Shown here: positions 1 through 64,000 of the stretch, piece by piece
Numbering within the stretch: position 1 is the stretch's first letter
Layout of the letters: every line of letters begins with the position of its first letter
NCBI GenBank assembly: GCA_017420755.1
Contig: JAFQOG010000028.1
Span: forward strand, 1-64,000
Source of the DNA: Clostridia bacterium
Lineage (GTDB): Bacteria > Bacillota > Clostridia > Oscillospirales > CAG-272
DNA: 64,000 nt
Direction: 5' to 3'
The notes under the pieces: generated by a model
What the model was told of the DNA's origin: nothing
Seen by the model: the letters and a program-made list of their open reading frames with translations, nothing else
Database searches by the model: none
Made by a program: the position numbers and the translations under genes

Positions 1-12
1 ACAACCTACGGC

Positions 13-84
13 TGATGATATACACCTTCGGTGATGATATCCACGACTGTGTCGTGATGATATACCATTGCTTTCGCAATGGAT
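13..84. repeat. Hairpin repeat array with gatgatat motif
   Basis: The 9-mer tgatgatat occurs at 13-21, 32-40 and 55-63. Each copy is followed by a short inverted repeat: an acacc/ggtg hairpin, a cacgac/gtcgtg hairpin, and ccattgc/gcaatgg around 65-82. Repeats of this form are familiar from intergenic regions of gut Clostridia; I know no function. The array may continue beyond the left edge. Confidence 0.6.
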
Positions 85-117
85 AAAAAAACGACAGGTC
101 GAAACCTGTCGTTTTTT
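85..117. terminator. Bidirectional terminator after tRNA-Ser
   Basis: A 9-bp perfect stem (acgacaggt at 91-99 pairs with acctgtcgt at 104-112) with a CGAA loop lies between an A-tract and a T-tract. On the minus strand it sits immediately after the tRNA-Ser 3' end. Confidence 0.85.
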
Positions 118-207
118 GGCGGAGAAGAGAAGATTTGAACTTCCGCGCCGGTTACCCGACCTACACCCTTAGCAGGGGCGCCTCTTCGGCCACTTGAGTA
201 CTTCTCC
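117..207 (-). tRNA. tRNA-Ser (anticodon GCU)
   Basis: On the minus strand the sequence folds as a class II tRNA. It has acceptor GGAGAAG/CTTCTCC, a D arm, anticodon stem CGCCC/GGGTG enclosing loop CTGCTAA (anticodon GCT), a long variable arm typical of serine tRNAs, a T arm with TTCAAAT, and an encoded CCA end at 117-119. It reads AGC/AGU codons. A consensus promoter lies upstream and a terminator directly follows. Confidence 0.95.
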
Positions 208-260
208 AAAAAGTACGCAACCAAGGTTGCACAAACCGCCGTTTCGTAGTTTGCCATTAA

Positions 261-289
261 ATTATACACAATTTTGATTATCTTGTCAA
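261..289 (-). promoter_or_regulatory. Sigma-A promoter for tRNA-Ser
   Basis: Read on the minus strand, TTGACA (284-289) and TATAAT (261-266) are separated by exactly 17 bp, a full consensus match. The transcript would start near 254, with a roughly 47-nt leader before the tRNA. The leader contains the inverted repeat gcaacc/ggttgc (217-230). Confidence 0.9.
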
Positions 290-383
290 TAGTTTTTTTC
301 TTTTTCTTTCTTTTATACGTGTAATGTATAAGCAAAATCGCAACGATTTTGCTGTTTTTATATAATAAATTATATAAATTCGC

Positions 384-412
384 TTTACATGGTATGACCT
401 TTGTGATATACT
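384..412 (+). promoter_or_regulatory. Promoter of the SGNH-MFS-GH3-GH31 operon
   Basis: TTTACA (384-389) and TATACT (407-412) are spaced by 17 bp. The predicted transcription start near 419 lies after the upstream in-frame ATG at 417. This supports translation starting at 447. Confidence 0.75.
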
Positions 413-446
413 TTAGGTGTATAAGCTTTCACGGTGCGAGGTAAAT

Positions 447-1448
447 ATGAAATTAACATATAAGGATAAGCCTATAAGGGTTTTCGGTGTTCCTAACATT
501 GAAAAAAGTGGAATATTTGAGCGCCTGCCAAAAGATTTAAGAGAGAAGCTTCCAAATCTTGAATTCTTGGGCAGAAGAACCCCTGGTGCGCGAATCGGCT
601 TTAGGACCGATGCACCAAGCTTTACAGTTAGAATATCGCTTGAAACCTTGTCCCCGGATATTGGACTTTCAATTTATTCCTGTCAAAGCGCATGCGTATA
701 TTTGGGCGAACGAAAAAAATCAATGTTCTTGGGTCTTGTCAACCCACCAAATTACGAAACAAAAGAGTTTGAAAAAACATTTAACAAGGCAGAGGGAATG
801 GAGGAAATCACCATTTGGCTCCCTCGCAACGAGATAATTTCAAATGTGGAAATTGAAATTCCCGACGGATATAGAGTAGAGGAGCCAACACCATATAAAT
901 ATTCCGTTCCTGCAATTTATTATGGCTCGTCAATTACCGAGGAGGCAGCAGCCGCCAACCAATGTGCAAGCTATAACGCATTAATTTCAAGGCACTTAGA
1001 CCTTGATTACTATAATTTTGGCTTTTCTGGCAACTGCAAGGGTGAATTGGAAATGGCAGACTTTATAAACACACTTGATTTTTCTGTGTTTGTTTATGAT
1101 TACGACCATAATGCACCAACTCCCGAGCACCTAAAACAGACGCACGAGCCGTTTTATAAAAAAATCAGAGAGAAAAACCCAAGCGTGCCAATTGTTATGA
1201 TAACCCGTCCGACAGCGACCTTTAATGATGATGCACGTTTGCGCCGTGACATAGTAAGGACAACATACGAAAACGCACTGAAAAACGGCGACAAAAACAT
1301 TTATTTTGTGGATGGCGAGGACTTTTTTAAGGACTTTGACGACAAAGAGGTGTGCTTTACCGACACTATCCATCCAACCGACCTTGGATTTTATAAAATG
1401 GCAGAAAAAATCGAGCCTGTAATTAAAAAAGCTCTTAATATAGACTGA
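447..1448 (+). CDS. SGNH/GDSL-family hydrolase, probable carbohydrate esterase
   Basis: A 333-residue protein with an N-terminal beta domain and a C-terminal SGNH hydrolase domain, resembling the two-domain GDSL-like families that deacylate sugars. Catalytic blocks are visible: G-S-S-I-T with Ser162 as nucleophile, G195 in GFSGN, N222 in the D-H-N segment, and D306/H309 in DTIHP. The ATG at 447 is preceded by GCGAGGT at 436-442; the ATG at 417 would precede the predicted transcript start. There is no signal peptide, so it should be cytoplasmic. It is first in an operon with a transporter and two glycosidases, so de-O-acetylation of imported oligosaccharides is likely, but the substrate is unknown. 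Confidence 0.82.
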   Translation: MKLTYKDKPIRVFGVPNIEKSGIFERLPKDLREKLPNLEFLGRRTPGARIGFRTDAPSFTVRISLETLSPDIGLSIYSCQSACVYLGERKKSMFLGLVNPPNYETKEFEKTFNKAEGMEEITIWLPRNEIISNVEIEIPDGYRVEEPTPYKYSVPAIYYGSSITEEAAAANQCASYNALISRHLDLDYYNFGFSGNCKGELEMADFINTLDFSVFVYDYDHNAPTPEHLKQTHEPFYKKIREKNPSVPIVMITRPTATFNDDARLRRDIVRTTYENALKNGDKNIYFVDGEDFFKDFDDKEVCFTDTIHPTDLGFYKMAEKIEPVIKKALNID

Positions 1449-1461
1449 TTAAGGAGAAAAA

Positions 1462-2700
1462 ATGAAAAAGGTACAACCAAGAGTTCGGGCAATTGCCTGG
1501 CTCCTTTCACTTGCTTACTTTGCAAGCTATGTGATGCGAATTAACTTCTCGGTTGTTATTGTAGAGGTTTGTCAGGACCTTGGCAAGGAGAAGGACGAAA
1601 TTGCATTCATTTTAACAGCGCTTACAATAACGTACGGTCTTGGGCAAATTCTTTGCGGTGTCCTTGGCGACAAAATCAAGCCAAGGGTGATGCTCACAGG
1701 AGGTCTTGCCTTAGCAATTGCATGTAACATTGCAATGTTCTTTACAACCCATAACGTAGTTTTAATGGCAGTAATATGGGGCATAAACGGCTTTGCCCAC
1801 TCAATGTTCTGGCCACCTATAGTAAAGCTTATGGCAATGCATTTAAACGAGGTTGAATATTCTTACGCTTCGGTTAGAGTTACCTGGGGCTCGTCTATTG
1901 CAACAATTCTTCTTTATTTGACCTGTCCGTTCCTTCTTTTTATTATGAGATGGAACACAATTATGCTTTTGTGTGCGCTCATTGGCACTGTTATAATGGT
2001 TGCTTGGATTATTCTTTGTCCTAAGCTCTTTAAGGAAACAAATGAAGAAAAGAGAAGCTTGGTTTCTAAAGAAACAAACGCGATAAAGCCACCAAAATAC
2101 ATATTCCTTCCGCTTGCGCTTGTTATGCTTGCTATAATCATGCAGGGCGCGCTTCGTGACGGCGTGACTGCTTGGATGCCATCTTATCTTGTTGATACGT
2201 TTTCAATTCCAACCAAATGGTCAATTTTGATAACCGTTGTGCTTGCCATTTTCAGTATGATAAGCTTTACAGTGTTTGACTATATAAACAGACGCTTCTT
2301 TAATAACGAGGTTTTGTGTGCCGGCTTTATTTTTGGACTTGCCACAATATCGTCAATAGCGCTTTTTGTAAGCAATTTGATCGGCATAGCAATCCCGTCA
2401 ATTATACTTATGTCAATTTTGGTCGCTTGTATGCACGGCACAAACCTAATGCTAATAGCCATAGCTCCTAAGCGCTTTAAAAAAAGCGGAAAGGTGTCAA
2501 CCTATTCGGGCATTATGAACGCGTGCACGTATGTAGGCGCGGCAATATCAACATACGCATTTGCAGCTGTTGCAACAGCGCACGGCTGGGGCGTAACCAT
2601 AGGAATTTGGATAGGTGTTGCGTTTATTGGATGCGCACTTTGCTTTATAGCGCTTCCTAAGTGGAAAAAATTCAAGAATGAATACGATAGAGAGGAATAA
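1462..2700 (+). CDS. MFS transporter
   Basis: A 412-residue, very hydrophobic protein with about 12 predicted membrane helices in two halves joined by a charged central loop (around residues 190-215). The N-terminal stretch with YVMRINFS, and the GxxxDKxxPR-like loop after helix 2, recall the organophosphate/hexuronate branch of the major facilitator superfamily. AAGGAG lies just before the start. It is 13 nt downstream of the esterase gene and 2 nt upstream of the GH3 gene, so it is almost certainly co-transcribed. It probably imports the oligosaccharide or glycoside that the neighbouring enzymes process. The exact substrate cannot be read from sequence. Confidence 0.85.
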   Translation: MKKVQPRVRAIAWLLSLAYFASYVMRINFSVVIVEVCQDLGKEKDEIAFILTALTITYGLGQILCGVLGDKIKPRVMLTGGLALAIACNIAMFFTTHNVVLMAVIWGINGFAHSMFWPPIVKLMAMHLNEVEYSYASVRVTWGSSIATILLYLTCPFLLFIMRWNTIMLLCALIGTVIMVAWIILCPKLFKETNEEKRSLVSKETNAIKPPKYIFLPLALVMLAIIMQGALRDGVTAWMPSYLVDTFSIPTKWSILITVVLAIFSMISFTVFDYINRRFFNNEVLCAGFIFGLATISSIALFVSNLIGIAIPSIILMSILVACMHGTNLMLIAIAPKRFKKSGKVSTYSGIMNACTYVGAAISTYAFAAVATAHGWGVTIGIWIGVAFIGCALCFIALPKWKKFKNEYDREE

Positions 2701-2702
2701 AT

Positions 2703-4862
2703 ATGAAAGCACAAGAAATTTTAAACCAAATGACACTTGACGAAAAGATTTATCATCTTGTTCAAATGACAACAATGACTTATTTGAAGGCTGACGGCAC
2801 TGACATTATGACCGGTCCTAACAGCAAGATGTATCTCGACAAGAAATATATTTATGAGGTTGGTACGCTTCTGAACCTTGTTGGCGCACAAACAATGATT
2901 GATGCGCAAACCAATTTCTTAAACGGTAGCAAAAAGAAAATTCCACCTGTGTTTATGCAGGACGTTATTCACGGACATAGAACTCTTTATCCTGTAAATC
3001 TCGGTGTTGCGGCTTCGTTTGACCGCAAGCTCGCTCACGACCTTGCAGCTATGGCGGCAAAGGAAGCAAGTCTTGACGGCGTTAGCGTTGCGTTTGCACC
3101 AATGGTTGACCTCGTTCGCGACCCAAGATGGGGACGTGTTATGGAATCATCAGGCGAGGACCCATATCTAAACGGAGAAATGGCAGCTGCAACAGTAAAG
3201 GGCTTCCAAGGGAATATGGGCAAATATAACGTTGCCGCTTGTGTTAAGCACTATGCCGCATACGGCGCAGCCGAGGCAGGACGTGACTATAACACAGTTG
3301 ACATGAGCGAAAGAACCTTAAGACAATACTACTTGCCACCGTATAAGGCGGCAGTTGATGCAGGCGTAAAAATGGTTATGACCGCGTTTAATATAGTTGA
3401 CGGCACTCCTTGCTCAGGCAACAAATGGCTCGTTAAGGACATTTTGCGTGACGAGTGGGGATTTAATGGTGTAGTTATCAGTGACTATAGTGCAATTGAA
3501 GAAATGGTTAAGCACGGTAGCTGCCAAGATAGAAAAGAATGTGCATACCAAGCAATGGAAGCAACAGAGGACATTGAAATGATGTCACCTTGCTATGCAC
3601 ACCACCTAAAGGAATTAATCGACGAGGGCAAGATAACAGTTAAGCAGGTTGACGATGCTGTTTTAAGAATCCTCAACCTTAAAGAGGAGCTTGGCGTATT
3701 TGACAATCCTTACCGTTCAGTAAACGTAGAGGAAGCGGCAAGAGTTCAAGTAGGACCAGAGCATAGAGCCCTTGCAAGATACGGTGCAGAACAGAGCGCA
3801 GTTCTTTTAAAGAACAACGGCATTTTGCCACTCTCAAAGGACGTAAAGAGTGTTGCACTTATCGGCCCTAACGCAAATACAGGCGCAATACACGGCAACT
3901 GGCCATGTGGCGGTAAGATTGATGAAACCATCACAGTTCTTGAAGGCTTTAAGAACATTATCGGTGACAGAGTTAAGTATGCACCCGGATGCGATATTGC
4001 CTATAATTCAACAGACGAATCTATGATTGACGAGGCAGTTAAGTTAGCAAGCGAGTGCGAGGCTGTAGTTATTTGCCTTGGCGAGCATCAAGATTACTCA
4101 GGTGAGGGTGACAGCCGTGTAAACATCGAGTTACCTGACGTTCAATATAAGCTCCTTGAAAGAGTTTTAGAGGTTAATAAAAACGTAGTAGTTGCACTAT
4201 TTTCAGGCAGACCTATGGTTATTTCCAAGCTCGACGAGCTTGCTCCTGCTATACTTGATATGTGGATGCCAGGAACAGAAGCAGGAAACGCTTGCGCTAA
4301 CCTTATTTTTGCAAACGCAGTACCATCGGGTAAGATTACAATGACATTCCCACGTGCGCTCGGTCAAGTTCCGATTTACTATAACCAATATAGAACAGGC
4401 AGACCAAAGCTCGAAGAGGATGACTTCAATCGCGTTCGCTTCACATCATCCTATCTTGATAGCGCAAATAGCCCACTTTACCCATTCGGCTATGGTCTTT
4501 CATACACCACATTCGAATATAGTGACTTCAAATTGAGTGCAAGCACAATGAAGCGCGACGAAACACTTACAGCCTCCGTTAAGGTTAAAAACGTAGGCAA
4601 ATATAAGGCAAAGGAAGCAGTTCAATTTTATATCCGCGACGTTGTTGGCTCGGTTGTAAGACCTATGAAGGAACTCAAAGGCTTTGAGAAAATTGAGCTT
4701 GATGTTGGCGAAGAAAAGACTGTTGAATTTACAATTAACGAAGAAATGCTTAAGTTCTGGAATAAGGATATTGAATTTGTTGCAGAAAACGGCGAGTTCG
4801 AGGTATTTATCGGTAAGGATTCAACCTGCAAGCCGTTTGCAAGCTTCGAATTAGTTGATTAA
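2703..4862 (+). CDS. GH3 beta-glycosidase (beta-glucosidase/xylosidase type)
   Basis: A 719-residue family 3 glycoside hydrolase with a TIM-barrel domain (about 30-330), an alpha/beta sandwich domain (about 370-590) and a C-terminal fibronectin III-like domain (about 640-715). D261 in the VISDYSAI motif is the expected nucleophile. E468 in SGEGDSR, followed by LPDVQ, matches the family acid/base region. The substrate-pocket motif RDPRWGR and the KHYAAYG segment are present. There is no signal peptide, so it acts on imported oligosaccharides. It follows the transporter gene by 2 nt. Family 3 covers beta-glucosidases, beta-xylosidases and others, so specificity is open. Confidence 0.93.
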   Translation: MKAQEILNQMTLDEKIYHLVQMTTMTYLKADGTDIMTGPNSKMYLDKKYIYEVGTLLNLVGAQTMIDAQTNFLNGSKKKIPPVFMQDVIHGHRTLYPVNLGVAASFDRKLAHDLAAMAAKEASLDGVSVAFAPMVDLVRDPRWGRVMESSGEDPYLNGEMAAATVKGFQGNMGKYNVAACVKHYAAYGAAEAGRDYNTVDMSERTLRQYYLPPYKAAVDAGVKMVMTAFNIVDGTPCSGNKWLVKDILRDEWGFNGVVISDYSAIEEMVKHGSCQDRKECAYQAMEATEDIEMMSPCYAHHLKELIDEGKITVKQVDDAVLRILNLKEELGVFDNPYRSVNVEEAARVQVGPEHRALARYGAEQSAVLLKNNGILPLSKDVKSVALIGPNANTGAIHGNWPCGGKIDETITVLEGFKNIIGDRVKYAPGCDIAYNSTDESMIDEAVKLASECEAVVICLGEHQDYSGEGDSRVNIELPDVQYKLLERVLEVNKNVVVALFSGRPMVISKLDELAPAILDMWMPGTEAGNACANLIFANAVPSGKITMTFPRALGQVPIYYNQYRTGRPKLEEDDFNRVRFTSSYLDSANSPLYPFGYGLSYTTFEYSDFKLSASTMKRDETLTASVKVKNVGKYKAKEAVQFYIRDVVGSVVRPMKELKGFEKIELDVGEEKTVEFTINEEMLKFWNKDIEFVAENGEFEVFIGKDSTCKPFASFELVD

Positions 4863-4874
4863 TTAGGAGTAGTT

Positions 4875-6446
4875 ATGTTTTTTAAAACCCAAATTAAGGA
4901 AAACGAATACTTTTGGGGTGGAGAGGTTCTTAGCGCAACAGATATGCCTATTAACAAGGACTCCAAATACTCAAAGGATTTTAGAATCGACGCAAATAAC
5001 CAAATGATGCCACTATTTATTTCAAATATGGGCAGATATATTTGGAGTGATAAAAGCTTTAGAGTTTGGGTAGAAAACGGAGAACTATGCTTTGAGGGAG
5101 ATGCCCCGTTTGAGCTTTATGAGGGTGGCAAAACCTTGCGCGATGCTTATCTTTCGGCAATGGAGAAGCACTTCCCGTTTGAAGAAACACGAAAAAACGG
5201 CAAAACATTGCCTCGTGAGTTTTTTAAAACGGCTCAGTTTAACACTTGGATAGAGTTTACCTATGACCCAACGCAAGAGGGCGTTTTAGAATACGCTCAC
5301 GCAATAATCGACAATGGCTTTGACCCTGGGATTTTGATGATTGACGAGGGGTGGCACACAAGATACGGACAGTGGAAATTCGATTTTCACAAGTTCCCAG
5401 ACCCGAAGGCTATGATAGATGAGCTACACGCACTTGGCTTTGTTGTTATGCTGTGGGTAACTCCTATGGTAACCGCTGATGGCGTTGATTTTTGCAAATC
5501 CACGGGAGCTTTGTTTAACCCCGAAAGCTATAACGACCTGTTTTTGCGAAATAAAGAGGGCAAGGTCGCACTTATTGAGTGGTGGAATGGTTATTCAGCC
5601 ATCCTTGATTTGAGAAAGGAATGCGACCAAAAATATTTGGCAGAAAAGCTTGACTTCTTAATGCAAGAGTATGGAGTTGATGGCTTTAAGTTTGATGGTG
5701 GCTCTTATTATATGTACTCACACGAGGCTATGATAAATGGCACCCCAAGAGACGACCACGACCAAGAGGCTTTAAACATAGCTTGGAATGAGTTTGGTGC
5801 AAAATACAAATTCCACGAGTATAAGGATACATTTAAGGGTGGCGGAAAGCCAACAATTCAACGCCTTTGCGACCGTGAGCACGTTTGGGAGGGTGGTGGA
5901 ATTAATTCCCTTATGCCTTGCGCAATTTTGCAAGGACTGTTTGGCCATCCGTTCGTTTGCCCCGATATGGTAGGTGGTGGTAGTTGGACTGACGATTACC
6001 AACCAAACTTCAAAATTGACGAGGAGCTATTCATTAGAATGGCTTGGGCATCAGCCCTATTCCCAATGATGCAGTTTTCACGCGCACCGTGGAAGTGTCT
6101 TTCAAAGGAATCATATGATATAATTGTTGATGCTTACAAGCTACATAACTCTATGTCAGACAAGATAATAGCTTTGGTTGAAAACGCAGAAAAAACAGGT
6201 GAGCCAATTCTTCGCTCCCTTGAATATAACGACCCACACAATGGCTATGCGACTATAACCGACGAGTTTATGCTCGGCAAGGACATTTTAGTTTGCCCTG
6301 TTATTACAAAGGGAACAACTAAAAAGAAAATAACCTTCCCACAAGGCAGATGGCAAGATGATAACGGCAATATCTACAACGGCAGAGATGTGGTAGAATT
6401 ATCAACCCCATTAAATAAACTACTATGGTTTAGAAGAGTAAAATAA
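4875..6446 (+). CDS. GH31 alpha-glycosidase
   Basis: A 523-residue, signal-less family 31 glycoside hydrolase, shorter than typical alpha-glucosidases because it lacks large N- and C-terminal accessory domains. The barrel shows NTWIEFTYDPTQE, DPGILMIDEGW and the nucleophile motif GVDGFKFDGG with D274. D364 in PDMVGGG is the likely acid/base. The KFDGG form resembles the subgroup containing MYORG-like and bacterial alpha-galactosidase/alpha-xylosidase enzymes rather than maltases. It is the last gene of the operon, 12 nt after GH3, and a terminator follows. Removing an alpha-linked side-chain sugar before or alongside GH3 is a reasonable guess. Confidence 0.9.
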   Translation: MFFKTQIKENEYFWGGEVLSATDMPINKDSKYSKDFRIDANNQMMPLFISNMGRYIWSDKSFRVWVENGELCFEGDAPFELYEGGKTLRDAYLSAMEKHFPFEETRKNGKTLPREFFKTAQFNTWIEFTYDPTQEGVLEYAHAIIDNGFDPGILMIDEGWHTRYGQWKFDFHKFPDPKAMIDELHALGFVVMLWVTPMVTADGVDFCKSTGALFNPESYNDLFLRNKEGKVALIEWWNGYSAILDLRKECDQKYLAEKLDFLMQEYGVDGFKFDGGSYYMYSHEAMINGTPRDDHDQEALNIAWNEFGAKYKFHEYKDTFKGGGKPTIQRLCDREHVWEGGGINSLMPCAILQGLFGHPFVCPDMVGGGSWTDDYQPNFKIDEELFIRMAWASALFPMMQFSRAPWKCLSKESYDIIVDAYKLHNSMSDKIIALVENAEKTGEPILRSLEYNDPHNGYATITDEFMLGKDILVCPVITKGTTKKKITFPQGRWQDDNGNIYNGRDVVELSTPLNKLLWFRRVK

Positions 6447-6450
6447 ATAA

Positions 6451-6477
6451 AAGGCACAGGTTTTCCTGTGCCTTTTT
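6451..6477 (+). terminator. Terminator of the glycosidase operon
   Basis: The inverted repeat aaggcacagg/cctgtgcctt with a short loop is followed by TTTTT. It lies 5 nt after the GH31 stop codon. Confidence 0.85.
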
Positions 6478-6495
6478 GATTGCTTGGTTAGTTCA

Positions 6496-6797
6496 TTATC
6501 TTTGAACTCTTCCACTTCCGCCGCCCTTGATAAGACCTTCAACCTCTTTAACGCTAACTAAGTTGTAGTCGCCGATAATTGTGTGCTTGAGGCAAGAAGC
6601 AGCAACAGCAAACTCGATAACATCTTGGCTGGACTTGTTCATAAGTGAAGCGTAAATCAAGCCGCCACCGAATGAGTCACCACCGCCAACACGGTCAACG
6701 ATATGAATGTTATATGAGCGTGAGAAGTAGTACTCATTTTCATTTGCATCATAAAGCATAGCAGCCCAAATGTTGTCGTTAGCTGAAATGCTTGTGC
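6496..6797 (-). pseudogene. Truncated duplicate of the sugar kinase 3' end
   Basis: These 302 bp match 11365-11666, the last hundred codons of the intact PfkB-family kinase gene, with three differences (6541, 6601, 6679). All three are third-position transitions that leave the protein unchanged. The match starts exactly at the kinase stop codon and ends at 6797, where the sequence switches to a response-regulator gene on the other strand. The fragment keeps the GGGDSF active-site motif but has lost the N-terminal 70% and any start. It is either the remains of a second kinase copy or the product of a chimeric join. Confidence 0.85.
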
Positions 6798-7324
6798 TTG
6801 ATATAATGATGCCGGGAATTGACGGTGTAACGGTGTTAAAGAGGCTTAGATCAAACGGAATTACGACCCCTGCGCTTTTTTTGACGGCAAAAACCGAGAT
6901 TTATCAAAAAATAGAAGGTCTTGACGCGGGCGCTGACGACTATATACCAAAGCCGTTTTCCACGGGTGAGCTTCTTGCAAGAGTCCGCGCAATGCTACGC
7001 AGAAAGGATAATTTTACTCCCGATATTTTAACATTTGGCGGTCTTACGCTTAATTGTTCCACATATGAGCTTTTATATAACGAAAGGTTACAAAACCTAA
7101 GTGGCAGAGAATTTCAAATTATGGAAATGCTGATGCAAAGTCCAAAAATGATAGTAACGGCTGAGCAGCTGATAACTCACATATGGGGATGGGATACAAG
7201 CGTTGATACCAGCGTTATTTGGGTTCATATTTCCAATATTCCCAAAAAGCTCGAATCACTTTCATCTCCTGTTATAATCAAATTCATACGAAACGCAGGA
7301 TATGCTTTGGAGGTCAAAATATGA
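6798..7324 (+). pseudogene. OmpR-family response regulator lacking its N-terminus
   Basis: From 6798 the plus strand encodes the C-terminal three quarters of an OmpR-type response regulator. It starts at LDIMMPG (the phospho-acceptor Asp), then has DAGADDYIPKPF, a linker, and a winged-helix DNA-binding domain ending in IRNAGYALEVKI. The first 45 or so residues, including the acidic pocket, are missing. The in-frame ATG at 6770 lies in antisense kinase sequence and would only add nine foreign residues. The stop overlaps the next start as ATGA, the usual regulator/kinase coupling. I treat it as broken. Confidence 0.85.
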
Positions 7325-7467
7325 TATATAGACTTCAACGCAAATTCATTTTAATTTGTACGGTGTTGGACTTTCAATGGCGAAGTCTATTGTCGAAAAG
7401 CACAATGGAGAAATTACAGCCTATAAAAAGGATAGTGCACACATCGGGTTTAAGGTTGTTTTATAAT
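7321..7467 (+). pseudogene. Histidine kinase reduced to its two ends
   Basis: The ATG at 7321 overlaps the regulator stop and begins a kinase-like N-terminus (MIYRLQRKFILICT). Near 7358-7362 the reading frame shifts, and the sequence continues as the very C-terminus of an HATPase domain: GVGLSMAKSIVEKH, NGEI, then IGFKVVL and a TAA. The sensor, HAMP, phospho-acceptor His and most of the ATPase domain, normally more than 300 codons, are gone. The combination of an internal deletion and a frame change makes it non-functional. It matches a regulator-kinase pair that once preceded the ABC transporter. Confidence 0.8.
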
Positions 7468-7476
7468 TAATAATTT

Positions 7477-7509
7477 GGAAGGAATTTTTTGGTGGATTCC
7501 TTCCTTTTT
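7477..7509 (+). terminator. Terminator after the broken two-component genes
   Basis: ggaaggaat (7477-7485) pairs with attccttcc (7496-7504) and is followed by TTTTTATT. Confidence 0.8.
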
Positions 7510-7519
7510 ATTTATAACT

Positions 7520-7574
7520 TTCACATGCTTTTCACACTTTTCTTTAGTTTGTCTTTAGCGCGGCGTGCTATAAT
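7520..7574 (+). promoter_or_regulatory. Promoter with four phased 11-bp operator repeats
   Basis: TTCACA at 7520 and 7531 and CTTTAG at 7542 and 7553 form four half-sites with a strict 11-bp period, just upstream of TATAAT (7569-7574). No good -35 box is present, as expected for an activator-dependent promoter. Direct repeats spaced one helical turn apart are typical binding sites of OmpR-family regulators. The natural candidate is the now truncated regulator encoded just upstream. Confidence 0.7.
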
Positions 7575-7603
7575 ACGGTGAAATTTAATCGGAGGAACAC
7601 TAA

Positions 7604-9271
7604 ATGTACATTATTAAAAATGCAATAAGATGCATTCTAAGGTCAAAGGGAAGAAATATTTTAATTGGTATAATAGCCCTTGTAATTGCAATCTCCGCAT
7701 GTATAGGTCTATCGATTAGACAAGCGGCGGAAAGTGCCAAGGAATCGGCACTTGACGGAATGAGCGTAACGGCAACTATTCAGTATGACCGCGCAAGTGC
7801 TATGGGAAACATGAGTGGAGGCAGACCCGGTAGTGGGGGAGGTTTCCCGGGCGGAGGCTTTGATACAAGTGATTTTGCAAGTATAATGGGCAGTAGCTCA
7901 TCTCTTACACTTGAGGAATATCAAAAATATGCAAGTGCCGAGAGCGTAGAGGACTTTTATTATACATTAACGTCATATTTTAACGGCTCGGAAAATTTTT
8001 CTCCCGTCAGTGATGAGGTTGAAAGTGAAGAGAGCGAGGAGGATAGTGAGGAGAAAAGCTCCGACGAATCGAGCGATTCGATTTTCGACGGATTTTTTGG
8101 TGGAATCGGCGGACTTGATTTTGGACGCGGTTTTTCGGGAGATTTTTCCGTTATCGGATATAGCAGTGATGCATCAATGACGGCTTTTGTAAGCGGTAAT
8201 GCGTCTATTGTAGAGGGTTCGATGTTTGAAGAGGGAACAAGCGAGCTTGTTTGTGTAATTTCCGAGGAACTCGCAATGTTCAATGGTCTTTCTGTAAACG
8301 ATACAATAACCGTTACCAACCCTTCTCTTGAAACTGAAACCTATACTCTAACGATTGTCGGCATTTATGAAAGCAGCGAAAACAATGATTTTTCAATGTC
8401 GCAATTTGGCACAAGTCAAGACCCGGCCAACCAAATATATATGAGTGCAAGCGCTCTAAACGTTATATTGGACGCTTCAAAGGATAACTCAACTACGGTA
8501 ACAGATGACAACGGAATGGAAAAGGAAAGTGAAATTACATCTACGCTTTCGGCGATTTATTCCTTTGCAAATGCAGACGATTACTACGCGTTTGAGGAAG
8601 AGGTGCGTGCTCTCGGTCTTGATGATTCTTATAAAGTATCTTCATCTGACATTTCAGCGTTTGAAAGCAGCATAGCGCCTCTTAATACCTTGAGCAAAAT
8701 AGCGGGTTGGTTTTTGATTGTAATTTTCATTATTGGCGGTATTATTCTTGTGGTTCTTAATATTTTCAACGTTCGAGAGCGGAAATACGAGGTTGGCGTT
8801 TTAACGGCTATGGGAATGAAAAAATGGAAGGTTGCTACGCAATTTATGTGTGAAATCTTGATTGTTACTATGATAGCCGTTGTAATAGGCGCCGGCATAG
8901 GTGCAGTTAGCTCCGTTCCCGTAACAAACGCCTTGCTTGAGGGACAGGTGGAGAGCCAAACGAGTCAACAGGCACAAATGGAAGATGGTTTTGGACGTCC
9001 TAGCAATGTAGGTGGATTTGGTGGAATGGGAGGCGTCCCATCAGATATGCCGTCTGATATGCCTAGTGACATAGGCGGCGGAAAAAAACCGTTTGGCGGA
9101 ATGATAGGTGGTGCAACTAATTACATTACTGAGGTGAATTCCGCTATGAATTTGACGGTTGTATTTCAAATGATAGGGGTAGGACTCTTGCTTACGCTTA
9201 TTGCAAGCTTGGCATCGGTGCTCTTTATTATGCGATATGATCCATTGAAAATTCTTGCTAACAGAGATTAA
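7604..9271 (+). CDS. ABC transporter permease, MacB/FtsX type, with Gly/Met-rich loops
   Basis: A 555-residue membrane protein. It has one N-terminal helix (about 18-42), a large external domain and three C-terminal helices (about 363-388, 417-438, 523-545) with the FtsX-type motif RERKYEVGVLTAMGM. This is the MacB/FtsX fold, which usually exports peptides or lipoproteins, or senses antimicrobial peptides. Two low-complexity insertions face outward: a Gly-rich stretch around residues 67-95 and a Gly/Pro/Met-rich stretch with three PSDM/PSDI repeats around 458-505. A Ser/Glu-rich segment lies near 142-165. GGAGG precedes the start, and the ATPase gene follows by 17 nt. Confidence 0.85.
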   Translation: MYIIKNAIRCILRSKGRNILIGIIALVIAISACIGLSIRQAAESAKESALDGMSVTATIQYDRASAMGNMSGGRPGSGGGFPGGGFDTSDFASIMGSSSSLTLEEYQKYASAESVEDFYYTLTSYFNGSENFSPVSDEVESEESEEDSEEKSSDESSDSIFDGFFGGIGGLDFGRGFSGDFSVIGYSSDASMTAFVSGNASIVEGSMFEEGTSELVCVISEELAMFNGLSVNDTITVTNPSLETETYTLTIVGIYESSENNDFSMSQFGTSQDPANQIYMSASALNVILDASKDNSTTVTDDNGMEKESEITSTLSAIYSFANADDYYAFEEEVRALGLDDSYKVSSSDISAFESSIAPLNTLSKIAGWFLIVIFIIGGIILVVLNIFNVRERKYEVGVLTAMGMKKWKVATQFMCEILIVTMIAVVIGAGIGAVSSVPVTNALLEGQVESQTSQQAQMEDGFGRPSNVGGFGGMGGVPSDMPSDMPSDIGGGKKPFGGMIGGATNYITEVNSAMNLTVVFQMIGVGLLLTLIASLASVLFIMRYDPLKILANRD

Positions 9272-9288
9272 GAAGGGAGAAACGGAAA

Positions 9289-9945
9289 ATGTCATTATTG
9301 TCACTTAAAAATATAAGCTTTTCTTATGACAAAACCCCTGTGCTTAAAGAAATTTCTTATGAGTTTGAAAAAGGAAAAATGTATTGTATTATAGGTAAAT
9401 CGGGCGCGGGAAAAACGACCTTGCTTTCCTTGCTTTCAGGGCTCGCATCTCCAAGCTCGGGTGAGATTTTATATAACGGAAAGAATATTGCGAAAATTGA
9501 TAAATACGCCTTTCGTTCAAGATATATAGGTGTGGTTTTTCAAAGTTTCAATTTAATTACAAAATATACAGCGCTTGAAAACGTAATTCTTTCTATGGAC
9601 GTTTCCAGCTGTAAAATAAAGAATAAAAAGCAATTGGCACTCTCGCTTCTTGACAGCGTTGGACTTGACGAAAGCGAGGCAAACAGACGAGTTTTAAAGC
9701 TTTCAGGCGGTCAACAGCAAAGAGTTGCTATCGCAAGAGCACTTTCGTATAATCCCGATATTGTTATCGCCGACGAGCCTACAGGAAACCTGGATAGAGA
9801 TACCCAAAAGGAAATTATGGAGATATTTCGCTCTCTTGCAAATCAAGGGAAATGCGTAATTTTAGTCAGCCATTCTTCCGAGGTGGCAAGTATGTGTGAC
9901 GAGAGATACGAGCTTGTAAAAATTTCGGGCAAAAAGGTTATATAA
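9289..9945 (+). CDS. ABC transporter ATP-binding protein, LolD/MacB type
   Basis: A 218-residue ATPase with Walker A GKSGAGKTT (residues 36-44), Q-loop FQSFNL, signature LSGGQQQRVAIARAL, Walker B DIVIADEP followed by TGNLD, and the switch His in VSHSS. This size and the TGNLD extension are typical of ATPases partnering MacB/FtsX-type permeases. It lies 17 nt after the permease gene and 1 nt before the protease gene, so the three form one operon. It powers the adjacent permease from the cytoplasmic face. Confidence 0.93.
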   Translation: MSLLSLKNISFSYDKTPVLKEISYEFEKGKMYCIIGKSGAGKTTLLSLLSGLASPSSGEILYNGKNIAKIDKYAFRSRYIGVVFQSFNLITKYTALENVILSMDVSSCKIKNKKQLALSLLDSVGLDESEANRRVLKLSGGQQQRVAIARALSYNPDIVIADEPTGNLDRDTQKEIMEIFRSLANQGKCVILVSHSSEVASMCDERYELVKISGKKVI

Positions 9946-9946
9946 A

Positions 9947-11308
9947 ATGAAAAAAATACAAAAAATATTGCTTTTAGTGCTAATGCTTGCATTTGTAATT
10001 CTTTTGTCATCTTGTCGCTCAAAAGAAGCCGTAAGCTTAACAGATGCCAAAATTAATGAAAGCGGAGAGCTTGTACTGCATTACAGTGACGGCAAGGAGC
10101 AAAATTTGGGCGTCGTTGTCGGAAAGGATGGCACCGACGGAAAGGACGGCGCAGACGGAAAGGACGGCGCAGACGGAAAGGACGGCGAAACGGTATCAAG
10201 CGAATCAATCGTTATAAACGGCGAAGACAGTGAGGCTTCATTAGCAAGCGCGAAGGCGCTTAGAAGCTCGGTAAGTATAGTCAGCAATTTCCAAACCAGC
10301 GTATATCAGGGCGGCTGGTATCCCGGAGGCGGTCAAACAACCACCAGGGATTATACCGCAAGCGGTTCGGGCGTAATCTATAAAATGGATAAGGCGGAGG
10401 GCGATGCCTTCATTATTACGAATTATCACGTTGTTTACGATGCAAGCAGCAACACCGAGAACGGAATAAGCAACAATATAGACGTATATTTATACGGCTC
10501 GGAAATAGAGGAAAAGGCAATAGACGCCACCTATGTTGGCGGCTCGCTTTACTACGATATTGCCGTTCTTCGCGTTGAAAACAGTGAGATATTAAAGGAG
10601 TCAAGCGCTTGTGAGGTGAGCGTTTTTGATTCCAATAACGTCGTTGTCGGAGACAGTGCAATAGCAATTGGTAATGCTCAAGGCTACGGGGTGTCTGTAT
10701 CCCTAGGAATAGTCAGCGTTGATTCCGAATATATAACAATGATTTCGGCAGACGGAAAGACAGAGGTATCGTTCCGAGTTATGCGCGTGGACGCCGCTGT
10801 CAACTCAGGCAACAGCGGAGGTGGACTCTTTAACGGCAACGGCGATTTAATAGGCATAGTAAATGCCAAAATTGTGTATGACGGCGTAGAAAATATAGGG
10901 TATGCGATTCCTTCAAAAGTTGCCGTATCAATTGCCGAAAACATAATTGATTATTGTTACGGAACTGATGAGGAAAGGGTGCAAAGAGCTTTGCTCGGAA
11001 TAACCATAGGCGCAACGGATTCAAAGGCTGTTTATGATACGGAAACGGGCAAAATCAAAATAGAGGAAACGGTTTCCGTGTATGAGGTCGCGGAAGGCTC
11101 GCTGGCAAAGGGCATGCTTCAAACCGGTGACGTTCTTCTTTCTGCGACACTAAACGGAGAAACAGTAGATATTTCCCGTCAGTATCACGTTATAGATATG
11201 ATGCTTGACGTAAGAGCAGGGGACACGATAACGTTTTCAGTCCTCCGAAACGATGAAGAAAAAACAATAACGATTGTCATAACCGAGGAATGCTTAACGG
11301 AGTATTAA
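9947..11308 (+). CDS. S1C (HtrA/Deg-type) serine protease lipoprotein with collagen-like repeats
   Basis: A 453-residue protein with a lipoprotein signal (hydrophobic segment 8-20, lipobox LLSSC). It carries eight G-X-Y triplets (GKD/GTD/GAD units, about residues 59-82), a trypsin-like domain and a C-terminal PDZ-like domain. The catalytic triad is H161 (NYHVV), D204 (YYDIAVL) and S290 in NSGNSGG. It should be anchored on the outer face of the membrane. Its ATG is 1 nt after the ATPase stop, which implies translational coupling. Short collagen-like spacers are uncommon in HtrA-type proteases. It may process what the ABC transporter exports, or act in envelope quality control. Confidence 0.85.
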   Translation: MKKIQKILLLVLMLAFVILLSSCRSKEAVSLTDAKINESGELVLHYSDGKEQNLGVVVGKDGTDGKDGADGKDGADGKDGETVSSESIVINGEDSEASLASAKALRSSVSIVSNFQTSVYQGGWYPGGGQTTTRDYTASGSGVIYKMDKAEGDAFIITNYHVVYDASSNTENGISNNIDVYLYGSEIEEKAIDATYVGGSLYYDIAVLRVENSEILKESSACEVSVFDSNNVVVGDSAIAIGNAQGYGVSVSLGIVSVDSEYITMISADGKTEVSFRVMRVDAAVNSGNSGGGLFNGNGDLIGIVNAKIVYDGVENIGYAIPSKVAVSIAENIIDYCYGTDEERVQRALLGITIGATDSKAVYDTETGKIKIEETVSVYEVAEGSLAKGMLQTGDVLLSATLNGETVDISRQYHVIDMMLDVRAGDTITFSVLRNDEEKTITIVITEECLTEY

Positions 11309-11322
11309 TAAGATTATAAAAC

Positions 11323-11352
11323 AAAAGAGACACTGAAGCAGTGTCTCTTTTT
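11323..11352. terminator. Bidirectional terminator between protease and kinase genes
   Basis: aaaagagacact/agtgtctctttt forms a 12-bp stem with a gaagc loop. The T-tract serves the plus-strand operon and the A-tract serves the convergent kinase gene. Confidence 0.85.
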
Positions 11353-11364
11353 ATGTAGTTAAGC

Positions 11365-12390
11365 TTATCTTTGAACTCTTCCACTTCCGCCGCCCTTGAT
11401 AAGACCTTCGACCTCTTTAACGCTAACTAAGTTGTAGTCGCCGATAATTGTGTGCTTGAGGCAAGAAGCGGCAACAGCAAACTCGATAACATCTTGGCTG
11501 GACTTGTTCATAAGTGAAGCGTAAATCAAGCCGCCACCGAATGAGTCGCCACCGCCAACACGGTCAACGATATGAATGTTATATGAGCGTGAGAAGTAGT
11601 ACTCATTTTCATTTGCATCATAAAGCATAGCAGCCCAAATGTTGTCGTTAGCTGAAATGCTTGTGCGAAGTGTGATTGCAACTCTCTTAAAGCCAAAGCG
11701 AGCAGAGAGCTGTGATGCAACGCTCTTATATCCCTCGTGGTTAACAACGCCAGCGTCAACGTCTGTGTTTTCAGCCTTAATGCCAAATACCTTTTCAGCA
11801 TCCTCTTCATTTGCAATGCAAACGTCAACCAATTTCATAAGCTCACCCATAACCTTGCCAGCCTCTTCGGTTGTCCAAAGATTCTTACGATAGTTAAGGT
11901 CACAGCTTGTAGTGATTCCCTTTGCACGGCAAACCTTTAATGCGTCCATGCAAATTTCAGGAAGCTCACCACCGAGAGCTGGAGTGATTCCTGTGAAGTG
12001 GAACCAGTTGGCACCATCAAGAATCTTTTCCCAGTCAAAATCGCTTCTCTTTGCAAGAGCAATAGCGGAGTAAGCACGGTCGTAAATAACCTTTGATGGT
12101 CTTTGGGATGCGCCTGTTTCAAGGTAGTAAATACCAACACGCTCGCCGCCTCTTACGATATCGCTTGTGTCAACGCCGTATCTGCGAAGTGAGTTAACTG
12201 CGCTTTGTCCAATCTCGTGAGATGGGAGCTTTGTAACATATGAAGCATCTATACCATAGTTAGCAAGTGAAACAGCAACGTTAGCCTCACCACCACCATA
12301 TGTAGCGCCGAATGTATCTGTTTGAATAAATCTTGTGTATCCAGCTGGATTAAGTCTTAGCATAATTTCGCCAAAGCATACTGTTTTCAT
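11365..12390 (-). CDS. kdgK: PfkB-family sugar kinase, 2-keto-3-deoxygluconate kinase-like
   Basis: A 341-residue ribokinase/PfkB-family kinase. The N-terminus (FGEIMLRLNPAGYTRF, then YGGGEANVAVSLANYG) closely matches KdgK-type kinases, which phosphorylate 2-keto-3-deoxygluconate from uronate and pectin breakdown. The anion-hole/catalytic motif GGGDSF holds D282. The ATG at 12390 follows AGAGGT; the longer form from 12435 would run through the promoter and is rejected. The 3' third is duplicated at 6496-6797. Fructokinase or another hexose-acid kinase remains possible. Confidence 0.82.
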   Translation of the reverse strand: MKTVCFGEIMLRLNPAGYTRFIQTDTFGATYGGGEANVAVSLANYGIDASYVTKLPSHEIGQSAVNSLRRYGVDTSDIVRGGERVGIYYLETGASQRPSKVIYDRAYSAIALAKRSDFDWEKILDGANWFHFTGITPALGGELPEICMDALKVCRAKGITTSCDLNYRKNLWTTEEAGKVMGELMKLVDVCIANEEDAEKVFGIKAENTDVDAGVVNHEGYKSVASQLSARFGFKRVAITLRTSISANDNIWAAMLYDANENEYYFSRSYNIHIVDRVGGGDSFGGGLIYASLMNKSSQDVIEFAVAASCLKHTIIGDYNLVSVKEVEGLIKGGGSGRVQR

Positions 12391-12423
12391 AAAGTACCTC
12401 TTTAAATAAATATTGTCAAATAA

Positions 12424-12452
12424 ATTATATAACAATTAAACCCTTTCGTCAA
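12424..12452 (-). promoter_or_regulatory. Promoter of the sugar kinase gene
   Basis: Read on the minus strand, TTGACG (12447-12452) and TATAAT (12424-12429) are 17 bp apart. The -35 box lies inside the last codons of the glycosylase gene, so the kinase has its own promoter although it follows that gene closely. Confidence 0.8.
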
Positions 12453-13329
12453 GGTCTTGGTTATATTTCTCGTAATAAAAAATGTACTGCTGGGCTATAC
12501 CTGCGTTTTTACCGAGGGCTTTGTGGTCGAAATTTCCGTCAAAGCGCTTTTCAATTGCGCGCTTCATCCAAACATCAATTGGAAATGCTTCAGTTTTTTC
12601 AAATCCGAAAAGCAAGGCACAGGACGCAACCTTGAGTCCTACACCCTTGATTTTTTCAAGCTCCAAAAGAGCAGAATCAAAATCACTTTCCTTCACCTTG
12701 CCAAGAGAGATTTCGCCATTTGACACCTTGTAGGATGCGTCATATATGTATTTGGCACGAAATCCTGTTCTAAGCTCAAAAAGTCCGTCAATACCGGCAT
12801 CTAAAAGAGCCTCGGGTGTCGGGAAGGAATAGTATATTTCTCCATAAAAATCAATTTTTTCACCATATTTTTCTGAAAGCGCTGAAATAATCTTTTTGAT
12901 TCTGGGGATATTATTATTTTGAGAAACAATAAAGGAGCAGAGGGCTTCCCACTTGTCCTGCCTTAGGATTCTAATGCCGTGTGAATACTCGGTAGCAAGA
13001 GAGAGATGGCTTGATTTTACCGCGCTATTGATTTCCTTGTTAATTTCCTCATAATCCAAATCAAGTGAGAGAAAACGCGCCCAAATTGATTCAAAATCGT
13101 CTTTTGTCGAGCCATAAACGATGATTTCATTGTCGTTGTCCTGCGCAAAAACAACGTATTTGCCAAAGGCAACACCGCCGAACTCATATTTGTGTCCAAA
13201 GCGAGAAACAGGATCAAATCTAAAGCATTGACCACAGTCAAAGGTCTTAAAAATATTAAGAGTCGGTATATCTTTTGCATAAACAAACAGAATGCCGTCT
13301 TCAGTTGTATATTCCTCTACTGTATACAT
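12436..13329 (-). CDS. ogg: 8-oxoguanine DNA glycosylase/AP lyase (OGG1 type)
   Basis: A 297-residue OGG1-family glycosylase that removes 8-oxoguanine opposite cytosine and can nick the abasic site. It has an N-terminal beta domain containing CGQCFRF, then the helical DNA-binding segment with CSFIVSQNNN. The helix-hairpin-helix motif IKGVGLKVAS holds K233 (Schiff-base lysine), and PIDVWMKR holds catalytic D252. A strong promoter precedes it and overlaps the promoter of the divergent DUF6062 gene. Length and motifs are complete. Confidence 0.9.
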   Translation of the reverse strand: MYTVEEYTTEDGILFVYAKDIPTLNIFKTFDCGQCFRFDPVSRFGHKYEFGGVAFGKYVVFAQDNDNEIIVYGSTKDDFESIWARFLSLDLDYEEINKEINSAVKSSHLSLATEYSHGIRILRQDKWEALCSFIVSQNNNIPRIKKIISALSEKYGEKIDFYGEIYYSFPTPEALLDAGIDGLFELRTGFRAKYIYDASYKVSNGEISLGKVKESDFDSALLELEKIKGVGLKVASCALLFGFEKTEAFPIDVWMKRAIEKRFDGNFDHKALGKNAGIAQQYIFYYEKYNQDLDERV

Positions 13330-13352
13330 AGAATCCCCCTTTCAAAAAACAC

Positions 13353-13381
13353 TTGAACTTTTTTAATTATACCATTATAAT
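13353..13381 (+). promoter_or_regulatory. Promoter of the DUF6062 gene
   Basis: TTGAAC (13353-13358) and TATAAT (13376-13381) are spaced 17 bp. Its -10 box lies inside the spacer of the divergent ogg promoter, so the two probably cannot be occupied at once. Confidence 0.8.
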
Positions 13382-13394
13382 ATAATTAAGTCAA
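13366..13394 (-). promoter_or_regulatory. Promoter of the ogg gene
   Basis: On the minus strand TTGACT (13389-13394) and TATAAT (13366-13371) are spaced 17 bp. It overlaps the plus-strand promoter at 13353-13381. Confidence 0.85.
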
Positions 13395-13413
13395 CACGCA
13401 CGAGGTTAAAAAT

Positions 13414-14124
13414 ATGGAGCAAATTTATACAATTCCTGTAAATGAATCATTTGAAGGGTGCGCTCAAAATGGATGCGATTGCCCACTTTGTAAAATATAC
13501 GATAATTTAGAAAACAAAGAGGTTGAAATGGCGCTCGGTCCATCTATGATGGAGCCATCAACAAGAGAATTAACAAACGAAAAGGGCTTTTGCCGTGAGC
13601 ATTTTAAAATGATGCTTGAAAGAAACAATCGCTTGTCATTGGCTCTGATTTTAGAGAGCCATCTTGATACTGTCAAGGGGAAGTTGAGTGGCAATTTCTT
13701 AGATTCCATTTTCGGTGGAAAGGCAAATAAAGCGCTCAAGGGAGCGCAAAACGTGCTCGGCAGCTGCTTTATTTGTGAAAGAATTGACAATCACTTTGAA
13801 AAAATGATTGAAACAACAATTCTTTTATACGATAAGGACCCAGAATTTAGACAAAAGCTCCTTTCCCAAAAATATTTTTGCTTGCCTCACTATAAAATGC
13901 TTCTTGAATGTGCTAAAGACGAGCTTGATAAGAAAAAATACAACACATTTTTTGATGATATATCAGGAATAGAGAATAAGTATTTTGAAAAGCTTGGTGC
14001 TGATGTTTCTTGGTTCTGTAAGAAGTTTGATTATCGCTACGACAATGAGCCTTGGTATGATGCAAAGGACGCACCGGATAGAGCAGTTACGTTCCTTACA
14101 GGTGGAGTTAATAAGAAACAGTAA
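13414..14124 (+). CDS. DUF6062 family protein, Cys/His-rich
   Basis: A 236-residue soluble protein matching, from memory, the DUF6062 family of Clostridia, whose function is unknown. Visible features are the N-terminus MEQIYTIPVNE and paired cysteine motifs: CDCPLC near residue 22-27, GFCREH near 65, CFIC near 124, and FCLPHY near 157. The C-x2-C and C-x2-H pairs suggest metal binding in two similar halves. It has its own promoter, divergent from and overlapping that of ogg, and its own terminator. CACGAGGT precedes the start. A link to DNA repair rests only on the shared promoter region. Confidence 0.7.
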   Translation: MEQIYTIPVNESFEGCAQNGCDCPLCKIYDNLENKEVEMALGPSMMEPSTRELTNEKGFCREHFKMMLERNNRLSLALILESHLDTVKGKLSGNFLDSIFGGKANKALKGAQNVLGSCFICERIDNHFEKMIETTILLYDKDPEFRQKLLSQKYFCLPHYKMLLECAKDELDKKKYNTFFDDISGIENKYFEKLGADVSWFCKKFDYRYDNEPWYDAKDAPDRAVTFLTGGVNKKQ

Positions 14125-14157
14125 AAAAAAGACCGATTTAAAATCGGTCTTTTTTTA
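14125..14157. terminator. Bidirectional terminator
   Basis: aaagaccgattt/aaatcggtctttt with A and T tracts on either side lies between the convergent DUF6062 and pseudouridine synthase genes. Confidence 0.85.
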
Positions 14158-15069
14158 ATTTATTTTCTCTAATTTTTCAATCAATTTTTTGAAATTGTCT
14201 GGCAGCTCACACTCAAATGTAACAACTTCCCGTGTCTTAGGATGAGGGAAGGAAAGCACCTTTGCGTGCAATATCTGTCCGTCAAGGAGAGAGGAATTAG
14301 CCCTTTCAAAATTCGTTTTTCCTCCGCCATAAACAGTATCGCCGATTATTGGATGACCAATATGACTCATATGGACTCTGATTTGGTGGGTTCTGCCGGT
14401 TTCAAGCACCATCTTGGCATAAGTAAACGATGGATATTCACAAATCACCTCATAGTGGGTAATTGCCTCCTTGCCACCCTTCACAACAGCCATTTTCTTT
14501 CTGTCAACTGGGTGACGGGCGATGGGTGCGTTTACTGTACCACTATTTTCCTTTAAATGACCAGTAACAATAGCGTGATAAACTCGTTTTATGCCGTGAT
14601 CCTTCAAGAGCGAGGAAAGAAAAACGTGAGCCTCGTCATTCTTTGCCACAACCAAAAGACCACTTGTGTCCTTATCGATTCTATGAACAATTCCTGGGCG
14701 AATAACACCGTTAATGCCAGATAGGGAGTCCTTGCAATGATAGAGAAGTGCGTTTACAAGAGTGCCGCTTTCGTTCCCGTTTGCAGGGTGCACAACCATG
14801 CCAGATGGCTTGTTGATTACTATTATATCGTCATCCTCGTAAACTATATTTAGAGGAATGTTTTCCGGCTCGACCTCAAGCTCCTTTGGCTCTGGCTCGT
14901 CGATTAAAATTTCATCGTCTTGGCGCAAGCGGTAATTTTTTGCCTCGACCTTGCCATTAACTGTAACACAGCCAGACTCAATTAAAATTTGAGCAGATGA
15001 GCGAGTGATTTGAAGCGACTCTGAAACGTATAAATCAAGGCGCTTTTTTACGTCGTCTTGGGAAATCAT
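14155..15069 (-). CDS. rluD: RluA/RluD-family 23S rRNA pseudouridine synthase
   Basis: A 304-residue enzyme with an N-terminal S4 RNA-binding domain (about 9-60) and a pseudouridine synthase domain. The motif GIVHRIDKDTSG contains the catalytic Asp (D132). It isomerises specific uridines in large-subunit rRNA. The start overlaps the lspA stop as ATGA, the same gene order as lspA-ylyB in Bacillus. It is the last gene of the queA operon. Confidence 0.92.
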   Translation of the reverse strand: MISQDDVKKRLDLYVSESLQITRSSAQILIESGCVTVNGKVEAKNYRLRQDDEILIDEPEPKELEVEPENIPLNIVYEDDDIIVINKPSGMVVHPANGNESGTLVNALLYHCKDSLSGINGVIRPGIVHRIDKDTSGLLVVAKNDEAHVFLSSLLKDHGIKRVYHAIVTGHLKENSGTVNAPIARHPVDRKKMAVVKGGKEAITHYEVICEYPSFTYAKMVLETGRTHQIRVHMSHIGHPIIGDTVYGGGKTNFERANSSLLDGQILHAKVLSFPHPKTREVVTFECELPDNFKKLIEKLEKIN

Positions 15070-15683
15070 TTTTCTTCCTCGCCTTCTGATTTTTCTCCCA
15101 TTTCCTTGTCGCCTTCGATTTGTGGTGGCTCGATGCTTGCGTTTTCATTCATTGATCCACCTTGTGTAACGCTTTCTTCCGCTTTCTTTTTCTTTATTCC
15201 CTCCGTTACAATAATATCGTAAAGTAGAGTGGTTATGGTTAGAGCCGCACCAATACAAACAAATGAGTCGGCAACATTAAATATGGCATCCCAAATTCCA
15301 TAGAAGTCAAACATATCAATAACCTCGCCGTGGAATAGATTTTCGCCATAGAAAATACGGTCAATCATATTTGAAAAGCCACCAGCGAAGATAAAGGAAA
15401 GTCCAAGCTTAGTCAGTAATTTGTCCTTTGAGAATGCAAAAAGATAAACGGCGATTGCGATAAGCGCGATAGGTGAAATAACCATAAACACCCATCTTTG
15501 TCCGTCACCATCGAAAAGGCTAAAGGACATACCTGGGTTTGTGATATATTTCAGACGGAAAAAGCCGTTTATTATTTCAATTTCCTGACCCAAATCCATT
15601 AGATTGACAACCAAAGCCTTCGAGATTTGGTCAACAACCACAATTGAAGCCATCACGGAAATAAGTATAATATTCAGTATCAT
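15066..15683 (-). CDS. lspA: Lipoprotein signal peptidase (signal peptidase II) with long acidic tail
   Basis: A 205-residue LspA with four membrane helices and the catalytic aspartates D108 (GGFSNMIDRI) and D139 (FNVADSF). It cleaves the signal of prolipoproteins after lipidation; this window alone encodes at least four lipobox proteins that need it. The C-terminal 45 residues are an unusual hydrophilic Glu-rich tail absent from most LspA proteins, which are usually 150-170 residues long. AGGAG precedes the start. Confidence 0.93.
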   Translation of the reverse strand: MILNIILISVMASIVVVDQISKALVVNLMDLGQEIEIINGFFRLKYITNPGMSFSLFDGDGQRWVFMVISPIALIAIAVYLFAFSKDKLLTKLGLSFIFAGGFSNMIDRIFYGENLFHGEVIDMFDFYGIWDAIFNVADSFVCIGAALTITTLLYDIIVTEGIKKKKAEESVTQGGSMNENASIEPPQIEGDKEMGEKSEGEEEK

Positions 15684-15691
15684 TTTTTCTC

Positions 15692-15961
15692 CTATACATA
15701 AAAGGTAAGCAATGAGCTCACCAATTCCAAAAGCAAGTAGAATGCTAAAAATGAAAGGTCAAGAGGGAATCGGCGCACCCAGCTTATGTTGTTTAGTAGG
15801 TTTCTTATAGGCACAAGCGGCGGCTCGGTTATTGCAAAAATAAATCTATAAAAGCCGGTTTCACGTACAGGCGGAATCCACGAGCAAATTGCGCGTATAA
15901 GCATGAGCAGTTGATAAGCGGAAATTAAGGAAATTAAAATCCACGCAATATAGGTAATCAT
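15692..15961 (-). CDS. YggT/YlmG family membrane protein
   Basis: An 89-residue protein with two hydrophobic helices and the YggT-type central segment RAICSWIPP, followed by PLVPIRNLL. In Gram-positives this gene sits next to sepF in the division-linked ylm cluster, as here. It is thought to help membrane or division organisation, but no reaction is known. The ribosome site is weak, so translation may depend on upstream coupling. Confidence 0.85.
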   Translation of the reverse strand: MITYIAWILISLISAYQLLMLIRAICSWIPPVRETGFYRFIFAITEPPLVPIRNLLNNISWVRRFPLDLSFLAFYLLLELVSSLLTFYV

Positions 15962-15985
15962 AGTTAACTTTATCCAATCAAGCTA

Positions 15986-16375
15986 TTAAAGTGTGAAAAA
16001 TTCCTCATCCTCGGCAGCTGTTTCAAACGCCTCACCACTAACGTCAACATCCTTTGGAGCAATAATATATACATCGTTTGCCGCCTTTGAAATTGAAAGG
16101 TTGAGCGCGTATGCAGCACCACTGACAAAGTCAATAACTCTTGGGTAAACATCCTTGTCCATATTTTCAAGATTTAAAAATACGGTTCTGCTTTCAACTA
16201 AGCAGTCAACAGCACTAAGGGACTGCTGGAATGTCTTTGGCTTGCAGATTTTTATATCGTGAGGGGTTGCAATTGAGACATCAGGCTCAACCTCAGCCTC
16301 CTTCTTCTCCTCAAGCTCTTCCTCGTCCTCGAAATTGTCAAATTTTCTCTTTCTAAATAAAGCAAGAAATCCCAT
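15986..16375 (-). CDS. sepF: Cell division protein SepF
   Basis: A 129-residue SepF. It starts with the short amphipathic membrane-binding helix (MGFLALFRKRKF), then an acidic linker rich in Glu (17-31), then the conserved SepF domain (about 38-120) with VFLNLENMDKD and DFVSGAAYAL. SepF polymerises into rings that anchor FtsZ to the membrane. It starts 2 nt after the YggS stop and sits before yggT, the conserved ylmE-sepF-ylmG order. Confidence 0.93.
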   Translation of the reverse strand: MGFLALFRKRKFDNFEDEEELEEKKEAEVEPDVSIATPHDIKICKPKTFQQSLSAVDCLVESRTVFLNLENMDKDVYPRVIDFVSGAAYALNLSISKAANDVYIIAPKDVDVSGEAFETAAEDEEFFTL

Positions 16376-16377
16376 AA

Positions 16378-17973
16378 TTATTTCCTTTCTCCAAATATTT
16401 TGCTTCCAACCCGAACAAGAGTAGCACCTGCCCTGATTGCGTATTCATAGCTTTCGCTCATTCCCATTGATAGTATAGCAGTCGGGTCATTTCCAAAAAG
16501 CTCGTCAAAAAGCTTTTTAGTTAATCCAAAATAAGTCATATATTCTTCACCAGAGCATTTTGGTGCCATTGTCATAAGGCCACGCACACGTACGTTTTCG
16601 AGCCTTGAAAGCTCTTTATAAAAGGCGGGAACATCCTCTGGCATAATTCCACCCTTGTTTTCCTCGCGTCCACTGTTGACCTCAATCAAAACATCCATTG
16701 TTTTGCCAATTTTCTTCGCTCTTTTGTCAATCTCCTCGGCTAAGGGAATTGAGTCGAGCGAGTGGATAAGGCAGACCTTATCAATTATATATTTAACCTT
16801 GTTTTTTTGCAGAGTGCCAATAAAGTGAAGCTCTGCGCGTTTATCATAAAAGTCATACTTTTCAACAAGCTCGTTGACACGGTTTTCGCCGATAATTTTA
16901 ACGCCACAGCCAATAAGATAATTTATATCCTCGGGTGCTTGTGTTTTTGTTGCAGCAAGCAAGGAAACCCTGCCATCTTTATCGAGCTCATCAATTTTTG
17001 ATTTGACAGCTTGATAGCTTTCTTTGATTTTGTTAAAACGGTCATCCATTGGATTTTTACCCTCTATAATATCGCAAGCGCACTTAAATGGGTCGCATAA
17101 GTCAATGAAAATCTTGTGATAGCCATCGTGCCCACCGAACCAGGTCAACTGACGCTTTGCGTAGTGACGTGTCGCTTTTTTTAATTCATCTATACAAAAT
17201 TCAAGTGAGGCATTACCCTCAAAATACGGAATAAATTCTTTATACCCAATTGCACCAAACGAGGTGTATTCCTCTTTTAAAAAGCCGCTGTCATAAAGAC
17301 GCTTAGCTTCATCTAAAAGTCCTTCCTTTAGCATAAGGTCAACACGGCTTTCGATTCGTTCATACAAAAGCTCACGGTCCTTTGCACACAAGAAAAAGAC
17401 AGTCGAATCATAAGGGGAAGCAGCCTCCCTTGACTCCTTATCAAGCTCGCTTTTTGTTTTGCCCGTTGCTTTGTAAATTTCCAAAGCGCGAATAACCCTT
17501 TTAATGTTGTTTTTGTGTATGGCATCAGCACTTTCTGGGTCAATTTCTCTTAGCATATTGTGAAGGTAATCAGCACCCTCAGAGCTTGCTATTTTTTCAA
17601 GCTGAGCGCGATACTCGTCATCCCTTGCCGTTTCGGAAAATGAGGGCATTTTCAAAACACTGTCGAGGTATAGCCCTGTGCCACCACAGAAAATCGGAGT
17701 CTTTCCTCTTTTTATTATATCATCTATTGTATTTTTTGCAAGTATTTGATAGTCTGCGCACGAAAAATTTTCGTTTGGGTTTCTAATATCAATTAAGTGG
17801 TGGGGAACAGAGAAAAGCTCATCCCTTGTGGGTTTTGCTGTTCCTATATCCATTCCACGGTAAATTTGCATAGAATCAACGGAGATAATTTCGCCATTAT
17901 ATTTCTTTGCTAATTTGATTGCGAGCGCTGTTTTGCCAACTGCGGTAGGCCCAACTATTGCAAAAACCTTCAT
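16378..17973 (-). CDS. miaA-yggS: Fused MiaA (tRNA dimethylallyltransferase) and YggS (PLP-binding) protein
   Basis: One open frame of 531 codons joins two normally separate proteins. Residues 1 to about 305 are complete MiaA: P-loop GPTAVGKT, the SVDSMQIYRGMDIGTAKP motif, then HHLID and TGLYL. MiaA prenylates A37 of tRNAs reading UNN codons. Residues 309-531 are complete YggS/YlmE, a PLP-binding homeostasis protein, with K343 in AATKTQ, IIGENRVNE, HFIGTLQKNK and GMSESYEYAI. Met309 (17047-17049) is preceded by AGAGGGT 9 nt upstream, so a separate YggS may also be made from an internal start. Either a true fusion or a lost stop codon would explain it. Confidence 0.85.
   Translation of the reverse strand: MKVFAIVGPTAVGKTALAIKLAKKYNGEIISVDSMQIYRGMDIGTAKPTRDELFSVPHHLIDIRNPNENFSCADYQILAKNTIDDIIKRGKTPIFCGGTGLYLDSVLKMPSFSETARDDEYRAQLEKIASSEGADYLHNMLREIDPESADAIHKNNIKRVIRALEIYKATGKTKSELDKESREAASPYDSTVFFLCAKDRELLYERIESRVDLMLKEGLLDEAKRLYDSGFLKEEYTSFGAIGYKEFIPYFEGNASLEFCIDELKKATRHYAKRQLTWFGGHDGYHKIFIDLCDPFKCACDIIEGKNPMDDRFNKIKESYQAVKSKIDELDKDGRVSLLAATKTQAPEDINYLIGCGVKIIGENRVNELVEKYDFYDKRAELHFIGTLQKNKVKYIIDKVCLIHSLDSIPLAEEIDKRAKKIGKTMDVLIEVNSGREENKGGIMPEDVPAFYKELSRLENVRVRGLMTMAPKCSGEEYMTYFGLTKKLFDELFGNDPTAILSMGMSESYEYAIRAGATLVRVGSKIFGERK
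17047..17065 (-). promoter_or_regulatory. Internal ribosome binding site and start within miaA-yggS
   Basis: AGAGGGT (17059-17065) lies 9 nt before the in-frame ATG (17047-17049), exactly where a stand-alone YggS protein would begin. Confidence 0.6.
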
Positions 17974-17994
17974 GGTTATCTCCTTTCGATTGAA

Positions 17995-19077
17995 TTATTC
18001 TATCAGCATAGCATCGCCAAACGAGAAAAATCTGTATTTTTCGTCAACAGCAGTTTTGTATGCCTCCATGATTTTTTCCTTGCCACGCAACGCACTAACA
18101 AGCATAAGAAGTGTGCTTTCTGGCAAATGGAAGTTTGTAATTAGTGTGTCAACAGCCTTGAATTTGTAACCTGGGTAGATAAAAATTCCGGTGTTGTCAC
18201 TCGTTTCTAAAATTTTACCATTTTCGTCACTCGCACTTTCAAGTGTTCGACACGAGGTTGTTCCAACGGCGATAATCCTACCGCCCTTCGCCCTTCTTTC
18301 GTTTATAATGTCGGCACTTTCCTTTGATACGGAAATATATTCGGCGTGCATAATATGATCGGTTATTTTATCAGCCTTAACAGGTCTGAATGTGCCAAGC
18401 CCAACGTGTAGCATAACAGGAACAACAGCCACACCCTTTTCCTTGATTTTGTCAAGAAGCTCAGGGGTGAAGTGAAGTCCGGCTGTTGGTGCTGCCGCAC
18501 TTCCGTTTTCACGCGCGTAAACCGTTTGATATCTTTCTTGGTCCTCAAGCTTTTCAGTGATGTAAGGGGGCAAGGGCATAGAGCCGATTTTTTCAAGCAC
18601 CTCGAAAATATTCGAATATATACTTTCATCATATTCGAACTTAACAATTCTGTTTCCGTCCTCAATAACATCTAAAACAGTAGCAACAAGTGTTTTTTCA
18701 AACTTGATTTTTCCGCCGATTTTTATTTTTTTAGCGGGGCGCAAAAGCACCTCCCACTCGTTGTTTTTGAGCTGCTTTAATAGAAGCGTTTCAATTTTTG
18801 ACGGAGCCGAAACAAAGCCCTCACCATCACGCACCTTCTCACCCCAAATTCTTGCAGGGATAACACGAGAATCATTAATAACAAGGGTGTCCTCTGGATT
18901 TAAATAGTCGATAATATCATAAAAGTGCTTGTGCTCAATTTCGCCATCTTTTTTAATGACTAAAAGGCGCGAGGAATCGCGAGGGGTAACTGGCGTTTGC
19001 GCAATTAGCTCCTTCGGTAATTCATAATAAAAATCGCTGGTTTTTAGCTCGGTTTCGGGTAGGCTGTTTTTAATCAT
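17995..19077 (-). CDS. queA: S-adenosylmethionine:tRNA ribosyltransferase-isomerase
   Basis: A 360-residue QueA, which transfers and rearranges the ribosyl group of SAM to make epoxyqueuosine in tRNA. Hallmarks are [48 protein letters not shown] and TSCRTLES. It is about 15 residues longer than usual, mainly at the N-terminus; a shorter start is possible but has no better ribosome site. It is the first gene of the operon and lies 21 nt before miaA-yggS. Both are tRNA-modification genes. Confidence 0.94.
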
Positions 19078-19127
19078 TTTTGTCCTTTAGTGCGTGTCAC
19101 AACGCAAAATTTATCATAATTATATAT

Positions 19128-19156
19128 ATTATAAAGCATTTAATTTGCTTTTTCAA
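19128..19156 (-). promoter_or_regulatory. Promoter of the queA-miaA/yggS-sepF-yggT-lspA-rluD operon
   Basis: On the minus strand TTGAAA (19151-19156) and TATAAT (19128-19133) are 17 bp apart, about 50 nt upstream of queA. The region also precedes dapA on the other strand. Confidence 0.8.
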
Positions 19157-19178
19157 CAGTTTTGAAAGGTTTTTTAAT

Positions 19179-20066
19179 ATGAGTTACAAGGAAAAAATAT
19201 TTTTTGGAAGCGCCACCGCCATAATTACGCCATTTAAAAATGGGGAAATAGACTATGAGGCATTTGAAGGCTTGATAGAATTTCAAATAAAAAACAAGAC
19301 GGATGCGCTGGTGGTTTTAGGTACAACAGGAGAGGCGCCAACCGTGTCGGAGAGCGAAAGAGAAGAGATTGTCGCCTTTGCTAAAAGTAAAATCAAAGGT
19401 CGAATACCACTCATTGTTGGCACTGGCACAAACTCGACCGAAACGACGATAAGATATTCAAAAAACGCACACTCCCTCGGGGCAAATGCAATTTTGGTTG
19501 TCACACCGTATTACAACAAGCCTACCGAAAACGGACTTGTTGAGCATTATAAGGAAATAGCAAAAAGGGTAGATTTGCCAATTATTATATATAACGTCCC
19601 GTCACGCACAGGGGTCAAGCTGACTAAAAGAGTTTTATATGAGCTTCGCAATATTTCAAACCTTGTCGGGGTAAAGGAGGCAAGTGGAAGCTTAGATTTT
19701 TTTGGTGAGATTGCTAATGAGCTTGGTGAATATTATAGCTTTTACACAGGAAATGACGATTTAACCTACGATTCGCTCCTTCGGGGCTCAAGTGGCGTTG
19801 TTTCCGTGGTTTCAAATCTCATGCCAAGAGAAATGCACGACTTATGTGCTCTTTTTAAAAAAGGTGAAATTGAAAAAAGCAAGGAAATACAAAATGAGCT
19901 TAACCCTCTTATAAAGGAAATATTTTATGAAACAAATCCGATTCCTATAAAGCAGGCGCTATCGTTCTTGGGCTATTGCAAAAACGAGCTACGTCTCCCG
20001 CTTTCACCCTCTACGCGCACGGGCGAAATTTATAACTTAATTTTAAATTTAAAGTATAAATTTTAA
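19179..20066 (+). CDS. dapA: 4-hydroxy-tetrahydrodipicolinate synthase (DapA family)
   Basis: A 295-residue TIM-barrel aldolase. The start is ATG 19179, with AAAGGT just upstream; an earlier in-frame start would add a 33-residue hydrophobic leader with no family match. It shows GTTGEAPT, YYNKPT, Y138 in IIYNVPSRTG, and the Schiff-base lysine K166 in VGVKEASG. It condenses pyruvate with aspartate semialdehyde for lysine and diaminopimelate synthesis. The isolated location leaves a small chance of a related pyruvate aldolase, but these motifs fit DapA. Confidence 0.9.
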   Translation: MSYKEKIFFGSATAIITPFKNGEIDYEAFEGLIEFQIKNKTDALVVLGTTGEAPTVSESEREEIVAFAKSKIKGRIPLIVGTGTNSTETTIRYSKNAHSLGANAILVVTPYYNKPTENGLVEHYKEIAKRVDLPIIIYNVPSRTGVKLTKRVLYELRNISNLVGVKEASGSLDFFGEIANELGEYYSFYTGNDDLTYDSLLRGSSGVVSVVSNLMPREMHDLCALFKKGEIEKSKEIQNELNPLIKEIFYETNPIPIKQALSFLGYCKNELRLPLSPSTRTGEIYNLILNLKYKF

Positions 20067-20071
20067 AATTA

Positions 20072-20100
20072 TTGACAAAATATAATGTTTATGCTAAAAT
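20072..20100 (+). promoter_or_regulatory. Promoter of the zinc-ribbon membrane protein gene
   Basis: TTGACA (20072-20077) and TAAAAT (20095-20100) are spaced 17 bp, starting just after the dapA stop. Confidence 0.85.
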
Positions 20101-20135
20101 AACAATATAATATTTATTTTGAAGGGAGAAAAGTC

Positions 20136-20747
20136 ATGATTTGTCCAACATGTAATAAAGAAATCGAAGACGGCGTATTAGTTTGCGAATACTGCGGTCA
20201 AGAATTTGTTTATGAAGAGTATGAAGAAGAGGAAGAAGTAGTTGCTGAAGAAGCAGCTGTTGAAGAAGTAGCTGTTGAAGAAGTAGCTGAAGAAACAGTC
20301 GTTGAAGAGGTTGCTGAAGAAACAGTTGAGGAAGAAGCAGTTGAAGAGGCGGCTGTTGAAGAAGTAACTGAAGAAGTAGCTGAAGAAGTTGCCGAGGCTG
20401 AAGCCGAGGTTGCTGTTGCACCAAAGAAGGGCCTTTCAATAGCAGCATTTGTTTGCGCTATTTGTGGTGCAGCGTTTGCATTAACTCCAGCAGGTATAGT
20501 TCTTTCAATTCTCGCACTTGTATTTAACTACAAATACAAGGCAAAGGGCGGAGAAGTAACCAAGATGGTTAAAGCTACAAAGATTCTCGGCATTATTGCT
20601 CTTGCAGTTTCTGGTGCTGTGTTTGTAATCGGATTGTGCTCCGGCTCATTCTTGGCAGCAACAAGATGGAATGATTGTGAGAAATTCTGCAGAAGATTCA
20701 TCGACTGGGTTGGTGATTTCTTCAAACTCTTTAGAGTGTTCAGATAA
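20136..20747 (+). CDS. Zinc-ribbon membrane protein with Glu-Val-Ala repeats
   Basis: A 203-residue protein in three parts. The N-terminal zinc ribbon has C3/C6 and C17/C20. A very acidic low-complexity stretch (about 25-92) is built from short EEVAVEEVAEE-like repeats, encoded by near-repetitive gaagaagtagct DNA. Two hydrophobic helices follow (about 100-128 and 145-170). The C-terminal tail is short, basic and aromatic. The design resembles zinc-ribbon/DUF4190-like proteins of Firmicutes of unknown role. GAAGGGAG precedes the start. It has its own promoter and terminator. Confidence 0.75.
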   Translation: MICPTCNKEIEDGVLVCEYCGQEFVYEEYEEEEEVVAEEAAVEEVAVEEVAEETVVEEVAEETVEEEAVEEAAVEEVTEEVAEEVAEAEAEVAVAPKKGLSIAAFVCAICGAAFALTPAGIVLSILALVFNYKYKAKGGEVTKMVKATKILGIIALAVSGAVFVIGLCSGSFLAATRWNDCEKFCRRFIDWVGDFFKLFRVFR

Positions 20748-20752
20748 AAACA

Positions 20753-20781
20753 AAAGCCTTCGCTTTGGCGAGGGCTTTTTG
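20753..20781 (+). terminator. Terminator after the zinc-ribbon gene
   Basis: aaaagccttcgc/gcgagggctttt forms a stem with a tttg loop, followed by a T-rich tract. Confidence 0.8.
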
Positions 20782-20803
20782 TTTTTTCTATATAAAAATC
20801 AGC

Positions 20804-20835
20804 AAAAAAGACGACTCTTGCGAGTCGCCTTTTAT
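20804..20835 (-). terminator. Terminator of the lipoprotein gene
   Basis: On the minus strand ggcgactc/gagtcgtc forms a stem with one mismatch, followed by TTTTTT. It lies 13 nt after the lipoprotein stop. Confidence 0.75.
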
Positions 20836-20847
20836 TTTGTTAGAAAA

Positions 20848-22461
20848 TTATCTTGAAAGAAGAATGAAGCTATATTCGGTTTCGTTATCCTTGTCTGTTT
20901 CCTTAACAACGATAACATGGTTGTCATCCAATGCACCGGCAGCTACAAATTCAACATTTTCACCTTTAGAGCGGTCAGCTTCGTAAGAGGTGATAGGGTT
21001 ACCAGCAGTTGTGAGTACAGAAATGGTTTTATCTGTGCCGTCTTCAACAACCTCAAGGTTGATGAAGTATTTGCTTACAGCGATTTCAACTGATGCATCG
21101 TCATCATCAGTAGCAATTGCATTTGTGCCTGATGTTGTAACGAGGTAATATGTTACATCGCTCTTCTTCTCAGCTCTAACCTTGTAAACGATAGAGTCAA
21201 CTGTTGTTCCAACAACTGATGTATATTCATCAAGTGCAACAACGAGGCTGAGGTCGTCTGTGCTGTAGATTGCTTTGTTAGTGTAAATGAAGTTCTTGTT
21301 GTAGCCTTGAGCTCTTCCGATTTCACCAACAACCTTGTTCTTTTCGTTGTATACTCTTGTGAAGTAATCGCCGTTAACGAGGTATCTTGTATCGGAAATA
21401 GCCTTGTAGTTTGTTCCTTCGTCAGTGATTTCGAATTCTTGAACCTTACCCTTGTTTGAGAGGTAAACTGTGAATGCATCGCCTTCGTTGTTTACGCCGT
21501 AAACAACCTCTTCGTTGTCAATTTTGTAAGCGGTAGCCTTATTGTCAGCTTCCTTAACAAAGCCACAGTCATGTTCTTCGAAATATTCTGTTGCTGTTGT
21601 AACGCTTTGGATGATGTAGTCGAGATTGATTTGCTTGTAGCTCATTCTCTTTGTGTTGTAGATGTATGTATCAAGGATGTAGCATGTGCCATCTTCAACA
21701 TAGTCATAGTTTGCATCGAATACATCTTCATAATCGCCAACTGTTGATTTAACTTGAACTAAAACATTTCCGTTGTCGAGAATGAATGATTCAGATTTTT
21801 CTGACTTGTAGTAAGCCTTTGAGTTGCTTGTGAATGTTTGAACATCAACTTGTGTGAATTCTTCATCAAATACGAAGATCTTTGAGCCGTTAACGAGAAC
21901 ATAGCTGTCTTTAGCAGTCTTAAGTTGACGAAGAACGTCTACGTCAACAACAGTGTCGTTGAGGTCCTTCTTCATGTTGAGTGAGCCCTCTTCGAAGAAG
22001 TAAAGCTTGTCGTCAGCAACTACTGCATCAACCTCGAAGTTGGGAAGAGCAACAGGTGTGTCTTGAAGAGCTGTAAGAAGAGCTGTACCAGCATCATTGT
22101 AGATTGCGTAAGTTGTTTCGCCCTCGTCATCTGTGAATGCAGTGTAGAAAAGGTCGTCGCCAAGGAAACCTACATTGTAGTTTTCAGATGAGTCAGCGTC
22201 GCCAGACCAAACTGAGTTACCAGAAAGAACATTGTAAACACGGTGTGTTGTATCGCCGTTGTCATATTCTTTTGTGTAGAGGAATTTGCTATTGAGAGCG
22301 CTGTAGGAACCATCTACAACAGTTGCGGCAGCTGTTGCATAGCTTGCCTTGTCTTCAACCTTTGTGTTTGCAATTTGCTTTACAAATTTGCCACAGGATG
22401 TAAGAACGAGTGGTAAGCAAAGAAGCAAGCAAACAACAAGTGCTAAGATTCTTTTTTTCAT
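20848..22461 (-). CDS. Lipoprotein of unknown function, probable beta-repeat fold
   Basis: A 537-residue lipoprotein with signal MKKRILALVVCLLLCLPLVLT-type hydrophobic core and a cysteine in the lipobox LTSC. The mature part is acidic and rich in Asp, Tyr, Val and Thr. Recurrent strands of the form DxKLYFFEEG, NGSKIFVFDEEF or DTRYLVNGDYF suggest a beta-propeller or similar repeat fold; this is inference from pattern only. There is a strong TTGACA/TATAAT promoter and AAAGGAG site, so it is probably well expressed. It is monocistronic. I do not recognise the family. Confidence 0.75.
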   Translation of the reverse strand: MKKRILALVVCLLLCLPLVLTSCGKFVKQIANTKVEDKASYATAAATVVDGSYSALNSKFLYTKEYDNGDTTHRVYNVLSGNSVWSGDADSSENYNVGFLGDDLFYTAFTDDEGETTYAIYNDAGTALLTALQDTPVALPNFEVDAVVADDKLYFFEEGSLNMKKDLNDTVVDVDVLRQLKTAKDSYVLVNGSKIFVFDEEFTQVDVQTFTSNSKAYYKSEKSESFILDNGNVLVQVKSTVGDYEDVFDANYDYVEDGTCYILDTYIYNTKRMSYKQINLDYIIQSVTTATEYFEEHDCGFVKEADNKATAYKIDNEEVVYGVNNEGDAFTVYLSNKGKVQEFEITDEGTNYKAISDTRYLVNGDYFTRVYNEKNKVVGEIGRAQGYNKNFIYTNKAIYSTDDLSLVVALDEYTSVVGTTVDSIVYKVRAEKKSDVTYYLVTTSGTNAIATDDDDASVEIAVSKYFINLEVVEDGTDKTISVLTTAGNPITSYEADRSKGENVEFVAAGALDDNHVIVVKETDKDNETEYSFILLSR

Positions 22462-22496
22462 TTTCTTAATCTCCTTTAAAATAAAATGGTAGTTTA

Positions 22497-22525
22497 ATTA
22501 TAATATAAAACAAAAGGGATGTCAA
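22497..22525 (-). promoter_or_regulatory. Promoter of the lipoprotein gene
   Basis: On the minus strand, full consensus TTGACA (22520-22525) and TATAAT (22497-22502) with a 17-bp spacer. Confidence 0.88.
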
Positions 22526-22600
22526 TGGTTTTTAAAAAAAATTCACAATCACAAATAAAAAAGAAGAAGGAGCAAAAGTCCTTCTTCCTATTTATTAAAA

Positions 22601-24652
22601 TTATCTGTCTAAATCGCGTGGCTTTACCTTTGCAGCGATTTGCTGAGGAACCTCTTCATATCTTACAAAGTGGAATGTAAAGTTGCCTCTGCCTTGAGTC
22701 ATGGCGCGTAGCGAGATTACATAGTCAGTCATTTCAGATTTTGGAACCTCGGCTTCAACAACTGAGTATTTTGGACGGTGTGCATCTGGCTCCATGCCCA
22801 TAACGCGTCCACGACGCTTGTTAAGGTCGCCCATAACGTCACCAACCATAGATTCAGGAACGCTAACCTTCAATGTTCCAATAGGCTCAAGAAGTGTAGG
22901 CTGAGCATTGATAAGCTCCTTATATGCAAGACGTGCAGCGAGCTTAAATGAAAGCTCGTTAGAGTCAACATCGTGGTATGAGCCGCCAGTCAAATCTGCT
23001 GCCAAATTAACCATTGGATAGCCAAGAAGAACGCCGGATTCCATAGCATCTGTAAGTCCCTTTTCAACAGCAGGGAAGTAGTTCTTTGGAACCTCGCCGC
23101 CAACAACGCTTGTTGTGAAGGTCAAGCCCTCGTTTTCGTCACAGTGTGAGAATGTGATTTTAACGTGACCGTACTGACCAGCACCACCGGATTGCTTTTT
23201 GTGCTTTCCTTCAACGCTAATTCTCTTCTTAATTGTTTCTCTATATGCAATCTTTGGCTCAACAAGAGAAATGTTAACGCCATATCTGTTTTTCAGCTTG
23301 CAAACAACTGTGTCAAGGTGAACGTCGCCAATACCCTTGAGCAAGAGCTCGCCTGTTTCAACAAAGTTTTCGTATTTAACTGTTTTGTCCTCGTCAAGAA
23401 CCTTGGCAATTGCGTTTGCAACCTTGTCCTCATCTCTGCCGTCAGTTTTGATTGCCATGGTCATATTTGCTTCTGGGAAGTTGATTTTTGCGTACTCTGT
23501 GTCTGACTTTTCACATAATGTGTCGCAGGTATTAGTGTTGTTAAGCTTTGCAATAACACCAATGTCACCACAGGCAAGAGAGTCAACCTCTGTTTGCTTT
23601 TTACCACAAATTGTGTAAATTTTTGCAAACTTTTCGCTTGTTCCGGTTGAAACGTTTTTAAGTGTCATATCCTTCTTTAATTCGCCATTCATAACCTTAA
23701 AGAAGGAGAAACGACCAACAAATGGGTCAGAAATTGTTTTAAATACAAATAGCTTACATTCGCCATCACGCTCGATAGCAACGTCGTTTCCGTTGATATC
23801 CTTTTCAACCTTTTTTGCGGTATGACGTGGGAATGATTGAGAAATTGAAGAAAGAATAGAGTAAATACCTCTCATGCTTTCTGAAGAACCGCACCAAACA
23901 GGAACGATTGAGCCGTTAATCATACCTTCATGAAGTGCATTAGCACATTCTTCCTCGGAAAATCTTTCGCCCTCGAAGAATTTTTCAAGCATTTCCTCGT
24001 TCGTTTGTGCGCAAGCTTCCATAAATATCTCTTGATATTTTTCAGCTATTTCAAGACGAGAAGGAGTCATTTCCTCCTCTTGTCTTTCACCGTTTGGCAG
24101 GTAACGGAAGCACTTCATGGTTTTTAGGTCAACCATCATTGTGCCGTTAGGCTCTTTAATTGGAATAAATACCGGACAAAGAGCATTGCCAAATTCTTCC
24201 CTTAATTCACTAAACACCTTGTCAAAGTCAGCATCTGGGTCATCACATTTGTTGATAAAGAACGCACGTGGCAGTCCCGCCTCTAAAGCGTTATACCAAC
24301 CGATTTCAGTACCAACCTCCATGCCAGATTTTGCATCAATATTTATAAGAGCAGCGTCAGCAACACGCAAAGCGCTTGAAACCTCTCCCGCAAAGCCAAG
24401 AAAGCCCGGACAGTCAATAAGGTTGATTTTGCATCCTTGCCACTCTAAATTAACAACGGATAAACCGATTGAAATTCCTCTTTTAATTTCTTCCTGGTCG
24501 TAGTCTGAAACTGTGTTGCCGTCGCAAATTCTTCCTAAACGGTCGGTTGCCTTTGCTTTGAAGAGCATAGACTCGATAGTAGCGGTCTTACCGCTTCCAC
24601 TGTGTCCGATTAAGCACACGTTTCTAATTTCATTTGTCGCAAATTTTGCCAT
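22601..24652 (-). CDS. EF-G-like translational GTPase (EF-G2 type)
   Basis: A 683-residue GTPase with the five-domain plan of elongation factor G. The P-loop is GHSGSGKT (16-23) instead of the canonical GHIDAGKT form, and G4 is NKCD (134-137). The G3 motif is DCPGF (80-84): Phe84 replaces the histidine that activates water in EF-G. These changes mark the EF-G2-like paralogues whose role is unclear and whose GTPase activity is expected to be weak. Domain IV (about 465-585) and V are present (GGAGQYGHV, GGEVPKNYFPAV). It is monocistronic with its own promoter. It is unlikely to be the main translocase. Confidence 0.88.
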   Translation of the reverse strand: MAKFATNEIRNVCLIGHSGSGKTATIESMLFKAKATDRLGRICDGNTVSDYDQEEIKRGISIGLSVVNLEWQGCKINLIDCPGFLGFAGEVSSALRVADAALINIDAKSGMEVGTEIGWYNALEAGLPRAFFINKCDDPDADFDKVFSELREEFGNALCPVFIPIKEPNGTMMVDLKTMKCFRYLPNGERQEEEMTPSRLEIAEKYQEIFMEACAQTNEEMLEKFFEGERFSEEECANALHEGMINGSIVPVWCGSSESMRGIYSILSSISQSFPRHTAKKVEKDINGNDVAIERDGECKLFVFKTISDPFVGRFSFFKVMNGELKKDMTLKNVSTGTSEKFAKIYTICGKKQTEVDSLACGDIGVIAKLNNTNTCDTLCEKSDTEYAKINFPEANMTMAIKTDGRDEDKVANAIAKVLDEDKTVKYENFVETGELLLKGIGDVHLDTVVCKLKNRYGVNISLVEPKIAYRETIKKRISVEGKHKKQSGGAGQYGHVKITFSHCDENEGLTFTTSVVGGEVPKNYFPAVEKGLTDAMESGVLLGYPMVNLAADLTGGSYHDVDSNELSFKLAARLAYKELINAQPTLLEPIGTLKVSVPESMVGDVMGDLNKRRGRVMGMEPDAHRPKYSVVEAEVPKSEMTDYVISLRAMTQGRGNFTFHFVRYEEVPQQIAAKVKPRDLDR

Positions 24653-24718
24653 TGTAAGTTTCCTCGATTCCTATGTATTAAAAAAGCAATTATTTAAAAT
24701 AAATGCCTGATTGAATTA

Positions 24719-24747
24719 ATTTTAACACACTTTATTTCATGTTTCAA
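24719..24747 (-). promoter_or_regulatory. Promoter of the EF-G-like gene
   Basis: On the minus strand TTGAAA (24742-24747) and TAAAAT (24719-24724) are 17 bp apart. The divergent HD gene has its own promoter further right. The rest of 24748-24859 is AT-rich with two ttgtgcaa motifs. Confidence 0.75.
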
Positions 24748-24859
24748 GATTTTTGTGCAATTTGTTTAGTTTTTTTCTCAAAAAAATAAAAATTTGTGCA
24801 AAATGACAATGGAAAGGCTTAAAAACGAGGTAAAATCAAAGTAAAAGTTGAACAAATAG

Positions 24860-24888
24860 TTGTAACTTTTATTCTTGTGTGCTAAAAT
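24860..24888 (+). promoter_or_regulatory. Promoter of the HD hydrolase gene
   Basis: TTGTAA (24860-24865) and TAAAAT (24883-24888) with a 17-bp spacer. Confidence 0.65.
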
Positions 24889-24920
24889 ACTAATGTAATG
24901 AAGCAATTTGCGAGGTACTT

Positions 24921-25580
24921 ATGATTAGCTATAACGAAATAAAGCACAATGAAAAAATCAAGGTCTATATTCAAAAGGCAGACGAGTCACTTTTAAAGCT
25001 CGGCTTTACTGAACATTCCTTTGCACACGTAGGCTTGGTTGCGAAAAGATGCGAGTATATTCTTTCAACTCTTGGCTATTCCGAAAGAGATGTAGAGCTT
25101 GCAAAAATCTCTGCTCACCTACACGATATAGGCAATATAGTAAACAGACGTGAGCATTCTCAAAGTGGTGCAGTTATGGCGTTCAGAATACTCGACAACT
25201 TGGATATGGATGCCGAGGAAATTGCAACGATAGTTACAGCAATCGGCAATCACGATGAGGGAGATGGCGAGGCTGTAAATCCAATAGCTGCTGCGCTGAT
25301 TTTAGCCGACAAGAGCGATGTTCGTCGCACTCGTGTTAGAAATCAGGATATGACAAAATTCGATATTCACGACAGAGTTAATTATTCGGTTTATGAGTCG
25401 GGAATAGAAATAAATGAGGAAAAGACGAAAATTTCATTAAATTTAAAAATCGATACGGAAATAAGCTCAGTTATGAACTATTTTGAGATTTTCCTTGCAA
25501 GAATGCTTATGTGCAAAAAAGCTGCAAGCGCGCTGGGATTGGAATTTAAATTAGTAATCAACGAACAGGAGATAATATAA
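24921..25580 (+). CDS. HD-domain metal-dependent phosphohydrolase
   Basis: A 219-residue HD-superfamily protein. The signature H...HD...D is visible as HSFAHVGLVAK near the N-terminus, then SAHLHDIGNIVNR and GNHDEG, with a later ADKSD. Such proteins hydrolyse phosphate esters or nucleotides, sometimes tRNA or cyclic dinucleotides; the substrate is unknown here. GCGAGGT precedes the start. The stop overlaps the next start by 1 nt (TAATG), so it is coupled to the GH123-like gene, an unusual pairing. Confidence 0.82.
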   Translation: MISYNEIKHNEKIKVYIQKADESLLKLGFTEHSFAHVGLVAKRCEYILSTLGYSERDVELAKISAHLHDIGNIVNRREHSQSGAVMAFRILDNLDMDAEEIATIVTAIGNHDEGDGEAVNPIAAALILADKSDVRRTRVRNQDMTKFDIHDRVNYSVYESGIEINEEKTKISLNLKIDTEISSVMNYFEIFLARMLMCKKAASALGLEFKLVINEQEII

Positions 25581-27199
25581 TGCCTGAAATTTATACAGTA
25601 TCAAGCCTTGAAAAGGTACTTCTTCATAAAAAGCCGAAGGTGGAAAAAGGCGGAAAAATGGCGAAAAATGAAACGTTTTCATTCCAAATTGCTTATAAAT
25701 ATAATCGCTTTGCAAACGATATCCGCGTAGAAATTGATAGTAAAATAAAGGAATTTATTACATATCGTCAGGTTGAATATGTTCCTTGCACCTCGGTCAA
25801 TTTGTGGGAGGGTGACGGCTTCTGTTTTTCAAAGGATGCCTTTGTTTGCCCCGATGTTTTAAGACCAACAAGGAAGGGGCTTTTAAAATCGAGGGCTTGT
25901 GCATATGCATCTGCTTGGTTTACAGTAAAGGGAGATGTATCTGTTGGTAAGCACAAAATAAAAATCACATTATATGCTCCGTGGACCGAGCCGTTAACGG
26001 CTGAATATACACTTGAGGTTCTTGATTATGAATTGAAGGAGCAGGAGCTTATCTATACAAACTGGTTCCATTACGATTCGATAGCGAATTACTACAAGCT
26101 GTCGGTTTGGTCAACTAAATATAATGAAATAATGTACAATTTCATTGAAAAAGCTATTGCGCATGGAGTGAATATGCTTCTTATTCCTATGTTTACACCA
26201 CCCCTTGACACAAGAGTGGGTGGAGAGCGCAAAACCGTTCAGCTAATTGATGTTTACCTTGAAAACGGAAAATATTCGTTTGATTTTGATAGGCTGATTG
26301 CCTTTATGAAAAAGGTTCAAGCTATGGGCATTAAGTATTTCGAGATGAGTCACCTCTTTACTCAATGGGGCGCAAAATATGCGCCTAAAATAGTAGCTGT
26401 TGTTGACGGCAAGAAAAAGAAGATTTTTGGTTGGAAAAACGAGGCAACCTCGCCCGAATATACTGAGTTTTTAAGTGAGCTTTTGCCAAATCTTCGCCAA
26501 AGGTTAATCGACGAGGGATTATATGAGAGATGTCGCTTCCATTTGTCGGACGAGCCAAACGAAAATTGCATTGAAGAATACAAAAAGGCGCACTCTGTGT
26601 TTAAAAAGAGCATGCCGGATGCATATATTACCGATGCCTTAAGCCACTATGATTTCTACAATGACGGGCTTGTTGACGTAGCTGTTTGCTCAACCAAAGC
26701 GATAGACAAATTCCTCGAAAACAAGGTTGAAAACTTGTTTGCCTACTACTGCTGCGCAGAAAGTGGAGACTATCTTTCCAATAGGTATATGTCCTATACC
26801 TCTTTAAGAAATAGAATTATAGGAGTTCAGCTATACCTAAACAAAATTAGTGGCTTTTTACAATGGGGCTATAATTTCTATAATGCGGTATTGTCTGACG
26901 AGGCAGTTGACCCATACCTAATAACAGATGGCGGCGGCGCTTTCCAGAGTGGTGATGCGTTTATTGTTTATCCTGGCGAAAACGGAGCATATGACTCTAT
27001 GCGTCACGAGGTCTTTTACGACGGACTTCAGGATATGCGTATGCTTTACACGCTTGAAGAGAAAATCGGCAGAGAAAAGACAGAGGCTCTGCTTGAAAAA
27101 TTCGGATATAAAAAAGGCTTTAAGGAATATCCACACGACGAAAAAACATTCTTTAAGATGAGAAGTGAGGTTCAGCGATTACTCTCTAAAAACGATTAA
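25580..27199 (+). CDS. DUF4091/GH123-like putative glycosidase
   Basis: A 539-residue signal-less protein with an N-terminal beta domain (about 30-150) and a TIM-barrel-like catalytic domain (about 155-520). The motif RFHLSDEPNE (D324-E325) matches the Asp-Glu pair that GH123 enzymes use for substrate-assisted cleavage of beta-N-acetylgalactosaminides. Elements such as GFLQWGYNF, and GDAFIVYPGENG near the C-terminus, are typical of DUF4091/GH123 proteins. It is translationally coupled to the HD gene. Substrate and activity are unproven. Confidence 0.8.
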   Translation: MPEIYTVSSLEKVLLHKKPKVEKGGKMAKNETFSFQIAYKYNRFANDIRVEIDSKIKEFITYRQVEYVPCTSVNLWEGDGFCFSKDAFVCPDVLRPTRKGLLKSRACAYASAWFTVKGDVSVGKHKIKITLYAPWTEPLTAEYTLEVLDYELKEQELIYTNWFHYDSIANYYKLSVWSTKYNEIMYNFIEKAIAHGVNMLLIPMFTPPLDTRVGGERKTVQLIDVYLENGKYSFDFDRLIAFMKKVQAMGIKYFEMSHLFTQWGAKYAPKIVAVVDGKKKKIFGWKNEATSPEYTEFLSELLPNLRQRLIDEGLYERCRFHLSDEPNENCIEEYKKAHSVFKKSMPDAYITDALSHYDFYNDGLVDVAVCSTKAIDKFLENKVENLFAYYCCAESGDYLSNRYMSYTSLRNRIIGVQLYLNKISGFLQWGYNFYNAVLSDEAVDPYLITDGGGAFQSGDAFIVYPGENGAYDSMRHEVFYDGLQDMRMLYTLEEKIGREKTEALLEKFGYKKGFKEYPHDEKTFFKMRSEVQRLLSKND

Positions 27200-27288
27200 A
27201 ATCAGACCCGTGACGGCACTTTTTGTGGCTTTGGTTGCGAAAAATGTCGAAAAAAGAGTGGTTTGGTCGAAAAGTTTATTTTTAGTTA

Positions 27289-27308
27289 ATATTTTTGTGC
27301 AAAAATAT
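27289..27308. repeat. 20-bp palindrome upstream of the lipid kinase gene
   Basis: atatttttg (27289-27297) and caaaaatat (27300-27308) are a perfect inverted repeat with a 2-bp centre, about 40 nt before the next gene. The core ttttgtgcaa also occurs at 24751-24760. I see no convincing -35/-10 pair in 27200-27349. Confidence 0.5.
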
Positions 27309-27349
27309 GCGTGACCACGACGCATAATAAAATATGAAGGAAGAGACTT

Positions 27350-28243
27350 ATGGAAAAATATTACATTTTATTTAATCCTCACGCAGGAAATGGAGAGGGC
27401 GAGGCAAAAGCAAAGGAGCTTGCAGAAAAGTACGAGGCTGAAAATTCAATTTATGACATGACAAGCATTGCAAGCTACAGAGATGTTCTTGCCGACGAGG
27501 AGAGAAGCATTATTATTCTTGGTGGCGATGGAACCCTTAATAGATTTATAAACGAAACATATGATTTAAATCTAAAAAACAAGATATATCTTTATCCTGT
27601 TGGCTCAGGCAACGATTTTCTTCGCGATTTGGGAATGGAGAAGACAACTGAACCGGTTGAAATTACAAAGTACCTAAAGAACCTTCCAGTCTGTGAAATT
27701 GATGGCAAAAAGCAGTACTTTATAAACGGTGTTGGATATGGCATTGACGGCTATTGCTGTGAGGTTGGCGACCAAAAGAAGGCGAAAAATGTTAAAAAGG
27801 TGAATTATACCTCGATAGCAATCAAGGGCTTGCTCTTCCACTTCAAGCCAACAAGGGCGAAAATCACCGTTGACGGAGTTGAACATGATTTCAAAAAGGT
27901 TTGGCTTGCGCCGTGCATGAATGGTAAATATTATGGTGGTGGCATGATGCCAACTCCTAACCAAGATAGACTAAATGAGGAGCGCACTATTTCCGTGATG
28001 GTTTATCATGGTCTTGGAAAGCTTGGTGCACTTATGCTCTTCCCAAAAATTTTCACCGGTGAGCATGTAAAGAAGGAAAAGAGAATTTCAATCCTTGAGG
28101 GAAAAGAAATTGTTATTGAGTATGCAAGACCATGCGCTGCTCAAATAGACGGCGAAACTGTTTTGAATGTTTCTAAATGCAGATTTATTTCTAATAAAAT
28201 AGCAGAAAAGGAAGCGCAAGAAAAAGAAATGGCAATGGCGTGA
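27350..28243 (+). CDS. Diacylglycerol kinase-family lipid kinase
   Basis: A 297-residue protein of the DagK/LCB5 family. It has the nucleotide-binding motif GGDGTLNRF near residue 63, then PVGSGNDF near 83, and a C-terminal beta domain ending in the family segment AQIDGE. Gram-positive DgkB-type enzymes recycle diacylglycerol into phosphatidic acid at the membrane. A related sphingosine or undecaprenol role cannot be excluded. GAAGGAAG precedes the start. The last 15 residues are a charged Glu/Lys-rich tail. Confidence 0.88.
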   Translation: MEKYYILFNPHAGNGEGEAKAKELAEKYEAENSIYDMTSIASYRDVLADEERSIIILGGDGTLNRFINETYDLNLKNKIYLYPVGSGNDFLRDLGMEKTTEPVEITKYLKNLPVCEIDGKKQYFINGVGYGIDGYCCEVGDQKKAKNVKKVNYTSIAIKGLLFHFKPTRAKITVDGVEHDFKKVWLAPCMNGKYYGGGMMPTPNQDRLNEERTISVMVYHGLGKLGALMLFPKIFTGEHVKKEKRISILEGKEIVIEYARPCAAQIDGETVLNVSKCRFISNKIAEKEAQEKEMAMA

Positions 28244-28253
28244 ATTAAATAAG

Positions 28254-28467
28254 AAGAGTGCTTTTGCACTCCTCTGCAAAAAATCTGAATAATCCAACAT
28301 GGAATGAAAGACAAAATGGGCATCTTCATACTCAATTTATGGCGGACCCACCGTTTTCGATAATCGGAGTGCAGAGCGGAGCGATGACTCTTGAAGGAGT
28401 GAAAATGTATGCAGTTTCAGCTGAATTCGGAAAGCACCCTGAGTTTTATATAATGGAACAAAATTAA
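28254..28467 (+). other. Possible gene remnant after the lipid kinase
   Basis: The region opens with a hairpin (agagtgc/gcactcct, 28254-28274). A frame from GTG 28258 reads 69 residues and ends in a protein-like stretch (MTLEGVKMYAVSAEFG, then KHPEFYIMEQN). There is no ribosome site and I recognise no family. It may be the leftover 3' end of a lost gene, or chance coding. Confidence 0.25.
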
Positions 28468-28474
28468 ACATAAA

Positions 28475-28514
28475 GAAAAAAGCAAGAACAGAGAAAATTC
28501 TCGTTCTTGCTTTT
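28475..28514. terminator. Bidirectional terminator at cinA
   Basis: agcaagaac plus gaga pairs with tctc plus gttcttgct around an aaat loop, with A and T tracts on the outsides. It lies 5 nt after the cinA stop on the minus strand. Confidence 0.82.
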
Positions 28515-28518
28515 GTTG

Positions 28519-29019
28519 TTAATTTTCGTTTTCTAAAAGATAAAGCAGAGTTCTAAAGACATAGGTAGTTGCGCTTTGACGAATGTTATTTCTGCCGATA
28601 TCCTCAAAGTTTACTGTTTTAGTTACAAGCTTTCCGTTTACAAAAAATCCAAAGCAAACAGTGCCTACCGGCTTTTCAAGAGTGCCACCTGTCGGACCTG
28701 CGTATCCGGTGATTCCAACACAGACCTCAGCACCGGTTAAATTGCAAATGCCACTTGCCATAGCACCGGCAACATCCTCACAAACAACACCCATAAGGTC
28801 GATTAGCTCCTTTTTAACACCTAAACGAGCAATTTTGGATTCGTTTGAATATGTAACGACGGATTCGGAAAATACGTTTGATGCGTCAGCAACACCAACA
28901 AGAGTGCCGGCAACAAGACCGCCTGTGCAAGACTCTGCAAATGAGATTTTCCAGCCCTTGCTTTTTAAAATATTTACGAGCTTTTCCTCGTGAGAAAGAC
29001 TAAAATTTTGGTTATCCAT
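28519..29019 (-). CDS. pncC: CinA C-terminal domain protein, nicotinamide-nucleotide amidohydrolase
   Basis: A 166-residue stand-alone CinA C-terminal (PncC) domain, which deamidates NMN to nicotinate mononucleotide in pyridine-nucleotide recycling. Family motifs are AESCTGG, VTYSNESK, GITGYAGPTGG and KPVGTV. Length matches single-domain PncC; the N-terminal molybdopterin-like CinA domain is absent. It has its own consensus promoter and AAGGAG site. Confidence 0.92.
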   Translation of the reverse strand: MDNQNFSLSHEEKLVNILKSKGWKISFAESCTGGLVAGTLVGVADASNVFSESVVTYSNESKIARLGVKKELIDLMGVVCEDVAGAMASGICNLTGAEVCVGITGYAGPTGGTLEKPVGTVCFGFFVNGKLVTKTVNFEDIGRNNIRQSATTYVFRTLLYLLENEN

Positions 29020-29048
29020 AAAAACTCCTTATAAAGAATTCTAAGTTA

Positions 29049-29077
29049 ATTATAGCATAAAAAATTACGCTTGTCAA
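29049..29077 (-). promoter_or_regulatory. Promoter of pncC
   Basis: On the minus strand, TTGACA (29072-29077) and TATAAT (29049-29054) with a 17-bp spacer. Confidence 0.88.
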
Positions 29078-29123
29078 ATTTTGATTGAAATTATTCGTTT
29101 TGTGTGCTATACTACGTATTGGA

Positions 29124-29157
29124 AAAACAAAAAACGGCAAGCAAGGCTCACCGTTTT
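29124..29157 (-). terminator. Terminator of tRNA-Thr
   Basis: On the minus strand aaaacgg and tgagc pair with gcttg and ccgtttt, giving a 12-bp stem with two G-T pairs, followed by a T-rich tract. Confidence 0.8.
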
Positions 29158-29231
29158 GGAGCTGATGATGAGACTTGAACTCATGACCTGCTGATTACGA
29201 GTCAGCTGCACTACCACTGTGCTACACCAGC
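29157..29231 (-). tRNA. tRNA-Thr (anticodon CGU)
   Basis: A 75-nt cloverleaf on the minus strand: acceptor GCTGGTG, D arm with AGTGGTAG, anticodon stem GCTGA/TCAGC enclosing CTCGTAA (anticodon CGT), T arm with TTCAAGT, encoded CCA at 29157-29159. It reads ACG. A consensus promoter lies 14 bp upstream. Confidence 0.95.
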
Positions 29232-29244
29232 TTATAACATAAGT

Positions 29245-29273
29245 ATTTTACTACAAGGAATAAACTTTGTCAA
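29245..29273 (-). promoter_or_regulatory. Promoter of tRNA-Thr
   Basis: On the minus strand, TTGACA (29268-29273) and TAAAAT (29245-29250) spaced 17 bp. The -35 box abuts the ribosome site of the divergent ksgA gene. Confidence 0.85.
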
Positions 29274-29285
29274 GGGGGTATATAT

Positions 29286-30191
29286 ATGAATTTATGCGAC
29301 ATAAATACCGTGAAACGCTTAATGTCTAAGTATGCTACTGGGACAAAAAAGGGCTTCGGTCAAAACTTCTTGATTAACGAAGAGATACCCTATAATATTG
29401 CAAACGAGAGCTATAGCTATCACTCTATGAAAAACAAGGCTTCAAAAAAAGCAGTTATTGAAATTGGTCCGGGAATTGGCTCGTTAACCTCGGAGCTTTG
29501 TCGCCTTTATGACAAGGTTGTTGCCATTGAAATTGATAAAACCTTGATTCCGATTTTAGGAGAAACCCTTGGTGAATTTTCCAATGTTGAGGTTATAAAT
29601 GAGGACTTTTTGAAGCTTAATTTGGATGAGTTTTTAGAAAAAAACCTCGGGGAGTGTACGATTTCCGTGTGCGCAAACCTTCCTTACTACATAACAACGC
29701 CAATTATTATGGCGCTTCTTGAAAACGCAAGACGTGAAAACGGAACATCAAAATTCACATCAATTACGGTTATGGTTCAAAAGGAGGTTGCCAATAGACT
29801 TTGTGCAGACTCTAAGAGCTCCGACTATGGCGCAATAACGGCATCAATTAACTATTATGGCGAGGCAAAAAAGCTCTTTGATGTTTCACCTGACAATTTC
29901 TTGCCAGCACCAAAGGTAACATCAAGCGTTGTAAGAATTGAGCTTTATGATGAACCAAAATATAAGGTAAAGAGTGAATATATGCTCTCAAGAGTTATTG
30001 CAGGTGCGTTTGCTCAAAGAAGAAAAACGCTTTTAAACTCACTTTCAAGCTCGTTTGCGGAGCTGTCAAAGGAACAAATTGCAAAAATAATTGAAGGAAT
30101 CGGCTTTGATATAAATATACGTGGTGAGAGGCTTTCAATTTCTGATTTTTGCACCTTATCTGACGAATTTTCAAAAGTATTAAATAAATAA
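29286..30191 (+). CDS. rsmA: 16S rRNA dimethyladenosine transferase
   Basis: A 301-residue KsgA/RsmA, which dimethylates two adjacent adenosines near the 3' end of 16S rRNA during 30S assembly. It has FGQNFLIN, SAM motif EIGPGIGSLT, catalytic motif NLPYYITTPI, and the C-terminal helical domain with FAQRRKTLLNSL. GGGGG at 29274-29278 precedes the ATG. A DUF554 gene follows by 9 nt, so they are probably co-transcribed. Confidence 0.95.
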   Translation: MNLCDINTVKRLMSKYATGTKKGFGQNFLINEEIPYNIANESYSYHSMKNKASKKAVIEIGPGIGSLTSELCRLYDKVVAIEIDKTLIPILGETLGEFSNVEVINEDFLKLNLDEFLEKNLGECTISVCANLPYYITTPIIMALLENARRENGTSKFTSITVMVQKEVANRLCADSKSSDYGAITASINYYGEAKKLFDVSPDNFLPAPKVTSSVVRIELYDEPKYKVKSEYMLSRVIAGAFAQRRKTLLNSLSSSFAELSKEQIAKIIEGIGFDINIRGERLSISDFCTLSDEFSKVLNK

Positions 30192-30200
30192 GAGGAAAAA

Positions 30201-30959
30201 ATGTTATATAGCTCGTTTTTGAACGCTGGCACTATTGTGCTTGGCTCGTTGCTCGGCATTTTGCTTTCGAAATTTTTTGCAAAAAGCAAAAGACTAAAAA
30301 AGCTACCGGATGCTTTAATGAAGGCAATCTCCTTGTGCGTTATATTTATAGGTGTCAAGGGCGCTTTTGATTCGAACAATTTCATAATAGTGCTTATTTC
30401 CCTGGTTGTCGGCACAACGATTGGTTCGCTAATAAAAATCGATTCGCTCCTAAAAAGATTTGGCGATTTTATAGAAAGAAAGCTGATAACTAAGAAAAGC
30501 AAAGGGTATGATGACCCCAATAAGCCAATAACTGCAAGCACCGATGATGATGAACAAAAAAGCTTCTCACGTGCGTTTGTTACAACTGCGCTTACCTGTT
30601 GCGTTGGAGCTATGGCGATAACCGGCTCTTTAAATGCGGGAATTAGTGGCGACCATAGCTTACTAATCACAAAATCACTCCTTGACCTTATAACTGCGTT
30701 TGTTTATGCATCAGCGTTTGGTGCAGGCGCAATTTTAGCTGCCGTGCCGGTTCTTTTATACCAAGGAACGATAACGCTCTTTGCAGGAGCTCTTTCTGGC
30801 ATTTTAACCTCATCGATAAATGAAATTTCAGCCGTTGGCTCAATAATTATCTTAGGACTTGGACTTAATATGCTCGGCGCAACAAAGATAAAGGTCGCAA
30901 ATATGTTGCCTGCTGTTGTGCTACCGGTTTTACTTTGCGCAATTCCAATTTTCAACTAA
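30201..30959 (+). CDS. DUF554 family membrane protein
   Basis: A 252-residue membrane protein with about six to seven hydrophobic segments and family features GTIVLGSLLG, LCVIFIGVKGA and TCCVGAMAITGS. This family is widespread in Firmicutes and its function, possibly transport, is not known. A hydrophilic loop of about 30 residues (93-120) separates the halves. AGAGGAAAAA precedes the start, and a terminator follows. Confidence 0.85.
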   Translation: MLYSSFLNAGTIVLGSLLGILLSKFFAKSKRLKKLPDALMKAISLCVIFIGVKGAFDSNNFIIVLISLVVGTTIGSLIKIDSLLKRFGDFIERKLITKKSKGYDDPNKPITASTDDDEQKSFSRAFVTTALTCCVGAMAITGSLNAGISGDHSLLITKSLLDLITAFVYASAFGAGAILAAVPVLLYQGTITLFAGALSGILTSSINEISAVGSIIILGLGLNMLGATKIKVANMLPAVVLPVLLCAIPIFN

Positions 30960-30968
30960 AAACAAACA

Positions 30969-31004
30969 CTCCCTGCCACTTTTTGACAGGGAGCTTCTTT
31001 TTTG
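30969..31004 (+). terminator. Terminator after the DUF554 gene
   Basis: ctccctg (30969-30975) pairs with cagggag (30987-30993), followed by cttcttttttg. Confidence 0.8.
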
Positions 31005-31008
31005 TATG

Positions 31009-33366
31009 TTATTTTGCAAATTTAATGGTGATTTCTTCACCGGCGTTTAGATGTACACTTTTTGCGCCCTTCTCATTTATCTGAGTTAGCATTTTGGGGT
31101 AAGCAATTGAAGAAATTTCAAAATTACAATCGCGTGTAGCGAGAGCCTTTACTACTGCGCAGTCCTTGTCCCATTTTATTGAAATAATAGCGCCTGATTG
31201 AGTGTATAGACCGCTGACTTCACCAAATTCCCACTCTTTTGGAAGTGCCGGTAAAGCTTCAAGCTTTCCGCTTGGGGATGAGAAAAGAAGCATTTCGTAA
31301 ACGGCGGCAGTAAATCCCATATTTGCGTCAATTTGGAAGGGAGCCTTTCCTGCGTGCATGTATTTTAGGGTTACTCCCATGTTTCTCCAGTCGTTGTGGT
31401 AGGTGAAAAGGTTAGGACCGGTGCAGAAACGAAGCAGAAGATCAAGACATTTTTTTGCACCCTCGCCGTTTTTGAGTCTTGCATAAATGTTCGCCATATG
31501 AGAAAGAGACCAACCCGTTTGCTCCTTTAGACCTATAATTAAGCGCTTTTCAACTGCGACGCTCATTGCGTCAAAGAGCATGCCACTGTCCTTGTCAACC
31601 TCGTAAGCGGGAAAGAGTGGATAAATGTGCGATTGGTGTCTATGGTGATAGTTGTCAAGAAAATCCTTATGTAGCCATTCCTTGACTGCGCCATCCTCGT
31701 TGATTTCATATTCTGGAATGGCACGAAGCATTTTTTGCCACTCAACAATCTTTTCGCTGTCAATTTTTAAAAGCTTCGCAGAATCAACAAGATTTGAAAG
31801 AAGCTCTTTAAGTAAAGCAAAATCCATTGTCGGGTTGATGCAAACACTAATTTCACCACCACCGTCAAAAAGACCGTTTGGTCTGTTTTCCGGAGAATCG
31901 GATGGATATGATTTTAATTTACCATTTTCATCGTAAACATAAAAGTCTTCATAGAACAGAGCACATTCCTTCATAAACGGATAAGCTCGTTCACGCAAAA
32001 AGGCCTCATCCTTGGTGTATAAATAGTATTCATAATAGATTGCGCTAATCCAAGCAGAGCTACCTGTCCAATATAGAACGTGGGGCTGAAGATTTTTCTT
32101 TTTTCCGCACCCGTTGTCCATAAACAGGGGGAGAAGCATACCGCGACAACCATATAGCTTGCGTGCGTTTTCGCGATAATCCTCTTTGAATTTATCATAT
32201 AGATTGAATAAAGGCAAGAGCGATTCACAAAGGCCACCGCGACAAGCCTGCCAATATGCCATTTGGATGTTTTCGTTGTTAAAATATGTGCAAGCCCAAG
32301 CAGGGGAGTACTCTCCATTCCAAATTCCTTGCAGATTTGCAGGAAAATTACAGTTAACCGAGGAGGAAATAAGCAAATATCTACCGAAATCTGCCATCTT
32401 TTCTGATAAAGCGGGACTAATTTCGCCATCATAAGCATCGAGCATAAGCTTCTCAATTGATGTATTGTCCGTCTTGCTAAGAGTTAATCTTGTGCGATTG
32501 AAAAACGAAGAAAATGCATCCCTGTGTCGATTAAATAGCAAATCAAAGTCAAGCGGCAAGGAATTTATAACACCATAAAGCTCGTCATTGTTGTTTAAAT
32601 CATCCACGACATAAATTGCCAAAACAAGCTCGCAGGTGTGGGAAACTTCCAAGAAACCATTAAAGGAAGCATCACCTGACATATCTATTTTTCTTTTTTT
32701 GCTTTTTCCTTGCGAAATTTGACCATCTGTTTTGAGAATTTTTAAGAGTCCTGAATATTTCAAGCCACCCTGTGTCGTAAATTCTGCATAAATACCATCG
32801 TCTAAAGGAGTTGTTTTTTGTTCTGATGCACCACCTGAGTCGGGTAAATCTGCCAAATCGTGCTTTTCAAGTGCTAAGCGCAGATTCGTTGGCTTTTCGG
32901 ATGATATTTTTATAATTACTGCCTTGTCAGTTTGTGAAGCGAACACCTCGCGCTTGCATTTGTTGCCGTCGTCGGTATATTCAACTGTACAAATTCCATT
33001 TTCCATATCAAGTGTGCGCTTATAATTTTTAAACGCATCCTTGTTCTCAAATAGAAGATGCAAATCAAGTGCAGGGTAGTATTTCCCGCTTGATGGACGG
33101 TAGCCCTTTTCCTCAAGTCTGTTTGTGTAGTAGCTTTCAGCTTCCTTGTATTTTCCCTCGTCCATTAGCTTTCTAACCTCGGCAAGAGATGACGAAATAT
33201 CGGGAATATCCTTGTCCTCGCACCAGTTGAAAAGAGCTTCGTGATTGATTAAAATTCTTTCGTCGTAAACACAGCCATAAACGGACGCCCCCAAGACACC
33301 ATTTCCAAGCGGTGTTGCATCATTCCAACGAGTGGCTGGGTATTTGTTTATCAGTAGCTTTTCCAT
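31009..33366 (-). CDS. GH95 alpha-L-fucosidase/alpha-L-galactosidase family enzyme
   Basis: A 785-residue family 95 glycoside hydrolase, an inverting enzyme on alpha-1,2-linked fucose or galactose. The N-terminal beta domain starts with ATRWNDATPLGNGVLGASVYG. The helical barrel holds the N-x-N pair N364/N366, E493 in SPEN (expected acid) and D680 in QIDANMG (expected base activator side). The usual NINTEMNYW stretch is altered here to NENIQMAYW. There is no signal peptide, so it is intracellular. It is divergent from a GH29 fucosidase, suggesting joint regulation on a fucosylated glycan. Confidence 0.9.
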   Translation of the reverse strand: MEKLLINKYPATRWNDATPLGNGVLGASVYGCVYDERILINHEALFNWCEDKDIPDISSSLAEVRKLMDEGKYKEAESYYTNRLEEKGYRPSSGKYYPALDLHLLFENKDAFKNYKRTLDMENGICTVEYTDDGNKCKREVFASQTDKAVIIKISSEKPTNLRLALEKHDLADLPDSGGASEQKTTPLDDGIYAEFTTQGGLKYSGLLKILKTDGQISQGKSKKRKIDMSGDASFNGFLEVSHTCELVLAIYVVDDLNNNDELYGVINSLPLDFDLLFNRHRDAFSSFFNRTRLTLSKTDNTSIEKLMLDAYDGEISPALSEKMADFGRYLLISSSVNCNFPANLQGIWNGEYSPAWACTYFNNENIQMAYWQACRGGLCESLLPLFNLYDKFKEDYRENARKLYGCRGMLLPLFMDNGCGKKKNLQPHVLYWTGSSAWISAIYYEYYLYTKDEAFLRERAYPFMKECALFYEDFYVYDENGKLKSYPSDSPENRPNGLFDGGGEISVCINPTMDFALLKELLSNLVDSAKLLKIDSEKIVEWQKMLRAIPEYEINEDGAVKEWLHKDFLDNYHHRHQSHIYPLFPAYEVDKDSGMLFDAMSVAVEKRLIIGLKEQTGWSLSHMANIYARLKNGEGAKKCLDLLLRFCTGPNLFTYHNDWRNMGVTLKYMHAGKAPFQIDANMGFTAAVYEMLLFSSPSGKLEALPALPKEWEFGEVSGLYTQSGAIISIKWDKDCAVVKALATRDCNFEISSIAYPKMLTQINEKGAKSVHLNAGEEITIKFAK

Positions 33367-33394
33367 AATAGACTCCTTTAGTTTGCTATAACTT

Positions 33395-33423
33395 AGTATA
33401 TCACATCAAAATTCGTATGTCAA
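33395..33423 (-). promoter_or_regulatory. Promoter of the GH95 gene
   Basis: On the minus strand, TTGACA (33418-33423) and TATACT (33395-33400) with a 17-bp spacer. Its -35 box is only 6 bp from that of the divergent GH29 promoter. Confidence 0.87.
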
Positions 33424-33429
33424 TTAGTA

Positions 33430-33458
33430 TTGACATTTACAAAGGTAAATGATAAAAT
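33430..33458 (+). promoter_or_regulatory. Promoter and candidate operator of the GH29 gene
   Basis: TTGACA (33430-33435) and TAAAAT (33453-33458) are 17 bp apart. A perfect palindrome, catttac at 33434-33440 and gtaaatg at 33445-33451 around aaag, fills the spacer, an ideal repressor site. Confidence 0.8.
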
Positions 33459-33500
33459 CAAAATAGGCTGATTTAAGTTTATAGCCGAAGGAGTTTTTAA

Positions 33501-34796
33501 ATGAGTATTCAAAGTGAAAGAGCCGAAAGAACAAAGAGCTACTGCTACGATCGTTTTGGTATGTTTATACACTGGGGACTTTATGCAATCCCTGCCGAGG
33601 GCGAATGGATTCGCTCAAACAAGAGGATATCAATAGAGGACTATCAACCTTATTTTGATACCTTTGACCCGGTAAACTATGACCCGAAAAAATGGGCAAA
33701 GCTTGCAAAAAAAGCTGGAATGAGATACGCGGTTTTAACAACAAAGCATCACGACGGATTTTGCCTTTTTGATAGCCAGTATACTGACTATAAGGCAACA
33801 AATACTCCAGCTGGACGCGACCTTGTAAGAGAATATGTTGATGCTTTTCGTGCTGAGGGAATAAAAATAGGATTTTACTATTCGCTTCTTGACTGGCACC
33901 ATCCCGATTACCCTGCCTATAACGATAATATTCATCCAATGAGAGGCAACGAGGCGTATAAAAATCAAAACGGCGAGCACTTTGAAAGGTATGTTGAATA
34001 TATGCATAATCAAGTAAGGGAGCTTCTTACCAACTATGGAAAAATTGATATAATTTGGTTCGACTTTTCGTATGATGATATGACCGCAGAAAAATGGGAA
34101 GCAACCAAAATGGTAAAAATGGCAAGAGAATTGCAGCCGGGCATCATTATTGATAACCGTATGGGCGGCGATGTTTGCTCTGCTGAGCCGGAAATTTATT
34201 CAGGCGATTTTGCATCCCCTGAGCAAATGATTCCTGCGTGGGGTGTTCGCGACGTAAATGGCGACCCTGTTCCTTGGGAAACGTGTATCACTCTTAATGG
34301 ACATTGGGGCTACTGTGCCAAGGACCACAACTATAAGAGCGCAAGAAACGTAATTAATATGCTTATGGAATGTGTGAGCAAGGGCGGAAACCTTCTTTTA
34401 AACGTTGGGCCTGATGCAAAGGGCAATATTCCGGATGAAAGCATTGAAATTCTAACCGAGGTTGGCGAATGGATGCGCCTTAACTCCGAGGCGGTTTATG
34501 GCTGTGGCATTGCCGATATTCCAAAGCATGACTGGGGCAGAATTACAAAGAGCGACGATGCACTTTATTTATATGTTCAAGATACCTGCTGTGAGGATAT
34601 AGCAATTTACGATTGCCCGTATAAAGCAAAGGGAGCTGTCTTGCTTGCCGATGGAAGCTACGTAAGGATGCAAGAGCCTTGGAACGCGCACTCGTATAAA
34701 ACAAACGGCAAGGTGCCGCTTTTCGTTCAAACGCCCGAATTTAGAAACCTAAACGGAAACGCAAACGTAATCAAAATTTATTTAGACAAGGAATAA
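33501..34796 (+). CDS. GH29 alpha-L-fucosidase
   Basis: A 431-residue family 29 fucosidase, a retaining enzyme. Family landmarks are FGMFIHWGLYAIP, TTKHHDGFCLFDS, YYSLLDWHHPDY and the nucleophile in IIWFDFSYDD (D188). A small C-terminal beta domain follows the barrel. No signal peptide, so cytoplasmic. It has GAAGGAG, its own promoter and a terminator. With GH95 it would cover different fucose linkages. Confidence 0.93.
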   Translation: MSIQSERAERTKSYCYDRFGMFIHWGLYAIPAEGEWIRSNKRISIEDYQPYFDTFDPVNYDPKKWAKLAKKAGMRYAVLTTKHHDGFCLFDSQYTDYKATNTPAGRDLVREYVDAFRAEGIKIGFYYSLLDWHHPDYPAYNDNIHPMRGNEAYKNQNGEHFERYVEYMHNQVRELLTNYGKIDIIWFDFSYDDMTAEKWEATKMVKMARELQPGIIIDNRMGGDVCSAEPEIYSGDFASPEQMIPAWGVRDVNGDPVPWETCITLNGHWGYCAKDHNYKSARNVINMLMECVSKGGNLLLNVGPDAKGNIPDESIEILTEVGEWMRLNSEAVYGCGIADIPKHDWGRITKSDDALYLYVQDTCCEDIAIYDCPYKAKGAVLLADGSYVRMQEPWNAHSYKTNGKVPLFVQTPEFRNLNGNANVIKIYLDKE

Positions 34797-34800
34797 AATA

Positions 34801-34829
34801 AAAAGGAACGGGAAAACCGTTCCTTTTTA
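34801..34829 (+). terminator. Terminator of the GH29 gene
   Basis: aaaggaacgg/ccgttccttt stem with T-tract. On the other strand it overlaps the end of the XRE remnant. Confidence 0.83.
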
Positions 34830-34985
34830 TTTGTATCTTTTTGGATTGTCCGTTTGTGAAAGCAGATAGTCAATACTGACGCCATAGTAATCGGCAAGCT
34901 TTATAATTAAGTCAATAGGAATTTCTCGAAGCTTTTGTAATCTCATGCAACCACTCTTTAACATCTTTTATTCGTACATAAAATA
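34827..34985 (-). pseudogene. XRE regulator remnant with internal deletion
   Basis: On the minus strand, 34827-34930 encodes a typical C-terminal half of a small XRE regulator (IKLADYYGVSIDYLL, then QTDNPKRYK and TAA), close to the intact regulator at 61305-61523. Upstream, in another frame, are R-I-K-D-V-K-E residues like the XRE start. The helix-turn-helix between them is missing and the frame is shifted. A 39-codon frame from ATG 34946 remains, but has no DNA-binding helices. Confidence 0.7.
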
Positions 34986-34993
34986 AATTAGTA

Positions 34994-35022
34994 TTGACAT
35001 TTTATATCTTTTTTGTTAAAAT
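34994..35022 (+). promoter_or_regulatory. Promoter of the MoxR/VWA operon
   Basis: TTGACA (34994-34999) and TAAAAT (35017-35022) with a 17-bp spacer. The 17-mer aattagtattgacattt around the -35 box is identical to that of the GH29 promoter. Confidence 0.83.
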
Positions 35023-35064
35023 ATATATACTTATAATATAATATATGCGTTTAGGAGGGTATTT

Positions 35065-36807
35065 ATGGATAAAAAGCTTAAAAAGAGTCCAGAAATCGAG
35101 TCCGTGAGCGAAGAAAATAAGGTGAACATCAAAGCAACCCCAAACAGGGAAAAAATGCTTGAAAATGTCAAAAACAAAACGATTGAATTGATTGAAAGTG
35201 GTGCCTACAAAAAACCAAAAAAGGAAAGCGCCTATACTCCACCTGAAATACTTTTACCGCGTGACAATTCCAAAAAGACAAAGAAAATATATCTCGGATT
35301 TTCTAAGTTCGAAAGAAAAGTAAAGACCGCAAGAATAATCAAGTCAATATTATTCGGCTTTGGCTTGGCTTTCTTAGTGGCTGGAATATTGATTATACTT
35401 TCAAGAACAAATGTTATGAGCTTGGATGCTTGGGTAGTGGCTTTAATATCAGCTGGTTCATTTTTTGTTGGATTTTTGCCTGTTTTCCTTGCAAGCCGTT
35501 CAAGTGTTGAAAAAATCGCAAAGGAGCTTGATTTTAAATTTTCCTTAAAGGAAAAGGCAAGCTCAGCGATTGAGACCTTAGACAACGATTCTGAAATGGG
35601 CGTTCTTTTGAGAAACGACCTAAGAAAAGAGATTGATAAAATCGATGCGGGTGAGGTTAAAGCATACAAAAGGGTTTGGCTTTGCGCGTGCGCATTTATA
35701 ATCGGATTTACAATGCTTGTTGTTGGCTTGGCAATTCCAAAGCCATCGACTGAGGAAAATGATGATGAAAGCAACAGCACACAGGTTGAATATTTTACAT
35801 TAACCAAGGACCAAGAGGACAAGCTGAACGAAATAATAAACAACGTTAAAGCGTCAGAGATGGAGGAAACCGCAAAAAACAATGTGGTTTTGGAAATTGA
35901 AAACCTTTTAAGACTACTTAAAAACGTGAAAATGTCAAAGACTGACGCATTAAACGCAGTTAAGCTCACAACCGGAAAAATTGACTCAATTACAGTTGAT
36001 ACCGGCTCACAATACAAGCTTTACACAGCACTCAAAAGCCAAGACAGTCCATATACAAGAGAGTTTGCAAGGCTTTTGACAAAATTCGACTGGGAAAAGC
36101 ACTTAATTAAGCGAGCAGATATTCAAGCACTGTTCGTACATAAGGATGCAGAGCTTGAGGAGCCTGATGTTGAACTGATGAGGCTTGATACAATAAGGCT
36201 TTTAAATGATGTGTCAATAAAGATGCTCAGCGCACTTCAAGCATCGAAGGTTGACCCAAGCGACCCATTGTATGATTTACTTTATAGATTTACAACTGAA
36301 AACGACCCACAAAACAAGGAAGCCAAGGGCGAGGGTCTTTACGGCACACAGGAAATCGCAAGCGAGATGGAATATCTTTCATATAGATGGTCGCAAAAAA
36401 GACTTGAGGCTTTGTTCTCAATTTTAGGCGAGGATATATTCAGAGAGCTTACTGAGCAAGACAAAAACTATTCCGTTGGCTATGGCGCGGCTAATGACAT
36501 CCGTTCGTTGTTCGGTCTTTCTAAGATATATAGAGAAGACACGACAAGAGAAGAGGAAGATGAGCTTGAGGAGGACAAGAATCCACCAGAAGACGCAGAT
36601 GGCGGAGGCGGAAACGGTAACATCTTCATGGGAGATGACACAGTTTACGATGAGGAAACACGCACCCACGTTAAGTACGGCGATGTTATCGATATATATT
36701 ATGCAATAATGCAAGACGGACAGTATACCCCTGAGCAAAAGGAAGCAATTCAAAAATATTTTGAAACGCTCTATAAGGGATTTGACGAAGAGAAAGATGA
36801 GGATTAA
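35065..36807 (+). CDS. Membrane protein of unknown function, first gene of the MoxR operon
   Basis: A 580-residue protein I do not recognise. It has a basic cytoplasmic N-terminus (1-88), two adjacent membrane helices (about 91-113 and 121-144), a loop, a third helix (about 205-226), then a long helical, charged region. An acidic tail precedes a Gly-rich patch (DGGGGNGN near 515) and the C-terminus. First genes of MoxR/DUF58/VWA operons often encode such helix-rich membrane proteins. It is 2 nt before the MoxR gene. TAGGAGGGT precedes the start. Confidence 0.75.
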   Translation: MDKKLKKSPEIESVSEENKVNIKATPNREKMLENVKNKTIELIESGAYKKPKKESAYTPPEILLPRDNSKKTKKIYLGFSKFERKVKTARIIKSILFGFGLAFLVAGILIILSRTNVMSLDAWVVALISAGSFFVGFLPVFLASRSSVEKIAKELDFKFSLKEKASSAIETLDNDSEMGVLLRNDLRKEIDKIDAGEVKAYKRVWLCACAFIIGFTMLVVGLAIPKPSTEENDDESNSTQVEYFTLTKDQEDKLNEIINNVKASEMEETAKNNVVLEIENLLRLLKNVKMSKTDALNAVKLTTGKIDSITVDTGSQYKLYTALKSQDSPYTREFARLLTKFDWEKHLIKRADIQALFVHKDAELEEPDVELMRLDTIRLLNDVSIKMLSALQASKVDPSDPLYDLLYRFTTENDPQNKEAKGEGLYGTQEIASEMEYLSYRWSQKRLEALFSILGEDIFRELTEQDKNYSVGYGAANDIRSLFGLSKIYREDTTREEEDELEEDKNPPEDADGGGGNGNIFMGDDTVYDEETRTHVKYGDVIDIYYAIMQDGQYTPEQKEAIQKYFETLYKGFDEEKDED

Positions 36808-36809
36808 AT

Positions 36810-37820
36810 ATGAAAAACAATGAAGTAACAGTATCTACCGAGCAGCTCGAGAAGGTTAAGCTTTTCAGCGAAAAGGTGGCAAAAATCAAAGACGAATTAA
36901 AGAAGGACGTTGTTGGCCAAAAGGAAATCATTGACAACGTGATTGTCGCAATTGTGGCAGGCGGTAACGTTCTTTTGGAGGGTGTTCCTGGTGTTGGTAA
37001 GACACGTTTGGTACGCTCACTTGGTAGAGTTCTTTCTCTCCCGTTTTCACGTATTCAGTTTACCCCTGACCTTATGCCATCAGACGTAACTGGTGCAAAC
37101 ATCGTTGAAAAGGACGAAAATGGTAAGCTCAATACATCCTTTAGAAAGGGTCCAATCTTTGCTAACTTAGTTCTTGCAGACGAAATCAACCGTGCAACTC
37201 CTAAAACTCAATCAGCTATGCTTGAGGTAATGCAGGAGCATAAGGTTACAGTCGGTAATGATGTACATAAAATTGCAGAGCCATTCTTTGTTTTGGCGAC
37301 TGAAAACCCAATAGAGCAGGATGGTACATATCCACTTCCAGAGGCGCAAATGGACCGTTTTGTGTTCAAGCTAATCGTTAATTTCCCATCTGATGACGAG
37401 CTTGCAGATATCGTTAGAATGACCCAAATCACTCTTGACGAGACAGCGACAGCAGTTATAAACGGTGATGAAATTTTGGAAATGAGAAGACTCGCATCTG
37501 GCGTTATTGTGTCTGACGAGGTTCTTATGTATGCAATCAGACTTGTTTCCGGCACACACCCAGAGCTTGAAAAATCCTGCCCAAGCGCAAAGAAATATGT
37601 TAAATATGGTGCATCTCCTCGTGCAGGACAAGCGCTTATCACATGTGCTAAGGCAAAGGCTCTTATGGAAGGAAGATACAACGTTTCTTTCGACGATATC
37701 AATGAGCTTGCATATCCAGTTCTTCGTCACAGAATTAAAATCAACTTTACAGCGGTTAACGACAAGCTTGGCGTTGACGACGTAATTTCAATGATAATAA
37801 AGGAAACCAAGGTTCGATAA
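36810..37820 (+). CDS. MoxR-family AAA+ ATPase
   Basis: A 336-residue MoxR ATPase with Walker A GVPGVGKT (58-65), Walker B LVLADEINR, sensor region ATENP followed by EQDGTYPLPEAQMDRF, and the C-terminal lid. MoxR proteins act as chaperones that load metals or assemble VWA-domain complexes. The two VWA genes downstream are its likely clients. It lies 1 nt before the DUF58 gene. Confidence 0.93.
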   Translation: MKNNEVTVSTEQLEKVKLFSEKVAKIKDELKKDVVGQKEIIDNVIVAIVAGGNVLLEGVPGVGKTRLVRSLGRVLSLPFSRIQFTPDLMPSDVTGANIVEKDENGKLNTSFRKGPIFANLVLADEINRATPKTQSAMLEVMQEHKVTVGNDVHKIAEPFFVLATENPIEQDGTYPLPEAQMDRFVFKLIVNFPSDDELADIVRMTQITLDETATAVINGDEILEMRRLASGVIVSDEVLMYAIRLVSGTHPELEKSCPSAKKYVKYGASPRAGQALITCAKAKALMEGRYNVSFDDINELAYPVLRHRIKINFTAVNDKLGVDDVISMIIKETKVR

Positions 37821-37821
37821 A

Positions 37822-38706
37822 ATGAGTAAATTCACCATCAACGAGGAGCTACTTAGCGAGATTGAATCACTCGCAAGTATTCTCAAAAACAACGTTGCAG
37901 GTATGTTTGGTGGAAATCGTCAATCAAAAAGCTTCGGCTCGTCGTGTGAATTTGCTGATTATAGAGATTATATGCCCGGAGACGATATAAACAGAATCGA
38001 CTGGAACGCATATGCCAGATTTGATAAGCTTTATGAAAAGCTTTACTACGATGAAAGGCAAATGCATACAAAGATTTATATCGATGCAAGCCGTTCAATG
38101 TGTCATGGCGGTGAGGAAAAGGCAGAACAAGCCTTAAAAATTGCCGCGTGCTTTGCATATTTGTCAGTTTGCGAGATGGAAAAGGTTTCAATATACGCAA
38201 TTCATGGAAACGAGCTTGAGGAAATTATAGGTGGAATGGTTGGTAAGGAATCATTCGTTACCTATATAAACAAGCTAAATGATGTAGAATTTTTTGGGGA
38301 TAGCCATATAAGCGAGGCAATTATTCCCTCAAGCGTTGGCAGAGGAGACGGATTTTCAATTGTGATATCCGATTTCTTGACTGATGAAAACTACGAAAGC
38401 GCGATAGACCATTTAGTGTCCAAGAAAAAGGATGTTGTTTGCATACAGGTTCTTTCTCAAGATGAGATTAACCCTCAGCTAAGAGGCAAAATGCATCTTT
38501 TTGACTCCGAGGACGCAAGCAAAACTTACCGCAAAAAAATAGATAATGATATTGTCAAGGCGTATAAAGAAGCCTTGAGGTTTGTTATTGAAAGAATTAA
38601 GGGCTACTGCGAGGCAAGGGGAGCTTACTATCTTTTAGCACCTGCAAGCGCAAGCGTTACCGATATCTTCTTTAACAGACTTGTAGATATGGGGGTGCTT
38701 AAATGA
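37822..38706 (+). CDS. DUF58 domain protein
   Basis: A 294-residue DUF58 protein, a VWA-like fold typically encoded next to moxR. The signature FADYRDYMPGDDINRIDWNAYAR is present in parts: YRDYMPGDD and IDWNAYAR around residues 49-66. IYIDASRSM resembles a degenerate metal-binding site. It lacks membrane helices, so it is cytoplasmic. The stop overlaps the next start as ATGA. Confidence 0.9.
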   Translation: MSKFTINEELLSEIESLASILKNNVAGMFGGNRQSKSFGSSCEFADYRDYMPGDDINRIDWNAYARFDKLYEKLYYDERQMHTKIYIDASRSMCHGGEEKAEQALKIAACFAYLSVCEMEKVSIYAIHGNELEEIIGGMVGKESFVTYINKLNDVEFFGDSHISEAIIPSSVGRGDGFSIVISDFLTDENYESAIDHLVSKKKDVVCIQVLSQDEINPQLRGKMHLFDSEDASKTYRKKIDNDIVKAYKEALRFVIERIKGYCEARGAYYLLAPASASVTDIFFNRLVDMGVLK

Positions 38707-40583
38707 GCTTAATGTATCCTCTTTGTTTACTTGCGCTTTTGGGCGTTCCTGTTGTAATCTTGATTTACATTTTGAAAAGGCAATATACCGAGCAAACTGT
38801 AAATTCAACCTACATATGGACCTTAAGTGAAAAGTTTTTAAAACGTAGAAATCCACTCAGTGGTCTTACGGGTGTTATTTCACTAATTTTGCAAATTCTT
38901 ATGATTATTTTAATCGTATTTGCATTAGTTCACCCACTTATAAAATTAGAGGGCAGAGCAGAGGAATACTGCTTTGTTATCGACTCCTCCGGAAGTATGA
39001 ATATGAAGGATGGAGAAGACACAAGATTTGAGCGTGGCAAGGATGAGATTGAGAAAATCATAAACGAATCCGCAAAGGGTAGCCAATATACGCTCATTTC
39101 AATGGGAGATTCCGCAACTACTGTATATGAGCGCACCTCAAGCAAGGAAATTGCGCTTAAGCTTCTTGATGAATTAAAGCCTGCTTATTCAGGCTCTGAT
39201 TTACAAGCAGGTGCGTCAGCTATGCAGGAGCTCTTTAATGAAACCCCATCAGTTAACAACTATTTGATTACCGACAAAATCTTCAATTTGAGAGAAAATG
39301 TTGAAATCATAAACGTTGTCAAGGATGAAAACAATGTCGGTATAACCTCAGTCAATGCTGTTTGCGAAAATGGAGAAATTAAAATCAATGGTATTTTAAA
39401 CTCCTACAAAATGCAAAACACAGTAACTGTTGATGTTTATATTGATGGCGCGCCTGTTCCACAGGCAAGTGCCACTGTTATGTGCCCACCGTTAAAGGAA
39501 ATGCCAGCTGGTATGGACACACCATTTGAAATTCCGCCTATTCCTTGGAAGAGTGGAACTTATGTCAGCGTTAGAGCTGTTATAAGAGAAGAGGACGCCT
39601 TGAAGGATGACAACGAGGTGATTGCCTACAACAAGGAAAACAATAGCCAAAGCTCTATTATCATTGTTAGCCCATCTCCTTTGTTCCTTGAGGTTGCAAT
39701 TGATGCCCTTGGCGATTATAACGTTACAACAGTAACCCCTGCCGAGTATGAGCTTTCCTATGAGGATAAATCCTATGGATTATACATATTCGATTCCTAT
39801 GCGCCAACCAAAACACCTGATGATGGTGCAGTATGGATGGTTAATGTGACGAGTAGCTCGTCAAATTCCGGATTTACCTATCGTTCAAGTGTTGAGCTTG
39901 AGGAGCCAACAGGCTTTGAAAGAACAAAGAGCACCTCGTCTATTGCTAAAAAGCTTCTTGATGGCGTTAACGCAAACGGAGCTTACCTAATTAAATATCT
40001 AAGATATAGCACATACACAAGCTATACGCCATTGTTCACCACAAATGGTGTTCCGCTTATTATGGCGGGTGAAAACTCATATGGCAACCGTTCGGTTGTG
40101 TTTGCATTTGACCTTCACGACTCGAACATTGCAATGACTGGCGATTTTGTAAATCTTATTGGCAACTTGCTTGATTATTCATTCCCAAGTGTGCTTGATA
40201 AAACAAGCTACTTCGTTGGCGAAAGTGCAATTATAAACACCGTTGCCAACAGCAAGAGCATAAAAATTACATCACCTCTTGGCGATGTTAAATACCTTGA
40301 TACAGCGCAAACGCTTAACGAGTTCGTTGTAAACGAGCCTGGAACCTACACTATTAGCGTGGTTTCCGGAGGAACCGAGAGCGAATACAAGATTTATTCC
40401 GAGCTTGGTCTTGACGAGCGCACACCAACAAGGGTTGAGGATGCATTCAGCGTGTACGGCACCCCAACAAATGACCGTATAGATGGTGAATTTGATCCTT
40501 TAATTATTATATTTATTTTAATAGCAGTAATATTTGCGGCGGATTGGATGGTATATATGTATGAAAAACGTCAGCTTCGATAA
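38703..40583 (+). CDS. BatA-type membrane protein with VWA domain
   Basis: A 626-residue membrane protein. Two N-terminal helices (about 4-22 and 57-79) of the BatA/aerotolerance type are followed by a VWA domain with the metal site DSSGSM (about 98-103), a long beta-rich region and a C-terminal helix (about 598-616). The metal-ion-dependent adhesion site looks intact (D-x-S-x-S), so it may bind a protein ligand in a cation-dependent way. It is coupled to DUF58 by ATGA and overlaps the next gene. Confidence 0.88.
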   Translation: MSLMYPLCLLALLGVPVVILIYILKRQYTEQTVNSTYIWTLSEKFLKRRNPLSGLTGVISLILQILMIILIVFALVHPLIKLEGRAEEYCFVIDSSGSMNMKDGEDTRFERGKDEIEKIINESAKGSQYTLISMGDSATTVYERTSSKEIALKLLDELKPAYSGSDLQAGASAMQELFNETPSVNNYLITDKIFNLRENVEIINVVKDENNVGITSVNAVCENGEIKINGILNSYKMQNTVTVDVYIDGAPVPQASATVMCPPLKEMPAGMDTPFEIPPIPWKSGTYVSVRAVIREEDALKDDNEVIAYNKENNSQSSIIIVSPSPLFLEVAIDALGDYNVTTVTPAEYELSYEDKSYGLYIFDSYAPTKTPDDGAVWMVNVTSSSSNSGFTYRSSVELEEPTGFERTKSTSSIAKKLLDGVNANGAYLIKYLRYSTYTSYTPLFTTNGVPLIMAGENSYGNRSVVFAFDLHDSNIAMTGDFVNLIGNLLDYSFPSVLDKTSYFVGESAIINTVANSKSIKITSPLGDVKYLDTAQTLNEFVVNEPGTYTISVVSGGTESEYKIYSELGLDERTPTRVEDAFSVYGTPTNDRIDGEFDPLIIIFILIAVIFAADWMVYMYEKRQLR

Positions 40584-43287
40584 TCCGTATTTACTGTTAC
40601 TTGCAATTCCACTTTTGCTTCTAATTTTAATTCCATTTATAATTGCAATAAGGAAAGAAAACAGAAGTAAATCAACGGTTGCATCACTTGTCATTCATAT
40701 TGCGATAGTTGTCCTTGTTACCCTTGCCGCAGCGGGGATGATGGTAACAACTATATTGACAGAAACCACTGTATATGTGGTGGCGGACGTTTCAGATTCG
40801 GGCGAGCGTAATTTAGATTTAATCGACGAATATATAAACGATATGAAGGAAAATTTACCAAAGAATACAAAGCTTGGCGTTGTTTGCTTTGGTGAGAACG
40901 CAGAGGTTCTTTTCCATCCCGGTGAGGAATCAAAAAGCGTGAAGGAATCCTCGGTTGTAAAAACAAGCACTAATATTGTAAATGCAATTAAATTTACAAA
41001 GGAGCTTTTCCCAAAGGATTCTATAAATAAAATGGTTCTTATCTCGGATGGTAAGGATACAGACACAAATTCAAGAGGAAAGCTTGTTTCAGAGGTTGAA
41101 TTATTAAATCAAAGCAAAATCACCCTCGATGCAATCTTCCTTGACAACAACCTAAAGGATGACGAAAAAGAGGTTCAGCTCTCGGATGTTGAAAGGGCAG
41201 AGACGGTATACTTAAACAGCCAAGCATCTGCAAGAGCCTTGATTCAAACAAACTTTGATGGCACAGTTAAGCTAACTCTTTCTGTCAAAGCACCAGAGAG
41301 CGGTGAATATGTCGAAGCGCCATTTACTATGCACGAGGCATATCACGGATACAATCTTTTTGAAATTCCTTTAAAAACTGACAAGGCTGGAATTTACGAT
41401 TACAGGCTTGAGGTTAGCTCAACAAACGATATTTGGACCGAGAACAACGTATATACCTTCTCGCAAGAGGTGAAAACGGATATGCGCGTGTTCCTCTTGA
41501 CAGGACTTGAAAGCGATGCTACTGCACTAAAATCACTTTATGGAGAAAATGCAACGATTGACTCCTTTATCGTGAACAAGAAAAAGCAGGACGCCGTTCC
41601 ATTTACTGTTGAGGAGCTTTGTAAATACGACCAATTCGTTATATCAAATGTTGACATAAGAAATGTTGCAAACATTACATCTATATTAAATTCTATTGAA
41701 ACTCTCGTTTCGCAATTTGGCAAGAGCCTGACCACAATGGGTAATCTTGAAATTCAAAATAAGATTGATAATACCCTTGGCGCACTTGGTGAAATGCTTC
41801 CTGTAAACTATGGAAACGCAAACGAGGACGAAAAGCTTTATATCTTGGTTCTTGACTCATCACACAGTATGAATCAAGCAGGAAAGCTTGAAGCAATGAA
41901 GATTACTGCAAAGGCGCTTCTGACACTCTTGAACGACGAGGATAAGGTTGCAGTTGTCACATTCTCTGGCGATGTTGAAACGCTTCAGCCAACCGTTGAC
42001 CTTGGCGAAAACAGAGAAAAAATCAACGACCTAATAGATGGCATCAAGCCAACGCAGGGTACATACCTTGGCACAGGTCTTGAAAGAGCATATAGCATAG
42101 CGAAGCTTTCAGATGCTAAGGAAAAGCAGGTTATGCTGATTTCCGATGGTAAAACCAACAAATTTGATATAAACCCAGAAACGGTTGCTTCTAAAATGGG
42201 TGCTTATAAAATAGTTGCTTCTACTATCAATATGCTAAACACTCAAGATGAGGATGCCGAAAAGCTTTTAGGCTCAATAGCAACGAAAACAGGTGGTAAA
42301 TATCACCCTGTTGCTGACATTAAAGAAATTAAAGAGATTGTTTTCTCCGATGTTGCGGACGAATTGACAGAAGCGATAGTCGAGGCAGAATCAAGCGTTA
42401 ATGTTGAACAAATTATGGATGCGCTTTTGATTGGCGACAAGAACGAAAAATACGACGATATTGAGTTTATTGAAAATATCTTTGGCTTCGTTCAAACGTC
42501 TGAAAAGGTGGATGCAAAAACAATCTTAACCGTTGACTATGTAAAGGAAGAAGATGTTATAATCGAGGTTCCTCTTTATTCCTACCGTGAATATGGTAAT
42601 GGTAGAGTAATAACCTTTACAAGTAGCCTATCAAACGGCTGGCTCGACGGCTGGACTGACGAATTTAAGACCATTTTCTTCGGTAATATGCTAAAGCAAA
42701 ATACACCGGATGAAAAGGTTGAATATCCATTTGAATTTGAAGTTCAATATGATGGTATGTATTCAAAGGTACTCGTTTCTCCTGCATCCTTGCATACAGA
42801 TGCACAGGTGCTTATTAAAATCACATCCCCAACCGGCGAGATTTTGACAATCACCCAAGCCGAGGCAGAGGGCGAGATTGCAAGCGCATACTCCGAGGCA
42901 CTCTTTGACACTCAAAGATATTACTATATCGTTGAATCAAGCGACATTGGAAGATACGATATAGAAATTGTATATAACTACAACAAAAAAGGCGATGGCA
43001 CATATTCAAGCACTACAGCGGCAAAGGCGTTCTTTAACGTTTCGTATGCCCCTGAATACAATGCTTTTGAAACCTTCTCACCGGCAAGCCTACAAGCTTT
43101 TGTCAGCGGTACGGTTTACGAGGGAGAAGCACCGGTTATCACAAACAACGATAACGAATTAGCAACGTATGAATATCGCTTCACCATTCCTTTCTTAATT
43201 ATCGCGATGATACTCTTCTTAATTGATATCGCGGTAAGAGTATTGAAATTCAGCAGAAAGCCAAAGGCGAAAGGGGGAAAAGCATGA
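40561..43287 (+). CDS. Large membrane protein with two VWA-like regions
   Basis: A 908-residue protein with two N-terminal helices (about 10-28 and 38-64) and one near the C-terminus (about 872-893). A first VWA-like region (about 70-200) has a degenerate site (VADVSDSGE). A Rossmann-like glutamine-amidotransferase-type region (about 305-395) follows. The second VWA domain (about 425-590) keeps DSSHSM, and TYLGTGL supplies the Thr. The start at 40561 is chosen because the ATG at 40534 has no ribosome site and deeper overlap; the overlap with the previous gene is 23 nt. It probably forms a surface complex with the BatA-type protein. Confidence 0.83.
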   Translation: MKNVSFDNPYLLLLAIPLLLLILIPFIIAIRKENRSKSTVASLVIHIAIVVLVTLAAAGMMVTTILTETTVYVVADVSDSGERNLDLIDEYINDMKENLPKNTKLGVVCFGENAEVLFHPGEESKSVKESSVVKTSTNIVNAIKFTKELFPKDSINKMVLISDGKDTDTNSRGKLVSEVELLNQSKITLDAIFLDNNLKDDEKEVQLSDVERAETVYLNSQASARALIQTNFDGTVKLTLSVKAPESGEYVEAPFTMHEAYHGYNLFEIPLKTDKAGIYDYRLEVSSTNDIWTENNVYTFSQEVKTDMRVFLLTGLESDATALKSLYGENATIDSFIVNKKKQDAVPFTVEELCKYDQFVISNVDIRNVANITSILNSIETLVSQFGKSLTTMGNLEIQNKIDNTLGALGEMLPVNYGNANEDEKLYILVLDSSHSMNQAGKLEAMKITAKALLTLLNDEDKVAVVTFSGDVETLQPTVDLGENREKINDLIDGIKPTQGTYLGTGLERAYSIAKLSDAKEKQVMLISDGKTNKFDINPETVASKMGAYKIVASTINMLNTQDEDAEKLLGSIATKTGGKYHPVADIKEIKEIVFSDVADELTEAIVEAESSVNVEQIMDALLIGDKNEKYDDIEFIENIFGFVQTSEKVDAKTILTVDYVKEEDVIIEVPLYSYREYGNGRVITFTSSLSNGWLDGWTDEFKTIFFGNMLKQNTPDEKVEYPFEFEVQYDGMYSKVLVSPASLHTDAQVLIKITSPTGEILTITQAEAEGEIASAYSEALFDTQRYYYIVESSDIGRYDIEIVYNYNKKGDGTYSSTTAAKAFFNVSYAPEYNAFETFSPASLQAFVSGTVYEGEAPVITNNDNELATYEYRFTIPFLIIAMILFLIDIAVRVLKFSRKPKAKGGKA

Positions 43288-44966
43288 AAAACGCAACAAA
43301 AATTGCAAGCTTAATTTTAGCTTTAGTGTTTATTTTCTCCTTAGCCTCCTGCGGTACATTAAATCCTGCAATAAGCTCTGATTCCCAATCGGATACTGAG
43401 GTTACAACTGATACAAGCACAGAAACTGATACAAGCACCGATTCCGATATAGGCTTCGGTGATGAAACAGGATATTCAGAGACTGCATTCACAGTTGCCC
43501 TAAGGTATAAGGGAGAGAAATATACACCAAGCGAGCAAATCACTGTTTATTGGAAAAATGAAAGCACCCTTGAGTCATCAGCCTTGAACTCAAATGGCTA
43601 TGCCGGCTCTGAAAGACTTGATGGAGATTTCAAGGTTTCAATTTCTGGCTTGAAAGAAGGCATGGTTTATAACCCTAATGCTTACGTGGCTACAAACGAT
43701 AACAGAAACATTATTATTGATGTTCGCGATATTGAACCAACAACAGGCAGAGGCAAGGATGAATATAACGGAATCAGACTTGCAAAGGCAGCTGTATATA
43801 GTGTTACCTTAAAAAGCGCTAAGGAAATAATATATTTTGACTTTTTCCCAAGGGAAAGCGGAATGTATGTGGTGGAGAGCTGGATGGACGTTGGTGAGGG
43901 GAAAATCAACCCATTGTGTGATGTTTATTTAGGCACCACTGTATATAAAAATTTTGACCAAACAGTTGATGGTGGTGGCGCTGAGGGCGTTTACACCAAA
44001 AATTTCAAAACAGGAATCAATGTCAATGATGATATGATTGGCAACGTTCTTACCTTTGGAATTCACGCCGATGCTATCAGCACAGACAACTATCCTGTAA
44101 CCATTATTTTTGCAGTTACTTTAAATGGAAGCTTTGATGAAATAACAAATCACGAATACGAGATGTATGCACCAAAAGATCTTGATGCATATCGTGAGGG
44201 ATGTGTTTATTACGATTCAAGCTATGAAATCGTTTACGCAGAAACTCCAATTCCTGGCAGAGATAACACATACGAGTTTGTAAACGACAATTATAAGCTC
44301 TGGCGTAAGGAAGAGCTTGGCGACGGATACTACCACGTTTACGATATGGAAAAATATAGCAGGGAAAAATATCCAAACGGGTATAAGGATGGATATCCCG
44401 AGGGCTATGGACCTATACTTTACGCACAGGTTAGTCAGCCGTGTCGATTCCTTGACAAGCCGTTTACCAATTTTGAAACCTATGGCAAAACGCTTTCTAT
44501 AAAGGTTTCTGAGGATTTAAGACTCAACTATAAGCACTTTATTGAGGGATATACAGCTCTTGCAAAAAGAATTTACGATGGGCAAACAGGAAAATATCTT
44601 TCAAGCTATTATTGTTATCTCGGATGCCCTTGTCATCCGATTGAGCAGCTTGAAAATTATGCATGCCTTGAGGGATGCACAAAATGTCTGCCTGATTGCC
44701 GAAATGTGAGAAGGGAATTTGTCACCGCATGGGATGAAAATGGCAATCCAATTTCATATTTTGAAGGAATTCAAGCCTATAGTGTTGTGAACGGAGGAGT
44801 TGCCGTGACAGAGGAATTGAAGGTGTTCCTTGAAAGACTCAACATAGCGCAAAGATATTTTGCAGATGGTGAGGGTTGGATGGAAAACCACGAAACAATT
44901 CACGTTGATGCAGCAGACGACTCAATGTGGCTGTTCCCATGCTTCTATTTTGAAAAGAAAAATTAA
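43284..44966 (+). CDS. Lipoprotein with Cys-rich C-terminal region
   Basis: A 560-residue lipoprotein (signal to about residue 22, lipobox SLASC) followed by a Ser/Thr/Asp-rich linker (25-55). The body is a beta-rich region of no family known to me. The C-terminal part carries eight cysteines in a short span (YCYLGCPCHP, then CLEGCTKCLPDC, about residues 435-470), suggesting disulfides or metal binding. Its ATG overlaps the stop of the VWA gene (ATGA), so it is part of the six-gene operon and a likely extracellular partner of the VWA proteins. I see no terminator after it. Confidence 0.75.
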   Translation: MKNATKIASLILALVFIFSLASCGTLNPAISSDSQSDTEVTTDTSTETDTSTDSDIGFGDETGYSETAFTVALRYKGEKYTPSEQITVYWKNESTLESSALNSNGYAGSERLDGDFKVSISGLKEGMVYNPNAYVATNDNRNIIIDVRDIEPTTGRGKDEYNGIRLAKAAVYSVTLKSAKEIIYFDFFPRESGMYVVESWMDVGEGKINPLCDVYLGTTVYKNFDQTVDGGGAEGVYTKNFKTGINVNDDMIGNVLTFGIHADAISTDNYPVTIIFAVTLNGSFDEITNHEYEMYAPKDLDAYREGCVYYDSSYEIVYAETPIPGRDNTYEFVNDNYKLWRKEELGDGYYHVYDMEKYSREKYPNGYKDGYPEGYGPILYAQVSQPCRFLDKPFTNFETYGKTLSIKVSEDLRLNYKHFIEGYTALAKRIYDGQTGKYLSSYYCYLGCPCHPIEQLENYACLEGCTKCLPDCRNVRREFVTAWDENGNPISYFEGIQAYSVVNGGVAVTEELKVFLERLNIAQRYFADGEGWMENHETIHVDAADDSMWLFPCFYFEKKN

Positions 44967-45116
44967 TTTTAAAAATAGATAAAAAGATAGAAATTTGTAG
45001 AAAAATATGCTACAATAGAATTTAACCAATATTGATATAATTTAAAATTTCTAACTATTTTTGGTTTCAATTGAAATTTTGAAATATATAAATTTATTTT
45101 AAGGAGGTCCTTTCAT

Positions 45117-48100
45117 ATGAAAAGGAAACTAACACTTGTTGTATGTGTTATCGCTCTTTTCGCATTGATTTTCACACTCGCTTCATGTGGCGAAAATGAA
45201 AATGACGACAAGAATCATACACATACATATGCGCAAGAATGGACTTCTACTGCAGCAGGACACTGGTATGCAAGTACCTGTGGATGTGCTGGAGTATCGT
45301 CTAATTATGGCGCACACGTTGACAAGGACGAAAATGGCGTTTGTGACACATGTGCTTATCAAATTTGTGGTCACAAATTCGAATCAACCTGGGAAAAAGA
45401 CGAAGACAATCACTGGAAAAACTCAACCTGCGGCTGTAAGGTCGTAGCAGAGAAGGGTGCACACGTTGATGCTGACAAGAACGGCAAATGTGACACATGT
45501 GAATACGTTGTATGTTCACACCAATATGCAACTGTATTGTCAAGCGATGCAAAAAGTCACTGGTACGCAGCTACCTGTGGATGTAACGTTAAAAAAGACG
45601 AAGCAGCACACGTTGACACAGTTCGTGATGGCAAATGTGACGTATGTGAATACGTTATTTGCGCACACGTTGACCAAAAGGGTGGCGTAAACGGTGGCAA
45701 GGACGGCCTTTGCGATGACTGTGAGGCTGTTGTTTGTGCACACACCTATGCAGAAACATGGTCAAAAGACGGCGCATATCACTGGTACGCAGCTACCTGT
45801 GGATGTGATGTAGTTGACAAAAAGGCGGCACACGTTGACGCTGACAAGAACGGTATTTGCGATGACTGTGAGGCTGTTGTTTGTGCACACACCTATGCAG
45901 AAACATGGTCAAAAGACGGCGCATATCACTGGTACGCAGCTACCTGTGGATGTAATGTAGTTGACAAAAAGGCAGCACACGTTGACGAGGACAAGGACGG
46001 CATTTGTGATGTATGTGATGCAGAGGTATGCAAGCATACATATTCAGATGAAAAGACATGGGATAACGAGGGTCACTGGTATCCTGCAACATGTGGATGC
46101 GATGTGAAGAAGGACTATGAGGCACACGCATGGGCTACTGAGATTTCAAAGAACGAGCTTGGTCACTGGTATGTAGCTACCTGTGGTTGTGAAGCAACAA
46201 AGGATTTTGCAGCTCACGATGATACTGTATTTGATGGTATTTGTGATGTTTGTACATATGTAATTTGTGCACATCCAGATGTAAACAAGGACGGTATTTG
46301 TGATGATTGCGAATATGTTGTTTGCACACACGAGTTCGACAACGAAACATGGTCAAGCAATGAAAAGACACACTGGCATCCAGCAACCTGCGGATGTGTT
46401 GTAAGAGGCGATGAGGCTTCTCACAGCGAGGATGAGGTTTGCTCAGTTTGTGGACGTTCATTTGAAACCAAGAATGCAATCGGAAACCTCGATAGCGAGG
46501 CTTATCTTGACGTTAACTCTGCAGTTATTATAGAAAATGCAGGACAAGAATACGAAGAGGAAAACTCATATAAGGTATATGATAACTACGTAGTAGTTAA
46601 GGATACCTTTGGCAACACAAGATACTTCTCATTCTATGGTGAAAACGATAATCTTCTATTCGTTGTTCTCGTAGATGAGTATGCAAGCGTAGTAAGAGAC
46701 TTTGACACAGAGGACGTTCAAACTCTTGTAGACATTATTAATTATTCAGCTGTATACTACAATGTAATAGCTAAAAATAATGAAGACTTTATCAAGGGTC
46801 TTTACGACCTCGGTGCAAACGGCGCATTTGACTGGGAAGGCAACCAAATTGGCGTTAGCTACGGCTTTACTGGTAAATCAAACGATGGCGTTTACACATT
46901 CTCATACCTCTACGTTGAAGGCGAATATGTTTTCGAGGTAAAGGGTGAATTCACTGTTGATGCTGATGTAAACGGCATTAAGACAGCAAGCGTTTCAATA
47001 AGTCAATATGACGCAACAGATGTAACAGTAGATGAAGCAACTGATACATACGTAATTAACGAAGGCGCAGAAGCAATTTCTTCTGAGACCTACGACATTG
47101 CACAAACATTTGGTGCAGCTATGGATTCTACAAGCAATCCTAACCCATATAAGGCATCTGACTATATTGTAGATGACTATAAAGTTACTGTAGATGGCGA
47201 AACAATCAACGATGGTGACACAATCAATATTGAAGCAGGCGACGAGCTTGTATTCGAATTTGGTTCAGATGTGGCTGACGTAATTAAGTTCAACGAAATT
47301 ACAGTATCAGCTACTGACAGCGAAGGCGAAGAGCTTCCAGAGTGGAGTGGCCCAGCAGGTTCTATTGGTGTTGATAGATATAATGATTTAAGACCTATCA
47401 CAATGGTTGCAAACATGGAGAATGTATATACAGTTGTTATCAGCGTTGAAGGAATTGAAACAGAAATTACTGTTAACGTTACATACAAGACACCAACAGA
47501 AATTTACTCTGTTGTTTACGATTCATTCAACGACGAAAATGTAACAACAAACACTTGGGAAATGTATTTTGGTCAAGAATTGACTATTAAGGCAACAGTT
47601 CCTACAGGATGTGCTCCTACATATACAGCAGTTCTTGGGGCAAACAATGCAGCAGCTCTAAATCTTAACGAAGATGGCACATATACATTCAAGCCAGTTA
47701 TGGTTGGTGATTTTGAAATCATCTTCAAATCAACAATTGATGAAACTGTAACAACAGTTCTTAATGTAACTGTTGTAAACCCACCAGCTATCAGCGATAT
47801 TCTTAACGGAACAGTTGAAGCTGAATATTTTGAATATATGACATGGACAGAGGGAACCATGACAATTGTGTTCACCCCTGCTTCCGAGGGCGCAACTGAA
47901 GGCACCTTGACAATTACAAACGTTGGATTTGATAATATGTCTTCAGCTGAATTTAACAAGAGTTCAACATATTCATATAAGTACAACGAAGAAACAAATG
48001 CAATTGAGCTCACATATGTAAGTGGCGAAGAAATTGAAATAGAGCTTTCAATTAACAACTACTTAGTTTGTGGACTTTATAAGTGGGAAAACCTTGTATT

Positions 48101-50960
48101 TGAGGTAGCTGAGGAGGAAGAGCCAGAAGACCCAGTACTTCCAGAAGGCCCAACAACAAGCCCATTTAATGTAACAACAACAGATAACTACCTATTGGAC
48201 ATTGAGGAATGGGATAAGTTTACATTTGTTGCTGGTGCAGCAGGTAACTACACATTCTATGTTCCTTACGAAATGGTAGATGGCGAATTCAGCAATAAGG
48301 TTGGTCTTGCAGTTGTAGGAGACAGCTCTCCTCGTATTGATTACCAAGGCCTACAAGGTGACAACTCTGCTACAATTTACTTGACAGAGGGTCAAGTAAT
48401 CGAGCTTGCTTTCTGTGGTCCAACAAAGGGTACATTTGAAATCACATTTGAGTATGCAGCAGCAGAGGCTCCAGAAGAGCCAACAGTTGAGCCAGGTCTT
48501 GCTGGCACATATGTAGCTGACAACGGCTATGGAACAACATTTGATGTTGTTATCACAGAAGATACAATCACATTCACACGTCCAATGTCCGCAGAGACTG
48601 TTTGGACATATGAGGTTGATAACGGTATCGTTACACTTTATTTAAATGGCGAAGCAATCACAAATCCTATGGTCGGTTCAGCAACAATAGACACTGTAAA
48701 CAATGTGTTTGCAGCTATGAGCTGTGACGGATGGGATTACACACTTACAAAGAAACCAGCTTCCATCGATGAGGAGGAAGGCATTGCTGGTACATATACA
48801 GCGACAGGTCCTATCGAAATGACTGTTGTAATTGACGACACAACAGTAACATTCAGCTATGTTCATCCAATGACCGGTATGACAATGAATGACCAATACG
48901 AGTACACAATCGTAGACGGTGTGGTAGTTCTTACACAAGCTGGTAATGAAGTAAATGCAATGATGGCAGCAATTACACTTACAGATGGTGTTCCAACAGC
49001 TGCAGTTTACAACGGCAACGACTTCACACTCGCACTTGCAGGTGGAGAAGAGGAAGAAACAGGCATTGCTGGTACATATACAGCGACAGGTCCTATTGAA
49101 ATGACTGTTGTAATTGACGACACAACAGTAACATTCAGCTATGTTCATCCAATGACCGGTATGACAATGAACGACCAATACGAATACACAATCGTAGACG
49201 GTGTGGTAGTTCTTACACAAGCAGGTAATGAAGTAAATGCAATGATGGCAGCAATTACACTTACAGACGGTGTTCCAACAGCTGCAGTTTACAACGGCAA
49301 CGACTTTACATTAACACTTGGCGGTGGATCAGGTGGTGACGAGCCTGAAATTCCTGATGAGCCAACAACAGGAACAGAGGAAAACCCAACTGTTTGGGAC
49401 GAAATTCCTTCCGAGGTTACAATCAACTCCGACACAATAAACAAGACATACTTCACATTCACAGCAACACAAACAGGCACACTTACAATTACTTACCCAA
49501 CAGCAGATTCATGGGCTGACCTCTTTGAAATTATCGACGGTGCAGTAAACGGTCAAAACTCACAAAGCGGTTATGAAACACTTACGGTTGAGTTCGTAAT
49601 TGAAGCAGGTAAGACATACCGCCTTGGTATTGGTACATGGTGGAATGCAGGCGAATTTACACTTCCAATTTCATTCACTGAGGGTGAAATTGGCGGTGGC
49701 GACGAGCCGGAAGAGCCAGCAGGCAATGTTCTTGTAATTGGTGAAAACACAGTAACCATTACAGAGTCTGACGCTGAGCAAGGCGGCTTAATGTTTACAT
49801 TTACAACATTCTATGCAGGTCAATACTCCTTTGTAAGCAATGATGTTGGTGCAAGAGTATTTGATGGCGAAGAAGTAGTTGGCTTTGGTCAGGTAGAGCT
49901 TGAGGCAAATAAGACATACAATGTATTTGTATTAGCTGCTGAGGCTGGCACATATGATCTTGAAATCGTGTTCACAGAGGTTGGTGGCGACGAGCCAACT
50001 GAAGGTACAATGGACAACCCAATTCTTTGGGAAGAAATCCCTTCAGAGGTAACTATTACTTCTAACACAACGGATTATACATACTTCAAGTTCACAGCAA
50101 CAGAGTCAGGTGCTCTTATCATTACATTCCCAGATGGTGAATCATATACTACACTTTATGCTGTTGTTGACGGAGAAATCGACTACGAAACATCACAATC
50201 CTCAAGCATGAAAAACAGAGCTCAATTCGCTATCGAAGAAGGCAAGACATACTTGTTAGGACTTGCAACATTCTGGACATCAGGTGAGTTCACAATTCCT
50301 CTTGAGGTTGGTGAGCTTACAGCAGATGGTTCACAAGATTATCCATTCGCAGGTGAATTTGATACCGATTACGTAGCTAACTTCCAAGGCGGCTACACAG
50401 GTCTTTACTACACATTTGTAGCACCTAATAACGGTTACGTAACAGTAACGTCCACATATGAGGGAACTCCTTGGCTCCAAATCGGAACAGATATCGATGA
50501 CTTGACAAACAATGTTGTAGGCATGGATCCTGAAACCTACGAAAACATATACGCAAACACAGTTAAGATGTACGTATTTGCAGGTCAAACCGTATACGTT
50601 GCAGTAGGCGACGGCACATTTGAAGCAGGTGAGGTTCCATTCAAGGTAACATTTGAAGCATTTGAGTCTGAATCAAGCGAAAAGGTTGCAGGCACATGGA
50701 CCGGAGAGGTTGATAACTGGGGTTCAATCACAACCTACACAGTAGTTATCAATGCTGACGGTACAGGCTCAATTGACGAGAACTACGGCTGGGGCTCATC
50801 CGAATACACAATTACATTTATCCTTGTTGACGGTTCAAACGTAACAGTAACCGCAGAGGATGAATACGGCAATATATCTCGTTATGTATTCGTATACGAT
50901 GCAGATGCTGATACTCTTACCGGAACAGGCGATATTAACGCTGTATTCACAAAGGCATAA
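45117..50960 (+). CDS. Giant multi-domain lipoprotein with Cys/His repeats
   Basis: A 1947-residue lipoprotein (lipobox LASC, perfect AAGGAGGT site). Residues about 33-450 hold eight units built on HW-x2-[AS]TCGC, AxHxD and nine CxxC pairs, period near 49 residues. Next come beta-sandwich regions, a proline-rich linker (around 1000), and a diverged plus two near-identical 94-residue modules (48503-49315). Alternating beta domains resembling pre-peptidase C-terminal domains contain the related segments WDEIPSEVTI and WEEIPSEVTI. No catalytic motif or sortase signal is visible. It is likely a long surface adhesin or binding protein. It follows the VWA operon after 150 bp with only weak promoter candidates, so read-through is possible. 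Confidence 0.8.
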   Translation: MKRKLTLVVCVIALFALIFTLASCGENENDDKNHTHTYAQEWTSTAAGHWYASTCGCAGVSSNYGAHVDKDENGVCDTCAYQICGHKFESTWEKDEDNHWKNSTCGCKVVAEKGAHVDADKNGKCDTCEYVVCSHQYATVLSSDAKSHWYAATCGCNVKKDEAAHVDTVRDGKCDVCEYVICAHVDQKGGVNGGKDGLCDDCEAVVCAHTYAETWSKDGAYHWYAATCGCDVVDKKAAHVDADKNGICDDCEAVVCAHTYAETWSKDGAYHWYAATCGCNVVDKKAAHVDEDKDGICDVCDAEVCKHTYSDEKTWDNEGHWYPATCGCDVKKDYEAHAWATEISKNELGHWYVATCGCEATKDFAAHDDTVFDGICDVCTYVICAHPDVNKDGICDDCEYVVCTHEFDNETWSSNEKTHWHPATCGCVVRGDEASHSEDEVCSVCGRSFETKNAIGNLDSEAYLDVNSAVIIENAGQEYEEENSYKVYDNYVVVKDTFGNTRYFSFYGENDNLLFVVLVDEYASVVRDFDTEDVQTLVDIINYSAVYYNVIAKNNEDFIKGLYDLGANGAFDWEGNQIGVSYGFTGKSNDGVYTFSYLYVEGEYVFEVKGEFTVDADVNGIKTASVSISQYDATDVTVDEATDTYVINEGAEAISSETYDIAQTFGAAMDSTSNPNPYKASDYIVDDYKVTVDGETINDGDTINIEAGDELVFEFGSDVADVIKFNEITVSATDSEGEELPEWSGPAGSIGVDRYNDLRPITMVANMENVYTVVISVEGIETEITVNVTYKTPTEIYSVVYDSFNDENVTTNTWEMYFGQELTIKATVPTGCAPTYTAVLGANNAAALNLNEDGTYTFKPVMVGDFEIIFKSTIDETVTTVLNVTVVNPPAISDILNGTVEAEYFEYMTWTEGTMTIVFTPASEGATEGTLTITNVGFDNMSSAEFNKSSTYSYKYNEETNAIELTYVSGEEIEIELSINNYLVCGLYKWENLVFEVAEEEEPEDPVLPEGPTTSPFNVTTTDNYLLDIEEWDKFTFVAGAAGNYTFYVPYEMVDGEFSNKVGLAVVGDSSPRIDYQGLQGDNSATIYLTEGQVIELAFCGPTKGTFEITFEYAAAEAPEEPTVEPGLAGTYVADNGYGTTFDVVITEDTITFTRPMSAETVWTYEVDNGIVTLYLNGEAITNPMVGSATIDTVNNVFAAMSCDGWDYTLTKKPASIDEEEGIAGTYTATGPIEMTVVIDDTTVTFSYVHPMTGMTMNDQYEYTIVDGVVVLTQAGNEVNAMMAAITLTDGVPTAAVYNGNDFTLALAGGEEEETGIAGTYTATGPIEMTVVIDDTTVTFSYVHPMTGMTMNDQYEYTIVDGVVVLTQAGNEVNAMMAAITLTDGVPTAAVYNGNDFTLTLGGGSGGDEPEIPDEPTTGTEENPTVWDEIPSEVTINSDTINKTYFTFTATQTGTLTITYPTADSWADLFEIIDGAVNGQNSQSGYETLTVEFVIEAGKTYRLGIGTWWNAGEFTLPISFTEGEIGGGDEPEEPAGNVLVIGENTVTITESDAEQGGLMFTFTTFYAGQYSFVSNDVGARVFDGEEVVGFGQVELEANKTYNVFVLAAEAGTYDLEIVFTEVGGDEPTEGTMDNPILWEEIPSEVTITSNTTDYTYFKFTATESGALIITFPDGESYTTLYAVVDGEIDYETSQSSSMKNRAQFAIEEGKTYLLGLATFWTSGEFTIPLEVGELTADGSQDYPFAGEFDTDYVANFQGGYTGLYYTFVAPNNGYVTVTSTYEGTPWLQIGTDIDDLTNNVVGMDPETYENIYANTVKMYVFAGQTVYVAVGDGTFEAGEVPFKVTFEAFESESSEKVAGTWTGEVDNWGSITTYTVVINADGTGSIDENYGWGSSEYTITFILVDGSNVTVTAEDEYGNISRYVFVYDADADTLTGTGDINAVFTKA
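45720..46013 (+). repeat. 147-bp tandem repeat inside the giant lipoprotein gene
   Basis: The unit starting tgtgaggctgttgtttgtgc at 45720 recurs at 45867, a 147-bp (49-codon) period, nearly identical over the Cys/His module. Flanking modules are diverged copies of the same unit. Confidence 0.85.
48781..49315 (+). repeat. 282-bp tandem repeat inside the giant lipoprotein gene
   Basis: Two almost identical copies start at 48781 and 49063 (282-bp period, 94 codons), encoding a beta-rich module with TATGPIEMTVVIDDTTV. Only a few synonymous-looking changes separate them, pointing to recent duplication or conversion. Confidence 0.88.
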
Positions 50961-50968
50961 TTAAAACA

Positions 50969-50999
50969 AAAAGCACACCGAGCAATCGGTGTGCTTTTC
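50969..50999 (+). terminator. Terminator of the giant lipoprotein gene
   Basis: aagcacaccga/tcggtgtgctt stem with gcaa loop, followed by TTTT. Confidence 0.85.
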
Positions 51000-51056
51000 T
51001 ATGTCAGACAGCAACGATTAATTTACGCCATTCCGAGCCTGTCGAGTAATCCCGAA

Positions 51057-51086
51057 AACAAAAGCTCCCTCGTCAGAGGGAGCCAT
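51057..51086 (-). terminator. Terminator of the two-component operon
   Basis: On the minus strand ggctccctc and gagggagc form a stem with loop tgac, followed by TTTTGTTTT. It lies beyond the inserted hairpin element. Confidence 0.75.
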
Positions 51087-51091
51087 TATTA

Positions 51092-51210
51092 TTTCTCAAT
51101 CTTAAATTCAAACCAGACAGTCGCCCTTGTGCAAAGGGAGGGGGACCACCTGTGGTGGAGGGATTGAGGTTAAATGTCTTGCGCTTTCTCAATCTTAAAC
51201 TCAAACCAGA
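51092..51210. repeat. 67-bp hairpin element flanked by a 26-bp direct duplication
   Basis: The 26-mer at 51092-51117 recurs at 51185-51210 with one mismatch. Between them, 51118-51184 holds two hairpins (cccttgtgcaaaggg and ccacctgtggtgg) like the dispersed intergenic repeats of gut Clostridia. The inner duplicate is the end of the histidine kinase gene. The outer one still reads WFEFKIEK followed by a stop, apparently the original gene end. Confidence 0.8.
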
Positions 51211-52594
51211 AGGTTGAGCCATTACCGACCTCGCTGGAAACACCAAAGCGTGAGCCGTGGAGAAGAAGAATGTTCTTTACAATAGATAGACCAAGACCAG
51301 TGCCCAAAACGGCGCGCTTATGAACCTTGTCAACCTTATAATATCTATCCCAAATAAGTGGTAGATTTTCCTCGCTTATGCCCTCGCCAGAGTCAATAAC
51401 CGAGATTCTTACAACATCATCATAAACCTCTTGGCGAACAATTACAGTTTTGTCGTCACCTGTGTAGTTAATGGCATTGTTTATAAGGTTATATACAACC
51501 TGCAAAAGCCTTGTTTCATCTGCACTGACAAAGACCTCGCAATCGCTTTCAAAAACAATATTATATTCCTTGTGCTCAAGAAGCTTTTCATAACGCTTAA
51601 CAGTATCTTGAACAGCCTTGGTTATTGAAACAGCTTTAAGATTCATAACCTGGGAGCCGGATTGAAGCTTGGAAACAGTGAGCAGGTCATTAACCAATGA
51701 ATTAAGCCTTGCGGTTTCATCAATAATGATTTGCATATTTTCAGGAGAGCGCTCGTCAGGGAAGTCACGCATAACCTCACTATATCCCGAAATCATTGTA
51801 AGAGGGGTGCGTAAATCGTGTGAGATATTAGCAATAAGCTCCTTTTGTGTGTCGCTGAGCTTCTTCAATTCAGCCGTTGCGGAGTTAAGTGCAACTGCAA
51901 GCTCGGCAATTTCACGCGGACCCTTTTCGTCAAATGAAACGTCGTAGTCGTAAAGAGTTAAGCTTTTCGCTTTCTTGCTCATCTTCGAAACGGGTAGAGA
52001 AATGCTTCTTGATAAGAAGAAAGAAACTATAACTGAAACTATAAGACAGGTGATTGAAAGAGCAACCAAGAGGCTACGAATAGCCAAAAGAGTGCCCGAT
52101 GGAGGAGTAACCTCTGTATTCACAATAACCATATACCACGAGGGGGTCGTGTCAACTGTGTGCTCGAAAACTCTAACAAAAACAATCTCGCTTGACGACT
52201 TTACAGGTGTAAATTCCCAGTCGTTTGCGTAAGCAGAATAAAACCAAGCGGAAAGCATTTCCTCGTTGCCTTGACTTTCTGTGATTGTGGCATCCTCGTC
52301 AGCATATATTTTTTCAATGCTACCTACGCTTTTATATTCAAAGACGGCGGCGGAAACATCGTGGTCGGACGTCTTTTTAGCAATATATGATTCCCAGCTT
52401 GCATTTCCAGCATTGTCGATAATGTCTGTGGCGGTCTTGTCCACCGCACGCTCCTTAACGGTTTTAAAAATCGCTTTTGTGAACATCATCTGAAATGTCC
52501 AAATCAAAGCAATAATGATAAGCGATAAGGCAATCATCGAAATGAAAATCTGGAGATTTATAGAGGGCTTATTTCTTTTTCCTCTGGTTTTCAT
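51170..52594 (-). CDS. Sensor histidine kinase
   Basis: A 474-residue membrane kinase: helix 1 (about 12-34), an extracytoplasmic sensor (35-168), helix 2 (about 169-193), HAMP (194-250), phospho-acceptor H259 in ANISHDLRTP, and a complete HATPase domain (NLINNAINYT, DSGEGI, GTGLGLSIVK). It pairs with the regulator gene upstream, overlapping by ATGA. The last four residues (AQDI) and the stop are encoded by an inserted hairpin element; the older C-terminus probably ended at FKIEK. Activity should be unaffected, since the change lies beyond the ATPase core. The sensed signal is unknown. Confidence 0.93.
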   Translation of the reverse strand: MKTRGKRNKPSINLQIFISMIALSLIIIALIWTFQMMFTKAIFKTVKERAVDKTATDIIDNAGNASWESYIAKKTSDHDVSAAVFEYKSVGSIEKIYADEDATITESQGNEEMLSAWFYSAYANDWEFTPVKSSSEIVFVRVFEHTVDTTPSWYMVIVNTEVTPPSGTLLAIRSLLVALSITCLIVSVIVSFFLSRSISLPVSKMSKKAKSLTLYDYDVSFDEKGPREIAELAVALNSATAELKKLSDTQKELIANISHDLRTPLTMISGYSEVMRDFPDERSPENMQIIIDETARLNSLVNDLLTVSKLQSGSQVMNLKAVSITKAVQDTVKRYEKLLEHKEYNIVFESDCEVFVSADETRLLQVVYNLINNAINYTGDDKTVIVRQEVYDDVVRISVIDSGEGISEENLPLIWDRYYKVDKVHKRAVLGTGLGLSIVKNILLLHGSRFGVSSEVGNGSTFWFEFKIEKAQDI

Positions 52595-53283
52595 CTTTCC
52601 TCAAAGCGATATCCCATACCGCGAATGGTAACTATGAAATCACTATACTTACCAAGACTCTTTCTTAAAATTTTAATATGTGTGTCAAGGGTTCTGTCGT
52701 CGCCGAAGAAATCATATCCCCAAACATCAGAAAGAAGCTTGTCACGAGAAAGGGCGATGTTCTTGTTTTTGAGCATATAGAAGAAAAGCTCGTATTCCTT
52801 TGGAGACATATCAACTCTTTCACCATCGATATATACAATGCGCGCAGTGATGTCAGCAACCAAGCCACCGTTTGCCAAGGAGATAATTTCGTTCTTGCTT
52901 TCTTCCTTTTTTGCCACTCTTTGCTTGGTTCTTTTCATAATAGCCTCAACGCGAAGCATAAGCTCCTTAGGAGAGAATGGCTTGATAACATAGTCGTCGA
53001 TTCCGATTTCGAATCCGTTGATTTTGTCATATTCCTCACCACGGGCAGAAAGCATGATGATTGGCACATCGCTTGTTTCCCTAATTTTACGGCTTGCGGT
53101 AAAGCCGTCAAGCTCTGGCATCATAATATCCATAATTATAATATCAAATTCGCCGTGATTGAATTTGTTAACAGCATCCATTCCGTCAACAGCCTCAGTA
53201 ACGGTAAATCCGTCAAATTCAGCATATTTGCGAATGAGCTTTCTTATCATTTCCTCATCGTCAACAATTAAAATGTTATACAT
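52591..53283 (-). CDS. OmpR-family response regulator
   Basis: A 230-residue regulator: receiver domain with acidic pair D8/D9, phospho-acceptor D52 (IIMDIMMPELDG), a conserved Lys in VIKPFSP, then a winged-helix domain (MSPKEYELFFYMLKN, DTHIKILRKSLG, IRGMGYRFE). The start ATG 53283 is chosen because AGAGGT (53292-53297) is 8 nt upstream; the GTG at 53292 overlaps that site. It is first in the two-gene operon with the sensor kinase. Confidence 0.93.
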   Translation of the reverse strand: MYNILIVDDEEMIRKLIRKYAEFDGFTVTEAVDGMDAVNKFNHGEFDIIIMDIMMPELDGFTASRKIRETSDVPIIMLSARGEEYDKINGFEIGIDDYVIKPFSPKELMLRVEAIMKRTKQRVAKKEESKNEIISLANGGLVADITARIVYIDGERVDMSPKEYELFFYMLKNKNIALSRDKLLSDVWGYDFFGDDRTLDTHIKILRKSLGKYSDFIVTIRGMGYRFEER

Positions 53284-53301
53284 TTTCATCACCTCTATTA
53301 T

Positions 53302-53330
53302 ATTTTAGCATAACTAAAAAGAAATTTCAA
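53302..53330 (-). promoter_or_regulatory. Promoter of the two-component operon
   Basis: On the minus strand TTGAAA (53325-53330) and TAAAAT (53302-53307) with 17-bp spacing, right at the edge of the 19-bp repeat array. Confidence 0.78.
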
Positions 53331-53360
53331 CAAGAATATAGGTAAAAGCCAAAGACTCGT

Positions 53361-53512
53361 CCCGAAAACAAAGATGCGTCTTGAAACCAAAGAAGCACCC
53401 CGAAAACAAAGACGCGCCCCGAAAACAAAGATGCGCCCCGAAAACAAAGACGCGCCCCGAAAACAAAGACGCGCCCCGAAAACAAAGATGCGCCCTCAAA
53501 ATCGAGAAGCGC
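53361..53512. repeat. 19-bp tandem repeat array, eight units
   Basis: Eight head-to-tail units with the consensus cccgaaaacaaagacgcgc. Units 3-7 are nearly perfect (c/t variation before gcgc) and units 1, 2 and 8 are diverged. It has no unique spacers, so it is not CRISPR. A frame crosses it on the minus strand but is an artefact of the repetition. Confidence 0.85.
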
Positions 53513-53521
53513 ATCTTTGTT

Positions 53522-53826
53522 TTATTTTGAAGGAGAGAAGATAGGGTCGATTATTAGTGTCCTTCATTGTGGGAGCATGTCCACCCCTTTGTTTTAATAC
53601 GCACGGAAGTGCGTATCAACGTTCTGGGGTACCCGACAGAAATCTTTGATTTCGTAGTTGGGTCAGGTTGTTATTTTGAAGGAGAGAAGATAGGGTCGAT
53701 TATTAGATTGGTTTTAAAAAACCATATATTTAAATTCTCATTTCAATAAAGAACCCATGAGTTATCCCTGTACGACTCAGGGATAACGGGTTCTATGCCA
53801 CATGGGCATTTTGAAGGAGAGAAGAT
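53522..53826. repeat. Direct 36-bp repeats with interspersed hairpins
   Basis: Identical 36-bp copies lie at 53522-53557 and 53671-53706 (149-bp period). A 19-bp core, attttgaaggagagaagat, occurs again at 53808-53826. Between them are perfect hairpins: atacgcac/gtgcgtat with GGAA loop (53597-53616), acccgac/gttgggt (53631-53663), and a long gaaccc...gggttc structure (53751-53793) that may terminate the protease gene. I see no gene in this stretch. Confidence 0.8.
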
Positions 53827-53836
53827 TTGGGCTTAA

Positions 53837-55024
53837 TTATTTTGAATATTCAAAGGTTTTAACTGAAACCGTTAGTTCTCTATAGCTTCTAACAATTTTA
53901 AAGCTGATGGTTTCGCCAACCTTTGTATTGTAAATAGCGTCTGAAAGGCTTTGAACAGTGATGTTTGTTGAATATACTGCTTCACCAGGAAGCTTAATTC
54001 CAACAATTATGTCGCCTGCCTTGAGGTCGGAATCCTCAGGAGCTGAAACAACCTGAATGTTGCCTTGACGTGTGGTTTTAACCTGAATACCGATTGTTGG
54101 TCTGCCAGTAACATAGCCATAATCTCTTAAATCGGAGTAAACATCCATTGCGTCATCATAAGGAATAGCAAATCCGATGCCCTCAGCATTTTCGCCAACA
54201 ACCTTTGCGTTAACAATACCGATAAGCTCACCGTTTCTATTGAAAAGACCGCCACCTGAGTTGCCGGGGTTAACAGTAGCATCTATTTGTAATAGATTCA
54301 TTTCAACACCGGAGATTCTAAGATTTGTATCAATCGCACTTAGGTATCCGTTTGTTACAGTATTATCAAGTACACCAAGAGGGTAGCCGATAACGATAAT
54401 TTCTTCACCAACAAAGAGCTTGTTTTCCTCATTTGCCCAAGTAGCACAGGTAAGCTCCCTTTGATTTTCAACGATTTGAAGAACTGCAATATCGCTTCTT
54501 GAATCAATTCCAGAAAGAATTGATTTATACTCTGTTCCATCGTTTAATGTCACGATAGATGAGGATTGCATATTTGCGTTTTCAACAACGTGTGCGTTTG
54601 TAATTATATAGTAGCCCTTTTGGTTGTTTGAGTTTGTGAATTTTCCAACAATAACTCCGCTACCGGATCCACTTGAATTTTCAATCTCAACAACGCTGTC
54701 CTTTATTCTTGCAATTACAGCAACTCGGGATGCAGGATCATTAAGCAAAGCAAGATTTGATTCATTGTCTGTTGAAACGTATGAAATGGTATTATTCACC
54801 TGTGGCTTGCTTTGTGGTGCAAGATCCTCATCAAGCGATGTAGAAAGGAAATTTAATAAGCAACCAAAAAGAAATATAATAGCGGAAACAAGTGCCAACA
54901 CAATGCAAACAACGAGCATAGGAGAAGCACCACGTTTTTTTGTGGTTGTTCCGTACACAACATTTAAATTTTCATTATCGTCATTATTATTTTCATCGAA
55001 ATTGTTGTAAATATAATTTGACAT
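53837..55024 (-). CDS. Membrane-anchored HtrA/DegP-type serine protease
   Basis: A 395-residue S1C protease with an Asn/Asp-rich cytoplasmic N-terminus (1-25), one membrane helix (about 36-60), a trypsin-like domain and a C-terminal PDZ domain (about 305-390). Its triad is H145 (TNAHVV), D178 (SRSDIAVL) and S256 in NPGNSGGG. It degrades misfolded envelope proteins outside the membrane. The start ATG 55024 follows AGAGGT; a longer form has no ribosome site. It lies behind the repeat-rich region next to the two-component operon, which may control it, although this is only positional. Confidence 0.93.
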   Translation of the reverse strand: MSNYIYNNFDENNNDDNENLNVVYGTTTKKRGASPMLVVCIVLALVSAIIFLFGCLLNFLSTSLDEDLAPQSKPQVNNTISYVSTDNESNLALLNDPASRVAVIARIKDSVVEIENSSGSGSGVIVGKFTNSNNQKGYYIITNAHVVENANMQSSSIVTLNDGTEYKSILSGIDSRSDIAVLQIVENQRELTCATWANEENKLFVGEEIIVIGYPLGVLDNTVTNGYLSAIDTNLRISGVEMNLLQIDATVNPGNSGGGLFNRNGELIGIVNAKVVGENAEGIGFAIPYDDAMDVYSDLRDYGYVTGRPTIGIQVKTTRQGNIQVVSAPEDSDLKAGDIIVGIKLPGEAVYSTNITVQSLSDAIYNTKVGETISFKIVRSYRELTVSVKTFEYSK

Positions 55025-55166
55025 TATTACCTCTTTGCCAATTTTTATTGGCTTTTTAGCAAAAAAATTCAAAAAATTATTTTGTTTACGATATTATTTT
55101 ACTATGCCAATGTGAAAATTGTATGAAGATGGGCAAAAAAATAATTGAAAAAACGGCAAAATAATC

Positions 55167-55195
55167 TTGATTTTATTGATTTTTTATGTTAAAAT
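55167..55195 (+). promoter_or_regulatory. Promoter of the pheST T-box operon
   Basis: TTGATT (55167-55172) and TAAAAT (55190-55195) with a 17-bp spacer, ending just before the T-box leader. Confidence 0.8.
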
Positions 55196-55204
55196 ACCTA
55201 AAAA

Positions 55205-55455
55205 TGCAGTGATGAAGCTGGCATTTGTTCATTTTCCATTCACAGAGAGGGCACACACAGCTGAGAGGTGCTTAGTGGTCGGACATATGCATTTCCCTTC
55301 GGAGCAGATTTTCTGAAAGCTTAGTAGGAAAATACGGGCAGTCCCGTTATAGACTATGGGAATAATCGTTCCTTAAAGGAGCCGTTTTGACGGAATTTGG
55401 GTGGTACCGCGGACTTTTGTTCGTCCCTTGCTTGTGCAGAGGGGCGATTTTTTTA
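55205..55455 (+). ncRNA. T-box riboswitch leader of pheST
   Basis: A classical T-box leader: stem I region with AGAGAGG near its start and the loop-region AGTA. The conserved T-box sequence GGGTGGTACCGCGG lies at 55399-55412, and a terminator (cgtccc/ggggcg then TTTTTTT, 55422-55455) competes with the antiterminator. Uncharged tRNA-Phe would switch transcription on. The specifier is probably TTC at 55298-55300 (ccctTC-ggagc context), inferred from the downstream pheST genes. Confidence 0.9.
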
Positions 55456-55508
55456 TGCACCCAATACTAAATATATAATATTGTAGAAAATCCGAGAGGA
55501 GAAAAATA

Positions 55509-56522
55509 ATGAAAGCAAAATTAAATCAAATCAGAGAAGAAGCGTTCAAGCTTCTCGAAGACGAAAATTGTAATGTCGAGGAAATAAGAATTAAGTATCT
55601 CGGCAAAAAGGGAGAACTAACAAGCGTTCTTCGTATGATGGGACAGTTATCCCCTGAGGAGCGTCCAGTTATGGGTCAGCTCGCAAATGAGGTAAGAGCA
55701 GAAATTGAAGCAAAAATTGCTGAAATGGCAGAGGCCAACAAGGCAAAGGAGCTTGAAAAAGCATTAGTTAGCGAGAAAATTGACGTAACAGCTTACGGCA
55801 AGGAGCAAAAGCTCGGCAAGCTTCACCCACTAACACAGGTTCAAAGAAAGATGGAGGACATCTTTATCGGTATGGGCTTCTCAATAGCAGAGGGACCAGA
55901 GGTTGAGTATGACTACTACAATTTCCAAGCGCTCAATATTCCTGAGAACCACCCAGCAAGAGATACACAGGATACATTCTATATTACAGATAATATCTTG
56001 CTTCGTTCACAAACATCTCCGGTTCAAGCAAGAGTAATGGAAAAGACTCAACCACCAATCAGAATTATCTCTCCAGGCAGAGTTTATCGTTCTGATGAGG
56101 TTGACGGCTCTCACTCACCACTTTTCCACCAATTAGAGGGTCTTGTTGTTGACAAGGGCATCACAATGGGCAACCTTCGTGGTATGCTTGAAACATTTGC
56201 AAAAACAATGTTTGGTGAAAAGACAAGAATCCGTTTCCGTCCTCACCACTTCCCATTCACAGAGCCAAGTGCAGAGGTTGACGTTTCTTGCTTTGTTTGT
56301 GGTGGCAAGGGCTGTCGTCTATGCAAGGGCGAGGGCTGGATTGAAATTTTGGGCGCTGGTATGGTGCATCCAAACGTACTAAAGAACTGTGGCATCGACC
56401 CTGAAATTTATAGTGGCTTTGCATTCGGTATGGGTATTGAAAGAATTACAATGTGTCAATATGGCATTGACGATATGCGTTTACTCTACGAGAACAACAT
56501 TAAGTTCTTGAAGCAATTTTAA
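55509..56522 (+). CDS. pheS: Phenylalanine-tRNA ligase alpha subunit
   Basis: A 337-residue PheS with an N-terminal coiled coil (about 1-85) and the class II catalytic core. Motif 2 ([21 protein letters not shown] region) and motif 3 ([13 protein letters not shown]) are visible. [13 protein letters not shown] cysteine cluster (about residue 257-268) is the short zinc-knuckle-like insert seen in some Firmicutes. It forms the (alphabeta)2 enzyme with PheT. It is under T-box control and precedes pheT by 23 nt. Confidence 0.96.
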
Positions 56523-56545
56523 TTAGAGCGAGGAGGTTATAAATT

Positions 56546-58951
56546 ATGAATTTATCAAGAAAATGGTTAACTGATTACGTTGACGTAACAGAAGTAAATA
56601 ATAAAGATTATTGTGATAGAATGACCGACACAGGCTCTAAGGTAGAGGGATTTGAGGTTTTAGCCTCTGATATTGAAAACGTTGTTGTTGGTAAAATCAC
56701 AAAAATTTCAAAGCACGAAAACTCCGACCACCTACAAATTTGTATGCTCGATGTTGGAGAGGAAAATGAAATTCAAATTGTAACAGGGGCGCAAAATGTT
56801 TTTGAAGGTGCAGTTGTTCCGGTTGCTAAGGCTCCTGCAAAATTGCCGGGAGATATCGTAATAAAGGCAGGTAAGCTCCGTGGTGTTGAATCTAATGGTA
56901 TGCTTTGCTCAATCGCTGAGCTTGGATTAACCACACACGATATGCCAACTGCTATTGAAGACGGTATATTTATCTTGAACGAGCTTGACGAGGCTGTTAA
57001 TTTCATTCTCGGCATGGACATAAGAGAAGCTCTTATGCTCACTGACGATGTTGTTGAATTTGAAATTACACCAAACCGTCCTGACTGCCTATCCGTTATA
57101 GGTCTTGCACGTGAAACAGCGGCTTCATTTGAAAAGCCACTCTCAATTCCGACACCTTCAGTAAAGGGCGCAAACGATGGCGACAAGGTTGAAAACTATG
57201 TAAAGGTTGATATTGAGTCAACACTTTGCAAAAGATACGCTGCAAGAGTTGTAAAGAATATTAAAATCGAGCCATCACCATTGTGGCTAAGAATGAGACT
57301 GCGCGCATCAGGCGTACGTCCAATCAATAATATAGTTGATATTACTAACTATGTAATGCTTGAGTATGGTCAACCAATGCACGCATTTGACTATAAGTGT
57401 CTTGATGGCTCACATATCATTGTTAGAGAAGCAAACGAAAATGAATCCTTTAAATCCCTTGACGATATCGACCATACATTAAAAGCAGGTATGCTCGTTA
57501 TCTCAGACGAACAAAAAGCAGTTGCCTTGGCTGGCGTTATGGGCGGAGCAAACAGTGAAATCACCAACGACACAAAAACTGTTGTTTTTGAAAGCGCCAA
57601 CTTTGATGGTCCAAGCGTTCGTGTTACATCTCGCGCACTCGGTATGAGAACAGAATCAAGCGCAAGATTTGAAAAGGGAATTGACGAGGAAACCGTTATT
57701 CCGGCTATTGAGCGCGCTTGTGAGCTTGTTGAAATGCTCGGCGCAGGCGATGTAGTTGACGGAATGATTGATGTTTACCCAAATCCAAAGAAGGTAAGAG
57801 AGATTCCTCTAAATGCAGAGAAGATTAATGCATTCCTCGGCACAAATATCTCTAAAGAGGAAATGGTAAGAATCTTAACATCTTTAACATTCAAGGTTGA
57901 AAACGATATAGTTTACGTTCCATCCTATCGTGATGACGTTGAGGGTATGCAGGACGTAGCTGAGGAGATTGCAAGAATTTACGGCTATAACGAAATCGAA
58001 ACAACAAATGTTATTGCTTCCTTGACACAGGGCGAAAGAACCCCACGTCAAGCATTTGACTTAAAGATTAAGGACTCCCTTTGTGCTATGGGACTTTATG
58101 AGATTCACACATTCTCATTTATAAGCCCTAAGTACTATGACAAAATTAACTTGCCACAGGGCGACCAAAGACGCAAATCCGTTGTTATTTCTAACCCACT
58201 GGGCGAGGATACAAGCGTAATGCGTACAACATCACTCCCATCAATGCTTGAGGTTCTAAACAAGAACCACAACCTAAAGAATGAAGAAGCTATGCTTTAC
58301 GAGGTTGCAACAATCTATATTCCTGACGAAGATAAAAACAATCTTCCAAAGGAGCCCAAAGAGGTTGTTCTCGGTATGTATGGCGGAGTTGATTTCTATG
58401 ACCTAAAGGGCGTAATTGAGGGACTCTTTGGTGCTTGCGGAATTAAAAATTATAAGGTTAAGGCAAAGACTGATAATCCAACCTTCCACCCAGGCAGATG
58501 TGCAGAAATTTATCTTGAAAATGGCGTATGCCTCGGCGTATTTGGTGAAATCCACCCATCAGTTGCAGCAAATTACTCATTTACAAAGAGAGTATATGTA
58601 GCAAGCCTTGATTTTGAAGCTATGCTTGAAAACGCAGAAAGCGAAGCAAAGTATAAGCCACTTCCAAAGTTCCCAGCGCTCACACGCGACTTCTCATTCG
58701 TATGCGAGGAAGCACTTGAGGTTGGCACAATTGAAGACACAATTAAAAAATCAGGCGTTAAGCTTCTTGAAGATGTTAAGCTGTTCGACATCTATCGTGG
58801 CGCACAAGTAGGAGAGGGTAAAAAGAGTGTTTCCTTCTCAGTTTCCTTGCGTGCTGCCGACAGAACCCTTAACGACGAGGAAGCAGATACTGCTGTTAAA
58901 AAGATTCTAAAGAATCTTGAAAAAGAGCTTGGTATCACTCTACGAGCATAA
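56546..58951 (+). CDS. pheT: Phenylalanine-tRNA ligase beta subunit
   Basis: An 801-residue PheT with EMAP/tRNA-binding domain (about 40-150), B3/B4 editing region, B5 domain (about 400-475), core and C-terminal anticodon-binding FDX-ACB domain (about 708-800). It binds tRNA-Phe and edits mischarged tyrosine. GAGGAGG precedes the start, and a terminator follows. Length is normal. Confidence 0.96.
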   Translation: MNLSRKWLTDYVDVTEVNNKDYCDRMTDTGSKVEGFEVLASDIENVVVGKITKISKHENSDHLQICMLDVGEENEIQIVTGAQNVFEGAVVPVAKAPAKLPGDIVIKAGKLRGVESNGMLCSIAELGLTTHDMPTAIEDGIFILNELDEAVNFILGMDIREALMLTDDVVEFEITPNRPDCLSVIGLARETAASFEKPLSIPTPSVKGANDGDKVENYVKVDIESTLCKRYAARVVKNIKIEPSPLWLRMRLRASGVRPINNIVDITNYVMLEYGQPMHAFDYKCLDGSHIIVREANENESFKSLDDIDHTLKAGMLVISDEQKAVALAGVMGGANSEITNDTKTVVFESANFDGPSVRVTSRALGMRTESSARFEKGIDEETVIPAIERACELVEMLGAGDVVDGMIDVYPNPKKVREIPLNAEKINAFLGTNISKEEMVRILTSLTFKVENDIVYVPSYRDDVEGMQDVAEEIARIYGYNEIETTNVIASLTQGERTPRQAFDLKIKDSLCAMGLYEIHTFSFISPKYYDKINLPQGDQRRKSVVISNPLGEDTSVMRTTSLPSMLEVLNKNHNLKNEEAMLYEVATIYIPDEDKNNLPKEPKEVVLGMYGGVDFYDLKGVIEGLFGACGIKNYKVKAKTDNPTFHPGRCAEIYLENGVCLGVFGEIHPSVAANYSFTKRVYVASLDFEAMLENAESEAKYKPLPKFPALTRDFSFVCEEALEVGTIEDTIKKSGVKLLEDVKLFDIYRGAQVGEGKKSVSFSVSLRAADRTLNDEEADTAVKKILKNLEKELGITLRA

Positions 58952-58955
58952 AAAC

Positions 58956-58985
58956 AAAAGACCGATTTCATATCGGTCTTTTTAT
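58956..58985 (+). terminator. Terminator of pheST
   Basis: aaagaccgat/atcggtcttt stem with T-tract. Confidence 0.83.
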
Positions 58986-59005
58986 ATATAATAAACGAGA
59001 AATAA

Positions 59006-59272
59006 TTATTTTAGTTTTTCGAGGTCGTTTTGAATTTTACGGATCAATTTTGCTCGATTAGAGTCTAAAGCATTGTCAAAAGGGATTCTTCCTACAAGAT
59101 AATCTATTGACACGTTGAAAAAATCGGCAAGCTTTATAAGCGCATCGCTATCGGGATTGGTTTTTCCTGTTTCATAGTTCGATATGGTTCTTTGGTCGAT
59201 TCCCGTTGCTTCTGCTAAATCCGATTGTCTTAAATCTCTATCTTCTCTTAAATCTTTTATCCTGTTTTGCAT
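59006..59272 (-). CDS. XRE-family transcriptional regulator
   Basis: An 88-residue protein with a helix-turn-helix (LRQSDLAEATGIDQRTISNYETGK) near residues 13-36 and the C-terminal IKLADFFNVSIDYLV signature. The start ATG 59272 follows AAAGAGGTG; a longer frame through the operator region is rejected. It lies divergent from a small Cys-rich gene, with two inverted-repeat sites (59304-59319, 59363-59378) between them, so autoregulation and control of that gene are likely. Confidence 0.9.
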   Translation of the reverse strand: MQNRIKDLREDRDLRQSDLAEATGIDQRTISNYETGKTNPDSDALIKLADFFNVSIDYLVGRIPFDNALDSNRAKLIRKIQNDLEKLK

Positions 59273-59303
59273 ATAACACCTCTTTACTAATTCATTTCTA
59301 TGA

Positions 59304-59378
59304 TACCACAATATTGGTAAAATATATTGACATACTAATAATGTTCTGGTATAATGAAAATATACCAATATTTTAGTA
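59304..59378. promoter_or_regulatory. XRE operators and promoter of the Cys-rich gene
   Basis: TTGACA (59327-59332) and TATAAT (59350-59355) form a consensus plus-strand promoter. It is flanked by TACCA-6-TGGTA (59304-59319) and TACCA-6-TAGTA (59363-59378), two sites with identical spacing 59 bp apart. Confidence 0.75.
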
Positions 59379-59391
59379 AAAGGAGAGAAAA

Positions 59392-59667
59392 ATGGCAGAT
59401 TGTAAAAAATGTTCATACTTTGATATAAACGCTTTTGTGTGCAAAAACAAAAACGTTTCTGAGCAACATCGTATAGGAAGTGCATCTTGTTCATATTTTT
59501 CTGGACAAACTTGTTCTACCTGCAGATATGCTGAGTATGGAAACACTTTATTCACAAGAAGCACTTTGTGGTGTGTGAGGGCGAAAAATACTTCATTTTT
59601 TGCCGATACAACATATCCCAAAACAAGTCCATCGTCGTCCTGTGCTCATTGGACAAAGAGGGGCTAA
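59392..59667 (+). CDS. Small protein with two four-cysteine modules
   Basis: A 91-residue protein with cysteines C4/C7/C17/C33 and C41/C44/C61/C84, two similar modules of the form CxxC-x(n)-C-x(n)-C, each beginning CxxCxYxx-like (CKKCSYFD, CSTCRYAE). Each module could bind one zinc. There is no signal peptide or membrane helix. AAAGGAGAG precedes the start. It lies divergent from an XRE regulator under flanking operators, with its own terminator. The function is unknown and I do not recognise a family. Confidence 0.75.
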   Translation: MADCKKCSYFDINAFVCKNKNVSEQHRIGSASCSYFSGQTCSTCRYAEYGNTLFTRSTLWCVRAKNTSFFADTTYPKTSPSSSCAHWTKRG

Positions 59668-59669
59668 TA

Positions 59670-59701
59670 AAAATAGAGGGGAGAGCACCCCTCTATTTTT
59701 A
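59670..59701 (+). terminator. Terminator of the Cys-rich gene
   Basis: aaatagagggg/cccctctattt stem with agagca loop, then T-tract. Confidence 0.83.
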
Positions 59702-59710
59702 TTATATATA

Positions 59711-59739
59711 TTGAAATGTGCGTTTTTTAATGCTAAAAT
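59711..59739 (+). promoter_or_regulatory. Promoter of the nitroreductase gene
   Basis: TTGAAA (59711-59716) and TAAAAT (59734-59739) spaced 17 bp. Confidence 0.75.
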
Positions 59740-59768
59740 TAATATATATTAAAAATTAGAGGTAACTT

Positions 59769-60302
59769 ATGGAAATCAAGGAATGTATTAAGGGCAGACG
59801 CAGTGTTAGAAAATATGCGTACGAAAAAATTGAGCGTGAGGTGATTGAAACGATGGTAAAGGCGGGACAATACGCGCCATCATGGAAAAACTCACAAACT
59901 CCAAGATATTATGCAGCAATAACAGAAGAGGGAATAGAGGCGGTTCGCACTTGCTTACCAGACTTCAACGCAGAAAGAACAGAGGGCGTTGGTGCTTATA
60001 TTATAACAACAGCAAAAAAGGGGCGCAGCGGCTGCAACTCAAATGGTGAATATTTCAGTCATCTTGGAAACGGCTACGAGTGCTTTGACAATGGCTTAGC
60101 AGTTGAAAATATGATTCTTTACGCACATTCAATCGGTTATTCCACCCTTATTATGGGACTATTTGATGAGCCAAGCTTGCGTCAGCTGCTTGACGTACCA
60201 AGCGACGAGGATATTGTCGTTGTAATTGCAGTTGGAAAGCGTGACATTGACCCACAAAGACCGGAGCGTAAAGCAACAGAAAGCGTATTAAAGATATTCT
60301 AA
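59769..60302 (+). CDS. Nitroreductase family protein
   Basis: A 177-residue FMN-dependent oxidoreductase of the nitroreductase fold: GRRSVRKYAYEKIE and YAPSWKNSQTPRYY at the FMN site, then GLAVENMILYAHSIGYST and a C-terminal VAVGKR-like segment (VIAVGKRD). Substrates of such enzymes vary from nitroaromatics to quinones and flavins. AGAGGTAA precedes the start. A second SGNH hydrolase gene begins 10 nt downstream, so they share a transcript, though no shared pathway is obvious. Confidence 0.88.
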   Translation: MEIKECIKGRRSVRKYAYEKIEREVIETMVKAGQYAPSWKNSQTPRYYAAITEEGIEAVRTCLPDFNAERTEGVGAYIITTAKKGRSGCNSNGEYFSHLGNGYECFDNGLAVENMILYAHSIGYSTLIMGLFDEPSLRQLLDVPSDEDIVVVIAVGKRDIDPQRPERKATESVLKIF

Positions 60303-60312
60303 GGAGGCAAAA

Positions 60313-61263
60313 ATGAAAGCATCAAAAAAGACCTTAAAGAAGTTTATTAAGGGTGCACTTACAATTAGAGAAGAGGGGGCATATCTTTGCCCACTTAAAT
60401 ATGAGGAGGCGCAAATAGAACAGTTTAGACAAGCAGACAAGGGCTGGGTTTGGCGCTCACAGTTTAGCTCAGGCACAAGAATAGAGCTTTTAACTGATGC
60501 AACCGAAATTCGTCTTGATTATTACGCCACCGATTTTTCTTCATCCGATAATACCTTTGACCTCTATGTTGACGGAGTTTTAAACTGTGTTCACAAGGTT
60601 AAAAAGTTCAATTTTGATAGAGCCATTTATAATGTTCGAGAAGGCTGGAAGCTTGTTCAAATATACCTACCAACCGACTGCCATATAGGGATAAAAAACT
60701 TTAATATAAACGGTGGCTACAAATCAGTTAAGGACAAGGGACAAAAGGTTTTAATCATTGGCGATTCAATTACCCAAGGCTATGGCACATTTATGTCCGG
60801 TGCGTCATATGCAAATGTGCTTCAAAGAAAAACCGGCTATAATATAGTAGCACAGGGAATAGGTGGCTTGCCATTTAAGGATTGCGTTCTTTACAAGGGA
60901 GAATACGAGCCGGATAAAATCATAGTTTCTCTTGGCACAAACTATTACGAATGTTTAAGCTACGACTATGAAAACGAGGTAAAAGGCTTCTTTAAAAAGC
61001 TAAACAAGCTGTGGGGAGATAAGGAAATTATATACATTTCCCCTCTTTGGCGCGACAATGATGTTATTTGGGATAGGTTTTTGTGGTGTCGTGAGGTTGC
61101 CACAAATGAAGCCTTAAAATATGAAAACATAACAGTAATTGACGGCTTTGACTTAGTCCCACACGTGCACGAATGCTTCCACGACAAAATCCATCCAAAC
61201 GCATATGGATGTGAGCTCATGGCAAACAATTTGGCGTTCATATTTAAGGAAATAGGCTTTTAA
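60313..61263 (+). CDS. Two-domain SGNH carbohydrate esterase-like hydrolase
   Basis: A 316-residue signal-less protein with an N-terminal beta-sandwich (about 35-140) and an SGNH domain: S152 in GDSITQG, oxyanion GIGG, N210 in GTN, and D291/H294 in DKIHP. The layout resembles CE2/CE3-type acetyl esterases. It differs from the protein at 447-1448 in the nucleophile motif (GDS against GSS). AAGGAGG precedes the start. It probably removes acetyl groups from sugars; the substrate is unknown. Confidence 0.83.
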   Translation: MKASKKTLKKFIKGALTIREEGAYLCPLKYEEAQIEQFRQADKGWVWRSQFSSGTRIELLTDATEIRLDYYATDFSSSDNTFDLYVDGVLNCVHKVKKFNFDRAIYNVREGWKLVQIYLPTDCHIGIKNFNINGGYKSVKDKGQKVLIIGDSITQGYGTFMSGASYANVLQRKTGYNIVAQGIGGLPFKDCVLYKGEYEPDKIIVSLGTNYYECLSYDYENEVKGFFKKLNKLWGDKEIIYISPLWRDNDVIWDRFLWCREVATNEALKYENITVIDGFDLVPHVHECFHDKIHPNAYGCELMANNLAFIFKEIGF

Positions 61264-61268
61264 AATAG

Positions 61269-61299
61269 ACACAGGGTGAGCAAATTGCTCACCCTGTGT
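61269..61299. terminator. Palindromic terminator-like hairpin
   Basis: A perfect 14-bp stem (acacagggtgagca/tgctcaccctgtgt) sits between convergent genes. It lacks a good T-tract on the plus strand, so its efficiency is uncertain. Confidence 0.65.
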
Positions 61300-61304
61300 G
61301 CGTA

Positions 61305-61523
61305 TTAATATAATTTTTTTGGTGTATCGGTTATACCAACTAAATAATCAATGCTTATATTATAGTATTGTGCCAATTTTATATATTTGTCAATACCCAT
61401 AAGCTGTTTGCCAGTTTCGTACTTGCTAATTTGCTCTTGTGTAGTATCAAGAAGAATTGCAATATCGGATTGCTTTAAATCTCTATCCTCTCTAACATCC
61501 TTTAATCTATTTTTATAGTTCAT
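61305..61523 (-). CDS. XRE-family transcriptional regulator
   Basis: A 72-residue regulator with a helix-turn-helix (LKQSDIAILLDTTQEQISKYETGK) and C-terminal IKLAQYYNISIDYLVG. AAGAGGTTT precedes the start. It is divergent from another XRE gene at 61631; the region between holds two copies of cttaaaaggtata. It closely resembles the deleted XRE remnant at 34827-34985 in its C-terminal half. Likely autoregulatory. Confidence 0.9.
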   Translation of the reverse strand: MNYKNRLKDVREDRDLKQSDIAILLDTTQEQISKYETGKQLMGIDKYIKLAQYYNISIDYLVGITDTPKKLY

Positions 61524-61551
61524 ATAAACCTCTTAATATTTTATAAGTATA

Positions 61552-61608
61552 TTGACATTATAACTTAAAAGGTATATAATGATGTTGAAATATGCCTTAA
61601 AAGGTATA
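61552..61608 (+). promoter_or_regulatory. Promoter with repeated XRE operator
   Basis: TTGACA (61552-61557) and TATAAT (61575-61580) with 17-bp spacing. cttaaaaggtata is repeated at 61564-61576 (overlapping the spacer and -10 box) and 61596-61608; each contains the inverted core CTT-2-AAG, extended to CCTT-2-AAGG in the second. Confidence 0.78.
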
Positions 61609-61630
61609 AAACAAAAGGAGAGAAGAAGTA

Positions 61631-61837
61631 GTGTTTGAAAGTCAAAAGGTTTTAGGAGAAAAATTAAGGGAGTTAAGGAAGAAAAAATGTAAAAACAAAA
61701 AAGAAATTGCCTGTGTTATGGGCATTTCGGTCTATCGTTACAGTAACATAGAGAAGGGCAAGGGTGTGTTTTACATAGAACAAGCAAAAAAGCTTGTGGA
61801 ATATTATAATATTTGCCTTGACGATTTAATAAAATAG
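61631..61837 (+). CDS. Small XRE-type helix-turn-helix protein
   Basis: A 68-residue protein with an XRE fold (GEKLRELRKKK, then EIACVMGISVYRYSNIEKGK) and a C-terminal VEYYNICLDDLI segment. It begins with GTG 61631, preceded by AAAGGAG about 10 nt upstream. Its target-recognition helix differs strongly from its divergent neighbour, so it should read other sites or act as an antagonist. It is under a promoter carrying two operator copies. Confidence 0.8.
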   Translation: MFESQKVLGEKLRELRKKKCKNKKEIACVMGISVYRYSNIEKGKGVFYIEQAKKLVEYYNICLDDLIK

Positions 61838-61861
61838 TTTTGATGAGAGAAAAAGCAAAAT

Positions 61862-61880
61862 GTAGGGACGCCGTCCCTAC
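61862..61880. repeat. Short palindromic repeat
   Basis: gtagggacg/cgtccctac perfect 9-bp inverted repeat around a single c. Hairpins of this form are dispersed repeats in Clostridia. It could also end the XRE transcript. Confidence 0.6.
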
Positions 61881-61902
61881 GATTGAAAATAAAAATAAAC
61901 AT

Positions 61903-61930
61903 AAAAAGGGCGCACCGAAAGTACGCCCTT
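61903..61930 (-). terminator. Terminator of the oxidoreductase operon
   Basis: On the minus strand gggcg/cgccc with flanking pairs forms a hairpin followed by TTTTTATG. Confidence 0.7.
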
Positions 61931-61972
61931 AATATTTTTTTGCTGTGATTATTGCTTGTAGCGGTCACAGTA

Positions 61973-63157
61973 TTATTTAGTATGATAATGGTCCTTAACA
62001 AAGGAAGTATTCATATCAACTGTGCCAACCTCTTTAACCTCGGTTTTTCTTTTTGAGGTTTTAATTCTCTTTGATAATTCCTCATAGAATAATTCGTCAT
62101 CAAACTCGGACAAAATAATTTCCTTGCCAAGCCAAGAGGAGAGGTGCATTGCGTTGGAAATGGTTAAGCCATTTATACCCTCTTCACCGCGAGCAACCAA
62201 TTCGCCACCATTTAAAATAGCATCAGCAAAAGCATTTAGTACGCCTGAGTGCTGTGGATTTTCACCATCGGTTTCTACCTCTATTTCTTCAAAGGCAGGA
62301 CGGGCAAAAGGGTTGTCGTTTGTGCGAGAAAACTCTGGCTCGCTCATTTCGTTTTTCCACATTGTGAGCTTGTTGTTTTCTGCAATTAATTTACCCTTTT
62401 CAAATGTGATTTCAAAACGGTTTGTACCTGGGGTGTCGCCTGTTGTAGTTACAAAAACACCGGTTGCGCCGTTTGCATATTCACAGTATGCGCTAACATC
62501 GTCCTCAACCTCGATATTGTGCCACTTGCCATAGTGCAATTTAGCCTCAATCTTAGTTGGCATACCGCAAATCCATTGCCAAAGGTCAAGATTGTGTGGG
62601 CATTGGTTGAGAAGCACTCCACCACCCTCACCAGACCAAGTAGCACGCCAGTCGCCTGAATCATAATAAATTTGTGGGCGATACCAGTCGGTAATAATTA
62701 GGTTAGTGCGCTTGATTTCTCCAAGCTCGCCACTTTTTACAATTTCACGCATTTTACGGTAAATGCAGTTTGTTCTTTGGTTCATCATAAGACCGAAAAC
62801 AACATCGCATTTTTTGGCAATCTCGTTCATTTTCTTAACCTGCTTTGTGTAAACTCCGGCAGGCTTTTCAACGAGAGTATGAATGCCATTTTGCATAGCC
62901 ATAATTGCAAATTTTGGGTGGTCATAGTGTGGCACACAAATTAAAATTGAGTCAATTTTGCCACTCTTTATCATTTTTTCGGCATCGGTAAATGTGGCAA
63001 TGCTTGGCACCTTTTCCTTAGCCTCTTCAAGTCTTGCTTCCTTTAAATCGCAAACAGCCACTAATTCAACCTGTGGGCATTTGCCACCTACTATATTATC
63101 TGTGTGAACCTTGCCAATGTTACCAAAGCCAAGTATACCAAGTTTAATTTTTTCCAT
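61973..63157 (-). CDS. Gfo/Idh/MocA family oxidoreductase
   Basis: A 394-residue NAD(P)-dependent sugar oxidoreductase. It has the Rossmann motif GFGNIGKVH (about 10-18), EKPAG, and the catalytic-region motif GGGVLLNQCPHNLDLWQW with a conserved His. Members oxidise inositols, glycosides or amino sugars. The start is 1 nt after the isomerase gene stop. With that TIM-barrel enzyme it forms a typical sugar/inositol catabolic pair. A C-terminal 35-residue Lys/Thr tail is extra. Confidence 0.9.
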   Translation of the reverse strand: MEKIKLGILGFGNIGKVHTDNIVGGKCPQVELVAVCDLKEARLEEAKEKVPSIATFTDAEKMIKSGKIDSILICVPHYDHPKFAIMAMQNGIHTLVEKPAGVYTKQVKKMNEIAKKCDVVFGLMMNQRTNCIYRKMREIVKSGELGEIKRTNLIITDWYRPQIYYDSGDWRATWSGEGGGVLLNQCPHNLDLWQWICGMPTKIEAKLHYGKWHNIEVEDDVSAYCEYANGATGVFVTTTGDTPGTNRFEITFEKGKLIAENNKLTMWKNEMSEPEFSRTNDNPFARPAFEEIEVETDGENPQHSGVLNAFADAILNGGELVARGEEGINGLTISNAMHLSSWLGKEIILSEFDDELFYEELSKRIKTSKRKTEVKEVGTVDMNTSFVKDHYHTK

Positions 63158-63158
63158 A

Positions 63159-63914
63159 TTATAGTCCCATCGCTTTCAAGTTTTTATAGCTTCTCTTTAA
63201 GCAGTCAAACGGACATTCGCCGTGTGTGTCATCCTGCTCAATCAAAAGGTGCTTAGTGCCTGCTGCCTCAAAAAGAGGAAGTAGCTTTTCGAAATTGATA
63301 TTACCCTCGCCAACAACAGCCATTGAGGGGGCATTGTCAACAACTGCTAAATCCTTTAAGTGTACACACTCAAGACGGCCTTTTAGTCTTGGAATCAAAT
63401 CAGAAAGCTCCATTCCTGCAAGTGCCGCCCAATATGTATCAAGAGTAATGCTTAATTCGTCAGGAGTGAACGCATTTAAAATTTTATCAAAGTAATATTC
63501 GCCATCTGGTGAGCGACTAAATTCAAACGCGTGGTTGTGATAGAAGAATTTTGCACCATTTTCCTTGATTAGCTTAGCAGGCGCTTTAAAATCACGTGCA
63601 AATGCAACATAGTTTTCCCAGCTAACCCAGCCGGGCATAACACCAATACCGATGTTATTACAGCCAAAAATCTTGTGCTTTTTAATAACCTCAATTGTGT
63701 TATCTCTTACATCCTCAGCGCCCCAGTGGGTCAAAACGCACCTAAGTCCATTTTTCTTTAATTCGTCTCTTAGCCATTCAGGGTCATATTGGCAAACACC
63801 AGAAATTTGCACCTCTTTAAAGCCAATATCAGCAACACGAGCAAGCGTTTCGCTAAAATCCTTGATATTGGTGCATTTATCTCTTAAAGTATAAAATTGT
63901 GCTCCGATTTCCAT
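63159..63914 (-). CDS. Sugar phosphate isomerase/epimerase (xylose-isomerase-like TIM barrel)
   Basis: A 251-residue TIM-barrel protein of the AP-endonuclease-2-like family. It contains metal-site residues in HNHAFEF, ITLDTYW, CVHLKD and VGEGNINF, the usual Glu/His/Asp pattern. Such enzymes isomerise or epimerise keto-sugars and inosose. The start ATG 63914 is chosen since GGAG lies 6 nt before it; the ATG at 63926 overlaps that site. It sits directly upstream of the Gfo/Idh/MocA gene. Confidence 0.87.
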   Translation of the reverse strand: MEIGAQFYTLRDKCTNIKDFSETLARVADIGFKEVQISGVCQYDPEWLRDELKKNGLRCVLTHWGAEDVRDNTIEVIKKHKIFGCNNIGIGVMPGWVSWENYVAFARDFKAPAKLIKENGAKFFYHNHAFEFSRSPDGEYYFDKILNAFTPDELSITLDTYWAALAGMELSDLIPRLKGRLECVHLKDLAVVDNAPSMAVVGEGNINFEKLLPLFEAAGTKHLLIEQDDTHGECPFDCLKRSYKNLKAMGL

Positions 63915-63925
63915 TTTAAACTCCA

Positions 63926-64000
63926 TTAGTATTTTATATTTAATTTATCAAGCGTTGATTTAAGGGCAGAAGCGCCAGCATCAAACGCAACATTTGTGTC
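63926..64000 (-). CDS. Partial gene running off the right edge
   Basis: The minus strand encodes the last 24 residues of a protein (DTNVAFDAGASALKS, then TLDKLNIKY) and a TAA at 63926-63928. It is upstream of the isomerase gene with almost no gap, so it belongs to the same operon. Too little is visible to name the family. Confidence 0.7.
   Translation of the reverse strand, partial: DTNVAFDAGASALKSTLDKLNIKY

Follow-up and report, generated by a model that had tools for sequence, protein, structure and literature searches.

The window analysed here, a stretch of 64,000 nt from the genome of a Clostridia bacterium, carries on its minus strand a gene in which a complete MiaA tRNA prenyltransferase runs without a stop codon into a complete YggS/YlmE PLP-binding protein. 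From comparison with related genomes, we consider it very likely that this is a genuine, conserved fusion that is read through as one bifunctional chain of ~60 kDa, with free YggS as a minor product at most. The gene is a single open frame of 531 codons counted from its ATG (531 aa). The first-pass annotation of this DNA, which gave no strand, had proposed the joining of two complete proteins in one stop-free frame, and this was borne out by profile searches. The whole-protein scores exceeded the curated thresholds of both families, with 322.8 bits against a cut-off of 148.65 for NCBIfam miaA (TIGR00174) and 166.2 bits against 106.25 for the YggS family (TIGR00044). The TIGR00174 alignment paired fusion residues 5–282 with model positions 3–277 of 288. 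Pfam assigned IPPT to the MiaA half and Ala_racemase_N, the B6 fold, to the YggS half, and the solved structures closest in sequence were of MiaA type for the first half (2qgn among them) and of YggS type for the second (6kzw among them). The coordinates of the gene, its landmarks and its neighbours are collected in Table 1.

Table 1. The miaA::yggS fusion gene, its landmarks and its neighbours in the window
Feature	Position	Strand	Basis
queA, upstream neighbour, 21 nt from the fusion	17995..19077	-	profile matches
miaA::yggS fusion gene, 531 codons	16378..17973	-	same unbroken frame in 11/29 genus genomes (window's included)
MiaA domain, residues 5–282	17128..17961	-	TIGR00174 match; IPPT and IPT in Pfam
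Presumed MiaA nucleotide-binding P-loop GPTAVGKT, residues 8–15	17929..17952	-	sequence; Lys14 in 11/11 fusions
Asp33 codon, aligns with E. coli MiaA Asp42	17875..17877	-	kept in 11/11 fusions
AGAGGGT, Shine-Dalgarno-like, 5' of codon 309; GAGGG to ATG 10 nt	17059..17065	-	
In-frame ATG at joint, codon 309, close to the former yggS start	17047..17049	-	
YggS/YlmE PLP-binding domain, residues 328–530	16384..16992	-	TIGR00044 match; solved relatives 6kzw, 5nlc, 1w8g by sequence
Lys343 codon, aligns with E. coli YggS Lys36 (PLP lysine)	16945..16947	-	kept in 11/11 fusions; role from the available text of PMC11602438
Lys440 codon, aligns with E. coli YggS Lys137 (RNA-binding lysine)	16654..16656	-	kept in 11/11 fusions; role from the available text of PMC11602438
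sepF, begins 2 nt past the fusion stop codon	15986..16375	-	profile matches
yggT/ylmG-like gene	15692..15961	-	profile match
lspA (signal peptidase II)	15066..15683	-	profile matches
RluA-family pseudouridine synthase gene (rluD-like)	14155..15069	-	profile matches

The fusion and its five listed neighbours all lie on the minus strand. With queA upstream and sepF and yggT downstream, the gene sits within the ylm/sepF neighbourhood and upstream of sepF, as had been claimed for it, and its YggS half thereby occupies the place just before sepF and yggT that we take to be the expected position of ylmE. Elsewhere in the window, inspection by eye picked out a plus-strand ORF of 1947 residues (45117–50960) with His/Cys-rich unit repeats in its N-terminal part, which looks like a large surface protein, and, at 7604–9271, 9947–11308 and 53837–55072, one ORF resembling an ABC permease and two with the look of trypsin-like serine proteases of the HtrA/DegP kind.

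A search of the genus with the fusion protein gave a match in all 29 genomes, which are assemblies and in many cases incomplete. In 11 of them (the window's own, G000, and G001, G004, G005, G008, G010, G012, G018, G022, G025 and G026) the match was full length, in one frame and free of stop codons; the other 18 carried two separate genes. The ten fused relatives, one genome per species, were 67–80% identical to the window fusion. Among the candidates spanning both domains in a contig scan, locus L032 (JAFVWS010000044.1, from the assembly of a sheep-colon Clostridia bacterium) was likewise fused, at 71% identity to the window; as the identities are equal, it probably belongs to the same species as G010. 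Five other candidates from the scan, L033–L035 (59–66%), L036 (41%) and L043 (54%), turned out to be separate adjacent genes. The window assembly (87% complete, 57 contigs) contained one match to the fusion protein and no separate second copy was found in it, so that no source of either function other than the fused protein was found there. In the same assembly rpoB had no match and gyrA matched only below the cut-off, and the absence of a gene from it therefore means little.

Five key active-site residues have been retained throughout the fusions. Equivalents of E. coli MiaA Lys23, Asp42 and Arg217 and of YggS Lys36 and Lys137 were present in all 11. We take Asp42 to be catalytic, and Lys23 and Arg217 presumably also serve MiaA function. 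Some other positions were not kept; for example, MiaA Thr24 is Ser in three of the 11 fusions, and YggS Lys38 is Gln in all of them. Positions whose assignment was a guess were left out of account. In the six fused pairs computed, which were hand-chosen, share members and mostly have high dS, dN/dS was about 0.06–0.11 in both halves, and both halves are thus under purifying selection in these pairs. The first half resembles MiaA (TIGR00174, PF01715) in keeping the P-loop lysine and the Asp42 and Arg217 equivalents, but differs from it in continuing into a second complete protein, whereas MiaA of the 18 unfused genus members ends at 304–312 residues. Similarly, the C-terminal half matches the YggS/YlmE/PipY/PLPBP family (COG0325, TIGR00044), with the Lys36 and Lys137 equivalents kept and with the position directly before sepF and yggT that is usual for ylmE. 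Members of that family are single-domain proteins in the available text of a 2022 review (PMC9605639), whereas here the domain is the second of a two-domain chain. The product thus contains a YggS domain and is not a standard YggS protein.

We believe that ribosomes would read through the joint to give one protein of ~60 kDa, a size taken from its length, and that this bifunctional protein is most likely the main product. MiaA prenylates A37 of tRNAs decoding UNN codons (PMC9303304, available text), and the N-terminal half is predicted to do the same for UNN-reading tRNAs, while the C-terminal half would bind PLP and, in its PLP-free state, RNA such as tRNA. Joining the two would fix the activities at a 1:1 ratio and keep YggS beside the tRNA worked on by MiaA, and any free YggS made from the old internal start would be a minor extra product. 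The merger of the genes hints that MiaA and YggS work together. A considerable probability, somewhat short of an even chance, nevertheless attaches to a neutral accident within the operon, in which the joint gene has no consequence and the two domains, though on one chain, work independently. Other species of the genus manage with two separate genes, and the residues at the joint vary among the fusions, both of which are consistent with neutrality. The persistence of the fusion down to about 67% identity speaks against harm, but not against neutrality.

The unfused members of the genus suggest how the single frame arose. In 17 of the 18, miaA and yggS overlap by 4, 8, 17 or 20 nt, and in the remaining one they are separated by a 2-nt gap; yggS lies outside the miaA frame in all 18. 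The fused members, by contrast, lack the miaA stop and have yggS in frame with miaA. Small length changes at the overlap, judging from the junctions, would have brought yggS into the miaA frame. The overlapping layout of the unfused pairs is that expected for translational coupling, and it recalls coupled pairs such as pipX-pipY, for which short or absent spacing and an inferred coupling are described in the available text of PMC9605639. The present pair differs in that the partner of yggS is a tRNA enzyme and in that the pair became one frame in 11 of 29 genomes.

Outside the genus, the loci with both genes mostly had about 1–1.7 kb between the matches, and only a few (L036, L043 and L112–L115) were adjacent. 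The intervening gene was identified as HlyD_2 (PF12700) at all three loci scanned, and the profile was found between miaA and yggS in six of six outgroup genomes, in one of them only as weak pieces. Within the genus (g1), no HlyD_2 gene was found in 12 genomes by the same profile or in 29 by protein query. Among the other genera of the family that were sampled, most have an HlyD-like gene separating miaA from yggS, whereas in this genus the two adjoin. Three arrangements can accordingly be seen side by side: genes apart in the outgroups, overlapping in the relatives and fused in this branch. A second genus of the family, g82 (G109, G160, G203 and G242; loci L112–L115), also has miaA and yggS directly adjacent, and in G203 (L113) they share a reading frame that is interrupted by stops. 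In the distant relative at L036 (CADBWQ010000014.1, 3989–5638; 41% identity), only one stop codon parts the open frames of miaA and yggS, which are neighbours in a common frame, so that the layout comes close to that of the fusion.

Beyond the genus no further fusion came up among the matches listed at any depth sampled. None of 28 genomes outside the genus gave a full-length match. In a family sample of 196 genomes (4 of the genus; 191 with a match), none of the matches listed from outside the genus extended past residue 324. In an order sample of 394 genomes, in which the window's was the sole fused genome drawn, seven matched at E 1e-100 or better, the only level considered and one that a divergent fusion split into two rows may escape, and the match was full length only in the window genome. 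In a phylum sample of 159 genomes (157 with a YggS-family match), an open frame of >418 residues occurred, among the matches listed, only in the window genome. As far as sampled, the fusion therefore appears confined to a part of this uncultured genus. Other MiaA fusions, which long open frames at G039, G052, G109, G203 and G242 had suggested, were not upheld on inspection of the loci. The additional residues at L116 and L117 precede the MiaA match, and at L112–L114 the stop-to-stop frame is only 315–359 residues, the longer figure apparently reflecting read-through of stop codons by the search program. The open-access literature searched yielded no publication about a MiaA-YggS fusion, most subscription papers lying outside that search. 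The two families were already known; the domain architecture is real and is undescribed in the literature searched.

We examined whether the fusion arose once using a six-marker tree of 30 genomes, in which rpoB was present in 26, gyrA in 29, queA in 23, sepF in 29, yggT in 30 and lspA in 14, with G000 represented without rpoB and gyrA. The fused genomes fell into clade A (6 genomes) and clade B (5 genomes), each with 100% support, and the unfused clade C (4 genomes) was placed beside clade B with 80% support. This placement raises the tentative possibility, which we would put at about one in three, of two independent fusions in clades A and B, or of one fusion that was split again in clade C, instead of one simple origin. 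Trees of MiaA, of YggS and of the two joined also left the 11 fused rows ungrouped, with low support inside that part, and clade C has an 8-nt overlap that it shares with the distant pair G014/G028. On the other hand, the support of 80% for joining C to B is modest in this context, and a constraint tree uniting the 11 fused genomes cost 11.7 log units and was not rejected (AU p 0.242). The distance from the aligned ATG/GTG to the end of the NY motif was 12 residues in the nine fused rows keeping that codon, compared to 9–10 in all 18 unfused rows; for G010 and G012 the length of this leader was set by alignment. The 12-residue leader shared by both fused clades would favour a single origin, were the longer form new. 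It measured 13 in L120, the sole measurable outgroup row, and the longer leader of the fused clades may therefore be old and not newly shared.

The first-pass annotation had also proposed that the usual YggS start is still in place, with AGAGGGT at ideal distance, and that the cell could make both the fusion and free YggS. The ATG and the AGAGGGT are indeed present, but the spacing is not ideal, a gap of 10 nt between GAGGG and ATG being on the long side. Among the 11 fusions the codon at the joint is ATG in eight, including all five of clade B, GTG at the same codon in one (G004) and GTG one codon later in one (G010); G012 has neither, and its sole candidate is a weakly pairing TTG (–3.7) four codons further along. 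Taking these last two as the starts of G010 and G012, pairing with the 16S tail averaged –6.1 kcal/mol in the 11 fusions vs –3.0 at the remaining ATG/GTG sites of these genes, whatever their frame (nominal p 0.0002). The pairing was weaker than at the 18 unfused yggS starts (medians –6.3 vs –7.3, nominal p 0.017), these p-values treating related species as independent. Recoding the same amino acids with synonymous codons gave a mean of –5.5 (median p 0.37), and the window site itself, at –6.3 kcal/mol, was not stronger than recoding gives (p 0.31). Since the pairing does not exceed that of synonymous recoding, nothing indicates that a ribosome site has been selected for beyond what the protein sequence itself entails.

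These measurements bear on whether the internal start is actively kept, so that the fusion and substantial free YggS are both made. A start codon at the joint or beside it in 10 of the 11 fusions (ATG in eight, GTG in two), its pairing above that of other internal sites and its retention throughout clade B argue for such a dual-product gene, but we think it rather unlikely, as the pairing is weaker than in the unfused relatives and no better than synonymous expectation, the start has been lost in G012 and, with no ribosome stop at the joint, re-initiation coupling would be lost as well. An internal start giving a separate C-terminal product from a bacterial gene is described for RpnL/RpnS in the available text of PMC10327210. 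The fusion is like that case in having an in-frame start and a Shine-Dalgarno-like site inside a longer gene, and unlike it in that each half is a known protein in complete form and that selection beyond the amino acids is not evident at the internal site. We interpret the joint site most readily as what is left of the former overlapping start. A leftover site of this kind can still work, so that free YggS may be made, although the data do not need it.

An assembly or sequencing artefact, which the fragmented and incomplete state of the window genome (57 contigs, 87% complete) might suggest, has practically no probability left and can be regarded as refuted, as the same stop-free fusion is carried by ten further genomes, one per species. 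The lost stop codon that the first-pass annotation had raised as an alternative is excluded by the same ten species, and the homologue comparison across the joint that it had advised recovered the unbroken fusion throughout the fused genomes. A single-base difference from relatives that always have two genes is also ruled out, because the closest relatives are fused and yggS is in another frame in 18 of 18 unfused genomes.

The YggS/PLPBP family occurs in all kingdoms and is linked to human B6-dependent epilepsy; to our knowledge, its molecular role is unknown. In the available text of a 2024 paper (PMC11602438), E. coli and human members of the family bind RNA. For tRNA binding by E. coli YggS the apparent Kd is 5.1 μM, weakened to 23 μM by PLP, and no definite complex was obtained with the K36A and K137A variants (PMC11602438). 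Because YggS binds tRNA and PLP weakens this binding, its partnership with MiaA is suggestive. The fusion could be a PLP-sensing tRNA modifier, in which the YggS half would hold tRNA only when PLP-free and A37 prenylation and UNN decoding would follow the B6 state; we regard this as an improbable extension of the fusion reading. If it were true, MiaA and YggS would also cooperate where they are separate, and a ubiquitous B6 protein would gain a role in tRNA modification. A natural, conserved fusion to a tRNA enzyme provides independent, circumstantial evidence that tRNA may be a partner of YggS, and it offers a single protein for testing directly whether B6 state and tRNA modification are linked.
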